Origin: an uncultured Ilumatobacter sp.
Lineage (GTDB): Bacteria > Actinomycetota > Acidimicrobiia > Acidimicrobiales > Ilumatobacteraceae
Length of the DNA stretch: 64,000 nucleotides
Assembly: GCA_905182555.1 (NCBI GenBank)
Contig: CAJJBX010000013.1
Coordinates: 1 to 64,000 of the forward strand
Direction of reading: 5' to 3'
Shown: in pieces, positions 1 through 64,000 of the stretch
Numbering within the stretch: the first letter of the stretch is position 1
How the letters are laid out: each line of letters opens with the position of its first letter
Made by a program: the position numbers and the translations under genes
The notes under the pieces: generated by a model
Seen by the model: only the letters and a program-made list of their open reading frames with translations
Told to the model about the DNA's origin: nothing
Database searches by the model: none

Positions 1-327
1 CAGCGAGCCGTACGGCGTGTTGAACGGCGTGCGAACCACCGGGACACCGCGAGCCACGAGTTGCTCGTGGAGCAGAAGGAGCTCCTCGGCGTTACCGGGG
101 TCGAAGGCCAGCACAGAACCACAGCGCGCTGCGTCGTTGGCGCCGAGGCCGAGCTCGCCAAGTCCGGCCGGTGTGTGGAGTGCGAGCACCACGCCTGGGG
201 ACGCCTGCAGGGCACGGAACCCGTCGTGGCTCCAGGCCGACAGCTCGGTCATACCGAGCGCCTCGACGTAAAAATCCCTGAGCTCGTCGAGACCTTCGGT
301 GACGATGCTCACGTAGCTCAGCTGCAC
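1..327 (-). CDS. VOC-family (glyoxalase-like) protein, 3' part cut by window edge
   Basis: Not in the ORF track because it runs off the window. Reading the minus strand from a GTG at 327 gives an open frame of 109 codons beginning VQLSYVSIVTEGLDELRDFY, the typical start of a vicinal-oxygen-chelate fold domain (beta strand, then a D-x-x-x-F-Y helix). The fragment also has LALHTPAG and LVARGVPVVRTPF, matching the second half of such a module. The family covers glyoxalases, extradiol dioxygenases and antibiotic-binding proteins, so the substrate cannot be named. It lies downstream of the XRE-cupin regulator gene in the same direction, with a palindrome over its start codon, suggesting local control. 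Confidence 0.75.
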   Translation of the reverse strand, partial: MQLSYVSIVTEGLDELRDFYVEALGMTELSAWSHDGFRALQASPGVVLALHTPAGLGELGLGANDAARCGSVLAFDPGNAEELLLLHEQLVARGVPVVRTPFNTPYGSL

Positions 328-340
328 AGTGTTCAACTGT
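326..340. promoter_or_regulatory. Inverted repeat ACAGT-N5-ACTGT at the VOC start codon
   Basis: ACAGTGTTCAACTGT is a perfect 5+5 bp inverted repeat with a 5 bp spacer and overlaps the GTG start of the VOC gene. The neighbouring gene upstream encodes an XRE-family regulator, so this is a candidate operator. Function is inferred only from symmetry and position. Confidence 0.4.
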
Positions 341-404
341 ACTTAACACCGAGTGTCGTTGTCAATGCCCGCTTTCTCATGACTTTGATCGCATCCCAGA
401 GCGA

Positions 405-977
405 TCAGCTGCCGGCGGTGGTGACGATGACGAGCCGGACGTCTCCACTCAGTCGCCGAGTGCTGTGCGGCACACCGCCCGAATAACTCAACGAGTCGCC
501 CGGTCCGAGCTGGAAGAGTTCGTCACCGAAACGAACCTCGACACGACCGCTGACCACGTACAGCAACTCGTCACCTGGGTGCTTGTAGGGCTCCCCGAAC
601 TCTGGTGGCGCGCCGGTGATCTCGAGGGCATGGAAGACAGATGCGCCACCGACGAGGCTGCGGACGAGCCCGTCGGCCGGATCGTCGCTCTGACTGATCA
701 CCCGAGCCTGGGCCGCACGCGAGACAACCGCTCCGTCGCCGCGCACGGCGGCGGAGGGTGCAGAGGCGTCGGCCAGCAACGCCTGGGCCGTGGTCCCGAG
801 CGCAGCAGCAATACGGTGCAGGGTTTCGATTCGTGGTCGGGCCTTGTCGTTTTCCACCTGGCTGAGGAACGACGCCGATACTTCCGCCGTGCTCGCCACC
901 GATCGCAGCGATTGGCCAAGCACGACGCGCCGAGCGCGCAGCGCTGATCCCAGACTTGAGGCAACTTCCACGGCCAC
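405..977 (-). CDS. XRE-family transcriptional regulator with C-terminal cupin domain
   Basis: The 190-residue product combines an N-terminal lambda-repressor-type helix-turn-helix (LRSVASTAEVSASFLSQVEN, then ETLHRIAAALGTTAQALL) with a C-terminal cupin (PYKHPGDELLYVVSGRVEVRF ... LGPGDSLSYSGGVPHS). This HTH-cupin architecture is common in regulators of amine, amino-acid or small-molecule catabolism; the cupin is thought to sense the ligand. The ORF is open to 1277, but the upstream 100 codons are Arg/Ser-rich and lack domain similarity, so GTG 977 (VAVEVASSLG) is preferred. It is transcribed toward the VOC gene and may control it; no ligand can be assigned. Confidence 0.85.
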   Translation of the reverse strand: MAVEVASSLGSALRARRVVLGQSLRSVASTAEVSASFLSQVENDKARPRIETLHRIAAALGTTAQALLADASAPSAAVRGDGAVVSRAAQARVISQSDDPADGLVRSLVGGASVFHALEITGAPPEFGEPYKHPGDELLYVVSGRVEVRFGDELFQLGPGDSLSYSGGVPHSTRRLSGDVRLVIVTTAGS

Positions 978-1341
978 ATGATGCCGTGTCGAGTGGCGCG
1001 CCGGGTGCACCCGGCCGCGCGGTGCCTTCCGTGCAAGGCCGCGATGTGAAAGTGGAGATCCCCGCTTCTTGGGATATCTCCCAATCAGCGGTCGCTCGCA
1101 CGCCTGGCCCGCACAGGATTCGAGGTCGACCGTTGTCCGATGAGCGCAGCACTTCAGCCCACCCAAAGAGCGCCCGATACTCACCACGCCGCGACGAATA
1201 CGAAACGCCAAGGCGCTCACCGACCAACTCTGAACTGATCGTCGGGGGAACGGAGAAGCCGCCCGCAGAGCAGCCAATCACGACGACAACTGCCGGTACC
1301 GCTACCCCTTAGGCGTGGCACCCGCCGATGAGGTCTGATAT
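978..1341. other. Non-coding stretch between divergent genes
   Basis: About 360 bases lie between the XRE-cupin start and the methyltransferase start. ORFs here are shadows with no recognisable domain. It presumably carries the promoters of both divergent genes, but no clear operator, RNA or repeat was seen. Confidence 0.4.
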
Positions 1342-2166
1342 GTGTACCTAATGGCAAATGACACCGCTCACGACGAGCACTACGGGCGAGTCGACGATCC
1401 CGCCGGGGCGATCCTGAGCGCGCTCGGCGACCCAGCGACGCTGACCATCGACGATCTTGCACCAGCTGACGAGTTCCATTTAGGCGGCGCAGCAGCAACG
1501 TCGGCGATCATCGACGCTTTGAAAGTCAATGCAAGCGATCGAGTACTCGACATCGGTAGCGGCCTCGGAGGGCCAGCGCGCCGGATTGCAGCGACGACAG
1601 GCGCGCATGTCACCGGGGTCGATCTCACACCGTCATTCGTAGCCGCCGCTACAGCTCTGTCTGGCCGGCTCGCGATGAGTCACAACACCGAATTCATCCA
1701 GGGCGACGTCACCCAACTTGATCGCTGGGGCCCGGGCGTCGGTCCCTTCAACGCTGCAACGCTCATTCACGTTGGGATGAACATCCCTGACAAGAAAGCG
1801 TTCTTTAGCGGGGTCCACGGGCTGCTTGCGCCCGGAGGTCGCTTCGTCGTGTTCGACATAATGTTGACCGGCGATCCCACTGAGATCGCCTACCCGATGC
1901 CGTTTGCGTCCAGGCTTGACAATTCATTTCTTGAGTCGCCGTCCAGTTACGTCGATGCGTTAACAGGTGCCGGTTTCCACGTGAACGAGCCAGTCGACCA
2001 GACACCCCTTGCGCGTGACGCTGCGGCGTCGACTCGCGCTGCGAGCCCACCGCCGGTGTCGCTAGCGACGGTGATGGGACCTGGCTTCGCAACGATGTTC
2101 GCCAAGGTCGGCGCAGCGTTGAGTGCAGGACTGATCGCACCAGTGCAGATCGTCGCGACCCGCTGA
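1342..2166 (+). CDS. Class I SAM-dependent methyltransferase
   Basis: The protein of about 274 residues has the SAM-binding motif VLDIGSGLGGPARRIA, followed by the acidic end of strand 2 (VTGVDLT) and an LLAPGGRFVVFD motif. It resembles small-molecule methyltransferases of the sarcosine/dimethylglycine or sterol methyltransferase type (Methyltransf_11/25); the acceptor is not predictable. The GTG at 1342 has an AGG about eight bases upstream; the ATG at 1351 (MANDTAHDEHYG) is an alternative start without such spacing. It is a single gene, divergent from the XRE-cupin regulator. Confidence 0.85.
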   Translation: MYLMANDTAHDEHYGRVDDPAGAILSALGDPATLTIDDLAPADEFHLGGAAATSAIIDALKVNASDRVLDIGSGLGGPARRIAATTGAHVTGVDLTPSFVAAATALSGRLAMSHNTEFIQGDVTQLDRWGPGVGPFNAATLIHVGMNIPDKKAFFSGVHGLLAPGGRFVVFDIMLTGDPTEIAYPMPFASRLDNSFLESPSSYVDALTGAGFHVNEPVDQTPLARDAAASTRAASPPPVSLATVMGPGFATMFAKVGAALSAGLIAPVQIVATR

Positions 2167-2465
2167 ACGAGTTCGCGGCCGACCACACGTTCCGGGACGG
2201 GCTGAGCTTCAGCAGCCAGGCTCGTCTTGTCTGTTCCACCTCCAAGTCACCCAGATCGCGCAACCACCAATGAACACAGCCCACACCTGAATCGCCGACT
2301 GCGCTGCACGCATGAGCGCACGGTCCAACGCCGGACCTTTCGTCGCTAGTCGAGGAGCGAAACGTCAGCCGTTGTCAGCCATTCGCTTGGCAACCTGAGC
2401 CGCCATATCGCCAACGGGCTGGATGGTCGCCGTTCCCGACGGGATGATCGGTCGAAGGCCCTCGG
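2167..2465. other. Intergenic region with nothing recognised
   Basis: About 300 bases between convergent genes. No conserved ORF, RNA gene, strong hairpin or repeat was recognised. Confidence 0.4.
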
Positions 2466-3068
2466 TCAGTGGCGCCACGGTCGGCTCTTCCACCACTCCA
2501 TGGTCGTCAATGGTTCTGCTTCGGCGACCTGCGCCGATGGGGTGGTGCCGATCAGATCGAGTCGCTTCGCCATCTCATCGAGTGCAACCGAAAGGCGCTC
2601 GATCTCTGGGTTCGAAGCAATGCCAAACCAGCGCGCTGTTTGGCGGAGTTTTTCCTCGAGTAGATCGTCGTCGGATGATCTCGGCCGCCCGCAGACAAGC
2701 TGCACGATCCCGGCGACCCCGACCAATGCCACTAGGACGGTGATGACGATGCGCAAGGCATCCGATGAGTTTGGGCGGGCCCAAAGATCCAGGAGATAGA
2801 CCGCCACCATCGCTGCGACGGCGAAGACGCCAGCGAAGCGGCCAGCGAGGTTCCAGCGGTAACGAAGGCGGCCTACGACCATCGCAGCAGCGCCGAGTGA
2901 CAACACGGCGAGAAGCACCCCACCCAAGACCGTGAGCTCACCGCCCTGTTGAAGAACAACGATGACTCCCGCAGCGACAACGCCGGCGATGACCGAACGA
3001 CCGAACGCGGCGGCCGGCGACGAGGCCATCAGTGCATCAAGTTCGTCATCGGTAAGGTCATTCTGCAT
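2466..3068 (-). CDS. Hypothetical membrane protein with four predicted transmembrane helices
   Basis: From ATG 3068 the 200-residue protein starts MQNDLTDDELDAL and has four hydrophobic segments (around SVIAGVVAAGVIVVL, VLGGVLLAVLSLGAA, FAGVFAVAAMVAVYLL and IVITVLVALVGVAGI), then a charged cytoplasmic-like tail (SSDDDLLEEKLRQTARWFG). No catalytic motif is recognisable. The track's longer start at 3152 adds an Arg/Ser-rich leader unlike the rest, so the internal ATG is preferred although its ribosome-binding site is weak. No operon partner; function unknown. Confidence 0.65.
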   Translation of the reverse strand: MQNDLTDDELDALMASSPAAAFGRSVIAGVVAAGVIVVLQQGGELTVLGGVLLAVLSLGAAAMVVGRLRYRWNLAGRFAGVFAVAAMVAVYLLDLWARPNSSDALRIVITVLVALVGVAGIVQLVCGRPRSSDDDLLEEKLRQTARWFGIASNPEIERLSVALDEMAKRLDLIGTTPSAQVAEAEPLTTMEWWKSRPWRH

Positions 3069-3330
3069 TGCCTGAAGCGTTCGGAGGCTCGCGTGATCGC
3101 CACGTACGCCAACCGTCGTTCGTCCTCGAGAGCGGCTGACTCGTGCTGACATTCATTCGACACTACATCGCGACCGCGACCGCGATCGCGACAACGAAGT
3201 CGGCGGCGGGGGCGGCGTCGGCTGCTCCGATTGTGACGGCGGCACGGGGTGAGCAGCGGCTCCAAGAGCCGGCAAACGAAGGGAGCTAATGAGTCGTCCC
3301 AACCACCAGGAAGCCCACCCCTAGACGCGA

Positions 3331-3359
3331 AGAAATCCCCTGCAATGCAAGGGATTTCT
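3331..3359 (-). terminator. Hairpin downstream of tRNA-Leu
   Basis: AGAAATCCC and GGGATTTCT form a perfect 9 bp stem around an 11-base loop, starting three bases beyond the tRNA-Leu 3' end on the minus strand. Position and symmetry indicate a transcription terminator for the tRNA. Confidence 0.75.
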
Positions 3360-3361
3360 CG

Positions 3362-3444
3362 TGCGCGAGGGGGGACTTGAACCCCCACGCCCTTTCGGAC
3401 ACCAGCACCTGAAGCTGGCGCGTCTGCCATTCCGCCACTCGCGC
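3362..3444 (-). tRNA. tRNA-Leu (anticodon CAG)
   Basis: On the minus strand GCGCGAG pairs with CTCGCGC in a 7 bp acceptor stem. The anticodon stem-loop CCAGC-TTCAGGT-GCTGG carries anticodon CAG, reading CUG leucine codons. There is a long variable arm, as in class II tRNAs, and the T arm GGGGG-TTCAAGT-CCCCC. Length is 83 nt with the discriminator A at 3362; CCA is not encoded. A hairpin follows immediately. Confidence 0.95.
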
Positions 3445-3598
3445 AAGTGGAGGCTGAACGATAACCGGGCGCACCCAGGAACTCCACGCGCGAATCTGTC
3501 CACTTCTGAGCCGCCGAATCGGAACGTGGAACGGAACGTGGAAACCGAACACATGCGACGGCCGAGCGGGGCGCGGGTCAAGTATCCTCGCACACCAC

Positions 3599-4261
3599 AT
3601 GGGATTGCAGTCAATGGAGAGGCGCCTGGAGCGTATGGTCGAGGGTGTGTTCACTCGTCGTAACCGCGGATCTATCCGCCCAATCGAACTCGGCCGCCGC
3701 CTCGTACGCGAAATGGACGACAATCGCAGCGTCGATGTCAAGGGCCGCCGCATCGTCCCCAACGACTTCACCGTCCAGCTGAGCGACACCGATCACAACG
3801 GTTTCAGCGACATCGAAGAGGCCCTCACCACCGAGCTCGCCGAAGCCGCACGCGAATACGCCCGCGAAGAGGGCTACCACTTTATGGGCCCGGTCATTGT
3901 CAGGTTGATGCTCAACAACGAATTGAAAACCGGCCGATTCGACATTGTCGCCCAGCTCAAGCAGGCCGCCGGTGGCCTCGGCGCCGGCTCCCTTGTCCTG
4001 CCATCCGGCGAACGTGTCACCCTCGGCGAAAACGTCACCACTGTCGGCCGGTTGCCCGAATGCACGATCTCGATCTACGACACGAACGTCAGCCGCAACC
4101 ACGCCGAGATCCGCACCGGCACCAAGGCATACGTCGCCGTCGACCTCGGCTCGACCAACGGCACGATGATCAACGGCCTGCGCATCATCGGCGAACAGCG
4201 TCTCAACGACGGCGACATCATCAGCATCGGTTCGACACACGTCCGCTTCGAGGCATCTTGA
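3599..4261 (+). CDS. fhaA: FhaA-type protein, DUF3662 plus FHA domain
   Basis: The 220-residue protein begins with the DUF3662 signature (SMERRLERMVEGVFTR ... IRPIELGRRLVREMDDN ... IVPNDFTVQLS) and ends with a forkhead-associated domain (TTVGRLPECTISIYD, VSRNHAEI, VDLGSTNGTMING). FHA domains bind phosphothreonine; in actinobacteria FhaA is a substrate and partner of PknB and influences peptidoglycan precursor export and cell shape. It is the first gene of the fhaA-fhaB-pstP-rodA-pbpA-pknB cluster and is shorter than the mycobacterial homologue, having only a brief linker between the domains. ATG 3599 matches the family N-terminus. Confidence 0.92.
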   Translation: MGLQSMERRLERMVEGVFTRRNRGSIRPIELGRRLVREMDDNRSVDVKGRRIVPNDFTVQLSDTDHNGFSDIEEALTTELAEAAREYAREEGYHFMGPVIVRLMLNNELKTGRFDIVAQLKQAAGGLGAGSLVLPSGERVTLGENVTTVGRLPECTISIYDTNVSRNHAEIRTGTKAYVAVDLGSTNGTMINGLRIIGEQRLNDGDIISIGSTHVRFEAS

Positions 4262-4304
4262 GCGCGAGTGTCCCGGTGCTCGCTCACGGAACGCGGCGGC
4301 AACG

Positions 4305-4860
4305 ATGACCGACCAGATTCTCAATATCTTAAAGTTCGCCCTCCTTGGCTTGCTCTACCTCTTTTTTGCACGAGTCCTCTGGGCCGTGTGGAGCGAAGTC
4401 CGCACACCGAAACAACACGCCATTCAGGCCGCGCCAGCACAGCAGCGTCGAGACGGCGCACCGCCAGCGCAACAACAGCCAGCTCAACAACGCGTCCAGT
4501 CGGCAACAGCGGTCAGGGCAACAGCGGCCAGCCCAGAAGCCGCGCAAGGCGCAGAAGGGCCGCTCCGGTCGCGTCGGGAGACTGGTGATCCTCGAACCGC
4601 GCGCACGGCGTGGCACCGCCGTAGCGATGCACGGAGAGATCACCCTCGGCCGCGATCCAAGCTGCTCGTTCGCGATCGATGACGACTCGTTCATCTCCCA
4701 ACTGCACTTCCGCATCTATGACTACGAAGGCCAGCCAATGCTCGAAGACCTCGGCTCGACCAACGGCACGTTCCACAACGGCAACAAGGTCGTGGGCGCC
4801 AAGCTCTTGCACCCCGGCGACCGCATCCAGGTCGGCACCACCGTGATTGAGGCCCAGTAG
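4305..4860 (+). CDS. fhaB: FhaB-type membrane-anchored FHA protein, apparent frameshift in the linker
   Basis: The N-terminus (MTDQILNILKFALLGLLYLF) is the single transmembrane anchor of FhaB/FipA and lies in one frame. The FHA domain (ITLGRDPSCSFAIDDDSFIS ... LEDLGSTNGTFHNG) lies in the next frame and ends at 4860. The change falls within the Gln/Ala/Arg-rich linker at roughly 4480-4560 and equals one extra base. FhaB binds phosphorylated division proteins and links PknB signalling to septation. The stop overlaps the pstP start (TAGTG), so the operon structure is intact and a sequence error is plausible; a real pseudogene or slippage cannot be excluded. Confidence 0.85.
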
Positions 4861-6272
4861 TGGCCAAGCTCAACTGGGGATCGGCCACCCACACTGGCCA
4901 AATACGTGCGCAGAACGAAGACAATCTCGTCGCCGTCGACGGTGTCTTTGTTGTCGCCGATGGCATGGGCGGCCACGAAGCCGGTGAAGTTGCCAGTCAG
5001 ATCGCGGTCGATCGAATCCGTGCCGACCTCGATGTCCAAGGCCTGCCCGAAGCCAGCGCCGTCGTCGACTCAATCTCGAACGCAAACGGCGACATTTTCC
5101 GTGCCGCAATCGCGAACCCTGGCCAAGCCGGCATGGGCACCACGGTCACTGCAATTGCGGTCATCAGCGACAACCTTGCTGGCCGCGGCGTACCAAACCT
5201 CGACGTCAACGACGACGGCAAGATGACACCAATCAGGGCTGCCGAGCCATCGGAAGCCCTCGTGCTCGCCAACGTCGGCGACTCACGCACCTACCTGCTG
5301 CGCCACGGCCGCCTGCGACGCGTCACGATTGACCACAGCTACGTGCAGGAGTTGGTGTCGACCGGCCACATCACCGAAGAAGAAGCCCGCACCCACCCGC
5401 GCCGCAACATCATCACCCGCGCCCTCGGCATCGAGCCCGACGTCAAAGTCGACTGGTGGACACTGCCCCTCATCCGTGGCGACCGGTTCCTGCTCTGCAG
5501 CGACGGCCTTGTCGACGAAGTCGCCGACCCCGACATCCTCGAGACAATCACCACCCTCACAGACCCGCAAGAGGCCGCCGACCGTCTCGTCGACCAAGCC
5601 AACGAAGCCGGTGGCCGCGACAACATCACCGTGATTGTCGTCGACGTCCTCGAAGGCGACGACCCGCCAGACCCGACGCTGGAAATCGACGTCGTTCCCC
5701 TGTGGGCCGACGACGTCGACCCAACACCGGCAGGCAGCCTCTCCATTGACGCCGACAGCAGCGCAAATGGACTCGACGCCGCAACCGGCGAACTCGTCGA
5801 GGACGACAAGAAGTCCGACCGCGGCCCGAAGCGGTTCATTCTCGCCATGGTGCTCGCTGCCGCAATCGTGGTTGGTTTCGCGGTCTTCGCTTCATGGGCG
5901 CGCCGCGGCTACTACATCGAGTTCAACAACGATGACGTTGCCACCATTTACAAGGGACAAACCGACGGCGTGTTGTGGTTCGACCCAACAATCGATTCGG
6001 GGGGCCCAGCGCGCGGCATTCTCGACGACGACACCATCAAAGCAATCGAAGCTCGCCCACGCTTCAGCACGCGTAGCGACGCCGTCGCGTTCATCACGGC
6101 AATCCCACCGGCCTCGACACCGACCACCACCACCACCACGTTGCCGCCCACGACGGTCAATGTTGTTGCGCCGACGAGTGCCGTGACCGTGGTGACAACG
6201 ACACCGCGAACAACGACACCGCGAACAACGACACCGCAAACAACGGCGGCCGCGACAACAACGGTGCCCTGA
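4860..6272 (+). CDS. pstP: PP2C-family Ser/Thr phosphatase
   Basis: The 470-residue protein has the PP2C metal-binding motifs: RAQNEDN (Glu20, Asp21), VVADGMGGHEAGE (Asp34, Gly35), LANVGDSRTYLLR, and near the end of the domain LLCSDGLVDEV and GGRDNITVIVVD. One transmembrane helix follows (FILAMVLAAAIVVGFAVFAS), then a Thr/Pro-rich extracytoplasmic tail. PstP dephosphorylates PknB and its substrates at the division and elongation sites. GTG 4860 overlaps the fhaB stop. The tail contains a 15 bp tandem repeat encoding TTTPR units. Confidence 0.95.
   Translation: MAKLNWGSATHTGQIRAQNEDNLVAVDGVFVVADGMGGHEAGEVASQIAVDRIRADLDVQGLPEASAVVDSISNANGDIFRAAIANPGQAGMGTTVTAIAVISDNLAGRGVPNLDVNDDGKMTPIRAAEPSEALVLANVGDSRTYLLRHGRLRRVTIDHSYVQELVSTGHITEEEARTHPRRNIITRALGIEPDVKVDWWTLPLIRGDRFLLCSDGLVDEVADPDILETITTLTDPQEAADRLVDQANEAGGRDNITVIVVDVLEGDDPPDPTLEIDVVPLWADDVDPTPAGSLSIDADSSANGLDAATGELVEDDKKSDRGPKRFILAMVLAAAIVVGFAVFASWARRGYYIEFNNDDVATIYKGQTDGVLWFDPTIDSGGPARGILDDDTIKAIEARPRFSTRSDAVAFITAIPPASTPTTTTTTLPPTTVNVVAPTSAVTVVTTTPRTTTPRTTTPQTTAAATTTVP
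6195..6239 (+). repeat. 15 bp tandem repeat, three units, in the pstP tail
   Basis: ACAACGACACCGCGA occurs twice and a third time with one change, in frame, encoding repeated Thr-Thr-Thr-Pro-Arg. It sits in the extracytoplasmic low-complexity tail, where length variation would leave the frame intact. Confidence 0.85.
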
Positions 6273-6277
6273 CGACA

Positions 6278-7723
6278 ATGGCTGACGGACTGATCGACGA
6301 TCAACCCAGTCACCGACGGCGCTCGCCCATCGCCGCACGGCGACGGAACACCGAACTGACGCTGATTGTCATGGCGGGGCTGATCACCGCTGTTGCCTAC
6401 GCCCTCGCCGCGCTCGGCACGAACGCCGAAATCCCACCGGGGATCGTCGTGTTCGTCGCCATCCTGCTCGGCCTGCTCGTGTGCGCACACATCGTCGTAC
6501 GTCTGGTTGCACGCGGCGCCGACGGCACACTCTTGCCCCTCGCCGCACTCCTCCACGGCATCGGCTTCGTGATGATCACGCGGCTCGACGACCGCCTCGC
6601 TGGCCTCCAAGCCACGTGGAGCCTGATGGCCATCGGCATATTCGTCGGCACCCTGCTGTTCGTTCAACGCACCACCGACCTGGCCAACAAAAAATGGCTG
6701 TTCTTCGTTGCCGGAGCTTTCCTCCTGCTCCTGCCCATGGTGCCCGGCGTCGGCCAAACCTTCAACGGGGCACGCATCTGGGTGAGCATTGGCCCAATCA
6801 ACTTCCAGCCCGGTGAGTTCGCAAAAATTGCGCTCGCCATTTTCTTCGCCGCCTACCTCGCCGAGCGACGCGAACTCATCGCTGCAAAGACCTGGAAGGT
6901 CGGTCCCCTCTACCTCCCCGAGCCGCGCTACATCTTGCCGGTCATCGTGGCGTGGGGGTTCGCCGTCATCGTCATGGTCGGCGAACGCGACCTCGGCTCG
7001 TCGCTCCTCTTCTTCACCCTGTTCGTCGTGATGATGTGGGTCGCCACCGAGAACGCCGGCTACCTCTTCATCGGCGCGATTCTGTTCGGTGGAGCGGCCT
7101 GGTTCTCGTGGTCGAACTTTGGCCACGTCCAGACTCGCGTCAGTAACTGGATCAATCCGTGGGACGACCCCCTCGGTGGGGGGTACCAGACCATCCAGGC
7201 GCTGTACGGCCTTGCCGACGGCGGCCTGCTCGGGACGGGGCTCGGGCGCGGCAACCCCGGCCAAGTCCCTGAAGCACAGAACGACTTCATCTTCGCTTCG
7301 ATCGGCGAAGAGTTCGGACTCATTGGCGCGACAGCGATCCTGATGTCGTACGTCCTCATCGTCGGCGCCGGGCTACGCACCGCGTTACGCACCGACCGCA
7401 CGTTCGAAAAGTTGCTTGCCACCGGCCTCACGACCATCGTCGGCGTCCAGGCATTCATCATCATCGGCGGCGTCCTCAAAGTGATCCCGCTCACCGGCAT
7501 CACCCTCCCGTTCGTCAGCTACGGCGGCTCATCGCTCCTCTCGAACTACATCCTCCTCGCACTACTGATCCGCGTCAGCGACTCCGCAGCGCGCCGGCTT
7601 GGCGAACTGCCCGACGACCCAACCACCGGCGAGCGTTGGAAAGCATGGCGGCTGTCTCGTCGAATCCGCCAAGCGGTCAAGCGCGGCGAGACCCCCGCCG
7701 ACTTCGTCGAGGCCGTGTCGTGA
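6278..7723 (+). CDS. rodA: FtsW/RodA/SpoVE-family peptidoglycan polymerase
   Basis: A 481-residue polytopic membrane protein of the SEDS family, which polymerises lipid II glycan strands together with a class B penicillin-binding protein. Diagnostic stretches are FQPGEFAKIALAIFFAAYL, GERDLGSSLLFFTLF, GLADGGLLGTGLGRGNP, FIFASIGEEFGLIG and GITLPFVSYGGSSLLSNY. It sits between pstP and pbpA, the usual actinobacterial position for RodA, and its stop codon overlaps the pbpA start. ATG 6278 is five bases after the pstP stop. Either lateral-wall or division use is possible; position favours elongation. Confidence 0.93.
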   Translation: MADGLIDDQPSHRRRSPIAARRRNTELTLIVMAGLITAVAYALAALGTNAEIPPGIVVFVAILLGLLVCAHIVVRLVARGADGTLLPLAALLHGIGFVMITRLDDRLAGLQATWSLMAIGIFVGTLLFVQRTTDLANKKWLFFVAGAFLLLLPMVPGVGQTFNGARIWVSIGPINFQPGEFAKIALAIFFAAYLAERRELIAAKTWKVGPLYLPEPRYILPVIVAWGFAVIVMVGERDLGSSLLFFTLFVVMMWVATENAGYLFIGAILFGGAAWFSWSNFGHVQTRVSNWINPWDDPLGGGYQTIQALYGLADGGLLGTGLGRGNPGQVPEAQNDFIFASIGEEFGLIGATAILMSYVLIVGAGLRTALRTDRTFEKLLATGLTTIVGVQAFIIIGGVLKVIPLTGITLPFVSYGGSSLLSNYILLALLIRVSDSAARRLGELPDDPTTGERWKAWRLSRRIRQAVKRGETPADFVEAVS

Positions 7724-9213
7724 ATCAGAAGATCCGCCAGCTCGCGGCCGGCCTGATGGTCTGTTACGTCGTGCTGTTCGTCGCGCTCAACTACTGGCAG
7801 GTCGGCCAGAAAGAAGAGCTCGACGCCAAGTTCGACAACACGCGGCAGGTTTTGCGCGAATTCAACCGACCGCGCGGCGAAATCATTTCGGCCGACGGCG
7901 TCGTCGTTGCACGGTCCCTCCCGGACACCACCAACGAGAGTCTCGACTTCGTGCGTGACTACCCGACCGGCGACCTGATGTCGAACGTCACCGGCTACTT
8001 CACAAAAGACTTCGGTTCAACCCAAGTCGAGCGGCAGTACGGCGACGTGCTGGTCGGTTCGACCGTCGCCCAGCAGGTGCGCGGCCTCGGCAACCTTCTC
8101 GACGGCAACGTAGACAACGCTGGCAGCGTGCAGCTCACGCTTCGCCACGACGCGCAGCTCGCTGCGAAGTTCGCCCTCGGTGCTCGTGAGGGATCGGTGA
8201 CCGTGACCGATCCGAACACCGGCGCCGTCATCGCCATGTACTCGAACCCCACCTATGACCCCAACGACTTTGTCGGCGTGCCGTTCGAAGAGGCCCGGGA
8301 CGCAATCACCGAGCTACAGAATGCCGACGGGAATCCTCTGCTCGCCAACGCCTACCAAGAGCGCTACATGCCCGGATCAACCTTCAAGGTCATCACAGCT
8401 GGCATCGGCCTTGAGTCAGGTGTGCTTACCCGTGAGACCAACTTCCCACGCGAGCGGCAATACGTACCGCCACAGACCAACGACCCAATCAACAACTACA
8501 ACGGCAGCCAATGCGGCGGCGACATGGCCGAAGTGTTCCGCCGGAGCTGCAACATTCCGTTCGCCAAGACCGCCATCGAGCTGGGCGTCGACCGATTCGT
8601 TGCCGGCACAAAAAATTGGGGCATCGATGAACAGTTGCCAATCGACCTGCCTCGCGCCGCGACCTCGACGATCGGCAACGTCGAGAACCTCGACAAGGCG
8701 TTGCCCCTCCTGGCGATCCGCGGATTCGGCCAAAGCGAAGTCCAGATGGTGCCGCTGCACATGGCAATGGTCGCCGGTGCAGTTGCAAACGGCGGCCAGA
8801 TGATGTCCCCGTACGTCGTCGATGCCACATTCGATCAGGCCGGTCGGGAACTCGACCGCACCTCCCCGAGCCTGTGGAAGACCCCGATTTCACCCGCGAC
8901 CGCTGCACTCGAAACCGAGTTCATGACCGGCGTGGTTCAGTCAGGCACAGCCAGCTGCTGCATGACTCTCGACGGCGGCATCCAGGCAGCAGCAAAGACC
9001 GGCACCGCCGAACTCGGCCTCGACAGCAATCCCGACCTTTCCCATGCCTGGATCATTGCGTTCGCCCCCGCCGAAAATCCGCGGTTCGCAATCTCCGTTG
9101 TCCTCACCAACGTCCAATCCACGCAGGACGTATCGGCCACTGGCGGTCGGCTCGCTGGCCCCATAGCCAAAGACATGCTCGACTTTCTTCTCACCGGTCA
9201 AGGAGCCATCTGA
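7720..9213 (+). CDS. pbpA: Class B penicillin-binding protein (transpeptidase)
   Basis: About 497 residues: an N-terminal signal anchor (IRQLAAGLMVCYVVLFVALN), a dimerisation segment with FNRPRGEII, then a transpeptidase domain with SxxK (MPGSTFKVI), SxN (RRSCNIPFA) and KTGTAE. It crosslinks peptidoglycan made by the preceding SEDS polymerase. The track opens the frame at 7636, but GTG 7720 overlaps the rodA stop as GTGA and gives the family-like start MNQKIRQL, so it is preferred. The next gene, pknB, codes for a kinase whose PASTA domains are expected to sense its products. Confidence 0.95.
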   Translation: MNQKIRQLAAGLMVCYVVLFVALNYWQVGQKEELDAKFDNTRQVLREFNRPRGEIISADGVVVARSLPDTTNESLDFVRDYPTGDLMSNVTGYFTKDFGSTQVERQYGDVLVGSTVAQQVRGLGNLLDGNVDNAGSVQLTLRHDAQLAAKFALGAREGSVTVTDPNTGAVIAMYSNPTYDPNDFVGVPFEEARDAITELQNADGNPLLANAYQERYMPGSTFKVITAGIGLESGVLTRETNFPRERQYVPPQTNDPINNYNGSQCGGDMAEVFRRSCNIPFAKTAIELGVDRFVAGTKNWGIDEQLPIDLPRAATSTIGNVENLDKALPLLAIRGFGQSEVQMVPLHMAMVAGAVANGGQMMSPYVVDATFDQAGRELDRTSPSLWKTPISPATAALETEFMTGVVQSGTASCCMTLDGGIQAAAKTGTAELGLDSNPDLSHAWIIAFAPAENPRFAISVVLTNVQSTQDVSATGGRLAGPIAKDMLDFLLTGQGAI

Positions 9214-9282
9214 TGCCCGCGAAGACCGTGTTGCTCCGTCCCTCGATAGTCTGGCGCATCGCCTTCGGGCGGACTATCTGAC

Positions 9283-11499
9283 ATGAGCAACAACGGCGAA
9301 GCAACGGTCATTAACGACCGATACGAGATCCACAAGCGGATCGGACGCGGCGGAATGGCCGACGTCTTCTCTGCGCGCGACCTGTTGCTCGATCGCCAGG
9401 TCGCCATGAAGGTGCTCTTCCCCCAGTTCGCCACCGACGAAAACTTCGTCGAGCGGTTCCGTCGAGAAGCGCAATCGGCCGCCAATCTGTCACACCCGAA
9501 CATCGTCAGCGTCTACGACTGGGGCAAGTTCGAAGGCACGTACTTCATTGCAATGGAAGAGGTGCAGGGTCGCACGCTCGCCGACATCTTGAAGGCAAAC
9601 AAGCAGCTCACCGCCAGGCAGGCAGCCGAAATTGCCAGCGAAGTCGCCGCAGCGCTCGGCTTCGCGGACGACGGCGCCGTGGCCCACCGCGACATCAAGC
9701 CGGCCAACATCTTGATCGGGTCCAACGGCCAGGTGAAAGTCGCCGACTTTGGCATTGCTCGTGCAATGAACGCTCCGACCGAGGCCAACCTCACACAGGT
9801 TGGTTCGGTCATGGGCACAGCCACCTACTTCTCGCCAGAGCAGGCTCAAGGCGCTCAGCCCGACCCGCGCAGCGATCTGTATTCACTCGGCATCGTCATG
9901 TACGAAATGGTCAGTGGTCGGCCGCCGTTTACCGGCGAGAATCCGGTGAGCATTGCCTACAAACAGGTGCACGACGCACCGCAGCCGCTCGTCCAGCTGA
10001 TTGCTGACGTACCGCGAGCATTCGAGGCAATCGTGGCGAAGCTGCTCGCCAAAGATCCCAAGCTGCGCTATCCGAGTGCTGGCGCATTGCGTGACGACCT
10101 CCGCAGATTCCGCAACGACGAGCCGGTTCTGGCACTGACGGCTGCAGCCTCTGCCCAAGGCGTCGACATGCCCGTCGCCGACAGCACAGTTGCCGACAGT
10201 GCAGTTGCCGACGCACTCGGGGCAACCACGATCAACCCAAGCGTCGCACCCCGCATCCCACCGGTCCAACCGCGCGCTGGTGGCGTTCCGCAGGCAGGAA
10301 TGTACGAAGCTGGCTATCCGCCGGGCGCCTCACCTGACGCTGCTTACTACGACTCCGACGGATCCCGAACCGGCTGGTATGCCCTGGCCGCCTTTGTTGC
10401 GCTGATCGTCTTGGTCATCGGCGGCGTTTTGCTCTTCCAGTCGTTGAACACCGAAGAGCAGGCCATCGACGAGCCGCAGCAGGTCACTCTCGCCAACTAT
10501 TCCAATCGGCCCAGAGCCGATGTCGTGGCCGAACTTGATGGGCTCGGCCTTGCGTTCAGAACACAATCCGAAGAAAACGGCGACTTCGCTATCGACTTTG
10601 TCATCCGCACTGCACCGCCGGCTGGAACGGTGATGATCGAGGGCCAAGAAGTCGTGGTGTTCTTTAACCCCGATCCACAGGTCAGCCCGATCCCGAATGT
10701 CGTCGGCATCTCGCTCGAAGACGCCCGCCTCACACTCGAAGCAGCCGGATTCAGTGTTGGCACAATCATGGTCGAACAGACCGATCAGGTCGGCGAAAAC
10801 ACCGTGCTCAGCATGACCCCGCCTGCCCAGACCCAGACCAACAGCGGCACCGTCGTCGACCTCGTGGTTGCCGGGCCGCCCGAAGGCGTGTCTGTCCCAG
10901 GGTTCCTCGTCGGCCAGACCGAGCAGGCTGCGTTGGACGTCTTGCAGGGCGAGCCTTATGGCTTCGTAGTCGAAATCATCCGTCAGTCAAGCGCAACGAT
11001 TGATGCGGGCACCGTCATCGAGTTGTCACCCGGCGCCGGTTCGCTCATCCCCCGTGGCGGCAACATTGCAATGACCGTGTCGGACGGCCCCGAACAGATC
11101 ACCGTGCCTCCCGTCGTCGGCCAGACCGAGGGTCGGGCACGCAACGAACTGACGGGTCGCGGTCTGGTCGTCACCGTCGAGTACGTCGATGTAGCCGCCG
11201 GCAATCCTGACGACGGTCGGGTGCAGTCACAGAGCCTCGAGCCTGGCAGCCTGACCGATCCCGGCACTCAGATCAGCCTCGTTGTCGGCCGTTCACTTGA
11301 CACCGTTCCGACGCTCCCGGCGACCACTCTGCCTCCAGCCACAACGGTTCCTTCGGCCACGACCGTCGTCCCAGCGACCACCACGACGCCCGTCACGACA
11401 ACGACGACAGCAACAACCGCTATGCCAACGACGACAGCGCCGACAGCTTCGACAGCACCCATCGCGACAATCGCATCAATCGCATCAATCGCGCCGTAA
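9283..11499 (+). CDS. pknB: PknB-type Ser/Thr protein kinase with PASTA domains
   Basis: The 738-residue protein has a Hanks-type kinase domain (about 14-275): glycine loop IGRGGMADV, catalytic Lys43, Glu62, HRDIKPAN with Asp137, DFG at 155-157 and activation-loop threonines near 171-179. A juxtamembrane linker leads to one transmembrane helix near 365 (ALAAFVALIVLVIGGVLLF), then about four PASTA repeats that bind muropeptides, and a Thr/Ala-rich tail. It phosphorylates FHA and cell-division proteins. Only one kinase gene is present; the pknA seen in mycobacterial clusters is absent. Confidence 0.96.
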   Translation: MSNNGEATVINDRYEIHKRIGRGGMADVFSARDLLLDRQVAMKVLFPQFATDENFVERFRREAQSAANLSHPNIVSVYDWGKFEGTYFIAMEEVQGRTLADILKANKQLTARQAAEIASEVAAALGFADDGAVAHRDIKPANILIGSNGQVKVADFGIARAMNAPTEANLTQVGSVMGTATYFSPEQAQGAQPDPRSDLYSLGIVMYEMVSGRPPFTGENPVSIAYKQVHDAPQPLVQLIADVPRAFEAIVAKLLAKDPKLRYPSAGALRDDLRRFRNDEPVLALTAAASAQGVDMPVADSTVADSAVADALGATTINPSVAPRIPPVQPRAGGVPQAGMYEAGYPPGASPDAAYYDSDGSRTGWYALAAFVALIVLVIGGVLLFQSLNTEEQAIDEPQQVTLANYSNRPRADVVAELDGLGLAFRTQSEENGDFAIDFVIRTAPPAGTVMIEGQEVVVFFNPDPQVSPIPNVVGISLEDARLTLEAAGFSVGTIMVEQTDQVGENTVLSMTPPAQTQTNSGTVVDLVVAGPPEGVSVPGFLVGQTEQAALDVLQGEPYGFVVEIIRQSSATIDAGTVIELSPGAGSLIPRGGNIAMTVSDGPEQITVPPVVGQTEGRARNELTGRGLVVTVEYVDVAAGNPDDGRVQSQSLEPGSLTDPGTQISLVVGRSLDTVPTLPATTLPPATTVPSATTVVPATTTTPVTTTTTATTAMPTTTAPTASTAPIATIASIASIAP

Positions 11500-11568
11500 C
11501 CGCACTCCATTTCGATTCGCGATGGAATCGACCAGGTGACTCGAACAGCGGGACGCCATACTGGCTGG

Positions 11569-12153
11569 GTGCCACGCATCTTGGTGATCGACAGCTACGA
11601 CAGCTTCGTCTACAACCTCGTCCAATACCTGGGTGAGTTGGGTGGCGACCCAATCGTTGTACGCAACGACGAAATCACCGTCGACGATGCAATCGCACTC
11701 GATCCCGATGGCGTGCTGCTCTCGCCCGGCCCAGGGCGCCCTGAAGACGGCGGCATCATCTGTGAGGCCATTCCTGCGTTCGCTGCCGCGGGCACACCAA
11801 TATTCGGTGTTTGCCTCGGGCACCAGGCAATCGGTCACGTCTTCGGAGCATCAGTCGTTGGCGCTCCCGAACTCATGCACGGTAAGACCTCGCAGATCAA
11901 CCACGACGCTGTCGGCGTTTTTGCTGGCCTCCCGTCACCGCTGACCGCCACCCGTTACCACTCGCTGACACTCGATCCTGACACGATTCCCGACACCCTG
12001 GCAATCACCGCACGCAGTGCCGATGGTGTCGTGATGGGGGTACGCCACCGCACCCTCGACATCGAAGGTGTGCAGTTTCACCCCGAGTCGATTCTCACCG
12101 GGCAAGGCCACGACCTGGTCAAAAATTTCCTGGCGCGCTGCACATCTGCCTGA
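11569..12153 (+). CDS. trpG: Glutamine amidotransferase, TrpG/PabA type
   Basis: A class I amidotransferase of 194 residues starting from GTG 11569 (VPRILVIDSYDSFVYNLV); the upstream GTG 11536 is possible but adds residues not typical of the family. Motifs are LSPGPGRPED (oxyanion region), FGVCLGHQAIG with the nucleophilic Cys, and GVQFHPESI with the catalytic His-Glu. It supplies ammonia to anthranilate or aminodeoxychorismate synthase; the partner subunit is not in the window, so TrpG versus PabA cannot be decided. Its place between pknB and crgA is conserved in actinobacteria. Confidence 0.9.
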   Translation: MPRILVIDSYDSFVYNLVQYLGELGGDPIVVRNDEITVDDAIALDPDGVLLSPGPGRPEDGGIICEAIPAFAAAGTPIFGVCLGHQAIGHVFGASVVGAPELMHGKTSQINHDAVGVFAGLPSPLTATRYHSLTLDPDTIPDTLAITARSADGVVMGVRHRTLDIEGVQFHPESILTGQGHDLVKNFLARCTSA

Positions 12154-12241
12154 AACCCAACACTAAGAATTGCGCGGTTGCCGCGACAGTTTCGCGATCT
12201 TGTTCTCTGCGGGCGCGTTCATGCCCTATGCTCTTTACTCG

Positions 12242-12559
12242 ATGGCACCTCCGAAGCGAAAAACAGGTGGCGGTCGAGTCACAGAGAAGGGCACTCGCCC
12301 CGGCGATCGTTCTGCACAACGTTCGAACTCACCGCACAGCGACCCCGAGGTCGCTGCATCATCGCGCTATACGCCAAAGGCGAAGCGCCAGCAGTTGATC
12401 CCACCAAACTGGATTCCGGTCATCATGCTCGTGCTGCTGATCGGTGGCGGTTTGCTGATCATGGCTCGCTACTTGATCTTCACTGAGAGCAACTGGCCGA
12501 CCCTCGCTGGGTTGATTGCCATTCTTGGTGGGCTGTACACAGCCACCAAGTGGCAATAG
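12242..12559 (+). CDS. crgA: Cell division protein CrgA
   Basis: A 105-residue protein with a basic N-terminus (MAPPKRKTGGGRV) and two transmembrane helices (NWIPVIMLVLLIGGGLLIMARYL and NWPTLAGLIAILGGLYTATKW), matching CrgA, which recruits FtsI and other septal proteins and modulates FtsZ in actinobacteria. ATG 12242 is chosen over the track start at 12170 because the family starts at the basic segment. It follows trpG in the same direction, so it may be the last gene of the cluster. Confidence 0.9.
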   Translation: MAPPKRKTGGGRVTEKGTRPGDRSAQRSNSPHSDPEVAASSRYTPKAKRQQLIPPNWIPVIMLVLLIGGGLLIMARYLIFTESNWPTLAGLIAILGGLYTATKWQ

Positions 12560-12640
12560 CGCTGCACTGAACCACCGCCGATTCCGGCCGAGTTCCACCC
12601 TGTGGGAAACCGGTGTGACCGTTGGCGAACAGGCGTGTAC

Positions 12641-12662
12641 TTATCCACAGTCCTGTGGATAG
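12641..12662. promoter_or_regulatory. Palindromic pair of DnaA-box-like sequences
   Basis: TTATCCACA is an exact match to the DnaA-box consensus. After a short spacer comes TGTGGATAG, an inverted copy with one mismatch. TATCCACAG-TC-CTGTGGATA is a perfect 9+9 bp palindrome between crgA and a convergent gene. It may titrate DnaA or be an origin-proximal box; no box cluster or dnaA/dnaN gene is visible, so it is not called an origin. Confidence 0.55.
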
Positions 12663-12719
12663 TGCAGGCGTATTGCCACTTTATTCGTCACTTCTAGCGT
12701 GGAATTCAGCCCGTCACGC

Positions 12720-12986
12720 TCAGTCGTAGAGCGGAGCCACTTCGACCATGTCTTCGAGACAATGTCGAGGCGGAGGCGGATCTTCGTCAGGCGCCATCGT
12801 CATTTTGAGCTCAACACCGCAGCTGTCGCAGCGGTACTTTCGGCTCACCTTGCGCATCTCACCCGTCGGTAATGGCTCGGGTGGAAGCTGTGTCATCGAA
12901 TACAACATTGCAATGCCACTTTTCCACAGGACGAATCCGAAGAAAACCCCGAATCCCACCCAGATGACTGTCGAGAAGGCCGGCAT
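12720..12986 (-). CDS. Small membrane protein with a Cys-containing C-terminal domain
   Basis: The 88-residue protein has one N-terminal transmembrane helix (STVIWVGFGVFFGFVLWKSG) and a short soluble part with YRCDSCGVELKM, then PRHCLEDM. The CxxC pair with a later HC could bind zinc. Family not recognised. It is convergent with crgA across the DnaA-box-like palindrome and divergent from the PAP2 gene. Confidence 0.6.
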   Translation of the reverse strand: MPAFSTVIWVGFGVFFGFVLWKSGIAMLYSMTQLPPEPLPTGEMRKVSRKYRCDSCGVELKMTMAPDEDPPPPRHCLEDMVEVAPLYD

Positions 12987-13072
12987 GGCCCTCAGGGTAT
13001 CGGCCTCGGCAGCACCACTTCACTCGCGTCCGACGTTGCGCCCACTGCAAGAAGTGGGCACGATTGGCCACA

Positions 13073-13930
13073 ATGAAGTGGCCGACATGGGAACAGGCAG
13101 CAATCGCAGCGGTCCTCAGCGGCGTTGTTGCGCTCGTCCTCAGACGACGCCGGTCTCTTGACCACCCTGGGCAGTTCACCGAGCAACTGACCGTCGAGTT
13201 CGCGTTGATCTCGGCGCTCTACGCCGTCTGGCGCGTCGCTCGAAAATTGCCGCTCGCCCAAGACGACGGCGCGATCGAGCGAGCCCGGTCGATCGTTGAT
13301 TTCCAAGAAGCGATCTTCTTGCCGACCGAACTCTCGCTCCAGCAGTTCATCTTGCGCAATGACTGGCTCGGTTGGCCGACCACGCTTTACTACGCAGTAC
13401 TGCACGTCCCCGCCCTGATCGCCTTTCTCGTCTGGCTGTTCGTGTTCCATCGCCCCCACTTCGCCCACTGGCGGAACGGCCTCGTCTTTCTCACCGGGAT
13501 GTGCCTCGTCATCCGGTTCTGGCGTGTCGCTCCGCCACGGTTCCTCGCAGACCTCGGCTACGAAGATCTGTCGGAACGATTCGGACCGTCGATCTACGGC
13601 CCCGTTGGTACCGGTGTCTCTGACCAATTCGCCGCAATGCCTTCGATCCATGTTGGTTGGGCTGCCGTGGTGTCGCTCGGCATTTTTGCCGTGAGCACCA
13701 GCCGGTGGCGATGGCTTTTTCTGCTGCACATGATCATCACGATCATCGTCGTGTCAGCCTCAGGCAACCACTGGTGGCTGGACGGCATCGTCGCCATCGG
13801 CCTGCTCGTGGCCGGCCTCTGGCTCGATACGTTCATTCGCTTGCGTGTCGCCCGACGCGGCGAGCCCGCACCGACCAACAACGATCAGCGGATCGCTCGG
13901 TCCGAACGCGACGTGTCCTCGATTTCCTGA
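13073..13930 (+). CDS. PAP2-superfamily integral membrane phosphatase/transferase
   Basis: About 285 residues with roughly six membrane helices. The active-site signatures are AMPSIHVGWA and SGNHWWLDGI, corresponding to the PSxxH and H-x-x-x-D motifs of lipid phosphate phosphatases, closest to the inositolphosphotransferase-like (AUR1-type) subgroup often annotated PAP2 in actinobacteria. A role in phospholipid or polyprenyl-phosphate metabolism is likely, with no defined substrate. ATG 13073 (MKWPTWEQ) is preferred over TTG 13064. The 3' end overlaps the convergent MarR gene by 46 bases. Confidence 0.82.
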   Translation: MKWPTWEQAAIAAVLSGVVALVLRRRRSLDHPGQFTEQLTVEFALISALYAVWRVARKLPLAQDDGAIERARSIVDFQEAIFLPTELSLQQFILRNDWLGWPTTLYYAVLHVPALIAFLVWLFVFHRPHFAHWRNGLVFLTGMCLVIRFWRVAPPRFLADLGYEDLSERFGPSIYGPVGTGVSDQFAAMPSIHVGWAAVVSLGIFAVSTSRWRWLFLLHMIITIIVVSASGNHWWLDGIVAIGLLVAGLWLDTFIRLRVARRGEPAPTNNDQRIARSERDVSSIS

Positions 13931-14370
13931 CCGGCGGCGACCAACAGATCGAGCACACGCTGCATGTCGGCAATATCGACGTCGTCGAGATGCACAGCAA
14001 ACAGGGCCTGTAGCGAGCGTCGGTACGTGACCGACATTTCGCGCCACAAGCGGCGCCCGGTCTTGGTCAGCTCCACGTCGACAGCACGGTGGTCGTTGGC
14101 GTCGACATATTTGTGGCGCGCGATCCAGCCCTCTTCTTCGAGTCGATCGAGGCGACGGCTCACGCTCGAGGGCGGCAACCGCATGTCAGACGACACGTCG
14201 AGCGGGCGGGCCCGACCACCCAGTCGCTGAAGTGACGCCAAGACGTCGAACCATCCGAGAGAAATATCCCACTCGGCACGGAGTTCGTCGTCGATGTTCC
14301 GTTCGATTTCACCAACGAGCGCCTGCATGCCTCGCCAGACGCCAACGCGGACGTTGTCAAGGCGTGCCAT
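13885..14370 (-). CDS. MarR-family transcriptional regulator
   Basis: A 161-residue winged-helix protein: LGWFDVLASLQRLGG, then the recognition region LPPSSVSRRLDRLEEEGWIARHKY and the wing DANDHRAVDVELTKTGRRLW, all typical of MarR dimers. It is seven bases downstream of the aminotransferase gene in the same direction, so it may regulate that gene or itself. The effector is unknown. Its 3' end overlaps the convergent PAP2 gene. Confidence 0.88.
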   Translation of the reverse strand: MARLDNVRVGVWRGMQALVGEIERNIDDELRAEWDISLGWFDVLASLQRLGGRARPLDVSSDMRLPPSSVSRRLDRLEEEGWIARHKYVDANDHRAVDVELTKTGRRLWREMSVTYRRSLQALFAVHLDDVDIADMQRVLDLLVAAGQEIEDTSRSDRAIR

Positions 14371-14376
14371 GCTCGA

Positions 14377-15633
14377 TCAGCCCGTAGCGCGGATCGCAGC
14401 GGCGAACGCCGTGGTCGCCTCTTGAATCTCGTCAGAGGTCACCGTGAGCGGCGGCATCCAGCGGATGGTGCGCTTGCGGGTGCCTGCGGTCATCAGGATC
14501 ACTTTGCCCTCGGTGAGGCAGTGTTCGACAATCGCTGAAGCGCGGTCGGCCGAGTCGAACTCACACGCGACCATGAGTCCGCGGCCCCGGACATGGAGCA
14601 TCGAATCATCCAGTTGCTGGAAGTCTCGAAGCGAGTCGGTCAGCTGCGTACCACGTGCCAACACGTTGTCGAGGAAGCCGGGTTCGGTCAGCACATCGAA
14701 CGTTGCCAGAGCAGCCGCGCAGCCAAGCGGCGTTCCATTGGACGAACCGCCATGGCTCCCGGGGATCCATTTATCGTCATGAACGCGACGAGTACCGAGC
14801 GCGGCGAATGGGAATCCGGACGCGATCCCCTTCGACATGCAGATGACGTCTGGCTCAATGTCGTGCTCCTCGATGGCGAACATCTTGCCCGTTCGACCAA
14901 AACCGCTCTGCGTCTCGTCAACCACGAACAGGATCCCGTTCTCTCGGCAACGCTGATCGAGTCCTTCGATGAATGCCCGCGGGGTAGGGATATAACCGCG
15001 TTCGCCAATGACGGGTTCAATGATGATTGCCGCGACTTCGTGCGCAGGAACCTGCGTCTGGAAGAGCCGATCAAGGCCGCGCAACGCTCGACTGATCTCG
15101 GCTTCCTGGTCGGACGCGTGCGGGTCGGGGAACGGTGCGACAAACACGCCGCTCGGGAAAGGTCCGTACCCCTCGCGATCGATTGCCCGCGACGTCGACA
15201 TCGCCATTGTCAGCAACGTGCGACCGTGGAAGGCGCCATCAAAGGTGATGATGTTTTGGCGATCGGTGGCGTGCTTAGCAAGCTTCACCGCAGCCTCAAG
15301 GATGTCGTCGCTTGAGTTGCTAAAGAAGAACGTATCAATCGAGTCCGGCGTCAGCTCGGCCAGCCGGGCCGCCACAGGCTCAAGAAGATCATGGGTATAA
15401 ATGTTTGCCTGCGCGTGCACGAATCGCTGCGCCTGGTCAGCAATTGCTTGCACGACCTTCGGGTGACAGTGACCCGTCGATGCCGCAGCAATGCCCGCCG
15501 TGAAGTCGAGGTAGGCGGTGTCGTTCACGTCGTAGACGCGACAACCGAGGCCACGTACGACTTGAAGATCGGTGACCTTCGACCAAACATTCGAGAGATT
15601 CGAATTCGATTCTGACACCGTTGAGGAGGTCAT
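14377..15633 (-). CDS. Class III PLP-dependent aminotransferase (GabT-like)
   Basis: The 418-residue enzyme has the class III fold: YLDFTAGIAAASTGHCHPKV, FFFSNSSDDILEAAVKLAK, FDGAFHGRTLLTMAMS, LFVVDETQSGFGRTG and the PLP-lysine motif ICMSKGIASGFP. Such enzymes transfer amino groups from omega-amines such as 4-aminobutyrate to 2-oxoglutarate or pyruvate. The DETQSG variant of the usual DE-V-QSG is seen. It is followed at once by the MarR gene, suggesting a small catabolic unit. Exact substrate not assignable. Confidence 0.88.
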   Translation of the reverse strand: MTSSTVSESNSNLSNVWSKVTDLQVVRGLGCRVYDVNDTAYLDFTAGIAAASTGHCHPKVVQAIADQAQRFVHAQANIYTHDLLEPVAARLAELTPDSIDTFFFSNSSDDILEAAVKLAKHATDRQNIITFDGAFHGRTLLTMAMSTSRAIDREGYGPFPSGVFVAPFPDPHASDQEAEISRALRGLDRLFQTQVPAHEVAAIIIEPVIGERGYIPTPRAFIEGLDQRCRENGILFVVDETQSGFGRTGKMFAIEEHDIEPDVICMSKGIASGFPFAALGTRRVHDDKWIPGSHGGSSNGTPLGCAAALATFDVLTEPGFLDNVLARGTQLTDSLRDFQQLDDSMLHVRGRGLMVACEFDSADRASAIVEHCLTEGKVILMTAGTRKRTIRWMPPLTVTSDEIQEATTAFAAAIRATG

Positions 15634-15680
15634 GAGCGAGAGCCTACGGGAGCCCGGCAGACCCCGTGGCCATCACTCCC

Positions 15681-15706
15681 AGCCCAGACCGCCAGCCCAG
15701 ACCGCC
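15681..15706. repeat. 13 bp direct repeat, two units
   Basis: AGCCCAGACCGCC occurs twice in tandem in the short gap between the divergent aminotransferase and cupin genes. No function is apparent. Confidence 0.7.
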
Positions 15707-15747
15707 AGCCCGGGCAACGACCACATACGGTGAGCTACCGTTGTCCA

Positions 15748-16071
15748 ATGAGCACAACACCAGCAGGTTGGACCTTCACTGATGGCCAAGCAATGGACTG
15801 GCAGGTGCTGGGTGAAGGCGTCGCCATGAAATCGCTCGGCGCCGCTGACGGCAGAATGATCGCCACCTTCAAATTCGACGCCGGCTATGTCGGCGGGGTC
15901 CACCATCACGAAGAACCCGAGTTCAGCTACATCCTCGAAGGCTCGATGGTGTCCCAAGGCGTCCAGATGGAAGTCGGCCACGCCTACGCCGTTGAAGCCG
16001 GCACGACCCACGACGACTTCCGCACCGACAACGGCTGCACCCTCGTGAGCGTCTTCAAGATTCCCGGCTGA
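15748..16071 (+). CDS. Small single-domain cupin protein
   Basis: A 107-residue cupin beginning MSTTPAGWTFTD, with motif 1 YVGGVHHHEEPEFSYILEG (metal-binding histidines and glutamate) and motif 2 around VEAGTTHDDFRT. Similar small cupins include ChrR-type anti-sigma cupins and metal-dependent isomerases or dioxygenases, so only the fold is assigned. ATG 15748 is used; the track start adds six residues with no family support. It is convergent with lon and shares a bidirectional hairpin with it. Confidence 0.78.
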   Translation: MSTTPAGWTFTDGQAMDWQVLGEGVAMKSLGAADGRMIATFKFDAGYVGGVHHHEEPEFSYILEGSMVSQGVQMEVGHAYAVEAGTTHDDFRTDNGCTLVSVFKIPG

Positions 16072-16105
16072 CCGGTCACACTGTGTCAGGCACAGTGTGA
16101 CCGGT
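16071..16105. terminator. Bidirectional hairpin between cupin and lon genes
   Basis: ACCGGTCACACTGTG and its exact reverse complement form a perfect 15 bp stem with loop TCAGG between two convergent genes, fitting a shared terminator. The same GTCACACTGTG core recurs near 44120-44194, and TGTCAGGCAC near 22657-22694. Confidence 0.75.
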
Positions 16106-16110
16106 TCCGC

Positions 16111-18447
16111 TCAGGCCGCGGGTTCGAAAGCCACCGCTACAACGTCGGCGTACGTCGATGCGATGTGGAAGGTCATGTCGGCCTTGATGTTGTCCGGCAC
16201 GTCCTCGAGATCCTTCTCGTTGCGCTTCGGCAGCACGATCTCGGTGAGGCCCAAACGGTGTGCAGCGAGCACTTTCTGCTTCAGCCCACCAATCGGGAGC
16301 ACCTGACCTTGGAGGTTGATCTCACCGGTCATCCCGACCGTCGGCTTCACGGCTCTACCCGACAGCAGCGAGACGAGTGCCGTGGTCATGGTGATCCCGG
16401 CTGACGGACCGTCCTTCGGGATGGCGCCGGCCGGCACATGGACGTGGAACCGCTGGCGCATCGAATCAGGATCGAGGCCAAGTTCGTCCGCATGGGAGCG
16501 CACGTAGTTGAGCGCGATCTGCGCCGACTCCTTCATCACATCGCCGAGTTGGCCGGTGAGCGTGAGCCCCGGTTCGCTGTCGGGCCCGGTGGGGAACGCC
16601 GTGGTCTCGATGAACAGCACGTCGCCGCCGGCACCGGTGACAGCAAGGCCAGTCGCAACGCCAGCGGTGTTGGTGCGGGCAGTGACTTCGTCATCCACCT
16701 TGCGGCGACCAATCCAGTCGGTCAGCTCATCGACAACGATGTTCACCGGCGTATCCGTGCCGGTGGCGACCTTCGAGGTCACCTTGCGGACCAACCGACC
16801 GAGTTCGCGTTCGAGTGAGCGAACACCGGCTTCGCGAGTCCATCCGGAGATGATTTCGTTGATCACGACATCGTCAACGACCACTTCGTCCAGCTGTAGA
16901 CCAGACCGCTCGATCTGGCGGGGCAGCAGGTAACGGCGAGCAATAAACGACTTCTCAGCCTCGGTGTAACCATCGAGCCGCACGATGTCCATGCGATCGA
17001 GCAGCGGGGCGGGAATGGTGTCGAGAACGTTGGCAGTGGCAATGAAGACGACTTCGGAGAGGTCGAGATCGACCTCCAGGTAGTGGTCGCGGAACGTGTG
17101 GTTCTGCGCCGGATCGAGCACTTCGAGCAGTGCAGCGGTTGGGTCGCCCGACCAGCCGCCGGCCGCCATCTTGTCGACCTCGTCGAGCAGAATGACTGGG
17201 TTCATCGTCTTGGCTTCTTGCAGTGCACGGACAATGCGACCCGGCTGCGAGCCAACGTAGGTGCGCCGGTGGCCACGGATTTCCGACTCGTCGCGCACAC
17301 CGCCGAGGGCCACACGAACAAACTCGCGGCCCATCGCACGAGCAATCGATTCCCCGAGGCTGGTCTTGCCGACGCCGGGAGGCCCAACGAGAGTAATGAC
17401 CGACCCCTGCCCTCGCGCCGAGCGTTCACCGTCGGCATCGACTCGAGCATCGAGACCCCGATCGCGTCGAAGCTTGCGGGTCGCGAGGAACTCGACGATG
17501 CGGTCCTTCACTTCGTCGAGCCCGTAGTGGTCGGCGTCGAGGATGGCTTGGGCGTCGACGAGATCGACGTTGTCGTCGGTGCGCTCGCCCCACGGCATCT
17601 CGAAGATGCGGTCGAGCCAGGTCCGGATCCACGAATGCTCGGGCGACTGCGAACTCATCCGTTCGAAACGGTCGAGTTCTTTGGAAATCGCCGTCTTCAC
17701 CGATTCGGGCGCGTCGAGATCAACGAGCTTGGTGCGGTACTCGTTGGTCACGTCCTCGTCACCCTCACCGAGTTCCTTGCGGATGGCGTTCATCTGTTGA
17801 CGCAGCAGGTACTCGCGTTGCTGCTTGTCCATGCCTTCGCTGACGTCATTGCGAATCGTCTCCGCGACCTGCAACTCGTTGAGGTGATTGCGCGCCCACG
17901 CGTGGATGGCGTCCACGCGGTCGCCGACATCGACAGCACGCAGGACAATGAGACGGTCGCCATCGGCGAACTCGGCCCAAAGCGCAACGGCGTCGGCGAG
18001 CGCTCCTGGGTCCTGCACCGTGCGGAGCAGTTCAGGCAGCCGACGCGAGTTGCGCTTCTCAGCTATTAGTTCAAGCGTGGCGCGCAGCTCGCGGACGGCG
18101 GCATCGGTACTCGATGTCGTCGGACCGTCGATCAGCAGTTCGGCGTCAGCGAGCGAAGCGCTACCTGACTCGGAATGCACCGCGCTGATCCGGGCACGAC
18201 CTTCGACACGCACGATGGCGGCTGCCTCGCCCGTGGGAAGGTTGCCGACGTTGGGTACCCGGGCAACGGCACCCAGCCCCTGTTCGTCGCCGCCGGTCAA
18301 CAGCAGGCGGCCGCCGAAGTCGTCGGTCGCAGCGTGCACGGCGCGGCGCAGCTCATCGGTGGACAGGGTCAACGTGACGGTCGCTCCGGGCAGAACGGCC
18401 GACGGAAGATGCGCAATAGGAAGGCGGGTGGTCGTCGTCGTGGACAT
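16111..18447 (-). CDS. lon: ATP-dependent protease Lon
   Basis: A 778-residue Lon: an N-terminal substrate-binding domain (LPIAHLPSAVLPGATVTLTL), a coiled middle region (EYLLRQQMNAIRKELGE), an AAA+ domain with Walker A GPPGVGKTS and Walker B VILLDEVDKM, and a C-terminal protease with the Ser-Lys dyad in KDGPSAG (Ser682) and GGLKQK (Lys723). It degrades misfolded and regulatory proteins in the cytosol. Length matches the family. Upstream lies a HAIR-like box, pointing to HspR control as reported for lon in Streptomyces. Confidence 0.96.
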   Translation of the reverse strand: MSTTTTTRLPIAHLPSAVLPGATVTLTLSTDELRRAVHAATDDFGGRLLLTGGDEQGLGAVARVPNVGNLPTGEAAAIVRVEGRARISAVHSESGSASLADAELLIDGPTTSSTDAAVRELRATLELIAEKRNSRRLPELLRTVQDPGALADAVALWAEFADGDRLIVLRAVDVGDRVDAIHAWARNHLNELQVAETIRNDVSEGMDKQQREYLLRQQMNAIRKELGEGDEDVTNEYRTKLVDLDAPESVKTAISKELDRFERMSSQSPEHSWIRTWLDRIFEMPWGERTDDNVDLVDAQAILDADHYGLDEVKDRIVEFLATRKLRRDRGLDARVDADGERSARGQGSVITLVGPPGVGKTSLGESIARAMGREFVRVALGGVRDESEIRGHRRTYVGSQPGRIVRALQEAKTMNPVILLDEVDKMAAGGWSGDPTAALLEVLDPAQNHTFRDHYLEVDLDLSEVVFIATANVLDTIPAPLLDRMDIVRLDGYTEAEKSFIARRYLLPRQIERSGLQLDEVVVDDVVINEIISGWTREAGVRSLERELGRLVRKVTSKVATGTDTPVNIVVDELTDWIGRRKVDDEVTARTNTAGVATGLAVTGAGGDVLFIETTAFPTGPDSEPGLTLTGQLGDVMKESAQIALNYVRSHADELGLDPDSMRQRFHVHVPAGAIPKDGPSAGITMTTALVSLLSGRAVKPTVGMTGEINLQGQVLPIGGLKQKVLAAHRLGLTEIVLPKRNEKDLEDVPDNIKADMTFHIASTYADVVAVAFEPAA

Positions 18448-18470
18448 GTAGCCACGCTAAGCGCAACAAT

Positions 18471-18491
18471 GCTGAGCGACAACAACTCAAG
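18471..18491 (-). promoter_or_regulatory. HAIR-like (HspR) operator upstream of lon
   Basis: On the minus strand CTTGAGT-N7-GCTCAGC starts 44 bases upstream of the lon ATG. The HAIR consensus for the heat-shock repressor HspR is CTTGAGT-N7-ACTCAAG: the first half matches fully, the second at four of seven positions. Function is inferred. Confidence 0.5.
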
Positions 18492-18521
18492 ATTCACACC
18501 GATTTCGGGAATAAGAACACA

Positions 18522-18557
18522 AGAAAGGACATCAGAAAGGACATCAGAAAGGACATC
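18522..18557 (+). repeat. 12 bp perfect tandem repeat, three units
   Basis: AGAAAGGACATC is repeated three times without change, between the lon promoter region and the gene at 18600. Each unit contains AAAGGA, which resembles a ribosome-binding site. Confidence 0.9.
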
Positions 18558-18599
18558 AGAGGTGTGGGCGTGGGCATGAGACTGGGGCAGAATGGGGCA

Positions 18600-19160
18600 A
18601 TGGCGGGGCAGGATTCGCTGGGCAACCAGTTCAACAAGCAGTACCAAGACACCGTCGACCTCGTGAAGTCGCGGGCGGTTTGGCGAATCGGCGAAAAGCT
18701 CAGCGAGGGCGAAGCATTTCGCTGCCACTGCTCGCAATGCCGCTTCGAGAGCCTGCACCAACGGTTCGACATTTCCCGCCATCGCCTCTTATTTGGCAAG
18801 TCGATCCGCGAGGTTGAGACGCCACGACCAATGCTGCGCTGTCGGCGCTGCGGCCAGCAACGCCATCTGCGTGACGTCGGCGACCTCGTAGTCCCGTCGA
18901 CCATCGCTCTGGCGAACGCCGTGCGGGCTCAGGCCGAATCGATTGCCAAGCAGACCACACCGCTGAATGCGCCAAGCAACGAGCTACTTGCCGCCATCGC
19001 CCTGTTCAACGAAGAGGCAAGCGGCCCCGTCCGACTCATTGTGTTCACAGGCATCGTGGAAACAATCGGGTTCGCGAACGACGAATTCCTGCGAGCAACT
19101 GGCGCAGCACTGTTCCTCAACGGGGACCAGATCTCAGGCGCACTCAACCCATCGAGCTGA
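18600..19160 (+). CDS. Hypothetical protein with two CxxC motifs (zinc-ribbon-like)
   Basis: From ATG 18600 the product has 186 residues. Two Cys clusters, FRCHCSQCRFES and LRCRRCGQQRHL, about 45 residues apart could together bind one zinc ion; between them is an Arg/His-rich stretch. The C-terminal part (SGPVRLIVFTGIVETIGFAN) looks like a separate alpha/beta unit. No known family recognised. The frame opens at 18564, but the leader is formed from repeat-adjacent DNA. It stands alone, divergent from lon and convergent with the reductase gene. Confidence 0.55.
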   Translation: MAGQDSLGNQFNKQYQDTVDLVKSRAVWRIGEKLSEGEAFRCHCSQCRFESLHQRFDISRHRLLFGKSIREVETPRPMLRCRRCGQQRHLRDVGDLVVPSTIALANAVRAQAESIAKQTTPLNAPSNELLAAIALFNEEASGPVRLIVFTGIVETIGFANDEFLRATGAALFLNGDQISGALNPSS

Positions 19161-19163
19161 GCG

Positions 19164-20372
19164 TCATTCGAGCGTCGCGGCGTGGGCCACTGCGTCATCG
19201 AAGCTGACCTGTTCAAGCAGTAACTTGCGCATCGGCATCACCCAGCGCGGGGCATTGAGGCCGAAGGCCCCATGGAGCTTTCCGTTGCGCCCATACAGCG
19301 CAAGCAGCTTGCCGTCGGCCACCGAACCAGCACCGACGACAACCTCATCATCGGGCGCCGATCGGCCGAGAAACTGGATGCGTTGGTCGAGCTGGTCGCT
19401 CCAGAAAAACGGAACGGGCGCATACGGCTGGGCGTCCTCACCACCGGCAACGGCGAGGAGGTTGCTGGCCGCGAGCGCACCCTGTTCGGCGGCATTGGTC
19501 CAGTGCTCGACACGCATCTCCTCGCCGAACAACGGATTCGGCCAGCGCGTCACGTCGCCTGCGGCATAGATACCTGGGGCTGCACGGAGCGTCTGATCGC
19601 ACACGATGCCGTCGCGTAGTTCGAGTCCGCTGTCGTCCAGCCACTGCGTTGCCGGCACGACGCCAATGCCGACGACGACCACATCGGCAGCGAGCTCTGC
19701 GCCGTCGACGCGGACGCCTGTCGCTGTCAGCCCGTCGACTGTCACGCCACATCGAACGTCGATCCCGCGGGCCCGATGGATGTCGGCAATGGCGGCACCC
19801 ATGTCGGCACCGAGACCGCGGATCAACGGAGCAGATCCACCTTCGAGAACAATGACTTCGTTATCGAGCTGTCGGGCAATCGCTGCCACTTCAAGGCCGA
19901 TGAAGCCAGCGCCGATCACGATGACCCGCTTGCCGCCTTCTGCAATTTGCTGGCGGATGCCAAGCGCATCGTCGAGTGTTCGCAACACATGGACATGTTG
20001 GTGGCGGCCTTGTTCAGGCAGACGCCGCGGTGTTGCTCCGGTGGCAATAATCAGCCCGCCGAACTCGAGCGAGTTTCCATCGGTCAAGTCGATCTGCTGG
20101 TCGGCCAGACGCAGCCGTGACGCGGCGATACCAAACTTCCACTCGACGTCGAGATCGTCGAACGAGTCGGGTTGCCGCAATTGGATCCGGTCGGGCTCCC
20201 ATTCGCCTAAAAGCAACTTCTTGGAGAGCGGCGGTCGGTCATACGGTCGATGCGGCTCAGCTCCGACAACCGTCACCGACCCGGCGAAGCCTTTCTGGCG
20301 CAGCGTCTCGGCAGCACGCAGACCGGCCAACGAGGCCCCGACGACAACAACACGTTCGAGCGATTCAGTCAC
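19164..20372 (-). CDS. FAD/NAD(P)-dependent ferredoxin (rubredoxin) reductase
   Basis: The 402-residue flavoprotein has an N-terminal FAD motif (VVVGASLAGLRAAETLRQKG), PYDRPPLSKKLL, a central NAD motif (VIVIGAGFIGLEVAAIA) and the second FAD motif (GIYAAGDVTRWPN), then a C-terminal reductase domain. This is the architecture of reductases that pass electrons from NAD(P)H to ferredoxins serving P450s or ring-hydroxylating dioxygenases. No ferredoxin or oxygenase gene adjoins it, so the partner is unknown. Confidence 0.88.
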   Translation of the reverse strand: MTESLERVVVVGASLAGLRAAETLRQKGFAGSVTVVGAEPHRPYDRPPLSKKLLLGEWEPDRIQLRQPDSFDDLDVEWKFGIAASRLRLADQQIDLTDGNSLEFGGLIIATGATPRRLPEQGRHQHVHVLRTLDDALGIRQQIAEGGKRVIVIGAGFIGLEVAAIARQLDNEVIVLEGGSAPLIRGLGADMGAAIADIHRARGIDVRCGVTVDGLTATGVRVDGAELAADVVVVGIGVVPATQWLDDSGLELRDGIVCDQTLRAAPGIYAAGDVTRWPNPLFGEEMRVEHWTNAAEQGALAASNLLAVAGGEDAQPYAPVPFFWSDQLDQRIQFLGRSAPDDEVVVGAGSVADGKLLALYGRNGKLHGAFGLNAPRWVMPMRKLLLEQVSFDDAVAHAATLE

Positions 20373-20447
20373 ATAAACAAACTAGGAGAATGCTGCCGCC
20401 GGCGTTCACCCCGCAGCTCGATCTCTCGCATTGGTACGGTCCGGGGC

Positions 20448-20858
20448 GTGAGTATCCCGACACCTGATGAGGTCAACGAAATGATCGCCGTACAGTTTCC
20501 CGGGACCGGGCGAACGTGCATGGAAATCAGCCCAACCCACGCGCTGACCCAGTCGGTCGTCCAACCCGAGGACCTGCGCCCCGGCGGGTTCATCTCTGGG
20601 CCGACACAGTTCGGCCTCGCCGATGCCGCGCTCTGGTATCTCGTGTTCGGAGCGATCGGCCGGATCGAGCCAATGGCAATGACCTCCGAACTCTCGATGC
20701 GCTACCTCCGCCCCGCACAGGGCAGCACCCTCTGGGCGAAGGCGACACTCGAGAAGGCGGGCCGACGAAATGTCGTCGGCACAGTCCACCTGTGGACCGA
20801 CGACAACATCGACAGGGTCACCGCGACCGCACAGGGCACCTATGCCCTGCCAATGTGA
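20448..20858 (+). CDS. PaaI-type hotdog-fold thioesterase
   Basis: A 136-residue protein starting at GTG 20448 (VSIPTPDEVNEMIAV). Hotdog features include ALTQSVVQPEDLRPGGFISG, FGLADAALWYLVFGAIG and the TSELSMRYLRPAQGSTLWAKATLEKAG strand pattern of acyl-CoA thioesterases. It would hydrolyse an acyl-CoA; chain type not predictable. The track start at 20250 would overlap the divergent reductase, so the internal GTG is used. The next gene follows after seven bases. Confidence 0.8.
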   Translation: MSIPTPDEVNEMIAVQFPGTGRTCMEISPTHALTQSVVQPEDLRPGGFISGPTQFGLADAALWYLVFGAIGRIEPMAMTSELSMRYLRPAQGSTLWAKATLEKAGRRNVVGTVHLWTDDNIDRVTATAQGTYALPM

Positions 20859-20865
20859 ATAGCTG

Positions 20866-21285
20866 ATGCCCGAACTCCACCGCTTCCATCTCGCCATGCC
20901 GGTTCACGACCTGGCCGCAGCCCGTTCGTTCTATGGCGAACTTCTCGGTTGCCCCGAGGGCCGCGCATCCGATCACTGGGTCGACTTTGACCTCTTCGGC
21001 CACCAGTTCGTCGCGCACCTGTCCGAGACCGCCACCGAACGAACCACCAACAACGTCGATGGCGATGCCGTCCCGGTACCGCACTTCGGTGTACTGCTGT
21101 CGCCTGACGCATGGCAATCGTTGGCCGAGCGCCTGCTCGCTGCCGGCACCGAATTCGTGATCGAGCCACACACCAGGTTCGCTGGTGAGGTCGGCGAACA
21201 ATCAACAATGTTCTTGCTCGACCGGTCAGGCAATGCGCTCGAGTTCAAGTCTTTCGCCGACGACTCGCTTGTTTTTGCGAACTGA
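20866..21285 (+). CDS. VOC-family dioxygenase/glyoxalase-like protein
   Basis: A 139-residue single VOC module: [43 protein letters not shown] and the C-terminal strand [16 protein letters not shown]. Metal ligands would be the His in the first strand and the Glu in ALEFK. Close relatives are often annotated as extradiol dioxygenases, but activity cannot be read from the fold. It probably forms an operon with the thioesterase gene upstream and perhaps with the aminotransferase gene 27 bases downstream. Confidence 0.82.
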
Positions 21286-21312
21286 CCGGGCCGCTGGTCG
21301 TACTATTTAGGG

Positions 21313-22614
21313 ATGTCCACCAGCGCCGAACTGCTCGCCCGGTACCGCCAATCACTTCCCTCGTTCGTCTCGCCGTATTACGCAGAGCCGATCTCGATCG
21401 ACAACGGTGAAGGCAGTTGGGTCTGGGACCTTGAAGGCAACCGCTATCTCGACTGCTTTGGCGGCGTGCTGACGACGATGATCGGGCATAACAACCCGGC
21501 CGTCACCGCCGCCGTGCAGAAGCAGGCCGCCAAGGTGATGCACACATCGACGCTCTATCTCAGCGAGCCGATGATCGAGCTCGCCGAAAAGATCGCTGCC
21601 CAGTCCGGTATCCCCGACGCCCGGGTGTTCTTCACTGCTTCGGGTAGCGAGGCAAACGACACGGCGGTACTGCTCGCCACGAGCTACCGCAAGAGCAATC
21701 AATTCCTCGCGATGCGCAACAGCTACCACGGCAAGTCGTTCACGACGCAGGCAATCACGTCGCATGCATCGTGGAGTTCAACATCGCTCAGCGGCCTGCA
21801 GGTCACCTTCGTGCAGGGCGGCTACCGACTGCGCTCGCCGTTCCGTGATCTCGACGACGAGGCCTACACCGCGGCATGCGTCGACGATCTCGTGCAGCTC
21901 CTCGATATGACGTCTGCTGGCGATGTAGCCGGGTTGATCGCCGAACCCATTCAGGGTGTCGGTGGGTTCGCCACGCCGCCCGACGGATTCTTCGGAGCCA
22001 TGCAGAAAGAGCTGTCAAATCGCGGGATCCTGTTCATCTCTGACGAGGTACAGACCGGCTGGGGCCGCACCGGCGAACACTTCTGGGGCTACCAGGCACA
22101 CGACGTCGTGCCTGACATGTTGACCTTCGCCAAGGGCGTCGGCAACGGAATCACCCTCGCCGGCATCGTGGCGCGCGCCGAGATCATGGACACGATCGAC
22201 GTTCTGCACTTCTCGACCTTCGGCGGCAACCCACTTTCGGCAGCCGCCGGAATCGCCACACTCGATCAGGTCCTCGCTGACGACCTGCAGGGCAATGCCA
22301 AGGCCATGGGCGACCGCTTCCATGGCGCCCTACAACCAATCGTCGACCGCACCCCGTGGATCACGGAGTTGCGTGGCCGCGGGCTGATGTGGGCCGTCGA
22401 GCTCTGCCACGACGGTGGCATCGAACCCGACCGCGAGCGCACGACCCAACTGTTGGAAGCGTGCAAGACACACGGCCTCCTCGTTGGCAAGGGCGGTCTG
22501 TACGGCAACGTGATCCGCCTCGCTCCGATGCTGAATATCACCGCCGATGAGACCGACGAGCTGATTGCACGCTTCAGTAACGCGATCGATGACGTCGGTT
22601 CACTCACGACCTAA
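21313..22614 (+). CDS. Class III aminotransferase, alanine-glyoxylate aminotransferase 2-like
   Basis: The 433-residue PLP enzyme has WVWDLEGNRYLDCFGGVLTT, FFTASGSEANDTAVLLA, NSYHGKSFTTQAIT, ILFISDEVQTGWGRTG and MLTFAKGVGNGI, where the Lys binds PLP. The sequence fits the AGXT2/phospholyase branch, which uses glyoxylate, beta-alanine or dimethylarginine. It differs from the GabT-like enzyme at 14377 in length and in its DEVQTGWG motif, so the two are not recent duplicates. Confidence 0.86.
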   Translation: MSTSAELLARYRQSLPSFVSPYYAEPISIDNGEGSWVWDLEGNRYLDCFGGVLTTMIGHNNPAVTAAVQKQAAKVMHTSTLYLSEPMIELAEKIAAQSGIPDARVFFTASGSEANDTAVLLATSYRKSNQFLAMRNSYHGKSFTTQAITSHASWSSTSLSGLQVTFVQGGYRLRSPFRDLDDEAYTAACVDDLVQLLDMTSAGDVAGLIAEPIQGVGGFATPPDGFFGAMQKELSNRGILFISDEVQTGWGRTGEHFWGYQAHDVVPDMLTFAKGVGNGITLAGIVARAEIMDTIDVLHFSTFGGNPLSAAAGIATLDQVLADDLQGNAKAMGDRFHGALQPIVDRTPWITELRGRGLMWAVELCHDGGIEPDRERTTQLLEACKTHGLLVGKGGLYGNVIRLAPMLNITADETDELIARFSNAIDDVGSLTT

Positions 22615-22656
22615 TCCGGCTCCCAGACCACATTCGCGTCAGGTCCGCGTCAGGTT

Positions 22657-22694
22657 CGTGCCTGACACCACATGACCACGTCGTGCCTGACACT
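22657..22694. repeat. Two direct copies of CGTGCCTGACAC
   Basis: CGTGCCTGACAC occurs at 22657-22668 and 22683-22694, with related GCGTCAGG copies just before, in the gap between the convergent aminotransferase and PhyH genes. The reverse complement core GTGTCAGGCAC is also in the hairpin at 16071-16105, so this looks like an interspersed intergenic repeat. Confidence 0.6.
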
Positions 22695-22697
22695 GCA

Positions 22698-23558
22698 TCA
22701 ATCGGCTTGCTGGCTTCCAAAGATGGTGGGCGGGCCGGCCTTGCGCCAGTCGGGTGCGCCACGCATTGCACGGCCATCGACGGTGAGATGCTGGTCTGGT
22801 TCACCACCGATGATGCGGCCAGCGCTTGCGCCGTCGGCACCGTTGGCTCCGATCCCGAGCACGGGGAACGAGTCGATTGCTGAGTAGGTCTGCAGGAGCA
22901 GCGGCCGTGCTCGGTCGGAGTTGTTCGGCAGCGAGCCGTGGACCATGCAGCAGTTGTGCACAGTGACCGACCCCGCAGGACCCTGCAACCACGCCATGTC
23001 GCTCATCGCAATGGTCGCGACGTCGGCGTCGTTTATTGCCCCGCCCCACGACCCGTCTGCGTTGTAGAGGTCGTACAACTGGCCGCGGTGGCTGCCGGGC
23101 AAGACACCCATCGGCCCCATCTCGTCGTCGACGTCGTCGAGGTAGACGCCAATGGTGAGGGGCGTGAAGTCGGTGTGCGGCCAGAACTGAATATCCTGGT
23201 GCCACTTCACTTCTTCGCCGCCGCCCGACCACTTGTAGTTGAGCTTGCTGTGATGGAAGCGGACAGGCCCACCCAAGATCCGCATGGCGAGTTGCGCGAC
23301 CGGACCCTCGAATGCAAGCCGGCGGAACGTGGGATGAATGTCGACCGGCGACACGAGCCGACGCAGGCGGGGCGCCTCAGCGGTGTGGTTGGCTTCGAGG
23401 TCGAACCGACGGTTCGACGCGTCGAGTGAACGACTCTGTTCGACGAAGTCATCCGACGCGGCTCGCAGCTCCGCCATCCACGTCGCGTCGATGAACGAGT
23501 CGAGTTGGAGGTAGCCGTTGGTGTCGTAGAACTCGAGTTGCTCGTCGGTGACCATCAA
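22698..23558 (-). CDS. Phytanoyl-CoA dioxygenase (PhyH) family protein
   Basis: A 286-residue Fe(II)/2-oxoglutarate oxygenase: VTDEQLEFYDTNGYLQLDSF at the N-terminus, the iron-binding H-x-D in VKWHQDIQFWPH, GVLPGSHRGQLYDL, and the distal His in NCCMVHGSLPNNSDRARPLL with the Arg that binds 2-oxoglutarate. The family hydroxylates acyl-CoAs, ectoine and other small molecules; the substrate is unknown. It lies between two other genes of no shared pathway and is read toward the repeat pair at 22657-22694. Confidence 0.86.
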   Translation of the reverse strand: MMVTDEQLEFYDTNGYLQLDSFIDATWMAELRAASDDFVEQSRSLDASNRRFDLEANHTAEAPRLRRLVSPVDIHPTFRRLAFEGPVAQLAMRILGGPVRFHHSKLNYKWSGGGEEVKWHQDIQFWPHTDFTPLTIGVYLDDVDDEMGPMGVLPGSHRGQLYDLYNADGSWGGAINDADVATIAMSDMAWLQGPAGSVTVHNCCMVHGSLPNNSDRARPLLLQTYSAIDSFPVLGIGANGADGASAGRIIGGEPDQHLTVDGRAMRGAPDWRKAGPPTIFGSQQAD

Positions 23559-23606
23559 CCAATCGTACGACGCAGCAGGTCGTTGATCAGCGGCGGGCGG
23601 TGCGAG

Positions 23607-24221
23607 TCAGCGGGTGTCGTGACGGAACGTGATCGACATGCGCGGGCCAATGCCGCGACGGACTTTCGGAACGCAATGCTCCCAGTCGTGCTGGCATGCA
23701 CCGCCCATCACGAAGAGGTCGCCGCGCCCGAGGTCCCAGCTGCGCGACTGGCCGCCACCGAGTGGACGGACTTTCAACGGGCGCGATTCGCCGACACTCA
23801 TGATCGCAACAACCGGGTCGGTGACGTGTTTGCGATGGCGGTCGCCGTGCCACGCAACAGAATCGGCGCCGTTGCGGTACAGGTTGAAGCCAATCGAGTC
23901 GAACGGCCGGTGGTAGCGCTCGGTGAGGGTCTGGCGGACATCGTCGAGTATCTGAGTGGGGCCGCCTGCCGGGTACTCGTCGGCGTGCCACGACGCGGTG
24001 AGGCGCGGTTCGCTGACAACGGAGTCGTACATGGCAATGCCGGTGCGTTGACGCAGCTCGAGCTTGTCGAGCAGCTCGTCAGAGACCGAGCCAGCGCCGT
24101 TCAACCAGCCGGGCGTGTAGTCGATCCAGGAGTGTTCATCAAGGTCGACGCGCCGCGTCTCAAGGAAGCGCGTATCGACGTCCGGTTCACATACCCCGAA
24201 CAGCGATCCCTGTAAGAACAT
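23607..24221 (-). CDS. alkB: AlkB-type DNA/RNA demethylase (alkylation repair dioxygenase)
   Basis: The 204-residue protein has the AlkB 2OG/Fe(II) core: the H-x-D of SVAWHGDRHRKH, AIMSVGESRPLKVRP, LGRGDLFVMGGACQHDWEHCVPKV with the distal His, and the Arg-rich end GPRMSITFRHDTR. It oxidatively removes methyl groups from 1-methyladenine and 3-methylcytosine. A LexA-type box overlaps its start codon, indicating SOS control. With no Shine-Dalgarno sequence in front of ATG 24221, a leaderless transcript is likely. Confidence 0.9.
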   Translation of the reverse strand: MFLQGSLFGVCEPDVDTRFLETRRVDLDEHSWIDYTPGWLNGAGSVSDELLDKLELRQRTGIAMYDSVVSEPRLTASWHADEYPAGGPTQILDDVRQTLTERYHRPFDSIGFNLYRNGADSVAWHGDRHRKHVTDPVVAIMSVGESRPLKVRPLGGGQSRSWDLGRGDLFVMGGACQHDWEHCVPKVRRGIGPRMSITFRHDTR

Positions 24222-24229
24222 GTGTTCGA
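24214..24229 (-). promoter_or_regulatory. LexA SOS box overlapping the alkB start
   Basis: On the minus strand TCGAACACATGTTCTT matches the actinobacterial LexA consensus TCGAAC-N4-GTTCGA except in the last two bases. The alkB ATG lies inside the box, a position at which bound LexA would block a leaderless promoter. Confidence 0.7.
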
Positions 24230-24434
24230 TTCTCGCGGTTTATGAGGACGAACGCAAGGACCTGCGGGGAATACAGGCACCGACGAACTCATCACGACGG
24301 AACGGAAGTGGCCAACGGCCGAAGCAATGAAGCTGACCATCGTTCTGGAGCAGATCTGAAGCTGCTCGCTTGTCGATGCGAGCGTCTGCGCAGTGCCTGG
24401 GGGCGTTTGATATCGGCTGCCTGTGTCGGGTGGG

Positions 24435-25457
24435 TTATCCGCCGATGTGCATTTCGACTTTGGTGACCCCGGTGGTAATCGATGTTCGGCTCTCGGAGTA
24501 GCGGTCGCTCCGGTGGGTCCAGACACGATTGACGGTTTGGTCGAGAGCTTCGTCGTCGGGGCTTTGCCTGAGGATTTGGCGCAGGTCTGTGCCGTTTGCC
24601 GCGAACAGGCAGGTGTAGAGGGCGCCGGCGGCGGAAATGCGGGCCCGGGTGCAGTTGCCGCAGAACGGTTGGGTGACCGAGCTGATGATGCCGATCTCTC
24701 CCGTGCCGTCCAGATATCGCCAGCGTGTTGCGACCTCGCCTGGGTAGGCGGGCGCGACGGGTTCGATCGGGAATGCTTCGTGAAGGGTTTCAACGATGGT
24801 TTGAGCGTCCACGACATCGCTGAGTTCCCAGCCGTTGGTGGCGCCGACATCCATGTACTCGATGAAACGCAAGGTGTGGCCGGCGCCCTTGAAGTAAGCG
24901 GCCATGTCGATAACCGAGTTGTCGTTGACGCCGCGCTTCACGACCATGTTGATCTTGATGGGGCCCAGACCGGCTTGTGCTGCTGCATCGATGCCATCAA
25001 GGACCTTCTGGACGGGAAAATCGACATCGTTCATGGCCATGAATGTCGTGTCATCGAGGGAGTCGAGACTGACCGTCACCCGGTCGAGACCGGCGGCGGC
25101 GAGCGACACAGCCTTGCGGGCCAGCAGGGCACCGTTGGTGGTGAGCGCGACGTCGTTGATCTCTGGGATCCCAGCGAGTTTGGCGACGAGATCTTCGATG
25201 CCGTTGCGCAGCAGCGGTTCGCCACCAGTGAGCCGAATTTTGGTGACCCCTTTTTGGGCGAAGCATTTTGCGACGCGTTCGATCTCTTCGAAGCTCAGGA
25301 GTTCGCTCCGCTGGAGGTACTGAAAGCTGCTGTTGAAGATCTCTTTGGGCATGCAGTAGGTGCATCGGAAATTGCACCGGTCGGTGACCGAGATGCGCAG
25401 GTCTCGTACTGGGCGGCCCAGCGTGTCAGTTGGGTTGCCGGTTGGGTTGCCGGTCAC
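24435..25457 (-). CDS. moaA: GTP 3',8-cyclase MoaA (molybdenum cofactor synthesis)
   Basis: A radical-SAM enzyme of about 340 residues with the CNFRCTYC cluster motif near the N-terminus, IRLTGGEPLL for SAM binding, MVVKRGVND and a second Fe-S motif FCGNCTRARISAAGALYTC at the C-terminus; it makes cyclic pyranopterin precursor from GTP with MoaC. GTG 25457 (VTGNPTGNPTDTLG) lies just after the IscA-like stop and is preferred to the track's TTG at 25481 inside that gene. It ends the Fe-S operon. The C-terminus ends MHIGG, close to the canonical GG. Confidence 0.93.
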   Translation of the reverse strand: MTGNPTGNPTDTLGRPVRDLRISVTDRCNFRCTYCMPKEIFNSSFQYLQRSELLSFEEIERVAKCFAQKGVTKIRLTGGEPLLRNGIEDLVAKLAGIPEINDVALTTNGALLARKAVSLAAAGLDRVTVSLDSLDDTTFMAMNDVDFPVQKVLDGIDAAAQAGLGPIKINMVVKRGVNDNSVIDMAAYFKGAGHTLRFIEYMDVGATNGWELSDVVDAQTIVETLHEAFPIEPVAPAYPGEVATRWRYLDGTGEIGIISSVTQPFCGNCTRARISAAGALYTCLFAANGTDLRQILRQSPDDEALDQTVNRVWTHRSDRYSESRTSITTGVTKVEMHIGG

Positions 25458-25459
25458 GT

Positions 25460-25810
25460 TCAGGAGAAGGACTGTCCGCAACCACAGCTTCGTTGAGCGT
25501 TGGGGTTCTCCACACTGAAGCCGGCTCCTTGGATGCCGTCGCTGTAGTTGAGGGTGGCGCCGGTGAGATGCTCGGCGCTCGCGGCGTCAACTTTGACCAA
25601 CACGGTCCCGAACGTTGTGACATTGTCGTCCGGGTTGGTTTCGGGGTCGAAGAACATTTCGTAGGAGAAACCGGAGCAGCCGCCAGCTTTGACCGCGACT
25701 CGGAGGCCGAGTTGCTCGTCGCTTGCTTCGTCAGCAATGAGTTGGGCGACCTTGGTGATCGCGTGTCCGCTGAGGGTGAGGATCGGTGTGGCGGTTTCGG
25801 TGGCAGTCAT
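25460..25810 (-). CDS. A-type Fe-S carrier (HesB/IscA/ErpA family)
   Basis: A 116-residue A-type carrier with the three conserved cysteines: VKAGGCSGFSYEMFFD and the C-terminal RSCGCGQSF. These proteins receive [4Fe-4S] or [2Fe-2S] clusters from a scaffold and deliver them to apo-enzymes. ATG 25810 has AAGGAG at good spacing; the track's longer start (26008) has no support. It is placed between the NifU-like scaffold and MoaA, which itself needs two clusters. ErpA and IscA cannot be separated by eye. Confidence 0.92.
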   Translation of the reverse strand: MTATETATPILTLSGHAITKVAQLIADEASDEQLGLRVAVKAGGCSGFSYEMFFDPETNPDDNVTTFGTVLVKVDAASAEHLTGATLNYSDGIQGAGFSVENPNAQRSCGCGQSFS

Positions 25811-25886
25811 AACGAGTTGCTCCTTGATTGATTCGGTTGGTTGATTGCAGGGGTCGCGCTCGTCGTTGTGGTCAGGGTCGTCGGCC

Positions 25887-26564
25887 CTAGAGCGATGGGC
25901 TGGACCGAGTTGCACCGAGTTGGACGTTGTGCAGCGGGCTGTCGTCGTTGCGGGCGGAGGGTTGCGCGTAGAAGGGCGCTGCACCAGCGGCGTGGTTCGT
26001 CGTGTCAACGATCGAAGTCAGCTCAGGGGCGACGCGGCGGGCCATTGTTTCGAAGCCGTCGCGCAGCGTTGCTGTAGAGGAGGCACATCCTTGGCAACCG
26101 CCGCTCATCGAAATGGACAACAAACCGTTGATTAGCTCAACGATGGAGATCTTGCCGCCGTGGGCGGCGATCGATGGGTTGACTTCGCGCTCGAGGAGTA
26201 GTTCGAGCGCAGCGCGAACCTGTTCGTCATCACGTCCGGTGTGCGACGTTTCAGCGATTGCCGGAGTTCCGGTGTGGAGGTGGGCTCGGATCTCGGCGCC
26301 GATCTGGGCCCGAAGCCCGTCCCACGACGCCGAGTGAACTTTGGTGACCGAGACCGTCGTGTCGGCGACGACGACACTCGAGACGTCGCCAAACACGAAG
26401 AGGCGGGCGGGAAGCGGTGAGGAGTCGGTGGCCCCGCGGCGGTCGAACGCGACAGGCCCGCCGAGGTGCACGGTCCGATCGACGATGAACTTGCAGGTGT
26501 CGGGATCTGCGACCGAGGTCTCGGCCCGGATACGGATTGGAGCGTCGGGGGCCGGTTCAGACAT
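25887..26564 (-). CDS. NifU-like (Nfu) Fe-S scaffold protein
   Basis: The 225-residue protein has an Nfu N-terminal domain (TCKFIVDRTVHLGG ... LFVFGDVSSVVVADTTVSVTK) and a NifU C-terminal domain (LLLEREVNPSIAAHGGKISI ... MSGGCQGCASSTATLRDGFE) with the cluster-binding CxxC. The C-terminus carries an extra tail of about 40 residues, poor in hydrophobics. The start overlaps the DUF971 stop by eight bases, so the two are probably co-translated. It would hold clusters passed on by the Mrp ATPase or to the IscA-like carrier. Confidence 0.9.
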   Translation of the reverse strand: MSEPAPDAPIRIRAETSVADPDTCKFIVDRTVHLGGPVAFDRRGATDSSPLPARLFVFGDVSSVVVADTTVSVTKVHSASWDGLRAQIGAEIRAHLHTGTPAIAETSHTGRDDEQVRAALELLLEREVNPSIAAHGGKISIVELINGLLSISMSGGCQGCASSTATLRDGFETMARRVAPELTSIVDTTNHAAGAAPFYAQPSARNDDSPLHNVQLGATRSSPSL

Positions 26565-27036
26565 CTTGGATCACCTTGGTGTCATCTCGTTCGGCGAGGG
26601 CACGGAGGTTGTCGAACGCGTAGATTCCGGTGCTATGGCCGTCGCTCCACGTGATGGTGATGGCGTAGTTGCCGATGCCCGTGATCGAGCGTGGCGCGAC
26701 GTCGGCAGCGATGGTTGCGGGGTCGAGGAGCGGGCGGCCGCTCATCTCTTCGACGCATGCTGCGCATCGGCAGGCAAGGCGGAGGTCACGGACATCGATG
26801 TCATCGTGGCGGCCGTCTTCCCACAGCACCGACAGCGTGGTCCGGTCGCGTTGGGCGAACCCAATGGGTGTTGTGGGTGAACCGTCGGGGGTGGCCGCGG
26901 CGTCGAACCATCCGGGTGCGCCCTGGTTGGTGTCCCACGTCCAAGAGAACGAGCCAAGCACCGCGGCGGTGAGGCCCTGGAGGTGGGCGTCGATGGTGTC
27001 GGCAAGGTGGCGGTAGGTCCCGGCGGCGACGGATTG
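26557..27036 (-). CDS. DUF971 domain, C-terminal continuation of Mrp in another frame
   Basis: The frame opens before the track start at 26961. Read upstream it gives QSVAAGTYRHLADTIDAHLQ, which is the natural C-terminus of the Mrp ATPase, then a linker, then DUF971 (LSVLWEDGRHDDIDVRDLRLACRCAACVEEMSG ... IGNYAITITWSDGHSTGIYAFDNLRAL). So Mrp and DUF971 were one polypeptide before a one-base change. The order ATPase-DUF971 is that of plant HCF101, which inserts [4Fe-4S] clusters. If the frame change is real, GTG 26961 could still start a separate DUF971 protein. Confidence 0.8.
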   Translation of the reverse strand, partial: QSVAAGTYRHLADTIDAHLQGLTAAVLGSFSWTWDTNQGAPGWFDAAATPDGSPTTPIGFAQRDRTTLSVLWEDGRHDDIDVRDLRLACRCAACVEEMSGRPLLDPATIAADVAPRSITGIGNYAITITWSDGHSTGIYAFDNLRALAERDDTKVIQDV

Positions 27037-28004
27037 GGGTCGTTCAATGACAATGGGTGGCCGCCGTCGCCGCCCGTGACAATGTCGGCGTCAAGTGGGA
27101 TCGCGCCCAAGAACGCGACGTCGAGTTCGGCACTCATGTGTTCGCCACCACCCCGGCCAAACACGTCGGTGTCGGTGCTGCAGTGTGGGCAGGTGAAGGT
27201 ACTCATGTTCTCGACGATGCCGAGGATGGGTACGTTGACCGTTTCAAACATCCGCAGCCCGCGTCGAGCGATCTTCAGACTGACATCTTGTGGGGTAGTG
27301 ACGATCACGACGCCGGACAGTTGCAGGCTCTGAGCGAGCGTGAGTTGGGTGTCGCCGGTTCCGGGGGGCAGGTCGAGGATCAAGTAGTCGAGCTGGCCCC
27401 AGTCGACCTGGGCGACCAGCATCTGGAGGTACTTGGAGACCATGGGGCCACGCAAGATTGCGGGGTTGTCGTCGTTTCGCAGCAGACCCATCGAGGCTGC
27501 CTTGACGCCATAACGTTCAGGAGGAACCATTCGGCCATCGGCAGTCGCTAAGGGCAATTCGTTGACGTCCAGTCCGAGCATGACCGGGATGCTGGGGCCA
27601 AGGATGTCGGCATCGACGAGGCCGACTCGGCTCCCACTCTGGGACAGCGCGATTGCGAGGTTGACGGCGACGGTCGACTTACCGACCCCGCCCTTGCCGC
27701 TGGCGACAGCGACGATGTTGCGAATCCCTGGAAGCTTGTTCCCCGACGGTTCCGGCGCTGACGCCGTCGGCTTCTCGGTCAACGAGATCGACTGTGGCGC
27801 GACATCTGGGTTCGACGGTGCGGCCTCGCGCTGTGCAGCGGCGGGCAGCTCTGTCGGCTGCTCTGTCGGCAGCTCTGTCGGCTGCTCTGTCGGCTGCTCT
27901 GTCGGCAGCTCTGTCGGCGCGGCTGTCGGGGTGGCAGCTTGGCTCGCGGCCTTGCCCGATTTGCGGGCCATCCGAAGTCGATGAAGGGGCATCCGTCTGG
28001 TCAC
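27037..28004 (-). CDS. Mrp/ApbC-type P-loop ATPase (Fe-S cluster carrier), frame lost near its end
   Basis: The conserved part has the deviant Walker A NIVAVASGKGGVGKSTVAVNL, VDADILGPSIPVMLGL, LILDLPPGTGDTQLTLAQ and the metal-binding CxxC in MSTFTCPHCSTDTDVFG. The N-terminus has no DUF59 domain; instead there is a repeated TELP/TEQP segment. The frame leaves the family at a run of four C (27036-27039) where one missing base would restore LNDP-QSVAAG and join it to DUF971. GTG 28004 overlaps the stop of the short ferredoxin-like ORF upstream as GTGA. Confidence 0.88.
27844..27927 (-). repeat. 12 bp tandem repeat array in the Mrp N-terminus
   Basis: Six units of GGC(A/T)GCTCTGTC plus a degenerate seventh, encoding alternating Thr-Glu-Leu-Pro and Thr-Glu-Gln-Pro. 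The unit keeps the frame. It replaces the position where other Mrp proteins carry a DUF59 domain. Confidence 0.9.
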
Positions 28005-28117
28005 TGCTCTGTCGATTCCGTGATGTCGTGGAGGCCGTCGTATGGGCTGAAGAACGCGTCGGGGGTGGCCTCTTCGCAGCGGCCAGCGCCGAGGTCTTGA
28101 TCAATCCAAACCTTCAT
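28001..28117 (-). CDS. 38-residue ferredoxin-like ORF coupled to mrp
   Basis: Too short for the track. From ATG 28117 it reads MKVWIDQDLGAGRCEEATPD and ends DITESTEQ. The start matches small actinobacterial ferredoxins (MKVWIDQDLCTGDGLCEE-type), but only one Cys remains, the cluster loop is shortened and the second cluster half is missing. Its TGA overlaps the GTG of mrp (GTGA), which argues that it is translated. It could be a degenerate ferredoxin kept as a leader for coupling, or a shortened cluster-free adaptor. No strong ribosome-binding site. Confidence 0.5.
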   Translation of the reverse strand: MKVWIDQDLGAGRCEEATPDAFFSPYDGLHDITESTEQ

Positions 28118-28191
28118 GGTGCACGTTCTATCGGCGCAGGCACAGGTTCACAAGTTCCACCTTGCGAAACTCCTGAAACGATGAAAAGCTG

Positions 28192-28449
28192 CTAGAATGA
28201 GATGGTCAAAACCATAAGCATTGCTGCTCCGCAGACGACGCGAGCAAGACCCAGCCGCCACACTGCCGCGCACGCAACGGAGCGGAAGACCGCTGCTGCT
28301 TTGTTGAGGTCGACAACACGACCATCAGCGGACTGCACCACGACGGCGGCGGATTGGTGTGTTGCCAGTTCGAATCCGAGACCCGCCAGTGGGCCCTGCG
28401 GGACTGCCATCGCAATGCACCGAATCCCAGCCACGAAATGGGTCGTCAT
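28192..28449 (-). CDS. Possible small hypothetical protein
   Basis: An 85-residue frame with ordinary codon choice, a soluble first part (GLGFELATHQSAAVVVQSADGRVV) and a hydrophobic C-terminus (VVCGAAMLMVLTISF). No family recognised and no clear ribosome-binding site. It sits upstream of the Fe-S operon in the same direction and divergent from the flavoprotein gene. It may be a chance ORF. Confidence 0.3.
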   Translation of the reverse strand: MTTHFVAGIRCIAMAVPQGPLAGLGFELATHQSAAVVVQSADGRVVDLNKAAAVFRSVACAAVWRLGLARVVCGAAMLMVLTISF

Positions 28450-28503
28450 GCTGTGGAGGTGCCGTTGCTCCCCAGGGCCAAATCGTCCCTACAGTGAGCG
28501 AGC

Positions 28504-29714
28504 ATGTTCTTTGACCTCATCGTCGTCGGCGGGGGTGCAGCAGGATTTTTCTCGGCAATCACCTGCGCCGAGAACTCCGATAAGTCGGTGCTGATCCTCG
28601 AGAAGACGACGCAGCTGCTGCAGAAAGTAAAGATCTCTGGCGGCGGTCGCTGCAATGTCACGCACGATTGTTTCGAGCCGCGTGAGTTGAGCAGAAATTA
28701 TCCACGCGGTGAGAAATCGTTGATTGGTCCGTTCCACCGATTCGGTGCAGCTGACACCGTCGATTGGTTTTCCAGCCGCGGCGTCACGCTGAAAACCGAA
28801 GCCGACGGCCGGATGTTCCCCGACACCGACAGCTCCCAGACGACATCTGCCTGCTCGGTGCGGCCGACGCCGCGGGGGTCGCCATTCACACCTCCGAAGG
28901 CGTGACCTCCATTGTCAAAAACGAGGACAATTTCGAACTCGAAACAGACACCGGAGATTCCTACACGGCCGCAAGCGTGCTCATTGCAACGGGCGGAACT
29001 CGGCTCACCGCAGGGGCCAAACTCGCAGCGAGCCTCGGCCACAAACTGCAACCGCCGACACCTTCGCTCTTCACCTTCAAAATCAAGGACCCACGCCTCG
29101 ACGAAATGCTCGGCCTCTCGGTGAGCCCTGCCGAAGTCAGCATCCAGCAGAGCAAACTCAGAAGCAGCGGCCCCGTCCTCATCACTCATTGGGGGCTGAG
29201 CGGGCCAGGAATTCTCAAAATCTCGGCATGGGGCGCTCGCGAACTCGCTGAGCGCGACTACCGGTTCAACATCTCGGTGAACTGGCTGCCAGGCGCCGAC
29301 CCAGCAGCAGTTATCGCCGACAAGCGGCAGAGTGAGGCGAAGCGTCAACTTTCCAGCCGCAGCCCGTTCGCTCCTATCCCCAAACGGCTCTGGCTCCGGT
29401 TCCTTGCCGCTGCAGAAATCCACGAGACAATGACGTGGTCGCAACTCAGCAAGACCCAAGCAAACCAACTGCTCGGCCAGCTCACCACCTCGACATTCGC
29501 GGTCATCGGCAAAAGCACAAACAAGGACGAATTCGTCACGTGCGGCGGCATTTCTCTGAACGAGATCAACTTCCAAACAATGCAAAGCAAGCTCGTGAAC
29601 GGCCTCTACTTCGCGGGAGAGGTCATCGACGTCGACGGCGTCACGGGCGGCTACAACTTCCAGAACGCTTGGACAAACGGCTTCCACGCAGGGTCAGCCA
29701 TCGCTGCTCAATGA
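28504..29714 (+). CDS. HI0933-family FAD-dependent oxidoreductase (BaiN-like), apparent frameshift
   Basis: The first frame carries the FAD motif ([20 protein letters not shown]), [12 protein letters not shown] and [19 protein letters not shown]. The match then moves to the next frame ([20 protein letters not shown]) and continues through [27 protein letters not shown] and [27 protein letters not shown] to 29714. One base appears to be missing near 28840. The whole would be about 400 residues, the normal family length. Family members are poorly characterised flavoproteins; one reduces bile-acid intermediates. No partner gene. Confidence 0.82.
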
Positions 29715-29768
29715 GCTGACAGGTCACCGCTGAACGAAAGCGCCTGTTTCGTTCGGAACTCGCTGCGC

Positions 29769-30144
29769 TCAGATCTCGCCCCGTCGTTCCATCCAGACAA
29801 ACGTTGCCCACCCCGGCGCGATCGGGAGCCAGAAGGTGGCGAGTCGGAACGTCAACACGGCAGAGATCGCAATCGGTGCGTCGAGGCCGAATCCCGACAG
29901 GGCCGCGATCATCGCGGCCTCCAGCGGACCGATGCCACCGGGTGTCGGTGCGATATTGGCAATGGCCGCCGCGCCGAGATACGACGCGCAGCGGGCTGCG
30001 GATCACCTGGGCCACGTAGCCCGCAGCCGCACCGATACCGTCAATAATGGGTCGAATGACGGTTCGCCGAACAGCTCCGAACAGTGGGGCGATGGCGATT
30101 GCAGCAACCGCGACCACTCCGACGAGGCGCGTGGCCGGTGGCAT
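29769..30144 (-). pseudogene. Truncated lysylphosphatidylglycerol-synthase-type (UPF0104) membrane protein
   Basis: The 3' half reads YLGAAAIANIAPTPGGIGPL, EAAMIAALSGFG and LTFRLATFWLPIAPGWATF, the conserved C-terminal end of the UPF0104/LPG-flippase family. The preceding segment (LVGVVAVAAIAIAPLFGAV) is in another frame and only about 50 residues remain before a GC-rich repeat (GTCGGCGCCGCCGGC twice, near 30165-30195). The roughly 200 N-terminal residues expected are missing. It is read as a decayed gene with one frame change near 29985 and a 5' deletion. Confidence 0.65.
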
Positions 30145-30230
30145 CTACACCAAGGCCGCCGACGTCGGCGCCGCCGGCGTCGGCGCCGCCGGCGTTGACA
30201 GAACCCGGCCAGACGTGCGAAACTCACCCA

Positions 30231-30689
30231 ATGAACACAGTCGGTTGGCGAGAATGGATCGCCCTTCCTGAATGGGGTATCGGTGCCATCAAGGCCAAGA
30301 TCGACACCGGTGCCCGCACATCAGCAATTCACGCCGACGACATCGAACTTTTTGAGCGCGAGGGCGTCTCATGTGTGCGATTCCTCATCCGACCATGGCA
30401 ACGTTCCGACGCTGACGCCGTGCTGGTTGAGGCACAACGCATCGACCACCGCACCATCACCAGTTCGTCGGGAACGCGCAGCGACCGTCCAGTCGTACTC
30501 GCACCGATCGTGTTGGGTGGCCGAGCGATCGATGCCGAGATCACCCTCACGAGCCGCGACGAAATGGGCTTTCGCATGCTGATCGGCCGCGAGGCGCTCG
30601 CTCAGGGTTTCACCGTCGATTCAACTGCGTCGTATCTCGGCGGTCGACCCAAGAAGGCCATCCGCCAGAAGAATCGGGGTCGCGCATGA
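30231..30689 (+). CDS. ATP-dependent zinc protease (RimB-like, retropepsin fold)
   Basis: A 152-residue protein starting MNTVGWREWIALPEW, with the signature KAKIDTGARTSAIHADDIE, VLAPIVLGGRAIDAEITL and MLIGREAL. This family (Pfam Zn_protease, PF05618) has an aspartic-protease-like DTGA motif and is repeatedly found beside RimK; a RimB homologue trims poly-glutamate tails. The stop overlaps the next gene's start (ATGA), so translation is coupled. ATG 30231 is chosen from homology; the track frame opens earlier in the repeat region. Confidence 0.85.
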   Translation: MNTVGWREWIALPEWGIGAIKAKIDTGARTSAIHADDIELFEREGVSCVRFLIRPWQRSDADAVLVEAQRIDHRTITSSSGTRSDRPVVLAPIVLGGRAIDAEITLTSRDEMGFRMLIGREALAQGFTVDSTASYLGGRPKKAIRQKNRGRA

Positions 30690-31684
30690 CGCTCCGTGAA
30701 TCGTTCAAGATCGGTGACCTCGAGGTCGCTCCCGGCGCAGAAGCCATGGGTGACCTGCCTCTCGCCAGGCTCGTTACCGGCAACACCATTTCAATGCCGC
30801 TACGCGTGATCCACGGCCGAGACGAAGGCCCAACCGTCTGGCTGAGCGCTGCCGTACACGGCGATGAGATCGCCGGCGTCGAGATCATTCGGCGGGTCCT
30901 CGATCATGTCACTGCTCTCACGCTTGCGGGCACCATCATCGCCGTGCCGATTGTCAACGTGCACGGCTTCTTGAACGGCGACCGCTATTTTCCCGACCGA
31001 CGCGATCTCAATAGATCCTTTCCCGGGTCGCCAACCGGGTCGCTCGCCGGGCGCGTCGCGCATCTGTTCATGAATGAAATCGTGTCACGTTGCACACACG
31101 GCATCGACCTCCACACGGGCGCAGTGCATCGCGAGAACTTTCCCCATATTCGTGCCGACCTCGACGATCCATTCACACGCGAGCTGGCGGTCGCGTTCGG
31201 GGCGCCGCTGATGCTGCACGCCAAGCTGCGCGACGGCTCGATGCGCGCCGCTGCAACAAGTCGCGGGGCCACCGTGCTGCTGTACGAAGGTGGCGAGGCC
31301 TGGCGTTTCAACCAGAAGGCGGTTGAGGCCGGAACTCGTGGCGTCCTCCGAGTGCTTGAGCGACTCAGCATGACCGGCGACGGCGAACCGCTCGACGAAC
31401 CCGATGCGCCCGAGAGCCGATCGAGTTCGTGGGTCCGCGCCCGCCGGACCGGGCTCGTCCAGCTCCACGCCAAGCTCGGCGAATACGTCGAAAAAGGCTC
31501 ACCCCTGATCACCATTCACGACTCAGTCGGCCGCCGACTTGGCTCGACAAAGGCGCCGACGAGCGGCATCGTGATCGGCCATACACAACAACCGCTCGTC
31601 AACCAGGGCGACGCGATTGTGCACATCGCTCGTCTCGACCCTGAACCGCATACGGTCACCCCACGCAGCAGGGACTTCACATGA
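30686..31684 (+). CDS. Succinylglutamate desuccinylase/aspartoacylase-family zinc hydrolase
   Basis: The 332-residue enzyme has a zinc carboxypeptidase-like core: VWLSAAVHGDEIAGVEIIRR (H58, E61), PIVNVHGFLNGDRYFPDRRDLNRSFPG, and HGIDLHTGAVHRENFPHIRAD. A C-terminal beta-rich domain (GLVQLHAKLGEYVEKGSPLI ... APTSGIVIGHTQQPLVNQGD) resembles a biotinyl-lipoyl-like swivel. Family members cleave N-acyl amino acids. Placed between zinc protease and RimK with ATGA overlaps on both sides, it may act on N-acylated glutamate or glutamylated products. Confidence 0.88.
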   Translation: MTLRESFKIGDLEVAPGAEAMGDLPLARLVTGNTISMPLRVIHGRDEGPTVWLSAAVHGDEIAGVEIIRRVLDHVTALTLAGTIIAVPIVNVHGFLNGDRYFPDRRDLNRSFPGSPTGSLAGRVAHLFMNEIVSRCTHGIDLHTGAVHRENFPHIRADLDDPFTRELAVAFGAPLMLHAKLRDGSMRAAATSRGATVLLYEGGEAWRFNQKAVEAGTRGVLRVLERLSMTGDGEPLDEPDAPESRSSSWVRARRTGLVQLHAKLGEYVEKGSPLITIHDSVGRRLGSTKAPTSGIVIGHTQQPLVNQGDAIVHIARLDPEPHTVTPRSRDFT

Positions 31685-32880
31685 AGCTCGCAATTCTCTC
31701 CCGTTCGCCTGGCGCCTACAGCACCGCACGACTCAAGTCAGCGGCATTGGAGCGCGGCCACGAGTGCAGGGTTCTGAATACCTTGCGATTCGCCATCGAC
31801 CTTTCGGGCGAAGAGCCAGACATGCAGTTCCGCGGCAAGCAATTGTCGGACTACGACGCGGTCCTCCCGCGCATTGGCGCATCAGTCACCTACTTCGGCA
31901 CCGCCGTGGTTCGTCAGTTCGAGCAGATGGACGTGTACACGCCGAATACGGCGAATGGCATTGCCAACTCCCGTGACAAGTTGCGGGCCACACAGATTCT
32001 GAGCCGCCACGAAATCGGCATGCCAGCAACAACGTTCGTTCGCGACAAGGCCGATGTGCTCTCGGCAATCGACCTTGTCGGCGGCGCGCCAGTCGTGATC
32101 AAGTTGCTCGAAGGCACCCAGGGCATCGGCGTGATCCTGGCGCCTGACAAGAAGGTCGCTGAGGCAATCATCGAGACGTTGCAGTCAACGAAACAGAACG
32201 TGCTGATCCAGCAGTTCATCGCTGAAAGCAAGGGCCGCGACATTCGCGCCCTGGTCGTCGGCGACCGGGTCGTCGGGGCAATGCGCCGCACCGCGCAAGG
32301 CGATGAATTCCGCTCCAACGTCCACCGCGGTGGATCCGTCGAGGCCGTCGAACTCGACGCTGAGTACGAGCGCACCGCCGTTCGCGCAGCGCAGATCATG
32401 GGTCTCCGGGTCGCCGGTGTCGACATGCTTGAAGGCAACGACGGGCCACTCGTCATGGAAGTCAACTCGTCACCCGGCCTCGAAGGCATCGAGCGGGCAA
32501 CCGGGCTCGACATCGCCGGCGCAATCATCGATCACATCGACAACCAGGTTGCGTTCCCCGAACTCGATGTGCGCCAGCGACTCACCGTCAGCACCGGCTA
32601 CGGCGTTGCCGAACTACACATCCCGGAAGGTTCCAAATTCGTCGGACAAACCATTGACGACTCCGGCTTGCGTGAACTTGACATCACGATCCTGACCCTG
32701 CATCGCGACCGCAGCGTCATTCCAAACCCGAAAACGACTCGCGCGCTCCAAGCCGATGACCGCCTGACGTGTTTCGGCAAGCTCGAAGAAATGCGCGGCA
32801 TGATCCCGACGCGCCGCAAGCGTCGGGACAAGGTCCGCAAACTTCCCAAGGAAGTACTCGAGGCAAACTCTGAAGCCTGA
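31681..32880 (+). CDS. RimK-family ATP-grasp glutamate ligase with C-terminal RCK_C (TrkA-C) domain
   Basis: The first 290 residues are RimK: MKLAILSRSPGAYSTARLKS, VLPRIGASVTYFGTAVVRQF, the ATP-grasp parts PVVIKLLEGTQGIGV and VLIQQFIAESKGRDIRALVV, and the metal-binding MEVNSSPGLEGIE. After RQRLTVSTGYGVAELHIPEG comes a segment of about 80 residues (GQTIDDSGLRELDITILTLHRD, ALQADDRLTCFGK) with the pattern of an RCK_C ligand-binding domain. Plain RimK ends before this. The enzyme would add glutamate to a C-terminal residue, possibly under small-molecule control through RCK_C. ATGA overlap with the gene before. Confidence 0.9.
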   Translation: MKLAILSRSPGAYSTARLKSAALERGHECRVLNTLRFAIDLSGEEPDMQFRGKQLSDYDAVLPRIGASVTYFGTAVVRQFEQMDVYTPNTANGIANSRDKLRATQILSRHEIGMPATTFVRDKADVLSAIDLVGGAPVVIKLLEGTQGIGVILAPDKKVAEAIIETLQSTKQNVLIQQFIAESKGRDIRALVVGDRVVGAMRRTAQGDEFRSNVHRGGSVEAVELDAEYERTAVRAAQIMGLRVAGVDMLEGNDGPLVMEVNSSPGLEGIERATGLDIAGAIIDHIDNQVAFPELDVRQRLTVSTGYGVAELHIPEGSKFVGQTIDDSGLRELDITILTLHRDRSVIPNPKTTRALQADDRLTCFGKLEEMRGMIPTRRKRRDKVRKLPKEVLEANSEA

Positions 32881-32889
32881 CGCGACGCG

Positions 32890-33993
32890 TCACTCGCCCT
32901 GCGCTATGGCCTGGCTTTGCTCGTAGGAGATCGTCGGATACTTCGGCGGGTTGCCAGGCCCCTGGCAGGTCGGCAGGCACTCCATCGGGTAGTCGGCTGC
33001 TGCGTTGTAGAAAAATGGAATCGAGTATCGCGACTCGGCGGCATCGTTGTTCGCGAAGTGGCGGACGCTCAGGTAGCGATCGTTGGTCCACTGCTTGAGT
33101 AGCTCACCCGTGTTGACGACGAACGCATCAGGAACGACTGGCGCCTGGATCCAACATCCTCGCTGGTGGCTGTAGATCATCAGTCCCGCCGCGTTCTGTA
33201 ACAGCAGCGTGAAGAATGTCGTGTCAACGTGCGGTGCAATTCCGAAGTCGGCGTCGTCTTCGAGTATCTCCGGCACTGGCGGATAGTGGGTCATCCGGAG
33301 TCGCCACGACGGACGGTCGAATCCGGGGGCGAAGAAGTCCGGGTCGAGCCCGAGTGCAACGGCATAAATCGGCAACATCTGAAGTGCGAGTTCGTTGACC
33401 GCATCGACATACCGCTCGACTGTCGAACGGAAGCCGGGGAGGTACTCATCGCCAATCCACTGACTGTCAGCCAACGACAAATCGCGATTGCCCTTCACTA
33501 GGAACGCCTCATTGAGGTTCGCTTTGTCGCGACTTGGCAACTTGCGCGAGTACATCGGCAGGTAGCCCACGCCTGTGATCGGCCAGTCGGACCGATCCAT
33601 GCGGACCTGTTGCTTGATGCCAAGCGGAAGGCCGTGAAAGCGTTTGTTCATCTCGAACATTTCGGCGATGAGGTCGACCGACACTTTGTGACCGGTCAGT
33701 TGAAAGAACCCAGCCGTCTGGCAGGCGGCGTTGACCTGCTCGGCAATCCGGGCCAACTCGACGGCGTCACCTGTGGCGATCCACGTGGCCATATCGATGA
33801 CAGGAATGTCGCCGGGTTCCGCTGCGACAGCGTGCGACACGTCCCACGCTGATGACTCCGCACGCAGCGCACGTTCCTTAACTTCCGGGTCAAAAGGAAC
33901 TTCCAGGTCAAAATCGTCCGTCGTCACGGTCACAGACTGCCCGCTCGACGCGACTCGCGTGTTGGTGGACGCAGCTGAGACTGAAGTTCCCAT
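32890..33993 (-). CDS. Isopenicillin-N-synthase-like 2OG/Fe(II) oxygenase
   Basis: A 367-residue enzyme: IPVIDMATWIATGDA with EQVNAACQTAGFFQLTGHKV (DIOX_N) and the iron-binding HVD in FGIAPHVDTTFFTLLLQNA, with the distal His in LSVRHFANND and the RYS motif (SRYSIPFFYN) for 2-oxoglutarate or substrate. Related proteins oxidise amino acids, peptides or hormones. There is an N-terminal extension of about 60 residues rich in Ser/Thr/Glu. It is convergent with the RimK operon, ten bases away. Substrate unknown. Confidence 0.85.
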   Translation of the reverse strand: MGTSVSAASTNTRVASSGQSVTVTTDDFDLEVPFDPEVKERALRAESSAWDVSHAVAAEPGDIPVIDMATWIATGDAVELARIAEQVNAACQTAGFFQLTGHKVSVDLIAEMFEMNKRFHGLPLGIKQQVRMDRSDWPITGVGYLPMYSRKLPSRDKANLNEAFLVKGNRDLSLADSQWIGDEYLPGFRSTVERYVDAVNELALQMLPIYAVALGLDPDFFAPGFDRPSWRLRMTHYPPVPEILEDDADFGIAPHVDTTFFTLLLQNAAGLMIYSHQRGCWIQAPVVPDAFVVNTGELLKQWTNDRYLSVRHFANNDAAESRYSIPFFYNAAADYPMECLPTCQGPGNPPKYPTISYEQSQAIAQGE

Positions 33994-34119
33994 CTAAAGA
34001 CGGGAGTTCAAGTCGCCATTCAGAACCAAAGCTTGATGGGATGTGAGCCCATAACCCTTTTCCGTGATCGCCGTGTCTGCAGCTCGCACCAAACGTCACG
34101 GTGCTGCCAAGCTGGATAA

Positions 34120-34953
34120 ATGACTCATGATCTCGACACTGGAACGACCGACCTCCTCGCTCAGGTCGACGGCCATCTCGGTCTCATCACATTCAACCGA
34201 CCCGACCGACGCAATGCGTTGAGCGACGCCATGTACGCCGGGTTCGCCCAGGTCCTGCCGATGCTCGCAGCCGACGACAACGTGCGCGTAGTGATGATCA
34301 CCGGCAACGGCGGGGCCTTCTGCGCAGGCGGCGACGTAAAGGGAATGCACGAGAGCCACCAACCCGGAGCCGCTCCGCGCCGTGGTGCCACAATCCAAAG
34401 CTCAACGGATCATCTGCGCACGATTCAGAAGCAGGTCTCGCTCGCCATCCATCGTTTCCCCAAGCCGGTCGTTGCCGCCCTGCCCGGCGCGGCCGCCGGT
34501 GCCGGCATGTCGATCGCGCTGGCTTGCGACATTCGCCTCGCTGCTGAGCGAGCAATCATCGTGCCAGCGTTCGCCAACGTCGGCGCGTCGGGCGACTTCG
34601 GTGGCAGCTGGTTCCTCACCCAGCTCGTCGGCACAGCCAAGGCGAAAGAGCTCTACTTCACCTCGCCCCGTCTCTCTGCAGCCGAGGCTCGCGATCTTGG
34701 GATCGTCAACCAAGTGCTGGCCGACGAGGGCTTCGACGAGGCCGCGCTGGCATGGTGCCGCAGCCTCGCCGACCGTGCGCCGATCGCGATGCGCTACATG
34801 AAGGAGAACCTGAATCGGGCAGTGACGAGCGACGTCGAGACTGCACTCGATGCCGAAGCGGCGAACATGGTCTTGTCGATGGGCACGTCCGACCATCGCG
34901 AAGCCGCTGCCGCATTCGTCGAAAAACGCACGCCGAACTTCACGGGCGAGTAG
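34120..34953 (+). CDS. Enoyl-CoA hydratase/isomerase family protein
   Basis: A 277-residue crotonase: GHLGLITFNRPDRRNALSDA, VVMITGNGGAFCAGGDVKGM (oxyanion hole), KPVVAALPGAAAGAGMSIALACDIRLAAE (second oxyanion loop), and VGASGDFGGSWFLTQLVG. The usual second catalytic Glu position is in the FGGSW segment, where DFGG replaces the common PD.G pattern, so hydratase chemistry is not certain. It acts on CoA thioesters, probably in fatty-acid or side-chain degradation. The TrmH-like gene follows after 11 bases. Confidence 0.87.
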   Translation: MTHDLDTGTTDLLAQVDGHLGLITFNRPDRRNALSDAMYAGFAQVLPMLAADDNVRVVMITGNGGAFCAGGDVKGMHESHQPGAAPRRGATIQSSTDHLRTIQKQVSLAIHRFPKPVVAALPGAAAGAGMSIALACDIRLAAERAIIVPAFANVGASGDFGGSWFLTQLVGTAKAKELYFTSPRLSAAEARDLGIVNQVLADEGFDEAALAWCRSLADRAPIAMRYMKENLNRAVTSDVETALDAEAANMVLSMGTSDHREAAAAFVEKRTPNFTGE

Positions 34954-34964
34954 ACACTCGTGCG

Positions 34965-35795
34965 ATGACGATCGCAATCACCGATCCGGCTGACGCTCGC
35001 GTCGACGACTATCGAGAACTGAACAACCAGGCTGCCCGCACCACGATGGAAGGCGACGAGTTCTTCATGGCGGAGGGCTACCTGGCGATCGATCGGCTGA
35101 TCGACTCCGGGCACCACTTGAGATCAGTGCTGCTCGGAACAAGCCGCGTCGAACGCTTCGCGCCGTACCTCGAACACCCGGCGTTGACCGACGTTCCCGT
35201 GTTTGTCGCCGACCGAACGATCATGCAGGGAATCGTCGGGTTCAACCTCCACCGCGGCGTGCTCGCATCTGCGTTCCGCAAACCAATGCCGACCGTCGCC
35301 GAACTTGCAGCGACCGCAACACGGATCGCGGTCCTCGAGGCGTTAAACGACAACGAGAATGTTGGAGCGATCTCGCGTGCAGCGCGAGCTTTCGGCATCG
35401 ATGGCATGGTGATCAGCCCGACATGCACCGACCCCTACTACCGACGCACCGTGCGCGTCAGCATGGGCGAGGTTCTGCACATGCCGATCGCACGGGCCAG
35501 CGCCGACGAGTGGCCGGGGGCGCTCGACACCTTGCACGAGGCCGGTTTCGAGACCTGGGCTATGACACCTGCCGATGATGCCGTCGATCTGTGGGCGACC
35601 GCCGTCCCCAAGCGCCTCGCAATCGTCCTAGGTGCCGAAGGCCCAGGCTTGGAGCGGTCGACTATGCAACGCACAACGCGCCGCGTGCGCATTCCGATCT
35701 CGCCAGACGTCGACAGCCTCAATGTGGGCCATGCCGCGGCGATCACGTTCGCGGCAATCAGTGGGAGCGCCACGGAACGCCACGAAGCACCTTGA
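34965..35795 (+). CDS. TrmH/SpoU-family RNA 2'-O-methyltransferase
   Basis: The 276-residue protein has the three SpoU motifs: ALNDNENVGAISRAARAFGIDGM, LAIVLGAEGPGLERSTM and VRIPISPDVDSLNVGHAAAI, the last forming the SAM-binding trefoil knot. An N-terminal substrate-binding segment (FFMAEGYLAIDRLIDSGHHL) is of the L30e-like RNA-binding type. It methylates ribose in rRNA or tRNA; the nucleotide is not predictable. ATG 34965 (MTIAITDPADARV) is used; the track extends the frame back into the enoyl-CoA hydratase gene. Confidence 0.88.
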   Translation: MTIAITDPADARVDDYRELNNQAARTTMEGDEFFMAEGYLAIDRLIDSGHHLRSVLLGTSRVERFAPYLEHPALTDVPVFVADRTIMQGIVGFNLHRGVLASAFRKPMPTVAELAATATRIAVLEALNDNENVGAISRAARAFGIDGMVISPTCTDPYYRRTVRVSMGEVLHMPIARASADEWPGALDTLHEAGFETWAMTPADDAVDLWATAVPKRLAIVLGAEGPGLERSTMQRTTRRVRIPISPDVDSLNVGHAAAITFAAISGSATERHEAP

Positions 35796-35876
35796 ATACC
35801 GGACCGGCACGTCGTGCTCCTGGCCTGAGCCTGCCCGGCTCGTTGACGGCCGGTTGACGGCTGGCAGGATGCACGT

Positions 35877-36515
35877 GTGCTGACGACGCTGACCAACCAT
35901 CCCGAGGCCACCGATCCAGAGCCGTTTGCCGGGCCTGATCACCCCATTCGCAAGATCACCCGGATCATGGCCTTTGGCGGGACTTGGACCAATGACAACA
36001 AAACCAACATGGGCGGCTTGTTCGATGGCATGGCTGCTGAGTGGTCAGAACGCCACGTTGACCCGACCAAGCGCGCTCCGGTCGAAGATGCATTGGAGCG
36101 CGGCGACGTGCCACTCGACGGTGACTGGCTCGAGTTGGGCTCCGGAACTGGCGCCGGCGCTCGGGTGCTCAGTGGGCGCGTCGGGTCGCTGGTGTGTAGC
36201 GATTTGTCGATGGGGATGCTGTCCTACGCGCCGGGCGAATTGTCGCCGCGCGCCCAGGCCGACGCATCGGTATTGCCGTTCGTCGACGATGCCGTCGACG
36301 CCATTTTGATGATCAACATGATCCTCTTCCCCGCCGAAGTCGACCGTGTGTTGCGGCCAGGCGGCACGATCGTGTGGGTCAACACATTGGGCAATCAGAC
36401 ACCGATCCACCTGCCGGCCGCCGACGTCCTTGAAGCCCTCCCAGGTGAGTGGGCCGGCGTGACCGCACGCGCTGGCACCGGCTTCTGGCTTGCGGCACGT
36501 CGGGGCTTGCGATGA
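35877..36515 (+). CDS. SAM-dependent methyltransferase
   Basis: A 212-residue class I methyltransferase from GTG 35877: a leader, then EWSERHVDPTKRAPVEDAL, the SAM motif WLELGSGTGAGARVLSGR, VCSDLSMGMLSYAP, ADASVLPFVDDAVDAILMIN and VLRPGGTIVWVNTLGNQ. The acceptor is not predictable. It overlaps the SCO6745-family gene (ATGA), so the two are likely co-translated. Confidence 0.83.
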   Translation: MLTTLTNHPEATDPEPFAGPDHPIRKITRIMAFGGTWTNDNKTNMGGLFDGMAAEWSERHVDPTKRAPVEDALERGDVPLDGDWLELGSGTGAGARVLSGRVGSLVCSDLSMGMLSYAPGELSPRAQADASVLPFVDDAVDAILMINMILFPAEVDRVLRPGGTIVWVNTLGNQTPIHLPAADVLEALPGEWAGVTARAGTGFWLAARRGLR

Positions 36516-37384
36516 CCGAATCACCAGAGCGCCACTTCTGGACGTTGATTGAACCGATCCACGCAATCACCTACTTTGCACCAGAGTGCCAGGAAGTGTT
36601 TGAAGCAGCTGGCTTGAAAGGCTTTTGGCGGGGATACTTCGGTGGCCGGGCAGCGCCGCTGGGTGCCGTCGGCGCCGGGCCGATCTTGGCGTTGTTTTTC
36701 GGGTTCCACCAAGATTTCGTGGCGCGCGCCGTACCTGACATTTGGCAGCGCTGCTCGCCCATTGACGCGCTGGGCGCCCGGCTCGCCGGCGTCGATGCAG
36801 CGTGGTCGGTGCACGTCGAACGGGTTGACAAGATGCAGCTCAAGCGTGCTGCATTCATTCTCCGAATTGCTGCGGAGTCAGTCGCTGATGATCGGCGACC
36901 AATGTTCCAGGCCAACCTCGCTATTGACGCGCCCACCGAACCCCACCTGGCGCTGTGGCACTGGGCCACCGTTCTTCGCGAGCACCGGGGCGACGGCCAC
37001 CTCATCGCGCTGGGAGCGCACGGCATTGGGCCGTGCGATGCGCACGTCCTCCGGCTCGCCCGCACGGGCGTCGCTGTTGAAACACTCAAGCCGTTCCGCG
37101 GGTGGAGCGACGACGACTGGATCGCGGCGGTCGGTCGGCTCTTCAATCGCGGCGCAATTGACGAACTGGGCGCGATCACCGACGAAGGTGTTGCGCTGCA
37201 CGACGCCGTCGAGGCGCTCACCGACGAGTTGGCTCGCCAACCAGTGAGCGCAATCCAATCCGAGCTCGCCGAACTGGCACACATCGTGGGCCCCGTGCTG
37301 CGCAACCTCGCGATTGCGCCGAGGTCGCCCGGGGTGATTCCGTACCCGAACCCGATGGGCGTTGAGCCGTTCGATCCGAGCTGA
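36512..37384 (+). CDS. SCO6745-family protein
   Basis: The 290-residue product (MTESPERHFWTLIEPIHAITYF) fits the actinobacterial SCO6745 family, an all-helical DNA-binding-like or DinB-like protein with the signature LKGFWRGYFGGRAAPLGAVG, VHVERVDKM and HLALWHWATVLREHRGDGHL. Members are widespread in actinobacteria and uncharacterised. It is coupled to the methyltransferase gene upstream. Confidence 0.75.
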   Translation: MTESPERHFWTLIEPIHAITYFAPECQEVFEAAGLKGFWRGYFGGRAAPLGAVGAGPILALFFGFHQDFVARAVPDIWQRCSPIDALGARLAGVDAAWSVHVERVDKMQLKRAAFILRIAAESVADDRRPMFQANLAIDAPTEPHLALWHWATVLREHRGDGHLIALGAHGIGPCDAHVLRLARTGVAVETLKPFRGWSDDDWIAAVGRLFNRGAIDELGAITDEGVALHDAVEALTDELARQPVSAIQSELAELAHIVGPVLRNLAIAPRSPGVIPYPNPMGVEPFDPS

Positions 37385-37445
37385 TCGGAACCGATCCCAC
37401 CATCGACAACGGCATCGGATAATTAATCGGCGTCGAGCGTCGCGG

Positions 37446-37748
37446 TCATGACAGGGCTCGCATTGGTAATGATCCGTTGACCGCCGGCCAGTGCTGGCTC
37501 AGCCGGTCGAGTCGGTCGGCACACCGACGAACGACTGTTGCGCACACGCTTTCATCGGTTCGAAACTGTTCACGAAATTCCAGCCGCTCGACGTCGACGG
37601 TGAGTTCTCGGAGATCGGTGAGCAGTTGGTCACGCGCTGCCATGTCGCACACCGGTTCTTCAGCCCAGAGCCGACGCAGTTTGGTGTCGATCTCGGCAAG
37701 CGGTCGGGCGGGAGCGCTCGGTTGGGTGGAACGAGTGATGGCGCGCAT
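37446..37748 (-). CDS. Small hypothetical helical protein
   Basis: A 100-residue protein from ATG 37748, which has GGAAG at good spacing (the track's start 33 bases upstream lacks one). The sequence is mostly charged helix (LAEIDTKLRRLWAEEPVCDM, LRELTVDVERLEFREQF, VVRRCADRLDRLSQH). No family recognised. It is divergent from the mrp antiporter operon, with the inverted repeat at 37771-37810 in the shared promoter region. Confidence 0.6.
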   Translation of the reverse strand: MRAITRSTQPSAPARPLAEIDTKLRRLWAEEPVCDMAARDQLLTDLRELTVDVERLEFREQFRTDESVCATVVRRCADRLDRLSQHWPAVNGSLPMRALS

Positions 37749-37770
37749 GTCGTCTTCCTTTCGTGACGGG

Positions 37771-37810
37771 CTCATCATCAATCAGAGGCTGACCTTCGAT
37801 TGATGATGAG
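37771..37810. promoter_or_regulatory. Perfect 13 bp inverted repeat in the divergent promoter region of the mrp antiporter operon
   Basis: CTCATCATCAATC and GATTGATGATGAG flank a 14-base spacer upstream of both the small gene and mrpA. It could be an operator for a dimeric regulator (the winged-helix gene at the end of the operon is one candidate) or a hairpin in a leader. The role is inferred. Confidence 0.55.
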
Positions 37811-37907
37811 TTGGGACTTCAGGAATTGAAAGGCTTACTTTAACAGACCCTTTCCAAATGGTGCATTGTTGTCTATCTTTTCTTGCGTCCATAGACTTCG
37901 GCCAATC

Positions 37908-40207
37908 GTGTTGTGGTCGCTCCTTGTCGTTCATCTCTTGGGAGTTGCCGTCATTTCGGTGGTTGGCACACGCCTTGCGCGATGGTCATTTCTCGTTGCC
38001 GCGCTGCCCATGGCGTTCTCGACAATCGTCGCCGCAATCGCGCTGGTCGATCAGACGACGACCCGTGCGGAATTCACGTGGGTCGGCCCACTCGATCTAA
38101 CGATTGCGCTTCGACTCGACGCCTTCTCGTCGTTGATCGCCCTCGCCGTCTCCGGCATCGGGGTGCTCGTCTGCGTCTATGCAGCCGGCTATTTCTCAGC
38201 CTCCGCGCAGGGCGTCGGCCGATTCGCCGCAACGCTGCTCGGCTTCTCGACTGCAATGCTTGGCCTGGTCCTCGCCGACACCGTGTGGACAATGTTCCTC
38301 TTCTGGGAGCTCACCTCGATCACCTCGTTCCTGCTCGTGGGGCACCAGCGGACCGATCTGGTGGCAAGGACCGCAGCGCGACGCGCCCTGGTGATCACGG
38401 CAGGTGGCGGCCTCGTGCTGCTTGGCGGGTTCGTCGTACTGAACGATGCCGCTCCTGGCCGGTACCTCAGCGATCTGGAACCGGTCACCGGCACTGGCGC
38501 AACCGTCGCAGCCATCTTGATCCTCATCGCGGCTGCCACAAAGTCGGCCCAAGTCCCGTTCCACATTTGGCTCCCCGGCGCAATGAAGGCACCGACGCCG
38601 GTGAGCGCCTACCTGCACTCGGCCACGATGGTGAAAGCTGGCGTCGTCCTCGTCGCCGTGGCGCAGGATGTGCGGGCGAGCATACGCGTACGCCTCCTGC
38701 GCCGACGCCGCGTGTGGGCTGCCGCAGCCTCGGTGCACTCCGTCACCTCGACGCCAAGCTGATCTTGGCGTGGGGCACCGTCTCTCAGCTCGGTTTAATG
38801 ATCGTGCTGCTGTCGTTCGGGTCGGGCAAAGCCGTCTTCGCTGCGGTATCAATCTTGTTTGCTCACGCCATTTTTAAGGCCGCGCTCTTCATGATTGTTG
38901 GCGAGATCGACATACGGACCGGCACGCGTGACATTCGTGAGCTGTCAGGCCTCTACCGGTCGATGCCCCTCGCCTACGGCGTTGCACTCGTATCGTCGCT
39001 GTCCATGGCCGGGGTGCCACCGATGCTCGGCTTTCCTGCAAAGGAGGCAGCAGTCGAAGCGGCCCTCGGCCTCAGTGGCGGCGAGCGCACCGTTGCTCTG
39101 ATCGCGATTATTGGTGGGTCGGTTCTCACGGTTGCATACACGGCTCGCTTCATTCTCACCGTGTTCCACGGCGGCAACGGCACCCCAACTGCGGTTACTT
39201 CTCGGCGCTGGCTGATGGCCGCGCCAGCTGTATTCCTCGGCGCCTGCACGCTCTTTGGCTTCGCGTTCCTCGGAAACATCACCAACTGGGTTCGGCCCGC
39301 CGCCGTCACGATCAACAACAAGGCCGAGGTCTACTCACTCATCCGCTGGCCGGGGCTCACCGACGCGTTCTTGATTTCGGCAGGGATCGTCGCCGCAGGC
39401 GCCGCACTTGGGTGGGCCATTAGCCGTCGCGCTACCGACACCGCCCCGCGCACGATTGGTGCCGACACGGTCGACATGAGTATCGACGGATCGATCACGA
39501 TTGCACGTCATATCGCAGCGCGCGTCCAGCACGGATCGCTGCCCGGCTACGTGCTCACCATGGTCGCCGTTGCAGCGCTTGCCACCATCCCGTTCATCAG
39601 CGCGATCGACTTCGACATGATCACCGGTGCCGACAATGCCGCCCAAATGGTCCTCGCAATCTTCGTCGCGGCGAGCGCCGTCGCCTCCACGCAGGTCAGG
39701 ACGCGGCTCGGAGCGGCACTCGTGCTCGGCTCCGTTGGTTTCGCCATTGCTGGCCTCTTCGTCACCAGCGGCGCACCTGACCTCGTTCTCACCCAACTGC
39801 TCGTCGAGACCGTCATCGTGGTCGGCTTTGTGCTCGGCCTCGGTCGCCTCACGACCACGTTCCCCCGCCACGGCGCAACCTGGCAGACCACTCGTATCGG
39901 CGTATCACTGATGGCTGCGGCCGCAGTGGCTGTCGGCCTCGCCGGAAGTGCTCGCGGGCCGGTGCCGGCATCGAACATCGAGCGTTTGAGTGACGAAGCG
40001 GTGTCCGAGGGCGGCGGCAAAAATGTGGTCAATGTCATCCTCACCGACATTCGTGCACTTGACACGCTCGGCGAAATCGTCGTACTCGCCGTCGTAGCAG
40101 TCGGCGTATTGGCGCTGCTGCATCGCCGACCCGAAGTTGTGCTCTCACCCGACGAGCCAAGCCGTCTCCCCGAGCCCACTGACAATCTGACGGGAGCCGA
40201 CCGATGA
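37908..40207 (+). CDS. mrpA: MrpA-type Na+/H+ antiporter subunit A, apparent frameshift
   Basis: The N-terminal half (ALRLDAFSSLIALAVSGIGV, LFWELTSITSFLLVG, AATKSAQVPFHIWLPGAMKAPTPVSAYLHSATMVKAG) is the proton-conducting NuoL/M-like part, in one frame up to about 38690. It resumes in another frame at LGALRHLDAKLILAWGTVSQ and runs to 40207, ending with the MnhB-like domain (GAPDLVLTQLLVETVIVVGF). Between the two, about 15 residues of the family seem to be missing too, so a short deletion plus a frame change is likely. Start GTG 37908 (VLWSLLVVHLLG) or TTG 37866. Confidence 0.85.
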
Positions 40208-40677
40208 GCGATCAGACCACCGGCCCCTCCCCGATCGTGAGCCTCAGCGTTCGCGCAGCCACACCACTGGCGCTGGTCATTGCCGTATTCGTGTTCTTCG
40301 CGGGGCACAACCGGCCGGGCGGCGGATTTGCCGCGGGCTTGCTGATCGGCGCCGTGCTCGTGCTGCGCAGCGTTGCTGGGTTCCCGGTGCCGTTCCGTGC
40401 AATCCCGCTTCTGGCGATCGGCACAATCATCGCCTGCGCCGTTGCTCTCGCGCCGATGCTCTGGGGCGATGTGTTTCTTAATCAGGTCGTTGTCGAACAG
40501 ACACTCCCGTTGCTCGGAAAAGTGAAGAGCGGCTCAGCGCTGGTCTTTGACATCGGCGTCACCTTGATCGTCTCCGGGCTGATCGTTGCTGTGCTCGACG
40601 GGTTCCGTGCCGACCACTTGGCAACGCCTCCGCCAGACTTGGCGAACGAGAAAACAAACGCGGAGAACGACTCATGA
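40204..40677 (+). CDS. mrpB: MrpB-type antiporter subunit B
   Basis: A 157-residue membrane protein with FFAGHNRPGGGFAAGLLIGAVLVL, the family signature of MnhB/MrpB, and VFDIGVTLIVSGLIVAVL. It is part of the hetero-oligomeric Mrp complex exchanging cytoplasmic Na+ for H+. ATG overlaps the mrpA stop (ATGA). The C-terminal tail is charged and cytoplasmic. Confidence 0.93.
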   Translation: MSDQTTGPSPIVSLSVRAATPLALVIAVFVFFAGHNRPGGGFAAGLLIGAVLVLRSVAGFPVPFRAIPLLAIGTIIACAVALAPMLWGDVFLNQVVVEQTLPLLGKVKSGSALVFDIGVTLIVSGLIVAVLDGFRADHLATPPPDLANEKTNAENDS

Positions 40678-41057
40678 GCGCCGCACTGATCGCTGCTGTC
40701 GCCGCCCTCGTGGGCTCTGGCGTCTATCTCATCACGTCGCGTTCGCTCAGCCGGATCGTCCTCGGCTTCTCACTGCTCGGCCATTCCGCTGTGTTGGCAC
40801 TCCTTGCAGCCGGAGGGTCAGCAGGAGCACCGCCGATCGTCGGCAGCTCCGACCGGGCACCATCTGACCCGCTCCCCCAGGCATTCTCGCTGACCGCCAT
40901 CGTTATCTCGTTCGGCCTCACGCTGTTCGTCTTGGCACTCGCTTCGCGCCAGCGTCAGCTCACGGGTGACGACCTCGTCGAAGACGACGTGGAAGACCGG
41001 CGCGTCGCACAGCTGTCTTCGAAACCGGCTGATGATCGCGCAGGTGAGACCGCGTGA
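40674..41057 (+). CDS. mrpC: MrpC-type antiporter subunit C (NuoK-like)
   Basis: A 127-residue protein with three transmembrane helices: ALVGSGVYLITSRSLSRIVLGFSLLGHSAVLALL and DPLPQAFSLTAIVISFGLTLFVLAL. The DPLPQA-LTAIVI motif is diagnostic for MrpC/NuoK. The C-terminal tail after 90 is acidic. Overlaps mrpB and mrpD by ATGA/GTGA. Confidence 0.93.
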   Translation: MSAALIAAVAALVGSGVYLITSRSLSRIVLGFSLLGHSAVLALLAAGGSAGAPPIVGSSDRAPSDPLPQAFSLTAIVISFGLTLFVLALASRQRQLTGDDLVEDDVEDRRVAQLSSKPADDRAGETA

Positions 41058-42560
41058 ACGCAATCATTGCACTCGCCATCGTCGGCCCATTAGCGGCCTC
41101 CGGCGTCGGGCTACTCGTTCGCGAACGGCATCACCTGCGGGACGCGATCACGCTCATGGGCCTGTCGGCCACCGCGCTTGCCGCCATTGCATTGCTGATC
41201 GACGTACAGCGCAACGGCACCACTGTCGTACGCGTCGGTGGATGGGACCCCGAGTTGGGCATCGTCCTCGTTGCCGACCAATTCGCCGCACTGATCCTCG
41301 TCGTTGCCACCTTGACCATCCTCGTGGTCGACATCTTCGCGATTGGCCAACGCGGCACAGCGTCGACTGGTGACCAGACCGTTGTTGGCCCGATGCTGCT
41401 CGTGTTGACTGCTGGCGTCAGCTTGGCCATCCTGACCGGCGATCTCTTCACCCTTTTCGTCGCGTTCGAATTGATTCTTGTGTCGAGCTATGTGCTGCTC
41501 ACCCATCAGGGCCGCGCCGCACAGCTGCGATCCGGCATGACGTACGTCGTCATCAACCTGCTGGCGTCAACGTTGTTCCTCCTCGGCCTCGCCTACGTCT
41601 ACACGGCGACGCGCACGGTCAACATTGCCCTGCTGGCCGAGCGGATCCCCGAACTCGACAACGGTGTTCGCCTCGGTATCGGGCTCTGGTTCCTTGTTGT
41701 GTTCGGCACGAAGGCGGCAATGTTTCCGCTGTTCTCGTGGCTGCCCGACAGCTACCCGACCGCACCAACCACTGTCACTGCTGTCTTCGCCGGACTGCTC
41801 ACAAAAATCGGCGTGTACGTGATGATTCGCTTCCACACCCTGACGGGGATGGACGATCTCGGCCCCGTCATCTTGGTCGCGGCCGGGCTCACCATGCTCG
41901 TTGGTGTGGCGGGGGCGCTGGCTCAAAACGACGTGAAGCGGATCCTTTCGTTCCACGTCGTCAGCCAAATTGGCTACATGCTGATGGGCCTCGGCCTGTT
42001 CAGCGTTGCCGGTGTCGCTGGCGCTGTGCTGTTTCTCGTGCACCAGATTCCGGTCAAGACCGTCATGTTCCTCGTCGGCGGCCTCATCGAAGACGACCAG
42101 GGCAACTCAAGCCTTGACAAGGTGGGCGGTCTCGCAGCACGCCGACCAATCATTGCGGTGCTCTTCGCAATCCCAGCTTTGAGCCTGGCGGGCATCCCCC
42201 CGTTCTCCGGCTTCGTTGCCAAGCTGTCGCTCATCGACGCGGGCATCAATGCGGGCTCGGTGGCAATCGTTGTCGTTGCCCTCGTCGCCAGTATGTTCAC
42301 ACTGCTGTCGATGTCCAAGATCTGGCTCGGTGTGTTCTGGCGGGAACCAACGCCGCCGTCCGAACCCGCATCGTCGAAGGCATCAAAGCGAATGATGAAC
42401 GGTGGCCACCATGGCTGCTGTGGCAGGCACCCTCGCCGTCGTCTCGCTCGCCGGGCCGCTTTGGAACATGAGCGAGGAAATTGCCCGTGACCTCCTCGAC
42501 GGGCAGACCTATATCAACGAGGTGCTCGGCACCGATCGCGGTGGGGTGGCATCGCCATGA
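41054..42560 (+). CDS. mrpD: MrpD-type antiporter subunit D, C-terminus in another frame
   Basis: The NuoL/M-like subunit: FVAFELILVSSYVLLTHQG, AMFPLFSWLPDSYPTAPTTVTAVFAGLLTKIGVY, ILSFHVVSQIGYMLMGLGLF and LSLAGIPPFSGFVAKLSLI. Near 42395-42411 the match moves by one base: the continuation MAAVAGTLAVVSLAGPLWNM, SEEIARDLLDGQTYINEVLG is in the next frame and stops at 42560, overlapping the mrpE start as ATGA. In the track the frame ends at 42490 with an Arg/His-rich tail that is not family sequence. The overlap with mrpE supports one extra base in the read. Confidence 0.88.
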
Positions 42561-43171
42561 GTGCTCGCATCGATCGCATCAAGCCCCTGGCAACGCCACG
42601 CATGCTGCTCTTGATTGCTGTACTCGTTGTCGCGTGGTGCGGGCTGTGGGAAGCCTTCAGCATCGCCAATGTGCTGTCGGGCATCATCGTTGCCGTCATC
42701 GCACTTGTTATCGCCGGGGCGAGCCCAGCCGGTCACGCAGTGCACTTCGGGGCACTGTTCCAGCTGGTCTGGCTCGTCCTCGTCGACCTGGTTCGTTCAA
42801 CCGCACAGGTGGTCTGGGAGATCCTGACGCCTGTCGACTACACCGACGAAATCATCATCGGCATCGACACCAGGGCCGACTCGTCGGCGCACCTGCTGTT
42901 GCTCACCGTGTCGATCACGCTCACGCCCGGCACCGCAATCGTTGACATCAACGTCGACACCGGACGGCTCTACCTGCATCTGCTGCATGCTGACGCCGCA
43001 CCGCAGGTGACCAAGCATGTCGAGCGGCTTGCCGAGTTAGCGTGCCGTTCGTTCCCCACTGCCGATCTGGGAACCGATTCGCCTTCTGATCCAGCTACCG
43101 ATCCGGCTTCTCATCCGGTAGCCGTGCCGAATTCTGGGCCGCTTGTAGACGGGGAGGACACCGCCACATGA
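42557..43171 (+). CDS. mrpE: MrpE-type antiporter subunit E
   Basis: A 204-residue membrane protein: LLIAVLVVAWCGLWEAFSIANVLSG, LVDLVRSTAQVVWEIL, then a cytoplasmic domain with LLTVSITLTPGTAIVDINVD, the family signature, and a Pro/Asp-rich tail. MrpE is needed for stability and activity of the complex. ATG overlaps the shifted mrpD stop, confirming the mrpD reading. Confidence 0.9.
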   Translation: MSARIDRIKPLATPRMLLLIAVLVVAWCGLWEAFSIANVLSGIIVAVIALVIAGASPAGHAVHFGALFQLVWLVLVDLVRSTAQVVWEILTPVDYTDEIIIGIDTRADSSAHLLLLTVSITLTPGTAIVDINVDTGRLYLHLLHADAAPQVTKHVERLAELACRSFPTADLGTDSPSDPATDPASHPVAVPNSGPLVDGEDTAT

Positions 43172-43425
43172 TTACTTCGATCGCCATTGCACTGTTCGTT
43201 GTCTCCAGCCTGTGCGCCATGACCCGCGTGATCCGGGGGCCTGGCCTTGCCGACCGAGTGATTGCACTCGATGTTGCGCTCGTCGCCCTGATGGGAGCGA
43301 TTGCCACGAAGGCCGCCAGTACCGGGTCGACGACCTACCTGCCGATCGTCGCTGTCGTGGCAATCGTCGGCTTTACCGCAACCGTCGTCATGACGCGCTT
43401 CCTCGAACAGGGGTCCAGCTCGTGA
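43168..43425 (+). CDS. mrpF: MrpF-type antiporter subunit F
   Basis: An 85-residue protein with three transmembrane segments: ITSIAIALFVVSSLCAMTRV, RGPGLADRVIALDVALVALMGAIA and YLPIVAVVAIVGFTATVVMTRFLE. R-G-P-x-x-x-D-R is the MrpF/MnhF signature. Its start overlaps mrpE and its stop overlaps mrpG. Confidence 0.93.
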   Translation: MITSIAIALFVVSSLCAMTRVIRGPGLADRVIALDVALVALMGAIATKAASTGSTTYLPIVAVVAIVGFTATVVMTRFLEQGSSS

Positions 43426-43763
43426 ACCCGATATCGAGTGCACTCATCCTCGGCGGCGCAGTGCTCGCTGTACTGGCCGGCGTCGGCCTTTTGCGCTTCA
43501 AGAGCGCAGCTGCACGGTTCCATTCCGCCGGCAAAGCCAGCCCGATCGCCTTCATCTTCGTCGCCATTGGTGCAGCCCCCGAAGTCGGCCTGTTCGGCGC
43601 GGCGCAACTGGCGGTCGCGGCAGCAGCGCTGGTGTTGACTTTGCCCGCTGCAACCCACCTGTTGTTTAGAGCAACACATCACACCAGCTCGTCGGCCTAT
43701 CTTCGTGACGACGCCCTGACCCGAGACCGAATCAACCAGGCGTCAAAGGAGACCCAGCCGTGA
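43422..43763 (+). CDS. mrpG: MrpG-type antiporter subunit G
   Basis: A 113-residue protein from GTG 43422, overlapping the mrpF stop; the track's start at 43212 lies inside mrpF. Motifs: LGGAVLAVLAGVGLLRFKSAAARFHSAGKASPIAFIFVA, matching the R-F-x-x-x-x-x-R-x-H-x-x-x-K segment of MrpG. The C-terminal part is a short charged tail. It completes the seven-subunit set A-G. Confidence 0.9.
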   Translation: MNPISSALILGGAVLAVLAGVGLLRFKSAAARFHSAGKASPIAFIFVAIGAAPEVGLFGAAQLAVAAAALVLTLPAATHLLFRATHHTSSSAYLRDDALTRDRINQASKETQP

Positions 43764-44119
43764 ACATGCCCAGCACCCGCACCAGCACCCGCACCCGCAC
43801 CCGCACCAGCACCCGGCGCGATCCTGTGCACGCTCCAACGCCCGACTTGCCGTCGTGGACATTCCTCACCAACCACGCCCACGTGATGGTCGCACTCGAT
43901 CGAGACCCCGACCTGCGCCAGCGCGATCTGGCCTATGCCGTCGGCATCACCCAGGGCGCAGTGCAACGTATTCTTGACGAACTCGTCCAGGCCGGATTCT
44001 TACGTCGCGAGAAAGTCGGCCGGCGGAACCACTACGACATCGTCGCCAAAGAGCCGCTCCGACACCCGCTCGAGGCCAAGCACAACATCGGCGAGCTACT
44101 CACCATGCTCCGCGACTAA
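43760..44119 (+). CDS. Winged-helix transcriptional regulator coupled to the mrp antiporter operon
   Basis: The 119-residue protein has a Thr/Arg/Ser-rich N-terminus encoded by a hexanucleotide repeat, then a winged helix: WTFLTNHAHVMVALDRDPDLRQRDLAYAVGITQGAVQRILDELVQAGFLRREKVGRRNHYDIV. This is a MarR/ArsR-like HTH. The GTG start overlaps the mrpG stop, so it is probably co-regulated with the antiporter and may feed back on the inverted repeat at 37771-37810. ATG 43766 is a possible start two codons further in. Confidence 0.82.
   Translation: MNMPSTRTSTRTRTRTSTRRDPVHAPTPDLPSWTFLTNHAHVMVALDRDPDLRQRDLAYAVGITQGAVQRILDELVQAGFLRREKVGRRNHYDIVAKEPLRHPLEAKHNIGELLTMLRD
43770..43815 (+). repeat. Hexanucleotide repeat (CAGCACCCGCAC-type) in the regulator N-terminus
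   Basis: Seven imperfect CAGCAC/CCGCAC units encode Thr-Arg and Thr-Ser pairs right after the start codon of the regulator. Unit number can vary without changing frame. Confidence 0.8.
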
Positions 44120-44146
44120 CTGTCACACTGTGAACGGTCACACTTT

Positions 44147-44194
44147 GGTCAGACCTCAGTGTGACGAGCCGGCCTGTCACACTGTGGTCTGACC
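44147..44194 (+). terminator. Long hairpin at the end of the mrp antiporter operon
   Basis: GGTCAGACCTCAGTGTGAC and GTCACACTGTGGTCTGACC pair at 18 of 19 positions around a 10-base loop. Upstream, CTGTCACACTGTG (44120) and GGTCACACT (44135) are further copies of the same core. It fits a terminator built from the intergenic repeat family. Confidence 0.75.
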
Positions 44195-44308
44195 GCAGCG
44201 CCAGCGTGCAGCGCCACATCGGGCAGAACCAGGCGTGACAGTTGGGCATCGATTCTTGTCATGCAGTCACCCTGTTGCACAAGGTTCTGTCGTACTACTT
44301 TTTGGCGC

Positions 44309-45836
44309 ATGGATGGTCAGCGGCGGAGGCCTCGTGGGCCCAAGCGCACGCGCTCGGTCGTTGGTGATCAGCCGCCGTTTGCACAGCCCCGGATGACAAT
44401 GCCTCCAACGGAAGTGGTGTCTGACGACGAACTCGAAGCCATTCATCTGGCCTCGCTCCGGGTGCTCGCCGAGACCGGCATCGACTTCTTGCACCGCGAG
44501 GCGCGCACGATGCTGGCAGTAGCCGGTGCGAGTGTCGACGGCGACCGCGTGCGGTTCGACGCCGACATGATTGGCGAGTACCTCGCCCACATCCCGAGCG
44601 AGTTCACGCTGCACGGCCGGTTGCCAGGCCGGAACCTGCAAATCGGCGGCAACTGGGTCACCTTTGCATCCGTGGCGAGCGCGCCGAACTACGTCGGTCT
44701 CGACGGGCAGCGGCGCACGGGCGACCGGGCCGGATACCAGGACTTCCTCAAACTCGGGCAGATGCTCAACTCGGTCCACACGTTCGCCGGGTATCCGGTC
44801 GAGCCAGTTGACCTGCACGCATCGATCCGTCACCTCGAAGCCGGCTACGACGCGCACACCCTCACCGACAAGTCGTTCCACATCTACTCACTCGGCCAGC
44901 AGCGCAACCTCGACGGCATCGAAATGGCGCGTCTCTCGCGCGGCGTCGATCATGAGACGTTCGAGCGCGAGCCGAGCCTCTCGTCGATCATCAATGCCTC
45001 GTCGCCACTGCGGTACGACCATCCGATGCTCGAAGGAATCATTCAGATGTCGGCGCGCAACCAGGTGATTATCATCACGCCGTTCACACTTGCCGGCGCC
45101 ATGGCACCAATCACCATGGCGGGCGCTGGTCCAGCAGAACGCCGAGGCGTTAGCCGGGCTGGTCTTCACACAGGTCGTCCGTAAAGGTGCCCCTGCGGTG
45201 TACGGCGGGTTCACGTCGAACGTCGACATGCGCTCGGGCGCGCCAGCGTTCGGCACGCCCGAATATGCCAAGGCGGCCTTGGTCGGCGGGCAGTTAGCCC
45301 GCCGCTACAACCTGCCGTATCGGTCGTCGGCAGTGAGCGCGTCGAACGCCGTCGACGCCCAGGCCGGGTACGAGACAACGTGGGCGTTGTGGGGCGCAAT
45401 CATGGGCGGCGCGAACTTCGTGATGCACGGCGCCGGCTGGATGGAGGGCGGCCTCCACGCGAGCTACGACAAGATGGTCATCGACGCCGACCTGCTGCAC
45501 ATGGTCGGCCAGTTCCTCAAGCCACTCGATCTGAGCGACGATGCGCTCGGCATCGATGCGATCGCAGGGGTCGGTCCGGCGGGCCATTTCTTTGGTGAAG
45601 CCCACACACAGGCGCGCTACCAGACCGAGTTTTACGGCCCGATGGTGAGCGACTGGCGCAACTGGGAAACATGGACCGAGGCCGGTTCGCCCACCGCCAA
45701 CACCCGCGCCAACGCACTCGCCCGAGAGATCATCGAACAGTACGAACCGCCTCCCATGGACGACGCAATCCGAGCCGAACTGCGCGATTTTGTCGACCGC
45801 CGAATCAACGAAGGCGGCGTCGAAACCGATTTCTAG
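44309..45836 (+). CDS. Trimethylamine methyltransferase (MttB)-family protein, apparent frameshift
   Basis: From ATG 44309 the protein has the MttB basic leader (MDGQRRRPRGPKRTRS), then ELEAIHLASLRVLAETGIDF and NVGL-type barrel segments, to PFTLAGAMAPITMAG. It resumes one frame later with ALVQQNAEALAGLVFTQVVR and runs to 45836 (MHGAGWMEGGLHASYDKMVI). One surplus base near 45119-45125 (a GGG run) would explain it. There is no in-frame amber codon, so this is a non-pyrrolysine MttB homologue; characterised members demethylate glycine betaine, carnitine or proline betaine onto a corrinoid protein. The dimethylglycine-dehydrogenase-like gene follows after 30 bases. Confidence 0.85.
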
Positions 45837-45866
45837 AAACTCTCAGACGGTCACAGGAGCAGAACC

Positions 45867-48371
45867 ATGAAGACACAGGCACAGGTAGTGGTGATTGGCG
45901 GCGGGGTCGTGGGCGCGTCAGTGCTGTATCACCTGACGTTGGCGGGCTGGACCGACGTGATGATGGTCGAGCGCCGCGAGCTCACTCACGGATCCACGTG
46001 GCACTCGGCGGGCGGCATGCACACCCTCAACGGCGACCCGAACGTTGCTGCGCTCCAGCGGTACACCGTCGAGCTGTACGACAAGATCCAAGCCGAGTCA
46101 GGCCGCGACTGCGGCATTCACATGACTGGCGGCCTGCAGCTTGCTGACACGCCCGAGCGGATGGACTATCTCCGGATGGCCCACGCCCGCGGTCGGTACC
46201 TCGGCATGGAGACCGAGCTGGTGTCGCCCAAGGAGGCCCACGAGCTGGTGCCGTTCCTTGATCCGAAGTACTTCGTCGGAGCGATGTACGACAAGCACGA
46301 AGGCCACGTTGACCCGTCGGGCGTCACCCACGCCTATGCCGAGTGCGCTCAGCAACGCGGCGCTGAGATCAACAAGTACGTGTGGGTGCACGACATCACG
46401 CGCGCCGCCGACGGAACGTGGGATTTACACGTGCACGACACGCGTCAAAATCAAGACCTCGGGATTATCAACTGCGAGCACTTCGTCAACGCTGGCGGCT
46501 TGTGGGCCCGTGAGGTCGGTCGGATGACTGGGCTCGAGTTGCCGATCCTGGCCATGGAGCACATGTACCTGATCACCGAAGAGGTACCGCAGCTGGAGGA
46601 ATGGCGACAGTCATCGAAAATGTCTGGCTTCCACGTCGTCGATCTTGGCGGCGAGATGTACATGCGCGAAGAGGGCAACTCACTGCTGCTCGGGACCTAC
46701 GAGCGCAAGGGCGTGCCGTGGGCGCCACATCAGACCGACTGGAGTTTCGGTGCACAGCTTCTGACGCCCGATTTAGAACGCATCGGCGAGAACCTCGAGG
46801 TCGGCTTCAACCACTTCCCGATCTTCCAAGAGATTGGCATCAAAGACACGATCAACGGGCCGTTCACTTTCGCGCCGGACGGCAACCCGCTGATCGGACC
46901 GGTCAAGGGCCAGCCCGGCCACTGGCTGGCGTGCGGCGTGATGGCTGGGCTCAGCCAGGGCGGCGGCGTCGGGCTGAGTATGGCGAACTGGATGACCGAG
47001 GGCGACCCCGGCTTCGACATCTGGGGCATGGACAACGCTCGCTTCGGCGACTGGGCAACCCCGCGCTACACGAACTCCAAAGTGCGCGAGAACTACGGGC
47101 GGCGTTTCAGGATCACGTTCCCTAACGAGGAGTTGCCTGATGCTCGCGAGCACATGCAGTCGCCAATCCACGACCGACTCGAATCGCACAACGCGGTGTG
47201 GGGCGCGTCGTATGGCCTCGAAGTAGCGCTGTGGTTCCAGACCCACGGCAAGGCAGAAGAAAACGTGACCTTCCGACGTTCAAACGCGTTCGATGTGGTG
47301 GCCGAAGAAGTGGCCGCTGTGCGCAACGGCGTCGGCATTTTCGAGACAACGGGCTACGCCAAGTACGAGGTGACTGGCACCGGTGCTCGGGCGTGGCTCG
47401 ACGGCTTGCTCACCAATAACATTCCGCCGGCCGGCCGCCTGGCATTGACGCCCATGCTCAACCACCAGGGCAAGATCATTGGCGACTTCACCGTGGGGTG
47501 TCTGACCGATGCGTTGGGCGACGAACGGTTCATGATCTTCGGCTCGGGCGCAGCCCAGCAGTATCACGAGCGCTGGTTCCGTGAGCAGCTTCGAGTCGCA
47601 TCACCAGCAGGCGGCGACGTGAGCCTGCGGGTGTGCGGCAACGAGCTCACGGGGCTGTCGATCGCTGGTCCGAACGCTCGTGTGGTGCTCGACGAGCTCA
47701 CCGACTTCGACGTGAGCAACGACGAGTTCGGCTTCCTCGACTTCCGCCAAACCTGGGTCGGCAGCGTCCCATGCATGGTCGGGCGAGTGACCTTCACTGG
47801 TGACCTCGGCTACGAGATCTGGTGTGCCGCGAGCTTTCAACAGCAACTGTTCGACACGCTTTCTGAGGCCGGTCGACCGCACCGCATGCGGCTATTTGGC
47901 CTGCGTGCACTCGACTCGATGCGCCTCGACAAGGGGTGGGGCTCATGGGGCACCGAGTACCGCCCGATCTATGACCCGTATGAGGCAAACATGGGCTGGA
48001 TGGTCCGCCTTGGCGATGAGTCCAAGAGCGACTTCGTCGGCCGCAACGCTGCAGAAGCTGCCAAACAGGCCGGGCCGAAGCGCAAGCTAGTGCTGTTTGA
48101 GATGGACGCAGGAACCGGCGATGAGGCGGCCGATTGCATTGGCAACGAACCAATTTGGCACAACGGTCCCGACGGCAACGCCGTGGTTGGTTGGGTCACG
48201 TCGGGCGGCTACGCACACCACAGCGAGAAGTCGATCGCGATGGGCTACGTGCCTGCCGTTCACGCAACCAGTGACGGGCCGTGGGAGATCGAGGTCCTCG
48301 GCGTAATGCGGTCGGCGACACGCCTGACTGAGGCGCCCTTTGACCCGTCCGGCGCCCGCATGCGCAGCTGA
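45867..48371 (+). CDS. Dimethylglycine/sarcosine dehydrogenase-like flavoprotein with GcvT domain
   Basis: The 834-residue protein: an N-terminal FAD/DAO domain (QVVVIGGGVVGASVLYHLTLAGW, LTHGSTWHSAGGMHTL with the conserved His region), FAD-dependent oxidoreductase core to about 430, then FAO_M and GcvT aminomethyltransferase domains (GVGIFETTGYAKYEVTGTGA, YEIWCAASFQQQLF, LFGLRALDSMRLDKGWGSWG). It oxidises an N-methyl group and may hand the formaldehyde equivalent to tetrahydrofolate. AGGAG precedes ATG 45867. With the MttB-type gene it forms a likely betaine or methylated-glycine degradation unit. Confidence 0.92.
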   Translation: MKTQAQVVVIGGGVVGASVLYHLTLAGWTDVMMVERRELTHGSTWHSAGGMHTLNGDPNVAALQRYTVELYDKIQAESGRDCGIHMTGGLQLADTPERMDYLRMAHARGRYLGMETELVSPKEAHELVPFLDPKYFVGAMYDKHEGHVDPSGVTHAYAECAQQRGAEINKYVWVHDITRAADGTWDLHVHDTRQNQDLGIINCEHFVNAGGLWAREVGRMTGLELPILAMEHMYLITEEVPQLEEWRQSSKMSGFHVVDLGGEMYMREEGNSLLLGTYERKGVPWAPHQTDWSFGAQLLTPDLERIGENLEVGFNHFPIFQEIGIKDTINGPFTFAPDGNPLIGPVKGQPGHWLACGVMAGLSQGGGVGLSMANWMTEGDPGFDIWGMDNARFGDWATPRYTNSKVRENYGRRFRITFPNEELPDAREHMQSPIHDRLESHNAVWGASYGLEVALWFQTHGKAEENVTFRRSNAFDVVAEEVAAVRNGVGIFETTGYAKYEVTGTGARAWLDGLLTNNIPPAGRLALTPMLNHQGKIIGDFTVGCLTDALGDERFMIFGSGAAQQYHERWFREQLRVASPAGGDVSLRVCGNELTGLSIAGPNARVVLDELTDFDVSNDEFGFLDFRQTWVGSVPCMVGRVTFTGDLGYEIWCAASFQQQLFDTLSEAGRPHRMRLFGLRALDSMRLDKGWGSWGTEYRPIYDPYEANMGWMVRLGDESKSDFVGRNAAEAAKQAGPKRKLVLFEMDAGTGDEAADCIGNEPIWHNGPDGNAVVGWVTSGGYAHHSEKSIAMGYVPAVHATSDGPWEIEVLGVMRSATRLTEAPFDPSGARMRS

Positions 48372-48478
48372 TCACCCAAGGTTCACCCCAAGCCGGCGAT
48401 CATTCGGTGACCGTTCAATCGTTGATGAGATTCGTTCCGGCATGAGCCACAGCAGCAGCAACAACGCCGACCCTGGCC

Positions 48479-48770
48479 CGGACAGAGCGACTGGAACCTC
48501 GACAAATACTGCGCTGCGATCCGCGAAGCGATCGACGCTGCATTGGAGATCACCGGCGCGACTGACCTGAGCACTCTTGGTCCGCAACCGGCTCTTGGGG
48601 TTGGGCAACGGCTCGGCAGTTGTGAGACTGCGGGAATGACGAGTTCTGACACCGAGATCCTCGACGCCCTGCCGACGGTCTTGACCATTTGGGTGCTTTG
48701 CCTTTGGATCTTTCTGTTCGGATCGCTGGAGACAGCGGGACGCCTGCGGCTCTTTCCGACGCAGCTGTAG
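48479..48770 (+). pseudogene. Possible gene fragment left of the AT-rich island
   Basis: The frame reads PGQSDWNLDKYCAAIREAID, AALEITGATDLST and later MTSSDTEILDALPTVLTIWV, LCLWIFLFGSLETA, ending TTPTQL-like at 48770. The first stretch looks like genuine protein but has no start codon in frame; an ATG at 48442 is one frame away. No family recognised. It may be a frameshifted remnant. Confidence 0.35.
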
Positions 48771-48903
48771 CTAAAGCTTATAGTGATCTTGCGGGCGGGC
48801 TGATTGCATCAAATATTGCATAAATAAGGCCAAAGCAGCACATTTATTAATCTAGATTTAGAATTACAATTAATTAAAAGTAAAAAAGTTATCAAATATT
48901 TTG
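48771..48903. other. Very AT-rich island
   Basis: From about 48820 to 48900 nearly all bases are A or T (for example ATTTATTAATCTAGATTTAG), against a strongly GC-rich background. No ORF or RNA gene is visible. ATCAAATATT occurs at 48808-48817 and again at 48891-48900, flanking it. To the right, GC-rich coding sequence restarts at once. Confidence 0.7.
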
Positions 48904-48952
48904 GTGGCTCGTCACCAACGAGGTCGCGTGCGTCGACGATGCCGGCCAGGTC

Positions 48953-50683
48953 ATGGGCCTACTCGAAGTCGAGAGCCTCGACGACGTCCACGACTCGCTT
49001 GTACTCCCTGACCCCGTGGCCGAGTCGCTCCGACCTGGTTGGGTATCGGTGACGCTGCGCGACGGTGCGACGCATTGGAGCCTCTCCGATGGTCCAGCAG
49101 CACCGACCGCTGGCCAGATCGCTGCTGCACAGGCCGGATTCCAGGCAACCCTCAACGACCCGCGCAACGCCGAGTTCTCGGTCGCGGCGCGGGTCTCCGT
49201 GCCCGTGGGGTTGGAACGCGCAACCGACACGTCTGCACTGCTCGAAGCCATCGCAATCGATCGATCGGCCTTCGCCGACGCGCCGATGCCACCCGTGACC
49301 ACGTTGTTCGAGGCCGCAGGCTTTGAGGTTCGAGACCGTGACGTGGCGATGCCCGGCTTCGACTGGGACGCGCTTGCCACCTGGCGCACGTCGAACATTG
49401 CCGCGCTGCTCTTCGAGCTGACTGAGACGCAGACCAAGGCGTACCGGGCGCTGACTGCGGCATTCGCGCAGTGGCGGGCCAGCAACACGGTCAACGACGC
49501 GAGCAGCGAGGCGGGAGCCATTGCTGATCTTTTTGCTGACATCAAAGTCATCGAGGCATTCAGCACCGGCCCGCAGCCGCAAATGGTTGCACTGCCCGGC
49601 CAGATGGCGGACACGGCAGCAGCACATCTCAGTTTCGTCGAGGCGCTCGTTGAGGCCGGCGCGGCGAGCAACGACATCACCGCCTTCCGTGTTCGCTGCC
49701 TCGACCGGGTGGGTCGCCCACTCGATGCAATCGCCGTGCTCGATGAGGTCACCGAGTCGACTGAGGCCAAGCAACTCCTGCTCGCAGCGGCCGAGTTCGC
49801 CGCAGATCGCAGCGATGCCACGGTTGCATATGCGCTGCTGCAGCGCGCCGGTGCGTTGGACCACCTGGCATCGATCAAGGGCGAGGCCGAAACACATACG
49901 CCCGACCTGGAGCTGCTGTTTGAGATCGAGCCGTTCGCCATGACGCGCCCAAAGGCCGTGGCCGATCGGAACGACCCCTGCCCCTGCGGATCGGGCAAAA
50001 AGTTCAAGAAGTGCCACATCAACGATCAGCCGATGCACGGGCTCGAATATCGGGCGCCGTGGGTGCACGGCAAAGCCATGCGCTTTGGGCGCGCACGTAA
50101 TGCTGCGCTGATCGAGACCCTGGCCGACGCTGTCTGCGCACATGTCGACGACGGTGAAATCGTCGAGCAGATGCGGTTCTCGCCGTTCATTGCCGACGTC
50201 GCCCTGCACGAAGGTGGCAACTTCGCGCGCTTCCTGGAGGCGCGACAGGAGCTGCTTCCAGCCGACGAGTTCGAGTTGGCGACGCAGTGGGCTGCGATCG
50301 ATCGCGGCGTGTTCGAGATCGTGAAGCTCGCCGGTCAACGGGTCGAGCTGCGCAACATCGTGACCGACATACGGATCACCGTTGGCGAGATGGAGTCGGG
50401 CTCGGGCATCGAAACGGGCGATTTGATGATCGGCCGTCCACTTCCGGTCGGCGACGGTTGGCGTGCGTTCGGTGGCTTCATGCCGTGCGATCCGTCGATC
50501 GTGGAAAATGTCGTCGCCGCGATCGAGGCGCGTGACGCCCTCGGTATTGCCGGTCTGATCGGTGATCAGCTCGCGCCGACCCACGACGACCTGATGAGTC
50601 AACTCGGACTCGAGGGCCTGGGCCTCGACGGCCTCGACCTCGAAGCGCTCGGCCTCGACGAGGCAGACCTCGCAGACGAGTAG
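48953..50683 (+). CDS. SEC-C motif protein, N-terminus apparently missing
   Basis: The 576-residue reading has the SEC-C zinc motif RNDPCPCGSGKKFKKCHIND near residue 345, preceded by a helical, tetratricopeptide-like region (RVGRPLDAIAVLDEVTEST, LLLAAAEFAADRSDATVAYALLQRAG) and followed by about 210 residues of unknown fold and an acidic Leu/Asp-Gly tail (GLEGLGLDGLDLEALGLDEADLADE). Coding-type sequence continues upstream of ATG 48953 (FWWLVTNEVACVDDAGQVMG) to about 48903, then stops at the AT-rich island. No start lies there, so the gene has probably lost its first part. Function unknown. Confidence 0.78.
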   Translation: MGLLEVESLDDVHDSLVLPDPVAESLRPGWVSVTLRDGATHWSLSDGPAAPTAGQIAAAQAGFQATLNDPRNAEFSVAARVSVPVGLERATDTSALLEAIAIDRSAFADAPMPPVTTLFEAAGFEVRDRDVAMPGFDWDALATWRTSNIAALLFELTETQTKAYRALTAAFAQWRASNTVNDASSEAGAIADLFADIKVIEAFSTGPQPQMVALPGQMADTAAAHLSFVEALVEAGAASNDITAFRVRCLDRVGRPLDAIAVLDEVTESTEAKQLLLAAAEFAADRSDATVAYALLQRAGALDHLASIKGEAETHTPDLELLFEIEPFAMTRPKAVADRNDPCPCGSGKKFKKCHINDQPMHGLEYRAPWVHGKAMRFGRARNAALIETLADAVCAHVDDGEIVEQMRFSPFIADVALHEGGNFARFLEARQELLPADEFELATQWAAIDRGVFEIVKLAGQRVELRNIVTDIRITVGEMESGSGIETGDLMIGRPLPVGDGWRAFGGFMPCDPSIVENVVAAIEARDALGIAGLIGDQLAPTHDDLMSQLGLEGLGLDGLDLEALGLDEADLADE

Positions 50684-50718
50684 GACGCGGGCAGCGGCGG
50701 CCCGCTCTTCGATGGCTG

Positions 50719-52104
50719 CTACCTGCCGGCTGCGTCAAGTTCGGCGACGTACTGCTCGAGCTTTGCAAGGGCGGGCTCGGCGTGGGCGAGCGCGCTCATC
50801 ATCACGTTGATCAACTCGTCACTCGGCGCGTCGGCCGAGCTGAATCCGTCGAGGCGACTGTTGGCCAGCCACGCCTGGAGAGCCGGGTCGGCACCCCAGT
50901 TCGCGCTGTTCAGCGAGTTGCCGTGGGCGGTGCGGATCCAGTCGGTGGCGGCGTCAGGGTGGGGCACAACACCGCAGAGACGGTTCTTCTCGTCGGCCGT
51001 TTCGTACACCACTTCGCAGTGTGCGATGAATGCAGCGCTGAAGACCTGCTGGCAGTGCCGGACGGTCTGGAGCGTAATGCTGGTGGCCTCGAACACCTGC
51101 TTCGGCGGGCGGCGTTCGAGGCCATCAGCGGTGCAGTCGATGTGGGCGGTGTCGCCGCTCGTGGGAACCACTCCGTTGTCGAGGACGATCTGATCGATGT
51201 CGATGCGTTGCACCCGGCCAAGGCGGACAACGTCGGTGATCCGACGAAGCTGAGTGATTTCCTCCTGCGTGATTGTCGAGCAGCGGTACATCGTTGGTTC
51301 GACGTCGGTGGTGAGGCGGAGCAGAATGCCGTCGGCTTCGAGCCGGCAGAACAGGTCAGCGATTGAGTCAGACTCGGCGATGTGCCTGAACTGGGTGATG
51401 AACCGTTCGGCGGTGCCCTCGAAGAAATCTCCAGGCTGGATGGTTTTGCGGTCGATGTACCAGGAGTCGCGCGGCATGATCCAGCGAATCTGGTCCGGAT
51501 CGACGCCGTTACGCAGCAGCCAGAGGCAGGCATCAGCACCGGTCTTGCCAGCGCCGATGATCGTGTAGCCGCCCGCCGGCTGACTCAGCTTGGGGAGGTT
51601 ATTGAGCGGCGTGCAGCGCACTCCGTCAGCGACGTCGTACACGGGCGGACGCTGCGACGGGACCGTCACGTTCATGTAGGTGGCATCGACCAGCGTCGCC
51701 GCGTTGACGCTGGTCCGTATGCCCGTCGTGAGCGACACGAGGTCGCCGGTTGCGGGTTCGTACTCGGTCATCGGGAGGTATGTGACACGGCCCGATGGGA
51801 GGAAATCACGATGCATCAGGTGGTCGTAGTAGGCCAGCACCTCGGCACCCGTCGCGAGTTCGTACAGGCCGGCATTCCAACCAACGGCGTCTTTCACATC
51901 GTTGCCGAGCGGACGGGAGTTCACCCCATAGAACGCCGACGGCTGATGCAGCCGGACAAATGGATAAGCGTCGTTCCAGTGTCCACCGGGTCGACTCTGC
52001 CGGTCAACAATCGTGAGCGTTGCTTCGGGCATTTCGTTGAGGATGGTGTCGGCAAACGCCATCCCCATCGCTCCAGCGCCGATGATCAAGTAATCCGTGT
52101 CCAT
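50719..52104 (-). CDS. NAD(P)/FAD-dependent monooxygenase-like oxidoreductase
   Basis: A 461-residue flavoprotein from ATG 52104 (MDTDYLIIGAGAMGMAFADT), with GGHWNDAYPFVRLHQPSAFYG and a second nucleotide-binding motif GGYTIIGAGKTGADACLWLL. The layout resembles flavin-containing monooxygenases but the fingerprint F-x-G-x-x-x-H is not visible. Later segments (VRHCQQVFSAAFIAHCEVVYE) are family-typical for hypothetical actinobacterial members. Substrate unknown. The track's start at 52191 adds 29 residues with no support. It is convergent with the SEC-C gene. Confidence 0.82.
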   Translation of the reverse strand: MDTDYLIIGAGAMGMAFADTILNEMPEATLTIVDRQSRPGGHWNDAYPFVRLHQPSAFYGVNSRPLGNDVKDAVGWNAGLYELATGAEVLAYYDHLMHRDFLPSGRVTYLPMTEYEPATGDLVSLTTGIRTSVNAATLVDATYMNVTVPSQRPPVYDVADGVRCTPLNNLPKLSQPAGGYTIIGAGKTGADACLWLLRNGVDPDQIRWIMPRDSWYIDRKTIQPGDFFEGTAERFITQFRHIAESDSIADLFCRLEADGILLRLTTDVEPTMYRCSTITQEEITQLRRITDVVRLGRVQRIDIDQIVLDNGVVPTSGDTAHIDCTADGLERRPPKQVFEATSITLQTVRHCQQVFSAAFIAHCEVVYETADEKNRLCGVVPHPDAATDWIRTAHGNSLNSANWGADPALQAWLANSRLDGFSSADAPSDELINVMMSALAHAEPALAKLEQYVAELDAAGR

Positions 52105-52385
52105 GGCCCAGTGTCGCGCAGCGGGGCTATCTCCGGACAGTCTTGTAGAAATGCAAGAGGGTCTTTCGGCAATCGGGGTCATCCCCTTCATTCGGCGTGA
52201 AACCCCTCATCAGCACACAAGCAAAACAGCACTTTGAATACTCCGGGCGCCGACGCTCGCCAGGGTATGGTCGATTGAACGTCACGCCAAACGAAGGCCA
52301 ATCCATCTCAGATGGAAGCTCATTCCCAGACAAATCCCCTACAGCAGCCGGTCGCGGCGACCGGTCTCGAAAGCGTTCCAAGGGA
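52105..52385. other. Intergenic stretch without recognised gene
   Basis: About 280 bases between the oxidoreductase start and the EAL-like remnant. The ORF here is the unsupported front part of the remnant's frame. No clear promoter, RNA or repeat was identified. Confidence 0.35.
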
Positions 52386-52661
52386 CGGCTGAACACCGAG
52401 GTCGGGCTGCGCTCGGCGATCGATCGTGGCAAGTTCTTCGTCGAGTACCAACACCTCGTTTCGTTGTGCGACAACTCGATTGCTGACGTGGAAACGCTGG
52501 TGCGGTGGAAGCATCCACTCCGAGGGCGGATCGGCCCGCACCAGCTGACGCCCGAGATCACCGAAAACTCCGAGAACTCCGTGACCCACGACATCGAACT
52601 GTCGATCAGCGTCTTCGAAGGCCTCAGGAGATGGGGTGCGGCGCGTACGCTCGGTGGGTGA
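52386..52661 (+). pseudogene. EAL-domain remnant (cyclic-di-GMP phosphodiesterase)
   Basis: The frame reads NTEVGLRSAIDRGKFFVEYQ and VETLVRWKHPLRGRIGP, the start of an EAL domain (the catalytic E-x-L appears as ETL), and then jumps to LTPEITENSENSVTHDIELS, VFEGLRRWGA, which belongs some 70 residues further on in EAL domains. The middle is gone and the rest of the domain, including the catalytic metal ligands, is missing. It ends at a TGA one base after the next gene's start. Regarded as a non-functional relic. Confidence 0.7.
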
Positions 52662-53275
52662 GTCGCAAGCTGCCCCGAGTGTTGAACGTCGATCGACACC
52701 CGGCCACGCGCTGGGCAAACTTGGCAATGAAAGTCGGCTTGATCGTGGCGTTCGCTCTTGCGATCGGCCTGACGCCTGACACCGTGGAAGGCAAGGCAAT
52801 GGGGTTCCGCGCTCCCCTTTTCCTCGCGCCAATCGTAATCGTTCCGATCCTTGCGCGCGTCCGCGCCTGGGAGCCGTATCCGCACACGGCCGATGCCCTG
52901 TTGGCTGCGCCGTTCCTGATCGACACCCTCGGCAACCTGCTCGGGGTCTACGACGATTTCGCACAGACCGACGACGTATTGCATGCGCTGAACTGGATCC
53001 TGCTGGTCGGCGCCTTCCACGCCTTCCGGTTCCGCAACATCGAGGACCGGCGTGACGCAGTCCTGCTTGGCTACGGGTTTGGCGCTGTCGCAATCGTGTG
53101 GTGGGAGGTCCTCGAGTGGGCGGTGTCCGAAGATGGATTCGGCGGAGCCGGTGCCCTGGCACTTACCTATGAAGACACGATTGGCGATCTGTTCCTCTCG
53201 TCAACCGGTGGCCTGATTGGCTCGTTGCTCGCGGTGTGGTGGCTCGGCCCGCCGCGCACCCGCTCCAGCGACTGA
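52658..53275 (+). CDS. DUF2238/YjdF-like integral membrane protein
   Basis: A 205-residue protein from GTG 52658 with about five or six transmembrane segments (MKVGLIVAFALAIGL, LFLAPIVIVPILARV, LIDTLGNLLGVYDDFAQTDDVLHALNWILLVGAF, GYGFGAVAIVWWEVLEWAVSEDGF and DTIGDLFLSSTGGLIGSLLAVWWL). The D-x-x-D-x-x-L-H and E-x-x-E-W patterns are seen in the YjdF/DUF2238 family of unknown function. Its start overlaps the end of the EAL remnant. Confidence 0.7.
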   Translation: MSRKLPRVLNVDRHPATRWANLAMKVGLIVAFALAIGLTPDTVEGKAMGFRAPLFLAPIVIVPILARVRAWEPYPHTADALLAAPFLIDTLGNLLGVYDDFAQTDDVLHALNWILLVGAFHAFRFRNIEDRRDAVLLGYGFGAVAIVWWEVLEWAVSEDGFGGAGALALTYEDTIGDLFLSSTGGLIGSLLAVWWLGPPRTRSSD

Positions 53276-53377
53276 TCGCCTCGACCCCCGAAAGGCAAGC
53301 CGGCGCGGGTGCTCACGCTTCGATCCGCGCTGCCCTTGAGCGCGACAATGCAGCAAGGCTGATCGAAGGAGATCAAC

Positions 53378-55986
53378 ATGACTGCCGAGCAAGGTGCCGT
53401 AGAGGCTGCCGAACGAGTTGCGGGTGCGACCAATATCGACGTGGTGATTGTCGGCGCGGGGTTCGCCGGGATGTACCAGTTGAAGCGCATGCGCGATGCT
53501 GGGTTCAGCGCAGTCGCGATCGAGGCCGGCAACGGCGTCGGTGGCACGTGGTACTGGAACCGGTATCCGGGGGCACGCTGCGACATCCTCACGGTCGACT
53601 ATTCATACAGCTGGGACCCCGAGTTGGAGTCCGAGTGGGAATGGTCCGAGCGGTACGCCACTCAACCCGAGATCCTTCGTTACGCAAACTTCGTTGCCGA
53701 CAAACACGACCTGCGACGCGACATCCGATTCGAAACACGAGTGACTTCGGCGTCGTGGGACGAGTCGACAAAGCGGTGGACAGTCAGCACCACCAACGGT
53801 GACGTCGTTGCGCAGCACTACGTGATGGCCACCGGCTGCCTGTCGGTGCCGAAGATTCCCGACGTGCCTGGCAACGGACGTTTTGAGGGCAAGACGTACT
53901 CGACCGGCGCATGGCCGCACGAGGGCGTCGACTTCACAGGGATGCGGGTCGCCGTGATCGGCACTGGGTCATCGGGCATCCAGTCGATCCCGATCATCGC
54001 CGAGCAAGCCGCTCAGCTCACCGTGTTCCAGCGGACTCCGAACTTTTCAATGCCAGCGCATCACGGGCCAATCGCCGAGGAGCGGCTGGTTGAGTACCGC
54101 CAAGACCCTGCGCGCTACCGGCAGGAGGCACGGCACTCACGGATTGGCGTACCGTTCGTCCCCCTCGCCGAACTGAGTGCACTCGAAGTAACCGAAGCTG
54201 AACGCAACGCTACCTATGAGCAGTCATGGCAACGCGGCGAACTGGGCCAGCTGTCGCCGTTCACCGACCTGAGTATCAACGCCGAGGCGAACGACACGAT
54301 GCGTTGCTTCATTCACAACAAGATTCGCGGCATCGTTGACGACCCCGAGACCGCCGAGCTGTTGTGCCCGACCAACCACTACTTCGCCACCAAGCGACCG
54401 TGCCTCGATACGAACTACTACGCCACCTACAACCGGTCGAACGTGCGCCTCGTCGACCTACTGCAGACCCCGATCGAGTCGATCACCGAGCTCGGTATCG
54501 ATGTCACGGGCGAGTCGATGAGGTTCGACGCGATCGTGTTTGCCACCGGCTTTGATGCAATGACCGGTGCGATCGTCGGAGCCAATATCAGGGGTCGCGA
54601 TGGCATGTCGCTGCGCGATGCTTGGGCGGACGGCCCAATGACCTACCTCGGGCTGATGACAGTCGGGTTCCCAAACCTGTACATGATCACCGGGCCCGGT
54701 AGCCCGTCAGTTCTGTCGAACATGATGGTGTCGATCGAGCAGCACGTCGACTGGATCTCGGACCTTGTCGGCCACATGCGGACCAATCAGTTGGACACGG
54801 TCGAGCCGACGACGCTCGCCCAAACGAAGTGGGTGAAGCACTCAAACGACATCGCGAACATGACGCTGTTACCCACGGCAAACAGTTGGTACATGGGCGC
54901 GAATGTGCCCGGCAAACCTTCGGTGTTCCTGCCTTATCCCGGCGGCGTTGGCGCGTACCGCGAAGTGTGCGACGAGGTCGTCGAGCGCGGCTACTTCGGC
55001 TTCACGCTCGCTGGCCCTGCGGGCTCGACAACCAACGACGGCGTCATTCGCCCGGTGCAGCCCGACGTCGCTGCGATGTTGGCAGCCATGGCCGAAATGG
55101 GCCTGCCGCCACTTGAGTCGCTTTCGGTTGATGATGCGCGGGCGTTCATGGACATGTCGGCGGGCCTCCGGCCGCCGGGGCCCGATGTCGGCGAAATCGT
55201 CGACGGTGTACTGCAGGGTGCTGCCGGAGATTTGGAGTACCGGCTGTATCGGCCGGATTCCGATGGGCCACATCCGGTGGTCGTGTATTTCCACGGCGGT
55301 GGCTGGGTACTCGGCAGCCACACCTCGGACGATCCGTTGTGCCGCGACCTGTGCGTTCGTTCCGGCGCGGCGATCGTGTCGGTCAACTATCGCCATGCCC
55401 CCGAAGCGCGTTTCCCCGCTGCTGCCGACGACGGGTTTGCTGCGGTGCAGTGGGTCGCTGCGCACGCCGACGACTTGGGTCTGCGCGCTGACCAGCTCGT
55501 TGTTGCAGGTTGGAGCGCCGGCGGAAACGTTGCTGCTGTCGCATGCCAGCAGGCGCGCGATGCGGGTGGACCGGCAATCGTCGGTCAGCTCCTGTTGAAC
55601 CCGGCAACCGACTGCGACCTGACGCGGTCGTCGTACATCGAGAACGGCGATGGCTACATCCTGACGACGTCGTTGATGACGTGGTTCTGGGATCACTACT
55701 GCGACCCCGACCAGCGCAGCGATCCAAAAGCGTCGCCGCTGCGTGCCGAGACGCTGGTCGGCCTCCCGCCCACCATGATCGTCACCTGTGAGTTCGATCC
55801 GTTGCGCGACGAAGGCGATGCGTACGCCGAAGCGTTGGCTGCGGCCGGCGTCCCGGTCGAGCATTTGCAGGCCGAGGGGCACACGCACACCTCCACGAGT
55901 GCGGCAGCTGTTGATCACGCCGATGGCGATGGGAGATCATGGGCAATGCGCTGCGCGGCTTCTTCGGCGCCAACGTTCCCGCCTGA
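53378..55986 (+). CDS. Flavin monooxygenase (Baeyer-Villiger type) fused to an alpha/beta-hydrolase, 3' end frameshifted
   Basis: Residues 1-545: FAD motif [35 protein letters not shown], second motif [20 protein letters not shown] and the fingerprint region [18 protein letters not shown], where the BVMO His is Ser. Residues about 590-860: HSL-type esterase with [26 protein letters not shown] (Ser) and [10 protein letters not shown] (Asp), and His in EGHTHTS. The end [15 protein letters not shown] is two frame changes away (near 55890-55940) and stops at 55986. A ketone could be turned to an ester and hydrolysed by one protein. AAGGAG precedes the start. Confidence 0.85.
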
Positions 55987-56008
55987 CGCCTCGGCCTACT
56001 CTGTCCAC

Positions 56009-57190
56009 ATGAGCGATTCGAGTGGGTTTCCTGACTTCGTCTGGTCGATCGGCGAGGAGGGTTCCGACCCGTTCGTGATGCGCCTTGGCGAGCGGTATCG
56101 CCAAGACCAGTTCGCTGCATCGGGCCACTACGAAAATATGGAGGCCGACCTCGCGACAATCGCGGACTTAGGTGTTGCGGTCGTTCGGTACGGCACGCCG
56201 TGGCGGCTCGCCGAACCCGAGCCGGGCGTGTACGACTGGACGCTATGGGATCGTGCGCTCGCCGCGTGCGATGCGGCCGGGCTGGAACCCGTCGTTGAGT
56301 TTCTGCACTTCGGTTTGCCCGACCACTTCCCCGGCTTCATCGACGGCGCATGGGTCGACGGCTTCGTTCGCTATGTCTCGGCATTCCTGGAGCGGTATCC
56401 CGGGCCCCGCTGGTTTACTCCGGTCAACGAGCCGGGTATCACCGCGCGGCTGTCGGCCCGATTCGGCGTGTGGAACGACATGATCGCGACCCCAGAGGGG
56501 CACGCTCAGGCACTGGCCAACATCGTCCAGGCGAACCTTGAGGCAATGGCCCTGGTGTACGCCGATCGTGATGGCTGGTGGGTTGGCTCGGAGGGCTTCG
56601 ACATCCCGGTCGCTGTCACCGACTCGGCCGAGGCTGCTGGGGACGTCGAACGGATTCGCACGCTTGGTTGGTTGGTGTGGGATCTTCACTTCGGCCACGA
56701 ACCGGCTGTGCCCAACTACTTCGACACCGTCGACGCGGCGCAGTTGGCGCGGATCCGATCGCTTGCCCAGCACGACCAGCTCGTCGCTGGGCTCGACATC
56801 TATCCCATTTCGGTTACTGCTGTCGGCGGCGACCGCCCGGACTGGTCGGTACGCGAGTTGATCGACTTCTCGGTGGCCGAGATCGAGCGGTGGCACGATC
56901 GGTACGACCAGCCGTTCTGGATTGCCGAGACCTCGAACCTCACGTTGCCGCTCGATCAGCAGGTCTCGTGGCTCAACGAGTTCAGTGACGGGTTGGCGCG
57001 ACTGCGCGCCGACGGGCGGCCCGCCCGCGGGCTGTGCTGGTATTCACGCGGTGACCAGTTCGACTGGCAGACCGCGTTGATCGAACCGACCGGAGCGGTG
57101 ACCGAGGTCGGGTTGTTCGACACCGAGCGAGTCGCACGGCCGGTGGCAGCCCGGTTCAAAGAACTCGCGAACGAAGGCCCACCGCACTAA
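56009..57190 (+). CDS. Glycoside hydrolase family 1-like protein
   Basis: From ATG 56009, in the same frame as the gene before only through its frame errors, the 393-residue protein reads [20 protein letters not shown] with [23 protein letters not shown] and the acid/base motif [12 protein letters not shown], and the nucleophile in [10 protein letters not shown] near the end. This is a (beta/alpha)8 barrel of the GH1/clan A type; the sequence is far from classical beta-glucosidases, so the sugar is unknown. The track shows it as the tail of a 1270-residue ORF, which is an artefact. Confidence 0.78.
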
Positions 57191-57863
57191 CGAAGTGTGT
57201 GGCACCAGCCAAAGCGGACGATGTCAGCCCGGTTGACGATCTGGCCGTGTCAGCCGCCCTGGCGATGTTGAACATAAACCACGGGAGCGGAACGTCGACG
57301 GACGTGCCGAGATGCGCGACAACGTGACGGACCGTCCCGCCTTTGCAGAGCGTCGGCCCGTTGACCTGCTCCGCTGCCGCCTTCAAGACATCAGCGGCGG
57401 CCGACTCGTTGATCCAGGGGCCGACGCCGCTGAGCTTGTCGACGGTGATCCGTTCGATGATCGCGATGGGCGACTCGCGCATTGCGAGTGGGTGGCGTTT
57501 CAGGCTTGTGTACTTCGCTGCGAGACGGTCCATCAACTCGGGGTTGGGGCCAGGTTCAGGTGCGGCGTGCCCGCGAATGACGAGGTGGGATTGGTCGCCA
57601 CGTTCGTTCCTCTCGACTTCTTCGATCTACAGAATGAGGCGGCTGTCGCGACGAAGGTTTTGGCCTTCGCTCTGTTGGCGTCGGTGCCGAAAAGAATCTC
57701 GTCGACGTGCGCGATAACCCACACGACATCGTCCACGCGATCGCTGGGCTGCAGCCCGTCGCTGGTCGGAGTCGGTCGGGGTCGACAACGCGTCGCTCCT
57801 GACCCGCAAGACGCCGTAGCCCAGCGCTGCTCGGGGACCGCTTCGAAAGAACGGCGCCGTCAT
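57156..57863 (-). pseudogene. Broken F420/PPOX-type oxidoreductase joined to a maleylpyruvate-isomerase-like fragment
   Basis: Reading the minus strand through three frames: VVWVIAHVDEILFGTDANRAKAKT, then QNLRRDSRLIL, then HLVIRGHAAPEPGPNPELMDRLAAKYTSL and AIIERITVDKLSGVGPWI, all PPOX/F420-dependent class features. In the last frame it continues with ADVLKAAAEQVNGPTLCKGGTVRHVVAHLGTSVDVPLPWFMFN, the start of a mycothiol-dependent maleylpyruvate isomerase-like (TIGR03083) domain. The first frame part lacks a convincing start. Multiple frame changes and two incomplete families point to a decayed hybrid. Confidence 0.65.
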
Positions 57864-57912
57864 GCGTGTTACCTTCGTTTCACCGGCGGCAACCGCTGCG
57901 AATGAAAGAGGC

Positions 57913-58305
57913 ATGTGGATGAAAATCGAAGAGTTTCGCTCGATTGTGTTGTTCGATGGATTGACCGACGACGAATTGGCGCAGTGCATCGAACCGCTCA
58001 AGGAACACGAATTGGTGGCTGGCAGCAGCCTTGCCAAGCAGGACGATTTTGCCTACAAGTTCTTCATCGTGCTCGACGGCGATGTCGACATACACCGCGA
58101 CTTCGAGTTCGTTGCACGCCTCGGTCCAGGTGAGTTCTTCGGCGAGACAGCCCTCGTCAACCACGAGAAGCGCAATGCCCGAGTCACGACGCACACTCGC
58201 TGTCGCCTTGCCTGCATGATGGGCTGGGAGTTCAAGACAATGACCGAAAAATTCCCCTCTGTGGCAGTGCACATCGATGCCGCAGTCACCGAACGCGAAG
58301 TCTGA
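57913..58305 (+). CDS. Cyclic-nucleotide-binding domain protein
   Basis: A 130-residue single cNMP-binding (CRP-like beta-roll) domain: IVLFDGLTDDELAQCIEPLKEHELVAGSSLAKQDDFAYKFFIVLDGDVDIHRDFEFVARLGPGEFFGETALVNHEKRNARVTTHTRCRLACM. The PGEFFGE-x-AL-x-x-x-x-R-x-A motif is present, though A-R-V-T-T replaces the usual R-T-A-T-V, so binding of cAMP is not certain. No DNA-binding domain follows. ATG 57913 (MWMKIEEF) or 57919; GAAAGAGG precedes. Confidence 0.8.
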   Translation: MWMKIEEFRSIVLFDGLTDDELAQCIEPLKEHELVAGSSLAKQDDFAYKFFIVLDGDVDIHRDFEFVARLGPGEFFGETALVNHEKRNARVTTHTRCRLACMMGWEFKTMTEKFPSVAVHIDAAVTEREV

Positions 58306-58536
58306 CTCGCAGTCATCCGGGCGGCGATACTGGTGTGATGAGCACGACGGTTGAGCGCGGCCGTCGCGTCATCGAGTAGCCCGATCAGCTCGGCGCTGTA
58401 CTCAATGATGCGCGGGACGGTCATCGAACCAATTCGAAGTGGAGTTGGGGGTGATTCAGAGTCGAGCCGGAGTCGAGTCTGCAGGCTGTACAGGTCGAGC
58501 TTGCCGGAACGATGGGCTGCTCCGGCAGTCGCGCTG
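58306..58536. other. Intergenic stretch with a possible short coding fragment
   Basis: On the minus strand MTVPRIIEYSAELIGLLDDA begins inside this gap at about 58425 but soon leaves any protein-like pattern. No family recognised. It could be a remnant of a gene N-terminus; nothing else seen. Confidence 0.25.
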
Positions 58537-59091
58537 TTAACGGCCGGCGACGCAAATCGGATTGTCGCACGCTTCAGTTCGGCATGGTCGCCGAGCACGG
58601 TGCCTGCGGGTGCGTTCGTTGGTGAAGCCTTCGATGCAACCCTTTTTCACGCAGTTCTCAGACCCACACGGGACGCCGGCCAGGTGGCGCTTTTCCTCTC
58701 GACGACGAGCCCGGGTGGGATCATCCGGTGGTTCAATCGTCTGCGGGGCTTCGGCACGCGGTTCGACAGGCGTCGGCGATGCAGGGGCGGCGTTTCGGGC
58801 TGCAACGCAGACTTCGAGTACACAGCTCGTTCGGCCGCAGGGCTGGCCCTTTTCGTGGAGTAGGGCTTGGGCCTCGGTCTTGCGTTGCTTCTTCTTCAGG
58901 CTGCGAGCCTCGCGCAGTGGTGCACATACGGCGCAGCTGCGTTCCTTGCAGATGCGGTTGCGCCCGTGGGCGAGCTCCTGCTGCTCCTCTTTGGAGAGCT
59001 GCGGTTCGGTCTTGTCCACCCAATCGCTGGCGTCTTTCCAGCGACGCGGCTGTTGGGGGTCTGGCGTTTGGAAGTCTGGAGAATCGCCCAT
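58537..59091 (-). CDS. Cys-repeat protein with four C-x4-C motifs
   Basis: The 184-residue product has a basic, charged N-terminus (DKTEPQLSKEEQQELAHGRNR) and four spaced cysteine clusters: ICKERSCAVC, PCGRTSCVLEVC, PCGSENCVKKGC and PCRTEACDNPICVAGR. Three follow P-C-x4-C-x4-C. The spacing is regular enough to suggest metal-binding modules, with a Pro/Ala/Glu-rich linker between the second and third. I do not recognise the family; it could bind zinc or iron. It lies between a single-domain cNMP-binding gene and a small ispE-like remnant. Confidence 0.65.
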   Translation of the reverse strand: MGDSPDFQTPDPQQPRRWKDASDWVDKTEPQLSKEEQQELAHGRNRICKERSCAVCAPLREARSLKKKQRKTEAQALLHEKGQPCGRTSCVLEVCVAARNAAPASPTPVEPRAEAPQTIEPPDDPTRARRREEKRHLAGVPCGSENCVKKGCIEGFTNERTRRHRARRPCRTEACDNPICVAGR

Positions 59092-59367
59092 CGTGGGGCT
59101 CAGTATCGCCGCTTTCAGACGAAGTCGCGGCGTTCCATCTCTGAACCGAAGGTCCGGAGCGCTCTGTTACTCGAACTATCGGCATGACTTGAGCCCGACT
59201 TGAGGACTTTCTTCAGAAAGTTTTTCAGGGGTATCCGGGCCACGTCCCAAACCGTTCCCCTGGCGATCGAGCAAGTCGAACATCTTGCGGGTTCTCCTGA
59301 CCGCAGCAAGCCTCGGCCGCAGATCGGAATCAGTCGAAACCCAGCACAGTACGCGCCCCGCAGCGCC

Positions 59368-59499
59368 ATGACCTGGGCACATATCAAACCCGAGCAATTG
59401 CAGGCATTGGGCCTCCAACTGGGTGCCGATGTCCCAATTTTTGTCGGCGCCCACACTGCCTGGGCCGAAACCAGCCCCTGCCAGGCGCACTTGACCCCT
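59368..59499 (+). pseudogene. IspE-like gene fragment
   Basis: The frame reads IKPEQLQALGLQLGADVPIF and VGAHTAWAETSPCQAHLTP, closely following the G-A-D-V-P-x-F segment of 4-diphosphocytidyl-2-C-methylerythritol kinase, including the following glycine loop. Only about 35 residues are present, with no GHMP kinase ATP motif upstream and a new reading frame starting where it ends. It is taken as a stray piece of ispE, which must be complete elsewhere if the pathway works. Confidence 0.6.
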
Positions 59500-60596
59500 T
59501 GCGTGCGTGCTACACCGGCACGAACAAGTTCGGTGTCGACGAGCTCGCCATGCCCGAGCCGTGGACTGGCGACCTCACCGCCAATCCGGTTGCCGTCACG
59601 TTGAGCATGCATCCCGGCTCCGCCGACCCCGCGTTCCACCATCGCGGTGGCGCATGGGCCAACACCATTCAAGATCAGCACGCTGGCTCCTCCGCCGGCT
59701 GGGCAGCAAAGGGCCCGTACTTCGGCGACGTGTGGGAATCCGCCCACGGCGCAAATGCGCACGCCGCCCATCGCCTGCGGTTTCTCTCGGCATGGAGGGG
59801 CGTCGACCTCACGCCATCGCAGGTCGTCGACTTCGCGGTTTTCCCATGGCGCACCGCCGACTGGAACAGCAGCGCATTCCAGCTTGACCCCGCCGTCTTG
59901 CAAGAGTTCGTACTCGAACCAATCGTGTCGACCGGAGCGAAATGGGCATTCGGTTTCGGCAAAGACTGGTGGGAACTGATCGAAGCCCTCGACCTTCCAA
60001 TCCTCGACCGGCTCGGCGACGGCGGACGCCCCTACCCGACTCAGGTCGATCATCGCCGCTGGCTCGTCGCCGAGGGCCCTGGCGGCCTCCGGATCGCTGC
60101 CATGCGCCTCGACTCGATGCCGGTCCCACCGAAGCAGGAAGAGACTGAAGATCTCCGCAAGGTGCTCGAGGCCGGTCCCGCTGGCGAGAACGTGCCGCGC
60201 AACATGTCACTGGAGTTCGAAACCGATCTGTCGGCGCGACTGCGCGAACTCGACATGAGCTACATGAACATCTCCCGCCTGCTGCAGGCAATCGATGAGC
60301 TCGACCTCGCGATCAGTGCATGGCAGGAACCTGCAACAGGCGAGGGCGTTGACCTCACCGCTCGCGGCGCGATCGCCGTCTCGATCCGGGCAGAGTGGGC
60401 TGACTTCGCAATGGAAGCCCCCTCCGGCACATCGGTGTCGCCCGAGACAAATGGAGCGCATCGGCTTCCGCTTCCGACCGCAGCTGCCGTCCGGCCCAAG
60501 ACCGTCAAGAAGGAACCCAAGCCACTCGGCCTGTGCACCGACTGCTTCAATATCCTCAACCCCGACGGCACCTGCCCGATGGAGTGCGGCACCTGA
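59499..60596 (+). CDS. Hypothetical protein with C-terminal Cys motif
   Basis: The frame is open from before 59499, the TTG used by the track; no ATG fits better, and the upstream frame (LGRNQPLPGALDPLRACYTG) looks protein-like, so the true start is uncertain. Segments include AVTLSMHPGSADPAFHHRGG, FGDVWESAHGANAHAAHRLR, VVDFAVFPWRTADWNSSAF and a C-terminal CTDCFNILNPDGTCPMECGT that may bind zinc. The N-terminal NPG-like motif faintly recalls uracil-DNA-glycosylase-like proteins, but this is not enough to assign it. Function unknown. Confidence 0.6.
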   Translation: MRACYTGTNKFGVDELAMPEPWTGDLTANPVAVTLSMHPGSADPAFHHRGGAWANTIQDQHAGSSAGWAAKGPYFGDVWESAHGANAHAAHRLRFLSAWRGVDLTPSQVVDFAVFPWRTADWNSSAFQLDPAVLQEFVLEPIVSTGAKWAFGFGKDWWELIEALDLPILDRLGDGGRPYPTQVDHRRWLVAEGPGGLRIAAMRLDSMPVPPKQEETEDLRKVLEAGPAGENVPRNMSLEFETDLSARLRELDMSYMNISRLLQAIDELDLAISAWQEPATGEGVDLTARGAIAVSIRAEWADFAMEAPSGTSVSPETNGAHRLPLPTAAAVRPKTVKKEPKPLGLCTDCFNILNPDGTCPMECGT

Positions 60597-60599
60597 GCA

Positions 60600-60638
60600 C
60601 CCCTCCCCCTTCCCCCCCTCCCCCTTCCCCCCCCTCCC
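60600..60638 (+). repeat. Pyrimidine-only tract (C/T)
   Basis: An unbroken run of about 39 pyrimidines made of CCCCCTTCCCCC-like units just after the stop of the hypothetical gene. Such mirror-type tracts can form triplex DNA or mark slippage-prone sites. No coding role. Confidence 0.85.
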
Positions 60639-60738
60639 GTGGGAATAACGGTTTCCCGGCATTTCATACGCGGTAGATGAAAGAGCTCCAGAAACGTGTT
60701 CTCGACGCATCGGGTTTCACCTCGGACCAAGGCCAGCA

Positions 60739-60971
60739 ATGCTCTACTGCGACGTCATGCACAACCTCGACGGAGAGATCGTGAGTGTGGGCGGGACCAC
60801 CTGGCGCGTCATCACATTGACCATGGCCAGGTTGTCTGCGCGCTCCTGGCCGAGGGGACCTTCCGCGACGTGATTCTGAGGACCGTCGCCCCTCCCAGAT
60901 ACGAAGGTGACACCCTCGGCGAGATCATCGATGACGAGGTGCGGTTCAGATTCGACTCGCGGGCGGGGTAA
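60739..60971 (+). CDS. Small hypothetical protein, apparent frameshift
   Basis: From ATG 60739 the first frame gives MLYCDVMHNLDGEIVSVGGT, TWRVITL; the protein-like pattern then continues one frame away with GQVVCALLAEGTFRDVILRT, VAPPRYEGDTLGEIIDDEVR up to 60971. One base missing near 60825 would join them into about 78 residues. Family not recognised; it may equally be a decayed gene. Confidence 0.4.
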
Positions 60972-61223
60972 TGATCGGCTTCCGGTTCCCGGATGTCAGC
61001 AGCGGTGACACGATCCCGGGTGTATACCTCCACCACATCCGGGTCCGGCGGTGATGTCGACTTCGCCCACTACGAGGGGCCGGTCACCGAGTGAGCGGGT
61101 GGGAAAACCCACTCCTCACCCTCGGAATCGGCGACGCTCGTCTGCGGCTTCCGAAGCGCCGGGATCTTCGGGAAACGGACTCTTCAGAAACCGAAAATAC
61201 GCAAGATCTGCGACACTGATGAG

Positions 61224-62189
61224 GTGCGGATCACGGAACCAACCGACTCAATTGACGGTGACCGCGTCAGCAGAGCGTTCGAACAGTGGTTGAGCGCTTC
61301 AGGATTCTCGCCCCACGCCCGGGTCGTCGATTTCAGGACACCGCAATCGACGGGAAGCGGAGACATGATCTGGTTTGTCACCGTGGAGGCCGACAACACG
61401 AGTGCGGGTGTCTCTCGCAGCGAATTGGTACTCCGACTGACTCGGAGGACCAGCGGCCTTCGTTCCCCGAGTCTGGCTGTTGAAACAATGTCCGCGCTCG
61501 CCGGCCTGATCGAGGTTCCTCGCGTGCTCGCCATTGAGTCCGACCCCACTCACCTCGGATCGGAGTTTGTCGTGACCGAAAAACTTCGCGGCCGAGTCGC
61601 CCCCGACCACCCTCCCTACACGTATCACGGCTGGCTGCGGGACTCCCCGATGGAGGAACAGGAGTCAATCTGGTGGAGCGCCATCGAACAGATCTCTCGT
61701 CTTCATCGTCTTGACATTCGTACGCCTCGATTCGAGTATCTGTTCGACGGTCGCGCAGCGGTCGGTTGCGACGACGCGCTGTCCCGGCTTGCACCGCTCG
61801 CAGCAGACCTCCCCGATGGCGTCCGCAAAGGTAAAGTCCTTCGACTTATGACGGAGTTAATGGTCCGCCTTCCTGAAGCACAGACTCCGCATTGGCTGAG
61901 TTGGGGCGACTGCCGACTACCCAACATGGTGGTTGAGGGAGACTCCGTCGTGGGGTTGCTCGATTTCGAAGATGTCGGCGTCGGCGACCCGATGTCGGAC
62001 CTTGCGACCTGGCTGCTGCAGGACGAGTGGTATTCGAAGGGGCTCGGGCTGCCAAGGCTCCCCGGGTTCCCATCTCACGCCGAAACGATCGAACGGTACG
62101 CCGAGCTCTCGGGCCACGAAATCCGAGACCTTGAGTGGTGGCGCAAGTTCACGATCCTGCGCTTTTCGCTGACGCGGGCTCTGCGATGA
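61224..62189 (+). CDS. Aminoglycoside-phosphotransferase-family protein (first tandem copy)
   Basis: A 321-residue kinase-fold protein: a loop around SDDMIWFV-type segments (GSGDMIWFVTVEADN), FVVTEKLRGRVAPDHPPYTY, the catalytic loop HWLSWGDCRLPNMVV (Asp, Asn) and the DFG-like VVGLLDFEDVGVGDPMSDLA. The family phosphorylates small molecules such as amino-alcohols and macrolides or acts on acyl-CoA-related substrates; none can be chosen. GTG 61224 follows GATGAG. Its stop overlaps the second copy's start (ATGA). Confidence 0.85.
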   Translation: MRITEPTDSIDGDRVSRAFEQWLSASGFSPHARVVDFRTPQSTGSGDMIWFVTVEADNTSAGVSRSELVLRLTRRTSGLRSPSLAVETMSALAGLIEVPRVLAIESDPTHLGSEFVVTEKLRGRVAPDHPPYTYHGWLRDSPMEEQESIWWSAIEQISRLHRLDIRTPRFEYLFDGRAAVGCDDALSRLAPLAADLPDGVRKGKVLRLMTELMVRLPEAQTPHWLSWGDCRLPNMVVEGDSVVGLLDFEDVGVGDPMSDLATWLLQDEWYSKGLGLPRLPGFPSHAETIERYAELSGHEIRDLEWWRKFTILRFSLTRALR

Positions 62190-63163
62190 CCCAGCGTGGA
62201 CGGCCGACTGATGGTGTGGACCCGTCCGTCGTCAAGCACCAACTGGAGCAGTGGCTGATTGAGGTTCTCGATCTCGATGCAGAAATCCAGGCGCTCTCCG
62301 TTCCCGCCTGGTCCGGACACGGAGATCAGAACTGGTTCGTGTCAGTTCGTGACAGGGCCGAAGTGACCGCCCCGGTACGGGAGTGGGTTCTTCGAATAGA
62401 GAACCCAACCTCAGTCGATCTCGGAGTTGATTTCGGTCTTCCCTTTGAGGTGTTCTCGGCGCTGTCGAACTTCAGCGACGTCCCTGTGCCGCGATCGATC
62501 GCCCTTGAGTTGTCGTCGGAGTACTTTGGCGCACCGTTCTTCATCACCGAGCGGGTTCGTGGCCGAGAAGTTGAGGATCACCCTCCGTATGCGTTCGCGG
62601 GTTGGTTGTGGGAGGCCTCAGTTGAGGAGCAGCGTCGAGTTGCAAACTCGGTGATTGACACCGTTGCCAATCTGCATCTCGTCGATGCACGGCAGGCGTC
62701 GTTCGCCTTTCTGCAAGACGGTCGAACCACGATTGGGACCGACTCCGCACTCGCCAGATGGCGGTTGCTGCTCGACAGGTGCGATGACGGTCGAGCAGCC
62801 AAGGCGGCCCGATCGATGTGGCCACTGCTTCTCGATGGTCGCCGAGACGATCCCCCATCCCGGTCGATCTGCTGGGGCGAGGCTCGACTTGCCAACATGA
62901 TCTTCACCGACTGCACGGTGGGCGCCCTCCTCGACTTCGAGGACGTCAAGTTAGGCGCTCCCGAAGCTGACGTCGGCTCGCTGCTCTTCCGAGACGAAAT
63001 GATGACTCAGGGTCTGGGACTTCAGCCGATCCCCGGCTTCCCCTCGGAAGGCGAGACCTTGGAGCGATTCGGCTCGCTACTCGGCAGAGACCTTGAGAAC
63101 ATCCAATGGTGGAAGGACTTTGCGCAGTTCCGCTACCTGGTGAAACGGGCATTGCGCGCCTAG
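62186..63163 (+). CDS. Aminoglycoside-phosphotransferase-family protein (second tandem copy)
   Basis: A 325-residue paralogue: SGHGDQNWFVSVRDRAEVTA, FFITERVRGREVEDHPPYAFAGWL, catalytic loop SICWGEARLANMIF and GALLDFEDVKLGAPEADVG. The catalytic Asp of the W-G-D-x-R motif is Glu here, so kinase activity may be lost or changed. ATG 62186 overlaps the stop of the first copy; the pair could act as a dimer with one inactive member. The 3' end overlaps the convergent methyltransferase gene by four bases. Confidence 0.85.
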   Translation: MTQRGRPTDGVDPSVVKHQLEQWLIEVLDLDAEIQALSVPAWSGHGDQNWFVSVRDRAEVTAPVREWVLRIENPTSVDLGVDFGLPFEVFSALSNFSDVPVPRSIALELSSEYFGAPFFITERVRGREVEDHPPYAFAGWLWEASVEEQRRVANSVIDTVANLHLVDARQASFAFLQDGRTTIGTDSALARWRLLLDRCDDGRAAKAARSMWPLLLDGRRDDPPSRSICWGEARLANMIFTDCTVGALLDFEDVKLGAPEADVGSLLFRDEMMTQGLGLQPIPGFPSEGETLERFGSLLGRDLENIQWWKDFAQFRYLVKRALRA

Positions 63164-63993
63164 CCAGAAAGCGAATGAGCCGAGCCCGGGGCGGTGCCGG
63201 TACAGAGGAAGCCGAGCGCGATCATGAGTGCGTCCGGGTCCTCGAGCAGCCGCTCATGATCAGAGACCACCCGCGCATATTCCTGAATAGAGATGAGCCC
63301 TGTCTCCAAGTGGGGAAGCAGGTTGTCTGGTTTTGTGAGAGCCATGAAGGCTTCAACGCCGACTTCGTCACTCGAGGACGCGAACGGGAACAGTTCAACA
63401 CTTTCGCAGCCGGCCTCGGCGAGAATTCGCGTCAGCTTCCTACCAATGAAGCGGTCCCCACCTCTTTCGCGCTGTGACTCGAACACGCGCGAGTGGATAC
63501 CCGAGTTCGCGTCGTTGTAGGGCTCGCTCAAACCCCACAGTTGGCCGTCGAAGTCGATCACGATGAGCCGACCACCCGGTCGGAGTACGCGGAGCGCTTC
63601 GCGTGCGGCGTCGACAGGCCGTCGCAGGTGCTGATAGACGAATCGAGCGATGACGACGTCGGCACAGTTCGACTCAAGAGGGATCGCCTCGGCCGACCCG
63701 GTCGAGATTGCAGCACGTGGTGTGAGGTCTCGCCTGAGTAGCTCACGCATCTGCGTATCTGGCTCAATGAGTGTGAAGTCAGCAGCGGGGAAGCGATCAA
63801 CGAGCATGCGCGAGAATGCCCCTGAGCCAGCCCCGACCTCCACAATGTGATCGTCCGCTCCCACACCGAGAGCCTCCAAGAGGAAGAGTTCTTTCGCCCC
63901 GGTCAGCCCTGCCTGCGCCTCAAGTCGCTGCATCTCGCCTTCGGCGCCGCCCGCCATCCGGTCCGGCTCGTAGGAGCCATCCCCTGCGCTCAC
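63160..63993 (-). CDS. SAM-dependent methyltransferase
   Basis: A 277-residue class I methyltransferase: AGLTGAKELFLLEALGVG, the SAM motif IVEVGAGSGAFSRMLVDRFP, LIEPDTQMRELLRRDL, ADVVIARFVYQHLRRPVDAA and VLRPGGRLIVIDFDG. GTG 63993 is the first start seen; the frame stays open to the window edge, so it may begin further upstream. It is convergent with the phosphotransferase-like pair. The substrate is not predictable. Confidence 0.83.
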   Translation of the reverse strand: MSAGDGSYEPDRMAGGAEGEMQRLEAQAGLTGAKELFLLEALGVGADDHIVEVGAGSGAFSRMLVDRFPAADFTLIEPDTQMRELLRRDLTPRAAISTGSAEAIPLESNCADVVIARFVYQHLRRPVDAAREALRVLRPGGRLIVIDFDGQLWGLSEPYNDANSGIHSRVFESQRERGGDRFIGRKLTRILAEAGCESVELFPFASSSDEVGVEAFMALTKPDNLLPHLETGLISIQEYARVVSDHERLLEDPDALMIALGFLCTGTAPGSAHSLSG

Positions 63994-64000
63994 GGCCGCC

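Follow-up and report, generated by a model that had tools for sequence, protein, structure and literature searches.

What does the open reading frame at positions 58537–59091, on the minus strand of the 64,000-nucleotide stretch of Ilumatobacter DNA analysed here (the window), encode, and do the cysteines of its product form a new metal-binding repeat? The predicted protein has 184 residues (20.7 kDa, pI 9.1), 12 of which are cysteines arranged as four C-x4-C-x(2,4)-C groups. The frame, its strand and coordinates and the four cysteine strings, re-read in the sequence, are all as given in the original prediction. At least four C-x4-C-x2/4-C groups occurred in none of 100,000 composition-preserving shuffles of the protein. 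The codon score of the frame is weak (4.1) and that of an antisense frame is higher (13.2), as would be expected if the frame were not a gene and the cysteine pattern had arisen by chance or as a side effect of an antisense gene. However, conservation lies in the frame's own register: relative to the nearest homologue, in genome G004, differences at the three codon positions number 5, 3 and 34, and dN/dS is 0.06 (0.18–0.36 for the remaining homologue pairs). None of the antisense frames stays open throughout the six homologues. The substitution pattern and the lack of a shared open antisense frame thus override the weak codon-usage score. The gene is under purifying selection, and the non-gene reading, to which we attach next to no probability, is already refuted as judged from the substitution pattern.

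Five other genomes contain a homologue: four Ilumatobacter metagenome-assembled genomes (MAGs) and one Ilumatobacteraceae MAG, with identities to the window protein of 96% (G004), 59% (G010), 56% (G008), 52% (G009) and 50% (G026, which belongs to another genus than the window source). Cysteine loss in orthologues, a check proposed with the original prediction, was not found: all 12 cysteines are kept in the five homologues. Together with them, exactly four histidines (H42, H79, H136 and H164) are invariant in the alignment, and each lies exactly six residues ahead of the first cysteine of one group. The original prediction had given the repeat as C-x4-C-x(2-4)-C; its cysteine groups are real, and its unit is incomplete in that the invariant histidine was missed. 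The full repeat unit is H-x5-C-x4-C-x(2,4)-C, present in four copies on the minus strand: M1 (H42-x5-C48-x4-C53-x2-C56; 58924–58968), M2 (H79-x5-C85-x4-C90-x4-C95; 58807–58857), M3 (H136-x5-C142-x4-C147-x4-C152; 58636–58686) and M4 (H164-x5-C170-x4-C175-x4-C180; 58552–58602). The last gap is thus x2 in M1 and x4 in M2, M3 and M4, and the four residues of each module are invariant in all six homologues. Random placement, repeated 200,000 times, never produced a histidine offset shared by all four modules. Among the five divergent homologues (this comparison leaves out the near-duplicate G004), invariance holds for every one of the 16 candidate ligands, compared with 39 of the 168 remaining residues (Fisher p = 7e-10). 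Beyond the 16 candidate ligands, the only cysteines or histidines are five scattered histidines, in three homologues. These sixteen conserved potential ligands would suffice to build four metal sites. Between M2 and M3 and between M3 and M4, some similarity remains beyond the ligand positions (z 2.4–2.5), which suggests that the modules arose by internal duplication; M1 is the most divergent of the four.

The gene is carried by 6 of the 222 genomes of the family, a count that leaves out a seventh match (G179, E = 1e-4), which spans 40 residues and contains a stop. A search of about 85,000 species genomes returned the same five contigs only, titled Ilumatobacter sp. or Ilumatobacteraceae bacterium. 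Profile searches yielded no further members in the order (M3–M4 profile) or the class (M1–M2 profile); of the weak order- and class-wide matches outside the family, those inspected, including the best of each search (L041 and L072), lack the module. Pattern searches agree. The tandem M3–M4 pattern was found, among 397 genomes of the phylum, only in the family of the window protein, and the single-module pattern, searched in the 222 family genomes, falls at 12 places within the six known homologues, M2 and M3 of the window protein among them. The other nine single-module matches are no more numerous than those of a reversed-pattern control, and none has a second module. Nine viral contigs contain the exact M3–M4 pattern; the match is interrupted by stop codons in eight of them, the ninth is of low complexity, and they are therefore not relatives. 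No relatives of the protein were found in phages, plasmids or viral contigs. The protein is so far known only from Ilumatobacter and one close relative, with a narrow and patchy distribution.

In all six genomes, GCGATACT lies 9–10 nucleotides upstream of the ATG. In the window, the element is GGCGATACT (59102–59110, minus strand), 10 nucleotides ahead of the ATG. It is best read as a probable −10 promoter box, from which we infer a transcript with a short leader or almost none; the spacing GGCGATACT-N6-14-ATG has only four matches in the genome compared with two for a control. G004 is syntenic with the window around the gene. Otherwise the neighbouring genes differ between genomes, except that G008 and G009 have a downstream acyl-CoA dehydrogenase in common, and no conserved neighbour or operon was found around the gene among the homologue contigs.

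The divergent neighbour in the window (59499–60596, plus strand) matches Brig1, an NCBIfam family of anti-phage DNA glycosylases (E = 5.5e-42, 144 bits compared with a cut-off of 230). It covers profile positions 32–254, so that the N terminus is missing, and carries a cysteine-rich C-terminal tail, CTDCFNILNPDGTCPMEC. A defence role linked to this neighbour was considered and rejected: the region is decayed in G004, and the contigs that carry the remaining homologues showed nothing resembling it, so its adjacency to the four-module gene looks accidental. Directly upstream of the Brig1-like frame, at 59200–59604 (plus strand) and in another frame, is a 27-residue IspE fragment (TIGR00154, E = 3.7e-5) that looks like a recombination remnant. 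Further features of the surroundings are a single 1270-residue frame (53378–57190, plus strand) that joins a flavin monooxygenase, an alpha/beta hydrolase and a glycosyl hydrolase-like domain, the last part of which matches a separate frame region in G008; a short piece of the N-terminal domain of a mycothiol-dependent maleylpyruvate isomerase (PF11716; 57156–57536, minus strand), probably a decayed gene; a segment (57808–58292) that is absent from the otherwise matching G004 contig and holds most of a gene for a cyclic-nucleotide-binding protein (57862–58305); and two tandem APH-type phosphotransferase genes (61224–63163, plus strand), about 40% identical to each other as judged through cross-comparison with G004.

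A match to a known family, the other check proposed with the original prediction, was likewise not found: no family reaches cut-off for the four-module protein in Pfam, PHROGs, NCBIfam or PADLOC. There was no PHROG match up to E = 10 and no match to a PADLOC anti-phage defence model up to E = 1, and a literature search on HX5CX4C and CX4CX4C retrieved nothing relevant. Perm-CXXC (PF15629) matches M1 weakly (residues 43–64, E = 0.009); the match is restricted to this module, reaches 16.7 bits compared with a cut-off of 23 and is seen in two of the six homologues, the window protein among them. Similarities to Ku, a proteasome activator and Geminivirus AL2 are all sub-threshold. A metallothionein reading was rejected because the 12 cysteines and 4 histidines are thinly spread over 184 residues and fall into regular groups. 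The protein belongs to a genuine, narrowly distributed and uncharacterised family, and its module is in none of the libraries searched. Since no known family reaches cut-off and all cysteines are kept, the proposed small new metal-binding repeat is the best-supported reading, although the repeat had been described incompletely and metal binding is what we infer from it.

A structural model was generated with AlphaFold2 from the six-sequence alignment (mean pLDDT 73, full-length pTM 0.36). It contains helices at residues 34–43, 56–80, 93–100, 125–137, 150–165 and 178–183. In each module, the model puts the histidine at or near a helix end; two of the cysteines follow in the loop, and the third lies where the following helix begins. 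A long predicted helix (residues 56–80; 58852–58926, minus strand; pLDDT about 90 in the full model) starts at C56 and carries H79, thereby linking M1 to M2; a second (residues 150–165; 58597–58644, minus strand; pLDDT 73–83) carries C152 and H164 and links M3 to M4. Between these two-module halves is a Pro/Ala-rich linker (residues 101–124; 58720–58791, minus strand), variable in the alignment and with the lowest interior pLDDT. The first half (M1–M2, about 70 residues) reaches a mean pLDDT of 91 when modelled alone, and the C-terminal half is less certain (62–83). Sequence searches of the PDB, run with the full alignment and with the two halves separately, gave no significant match, a Foldseek search of the PDB with the full and the N-terminal-half models gave no significant fold match, and a BFVD fold search returned only matches of E = 7.8 or worse.

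From these features we propose that the protein is probably a cytoplasmic protein with four structural metal sites, a helix–loop–helix scaffold for partner binding. Each module would hold one metal, most likely zinc and less probably another metal or an iron–sulphur cluster, through one histidine from a helix end, two cysteines from the loop and a third cysteine in the opening turn of the helix that follows. With ligands spread in this way over a helix end, a loop and the next helix, each metal would pin two consecutive helices together. M1 and M2 would have the 25-residue helix in common and M3 and M4 the 16-residue helix, giving two rigid two-metal helical units with a flexible linker between them. 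The exposed basic surfaces of the helices could then serve as a platform for a partner, as in TAZ scaffolds; that the scaffold binds a protein or a nucleic acid is probable, and is the most speculative part of the proposal. Counting against the four-site scaffold are the low full-length pTM and the modest pLDDT of the C-terminal half, as well as the lack of a homologous structure and of a conserved neighbour or operon.

Some iron–sulphur proteins also use His–Cys3 ligation, and Actinomycetota commonly encode WhiB proteins; each module might therefore hold an iron–sulphur cluster and the protein act as a WhiB-like redox or iron–sulphur sensor. We regard this as unlikely, because neither WhiB nor any other iron–sulphur family was matched in Pfam or NCBIfam, and because four separate C-x4-C-x4-C sites bridging helix pairs look structural and not cluster-type. 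A stronger competitor, plausible but short of an even chance, has the same architecture and a different partner: the modules would be nucleic-acid-binding zinc knuckles that place Arg/Lys-rich helices on DNA or RNA, for example in a small regulator associated with transcription or RNA. The basic pI agrees with this (9.0–9.9 among the homologous proteins and 9.4–10.6 in the C-terminal half, above all with its RTRRHRARRPC helix), as does the fact that the gene stands alone behind a conserved promoter-like element of its own, whereas no nucleic-acid-binding zinc finger is similar and no known DNA-binding fold was matched.

Two eukaryotic domains invite comparison with the four-site scaffold. The first is AZUL (PF16558), which consists of two helices and a zinc finger with the zinc coordinated by cysteines (PMC7064531), and the protein could be a divergent relative of this domain, known from UBE3A, repeated four times. 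AZUL gives sub-threshold Pfam matches in four of the six homologues (best E = 0.25), and E = 0.03–0.05 on two isolated M4 fragments, chiefly over the zinc loop. However, the scores of 8–15 bits, compared with a cut-off of 23.8, centre on the cysteine loop, and unrelated loci in the same genomes score equally or higher. AZUL, moreover, has one site with cysteine ligands (PMC7064531), whereas the window protein has four candidate His–Cys3 modules, each with an invariant histidine ahead of it. Common descent with AZUL is thus very improbable, and the likeness is one of helices with a zinc finger and of weak loop similarity near the cysteines.

The closer analogue is TAZ (PF02135; TAZ1 and TAZ2 of CBP/p300), with several HCCC-type sites in a small helical domain, which in the window protein is a predicted feature. 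In TAZ, the ligands sit between successive helices; the third site of TAZ1, H-x3-C-x4-C-x2-C, is close to M1. TAZ2 is a protein-binding helical bundle with three zinc ions, each bound by one histidine and three cysteines (PMC12022988), and it unfolds without zinc (PMC3534135). A genome-wide search with PF02135 gave no match at E values up to 1, and the family was not listed in the Pfam scans, which extended to E = 5 or 10; likewise, no TAZ entry appears up to E = 10 in the Foldseek search of the PDB with either model, a method that is weak on small helical folds. The protein appears to resemble TAZ, and more loosely AZUL, in principle and without membership.

There is close to an even chance, in our judgement, that the family represents a new bacterial zinc-module fold of tandem units, in which each metal ties one helix to the next and adjacent units have a helix in common, and that it is an independent, TAZ-like HCCC invention restricted to Ilumatobacteraceae. 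The narrow and patchy distribution limits its general importance. At 184 residues, and with a confidently predicted first half, the protein is directly accessible to tests of metal content and structure. If zinc occupies the four sites, the protein would be the bacterial equivalent of helical multi-zinc scaffolds of the HCCC type, best known from the eukaryotic co-activators CBP/p300. Its ligand spacing would be its own, with no shared ancestry detectable between the two, and the HCCC binding-platform design would have arisen more than once. It would differ from TAZ in having four sites instead of three, an H-x5-C spacing and two halves joined by a flexible linker, and in being bacterial.
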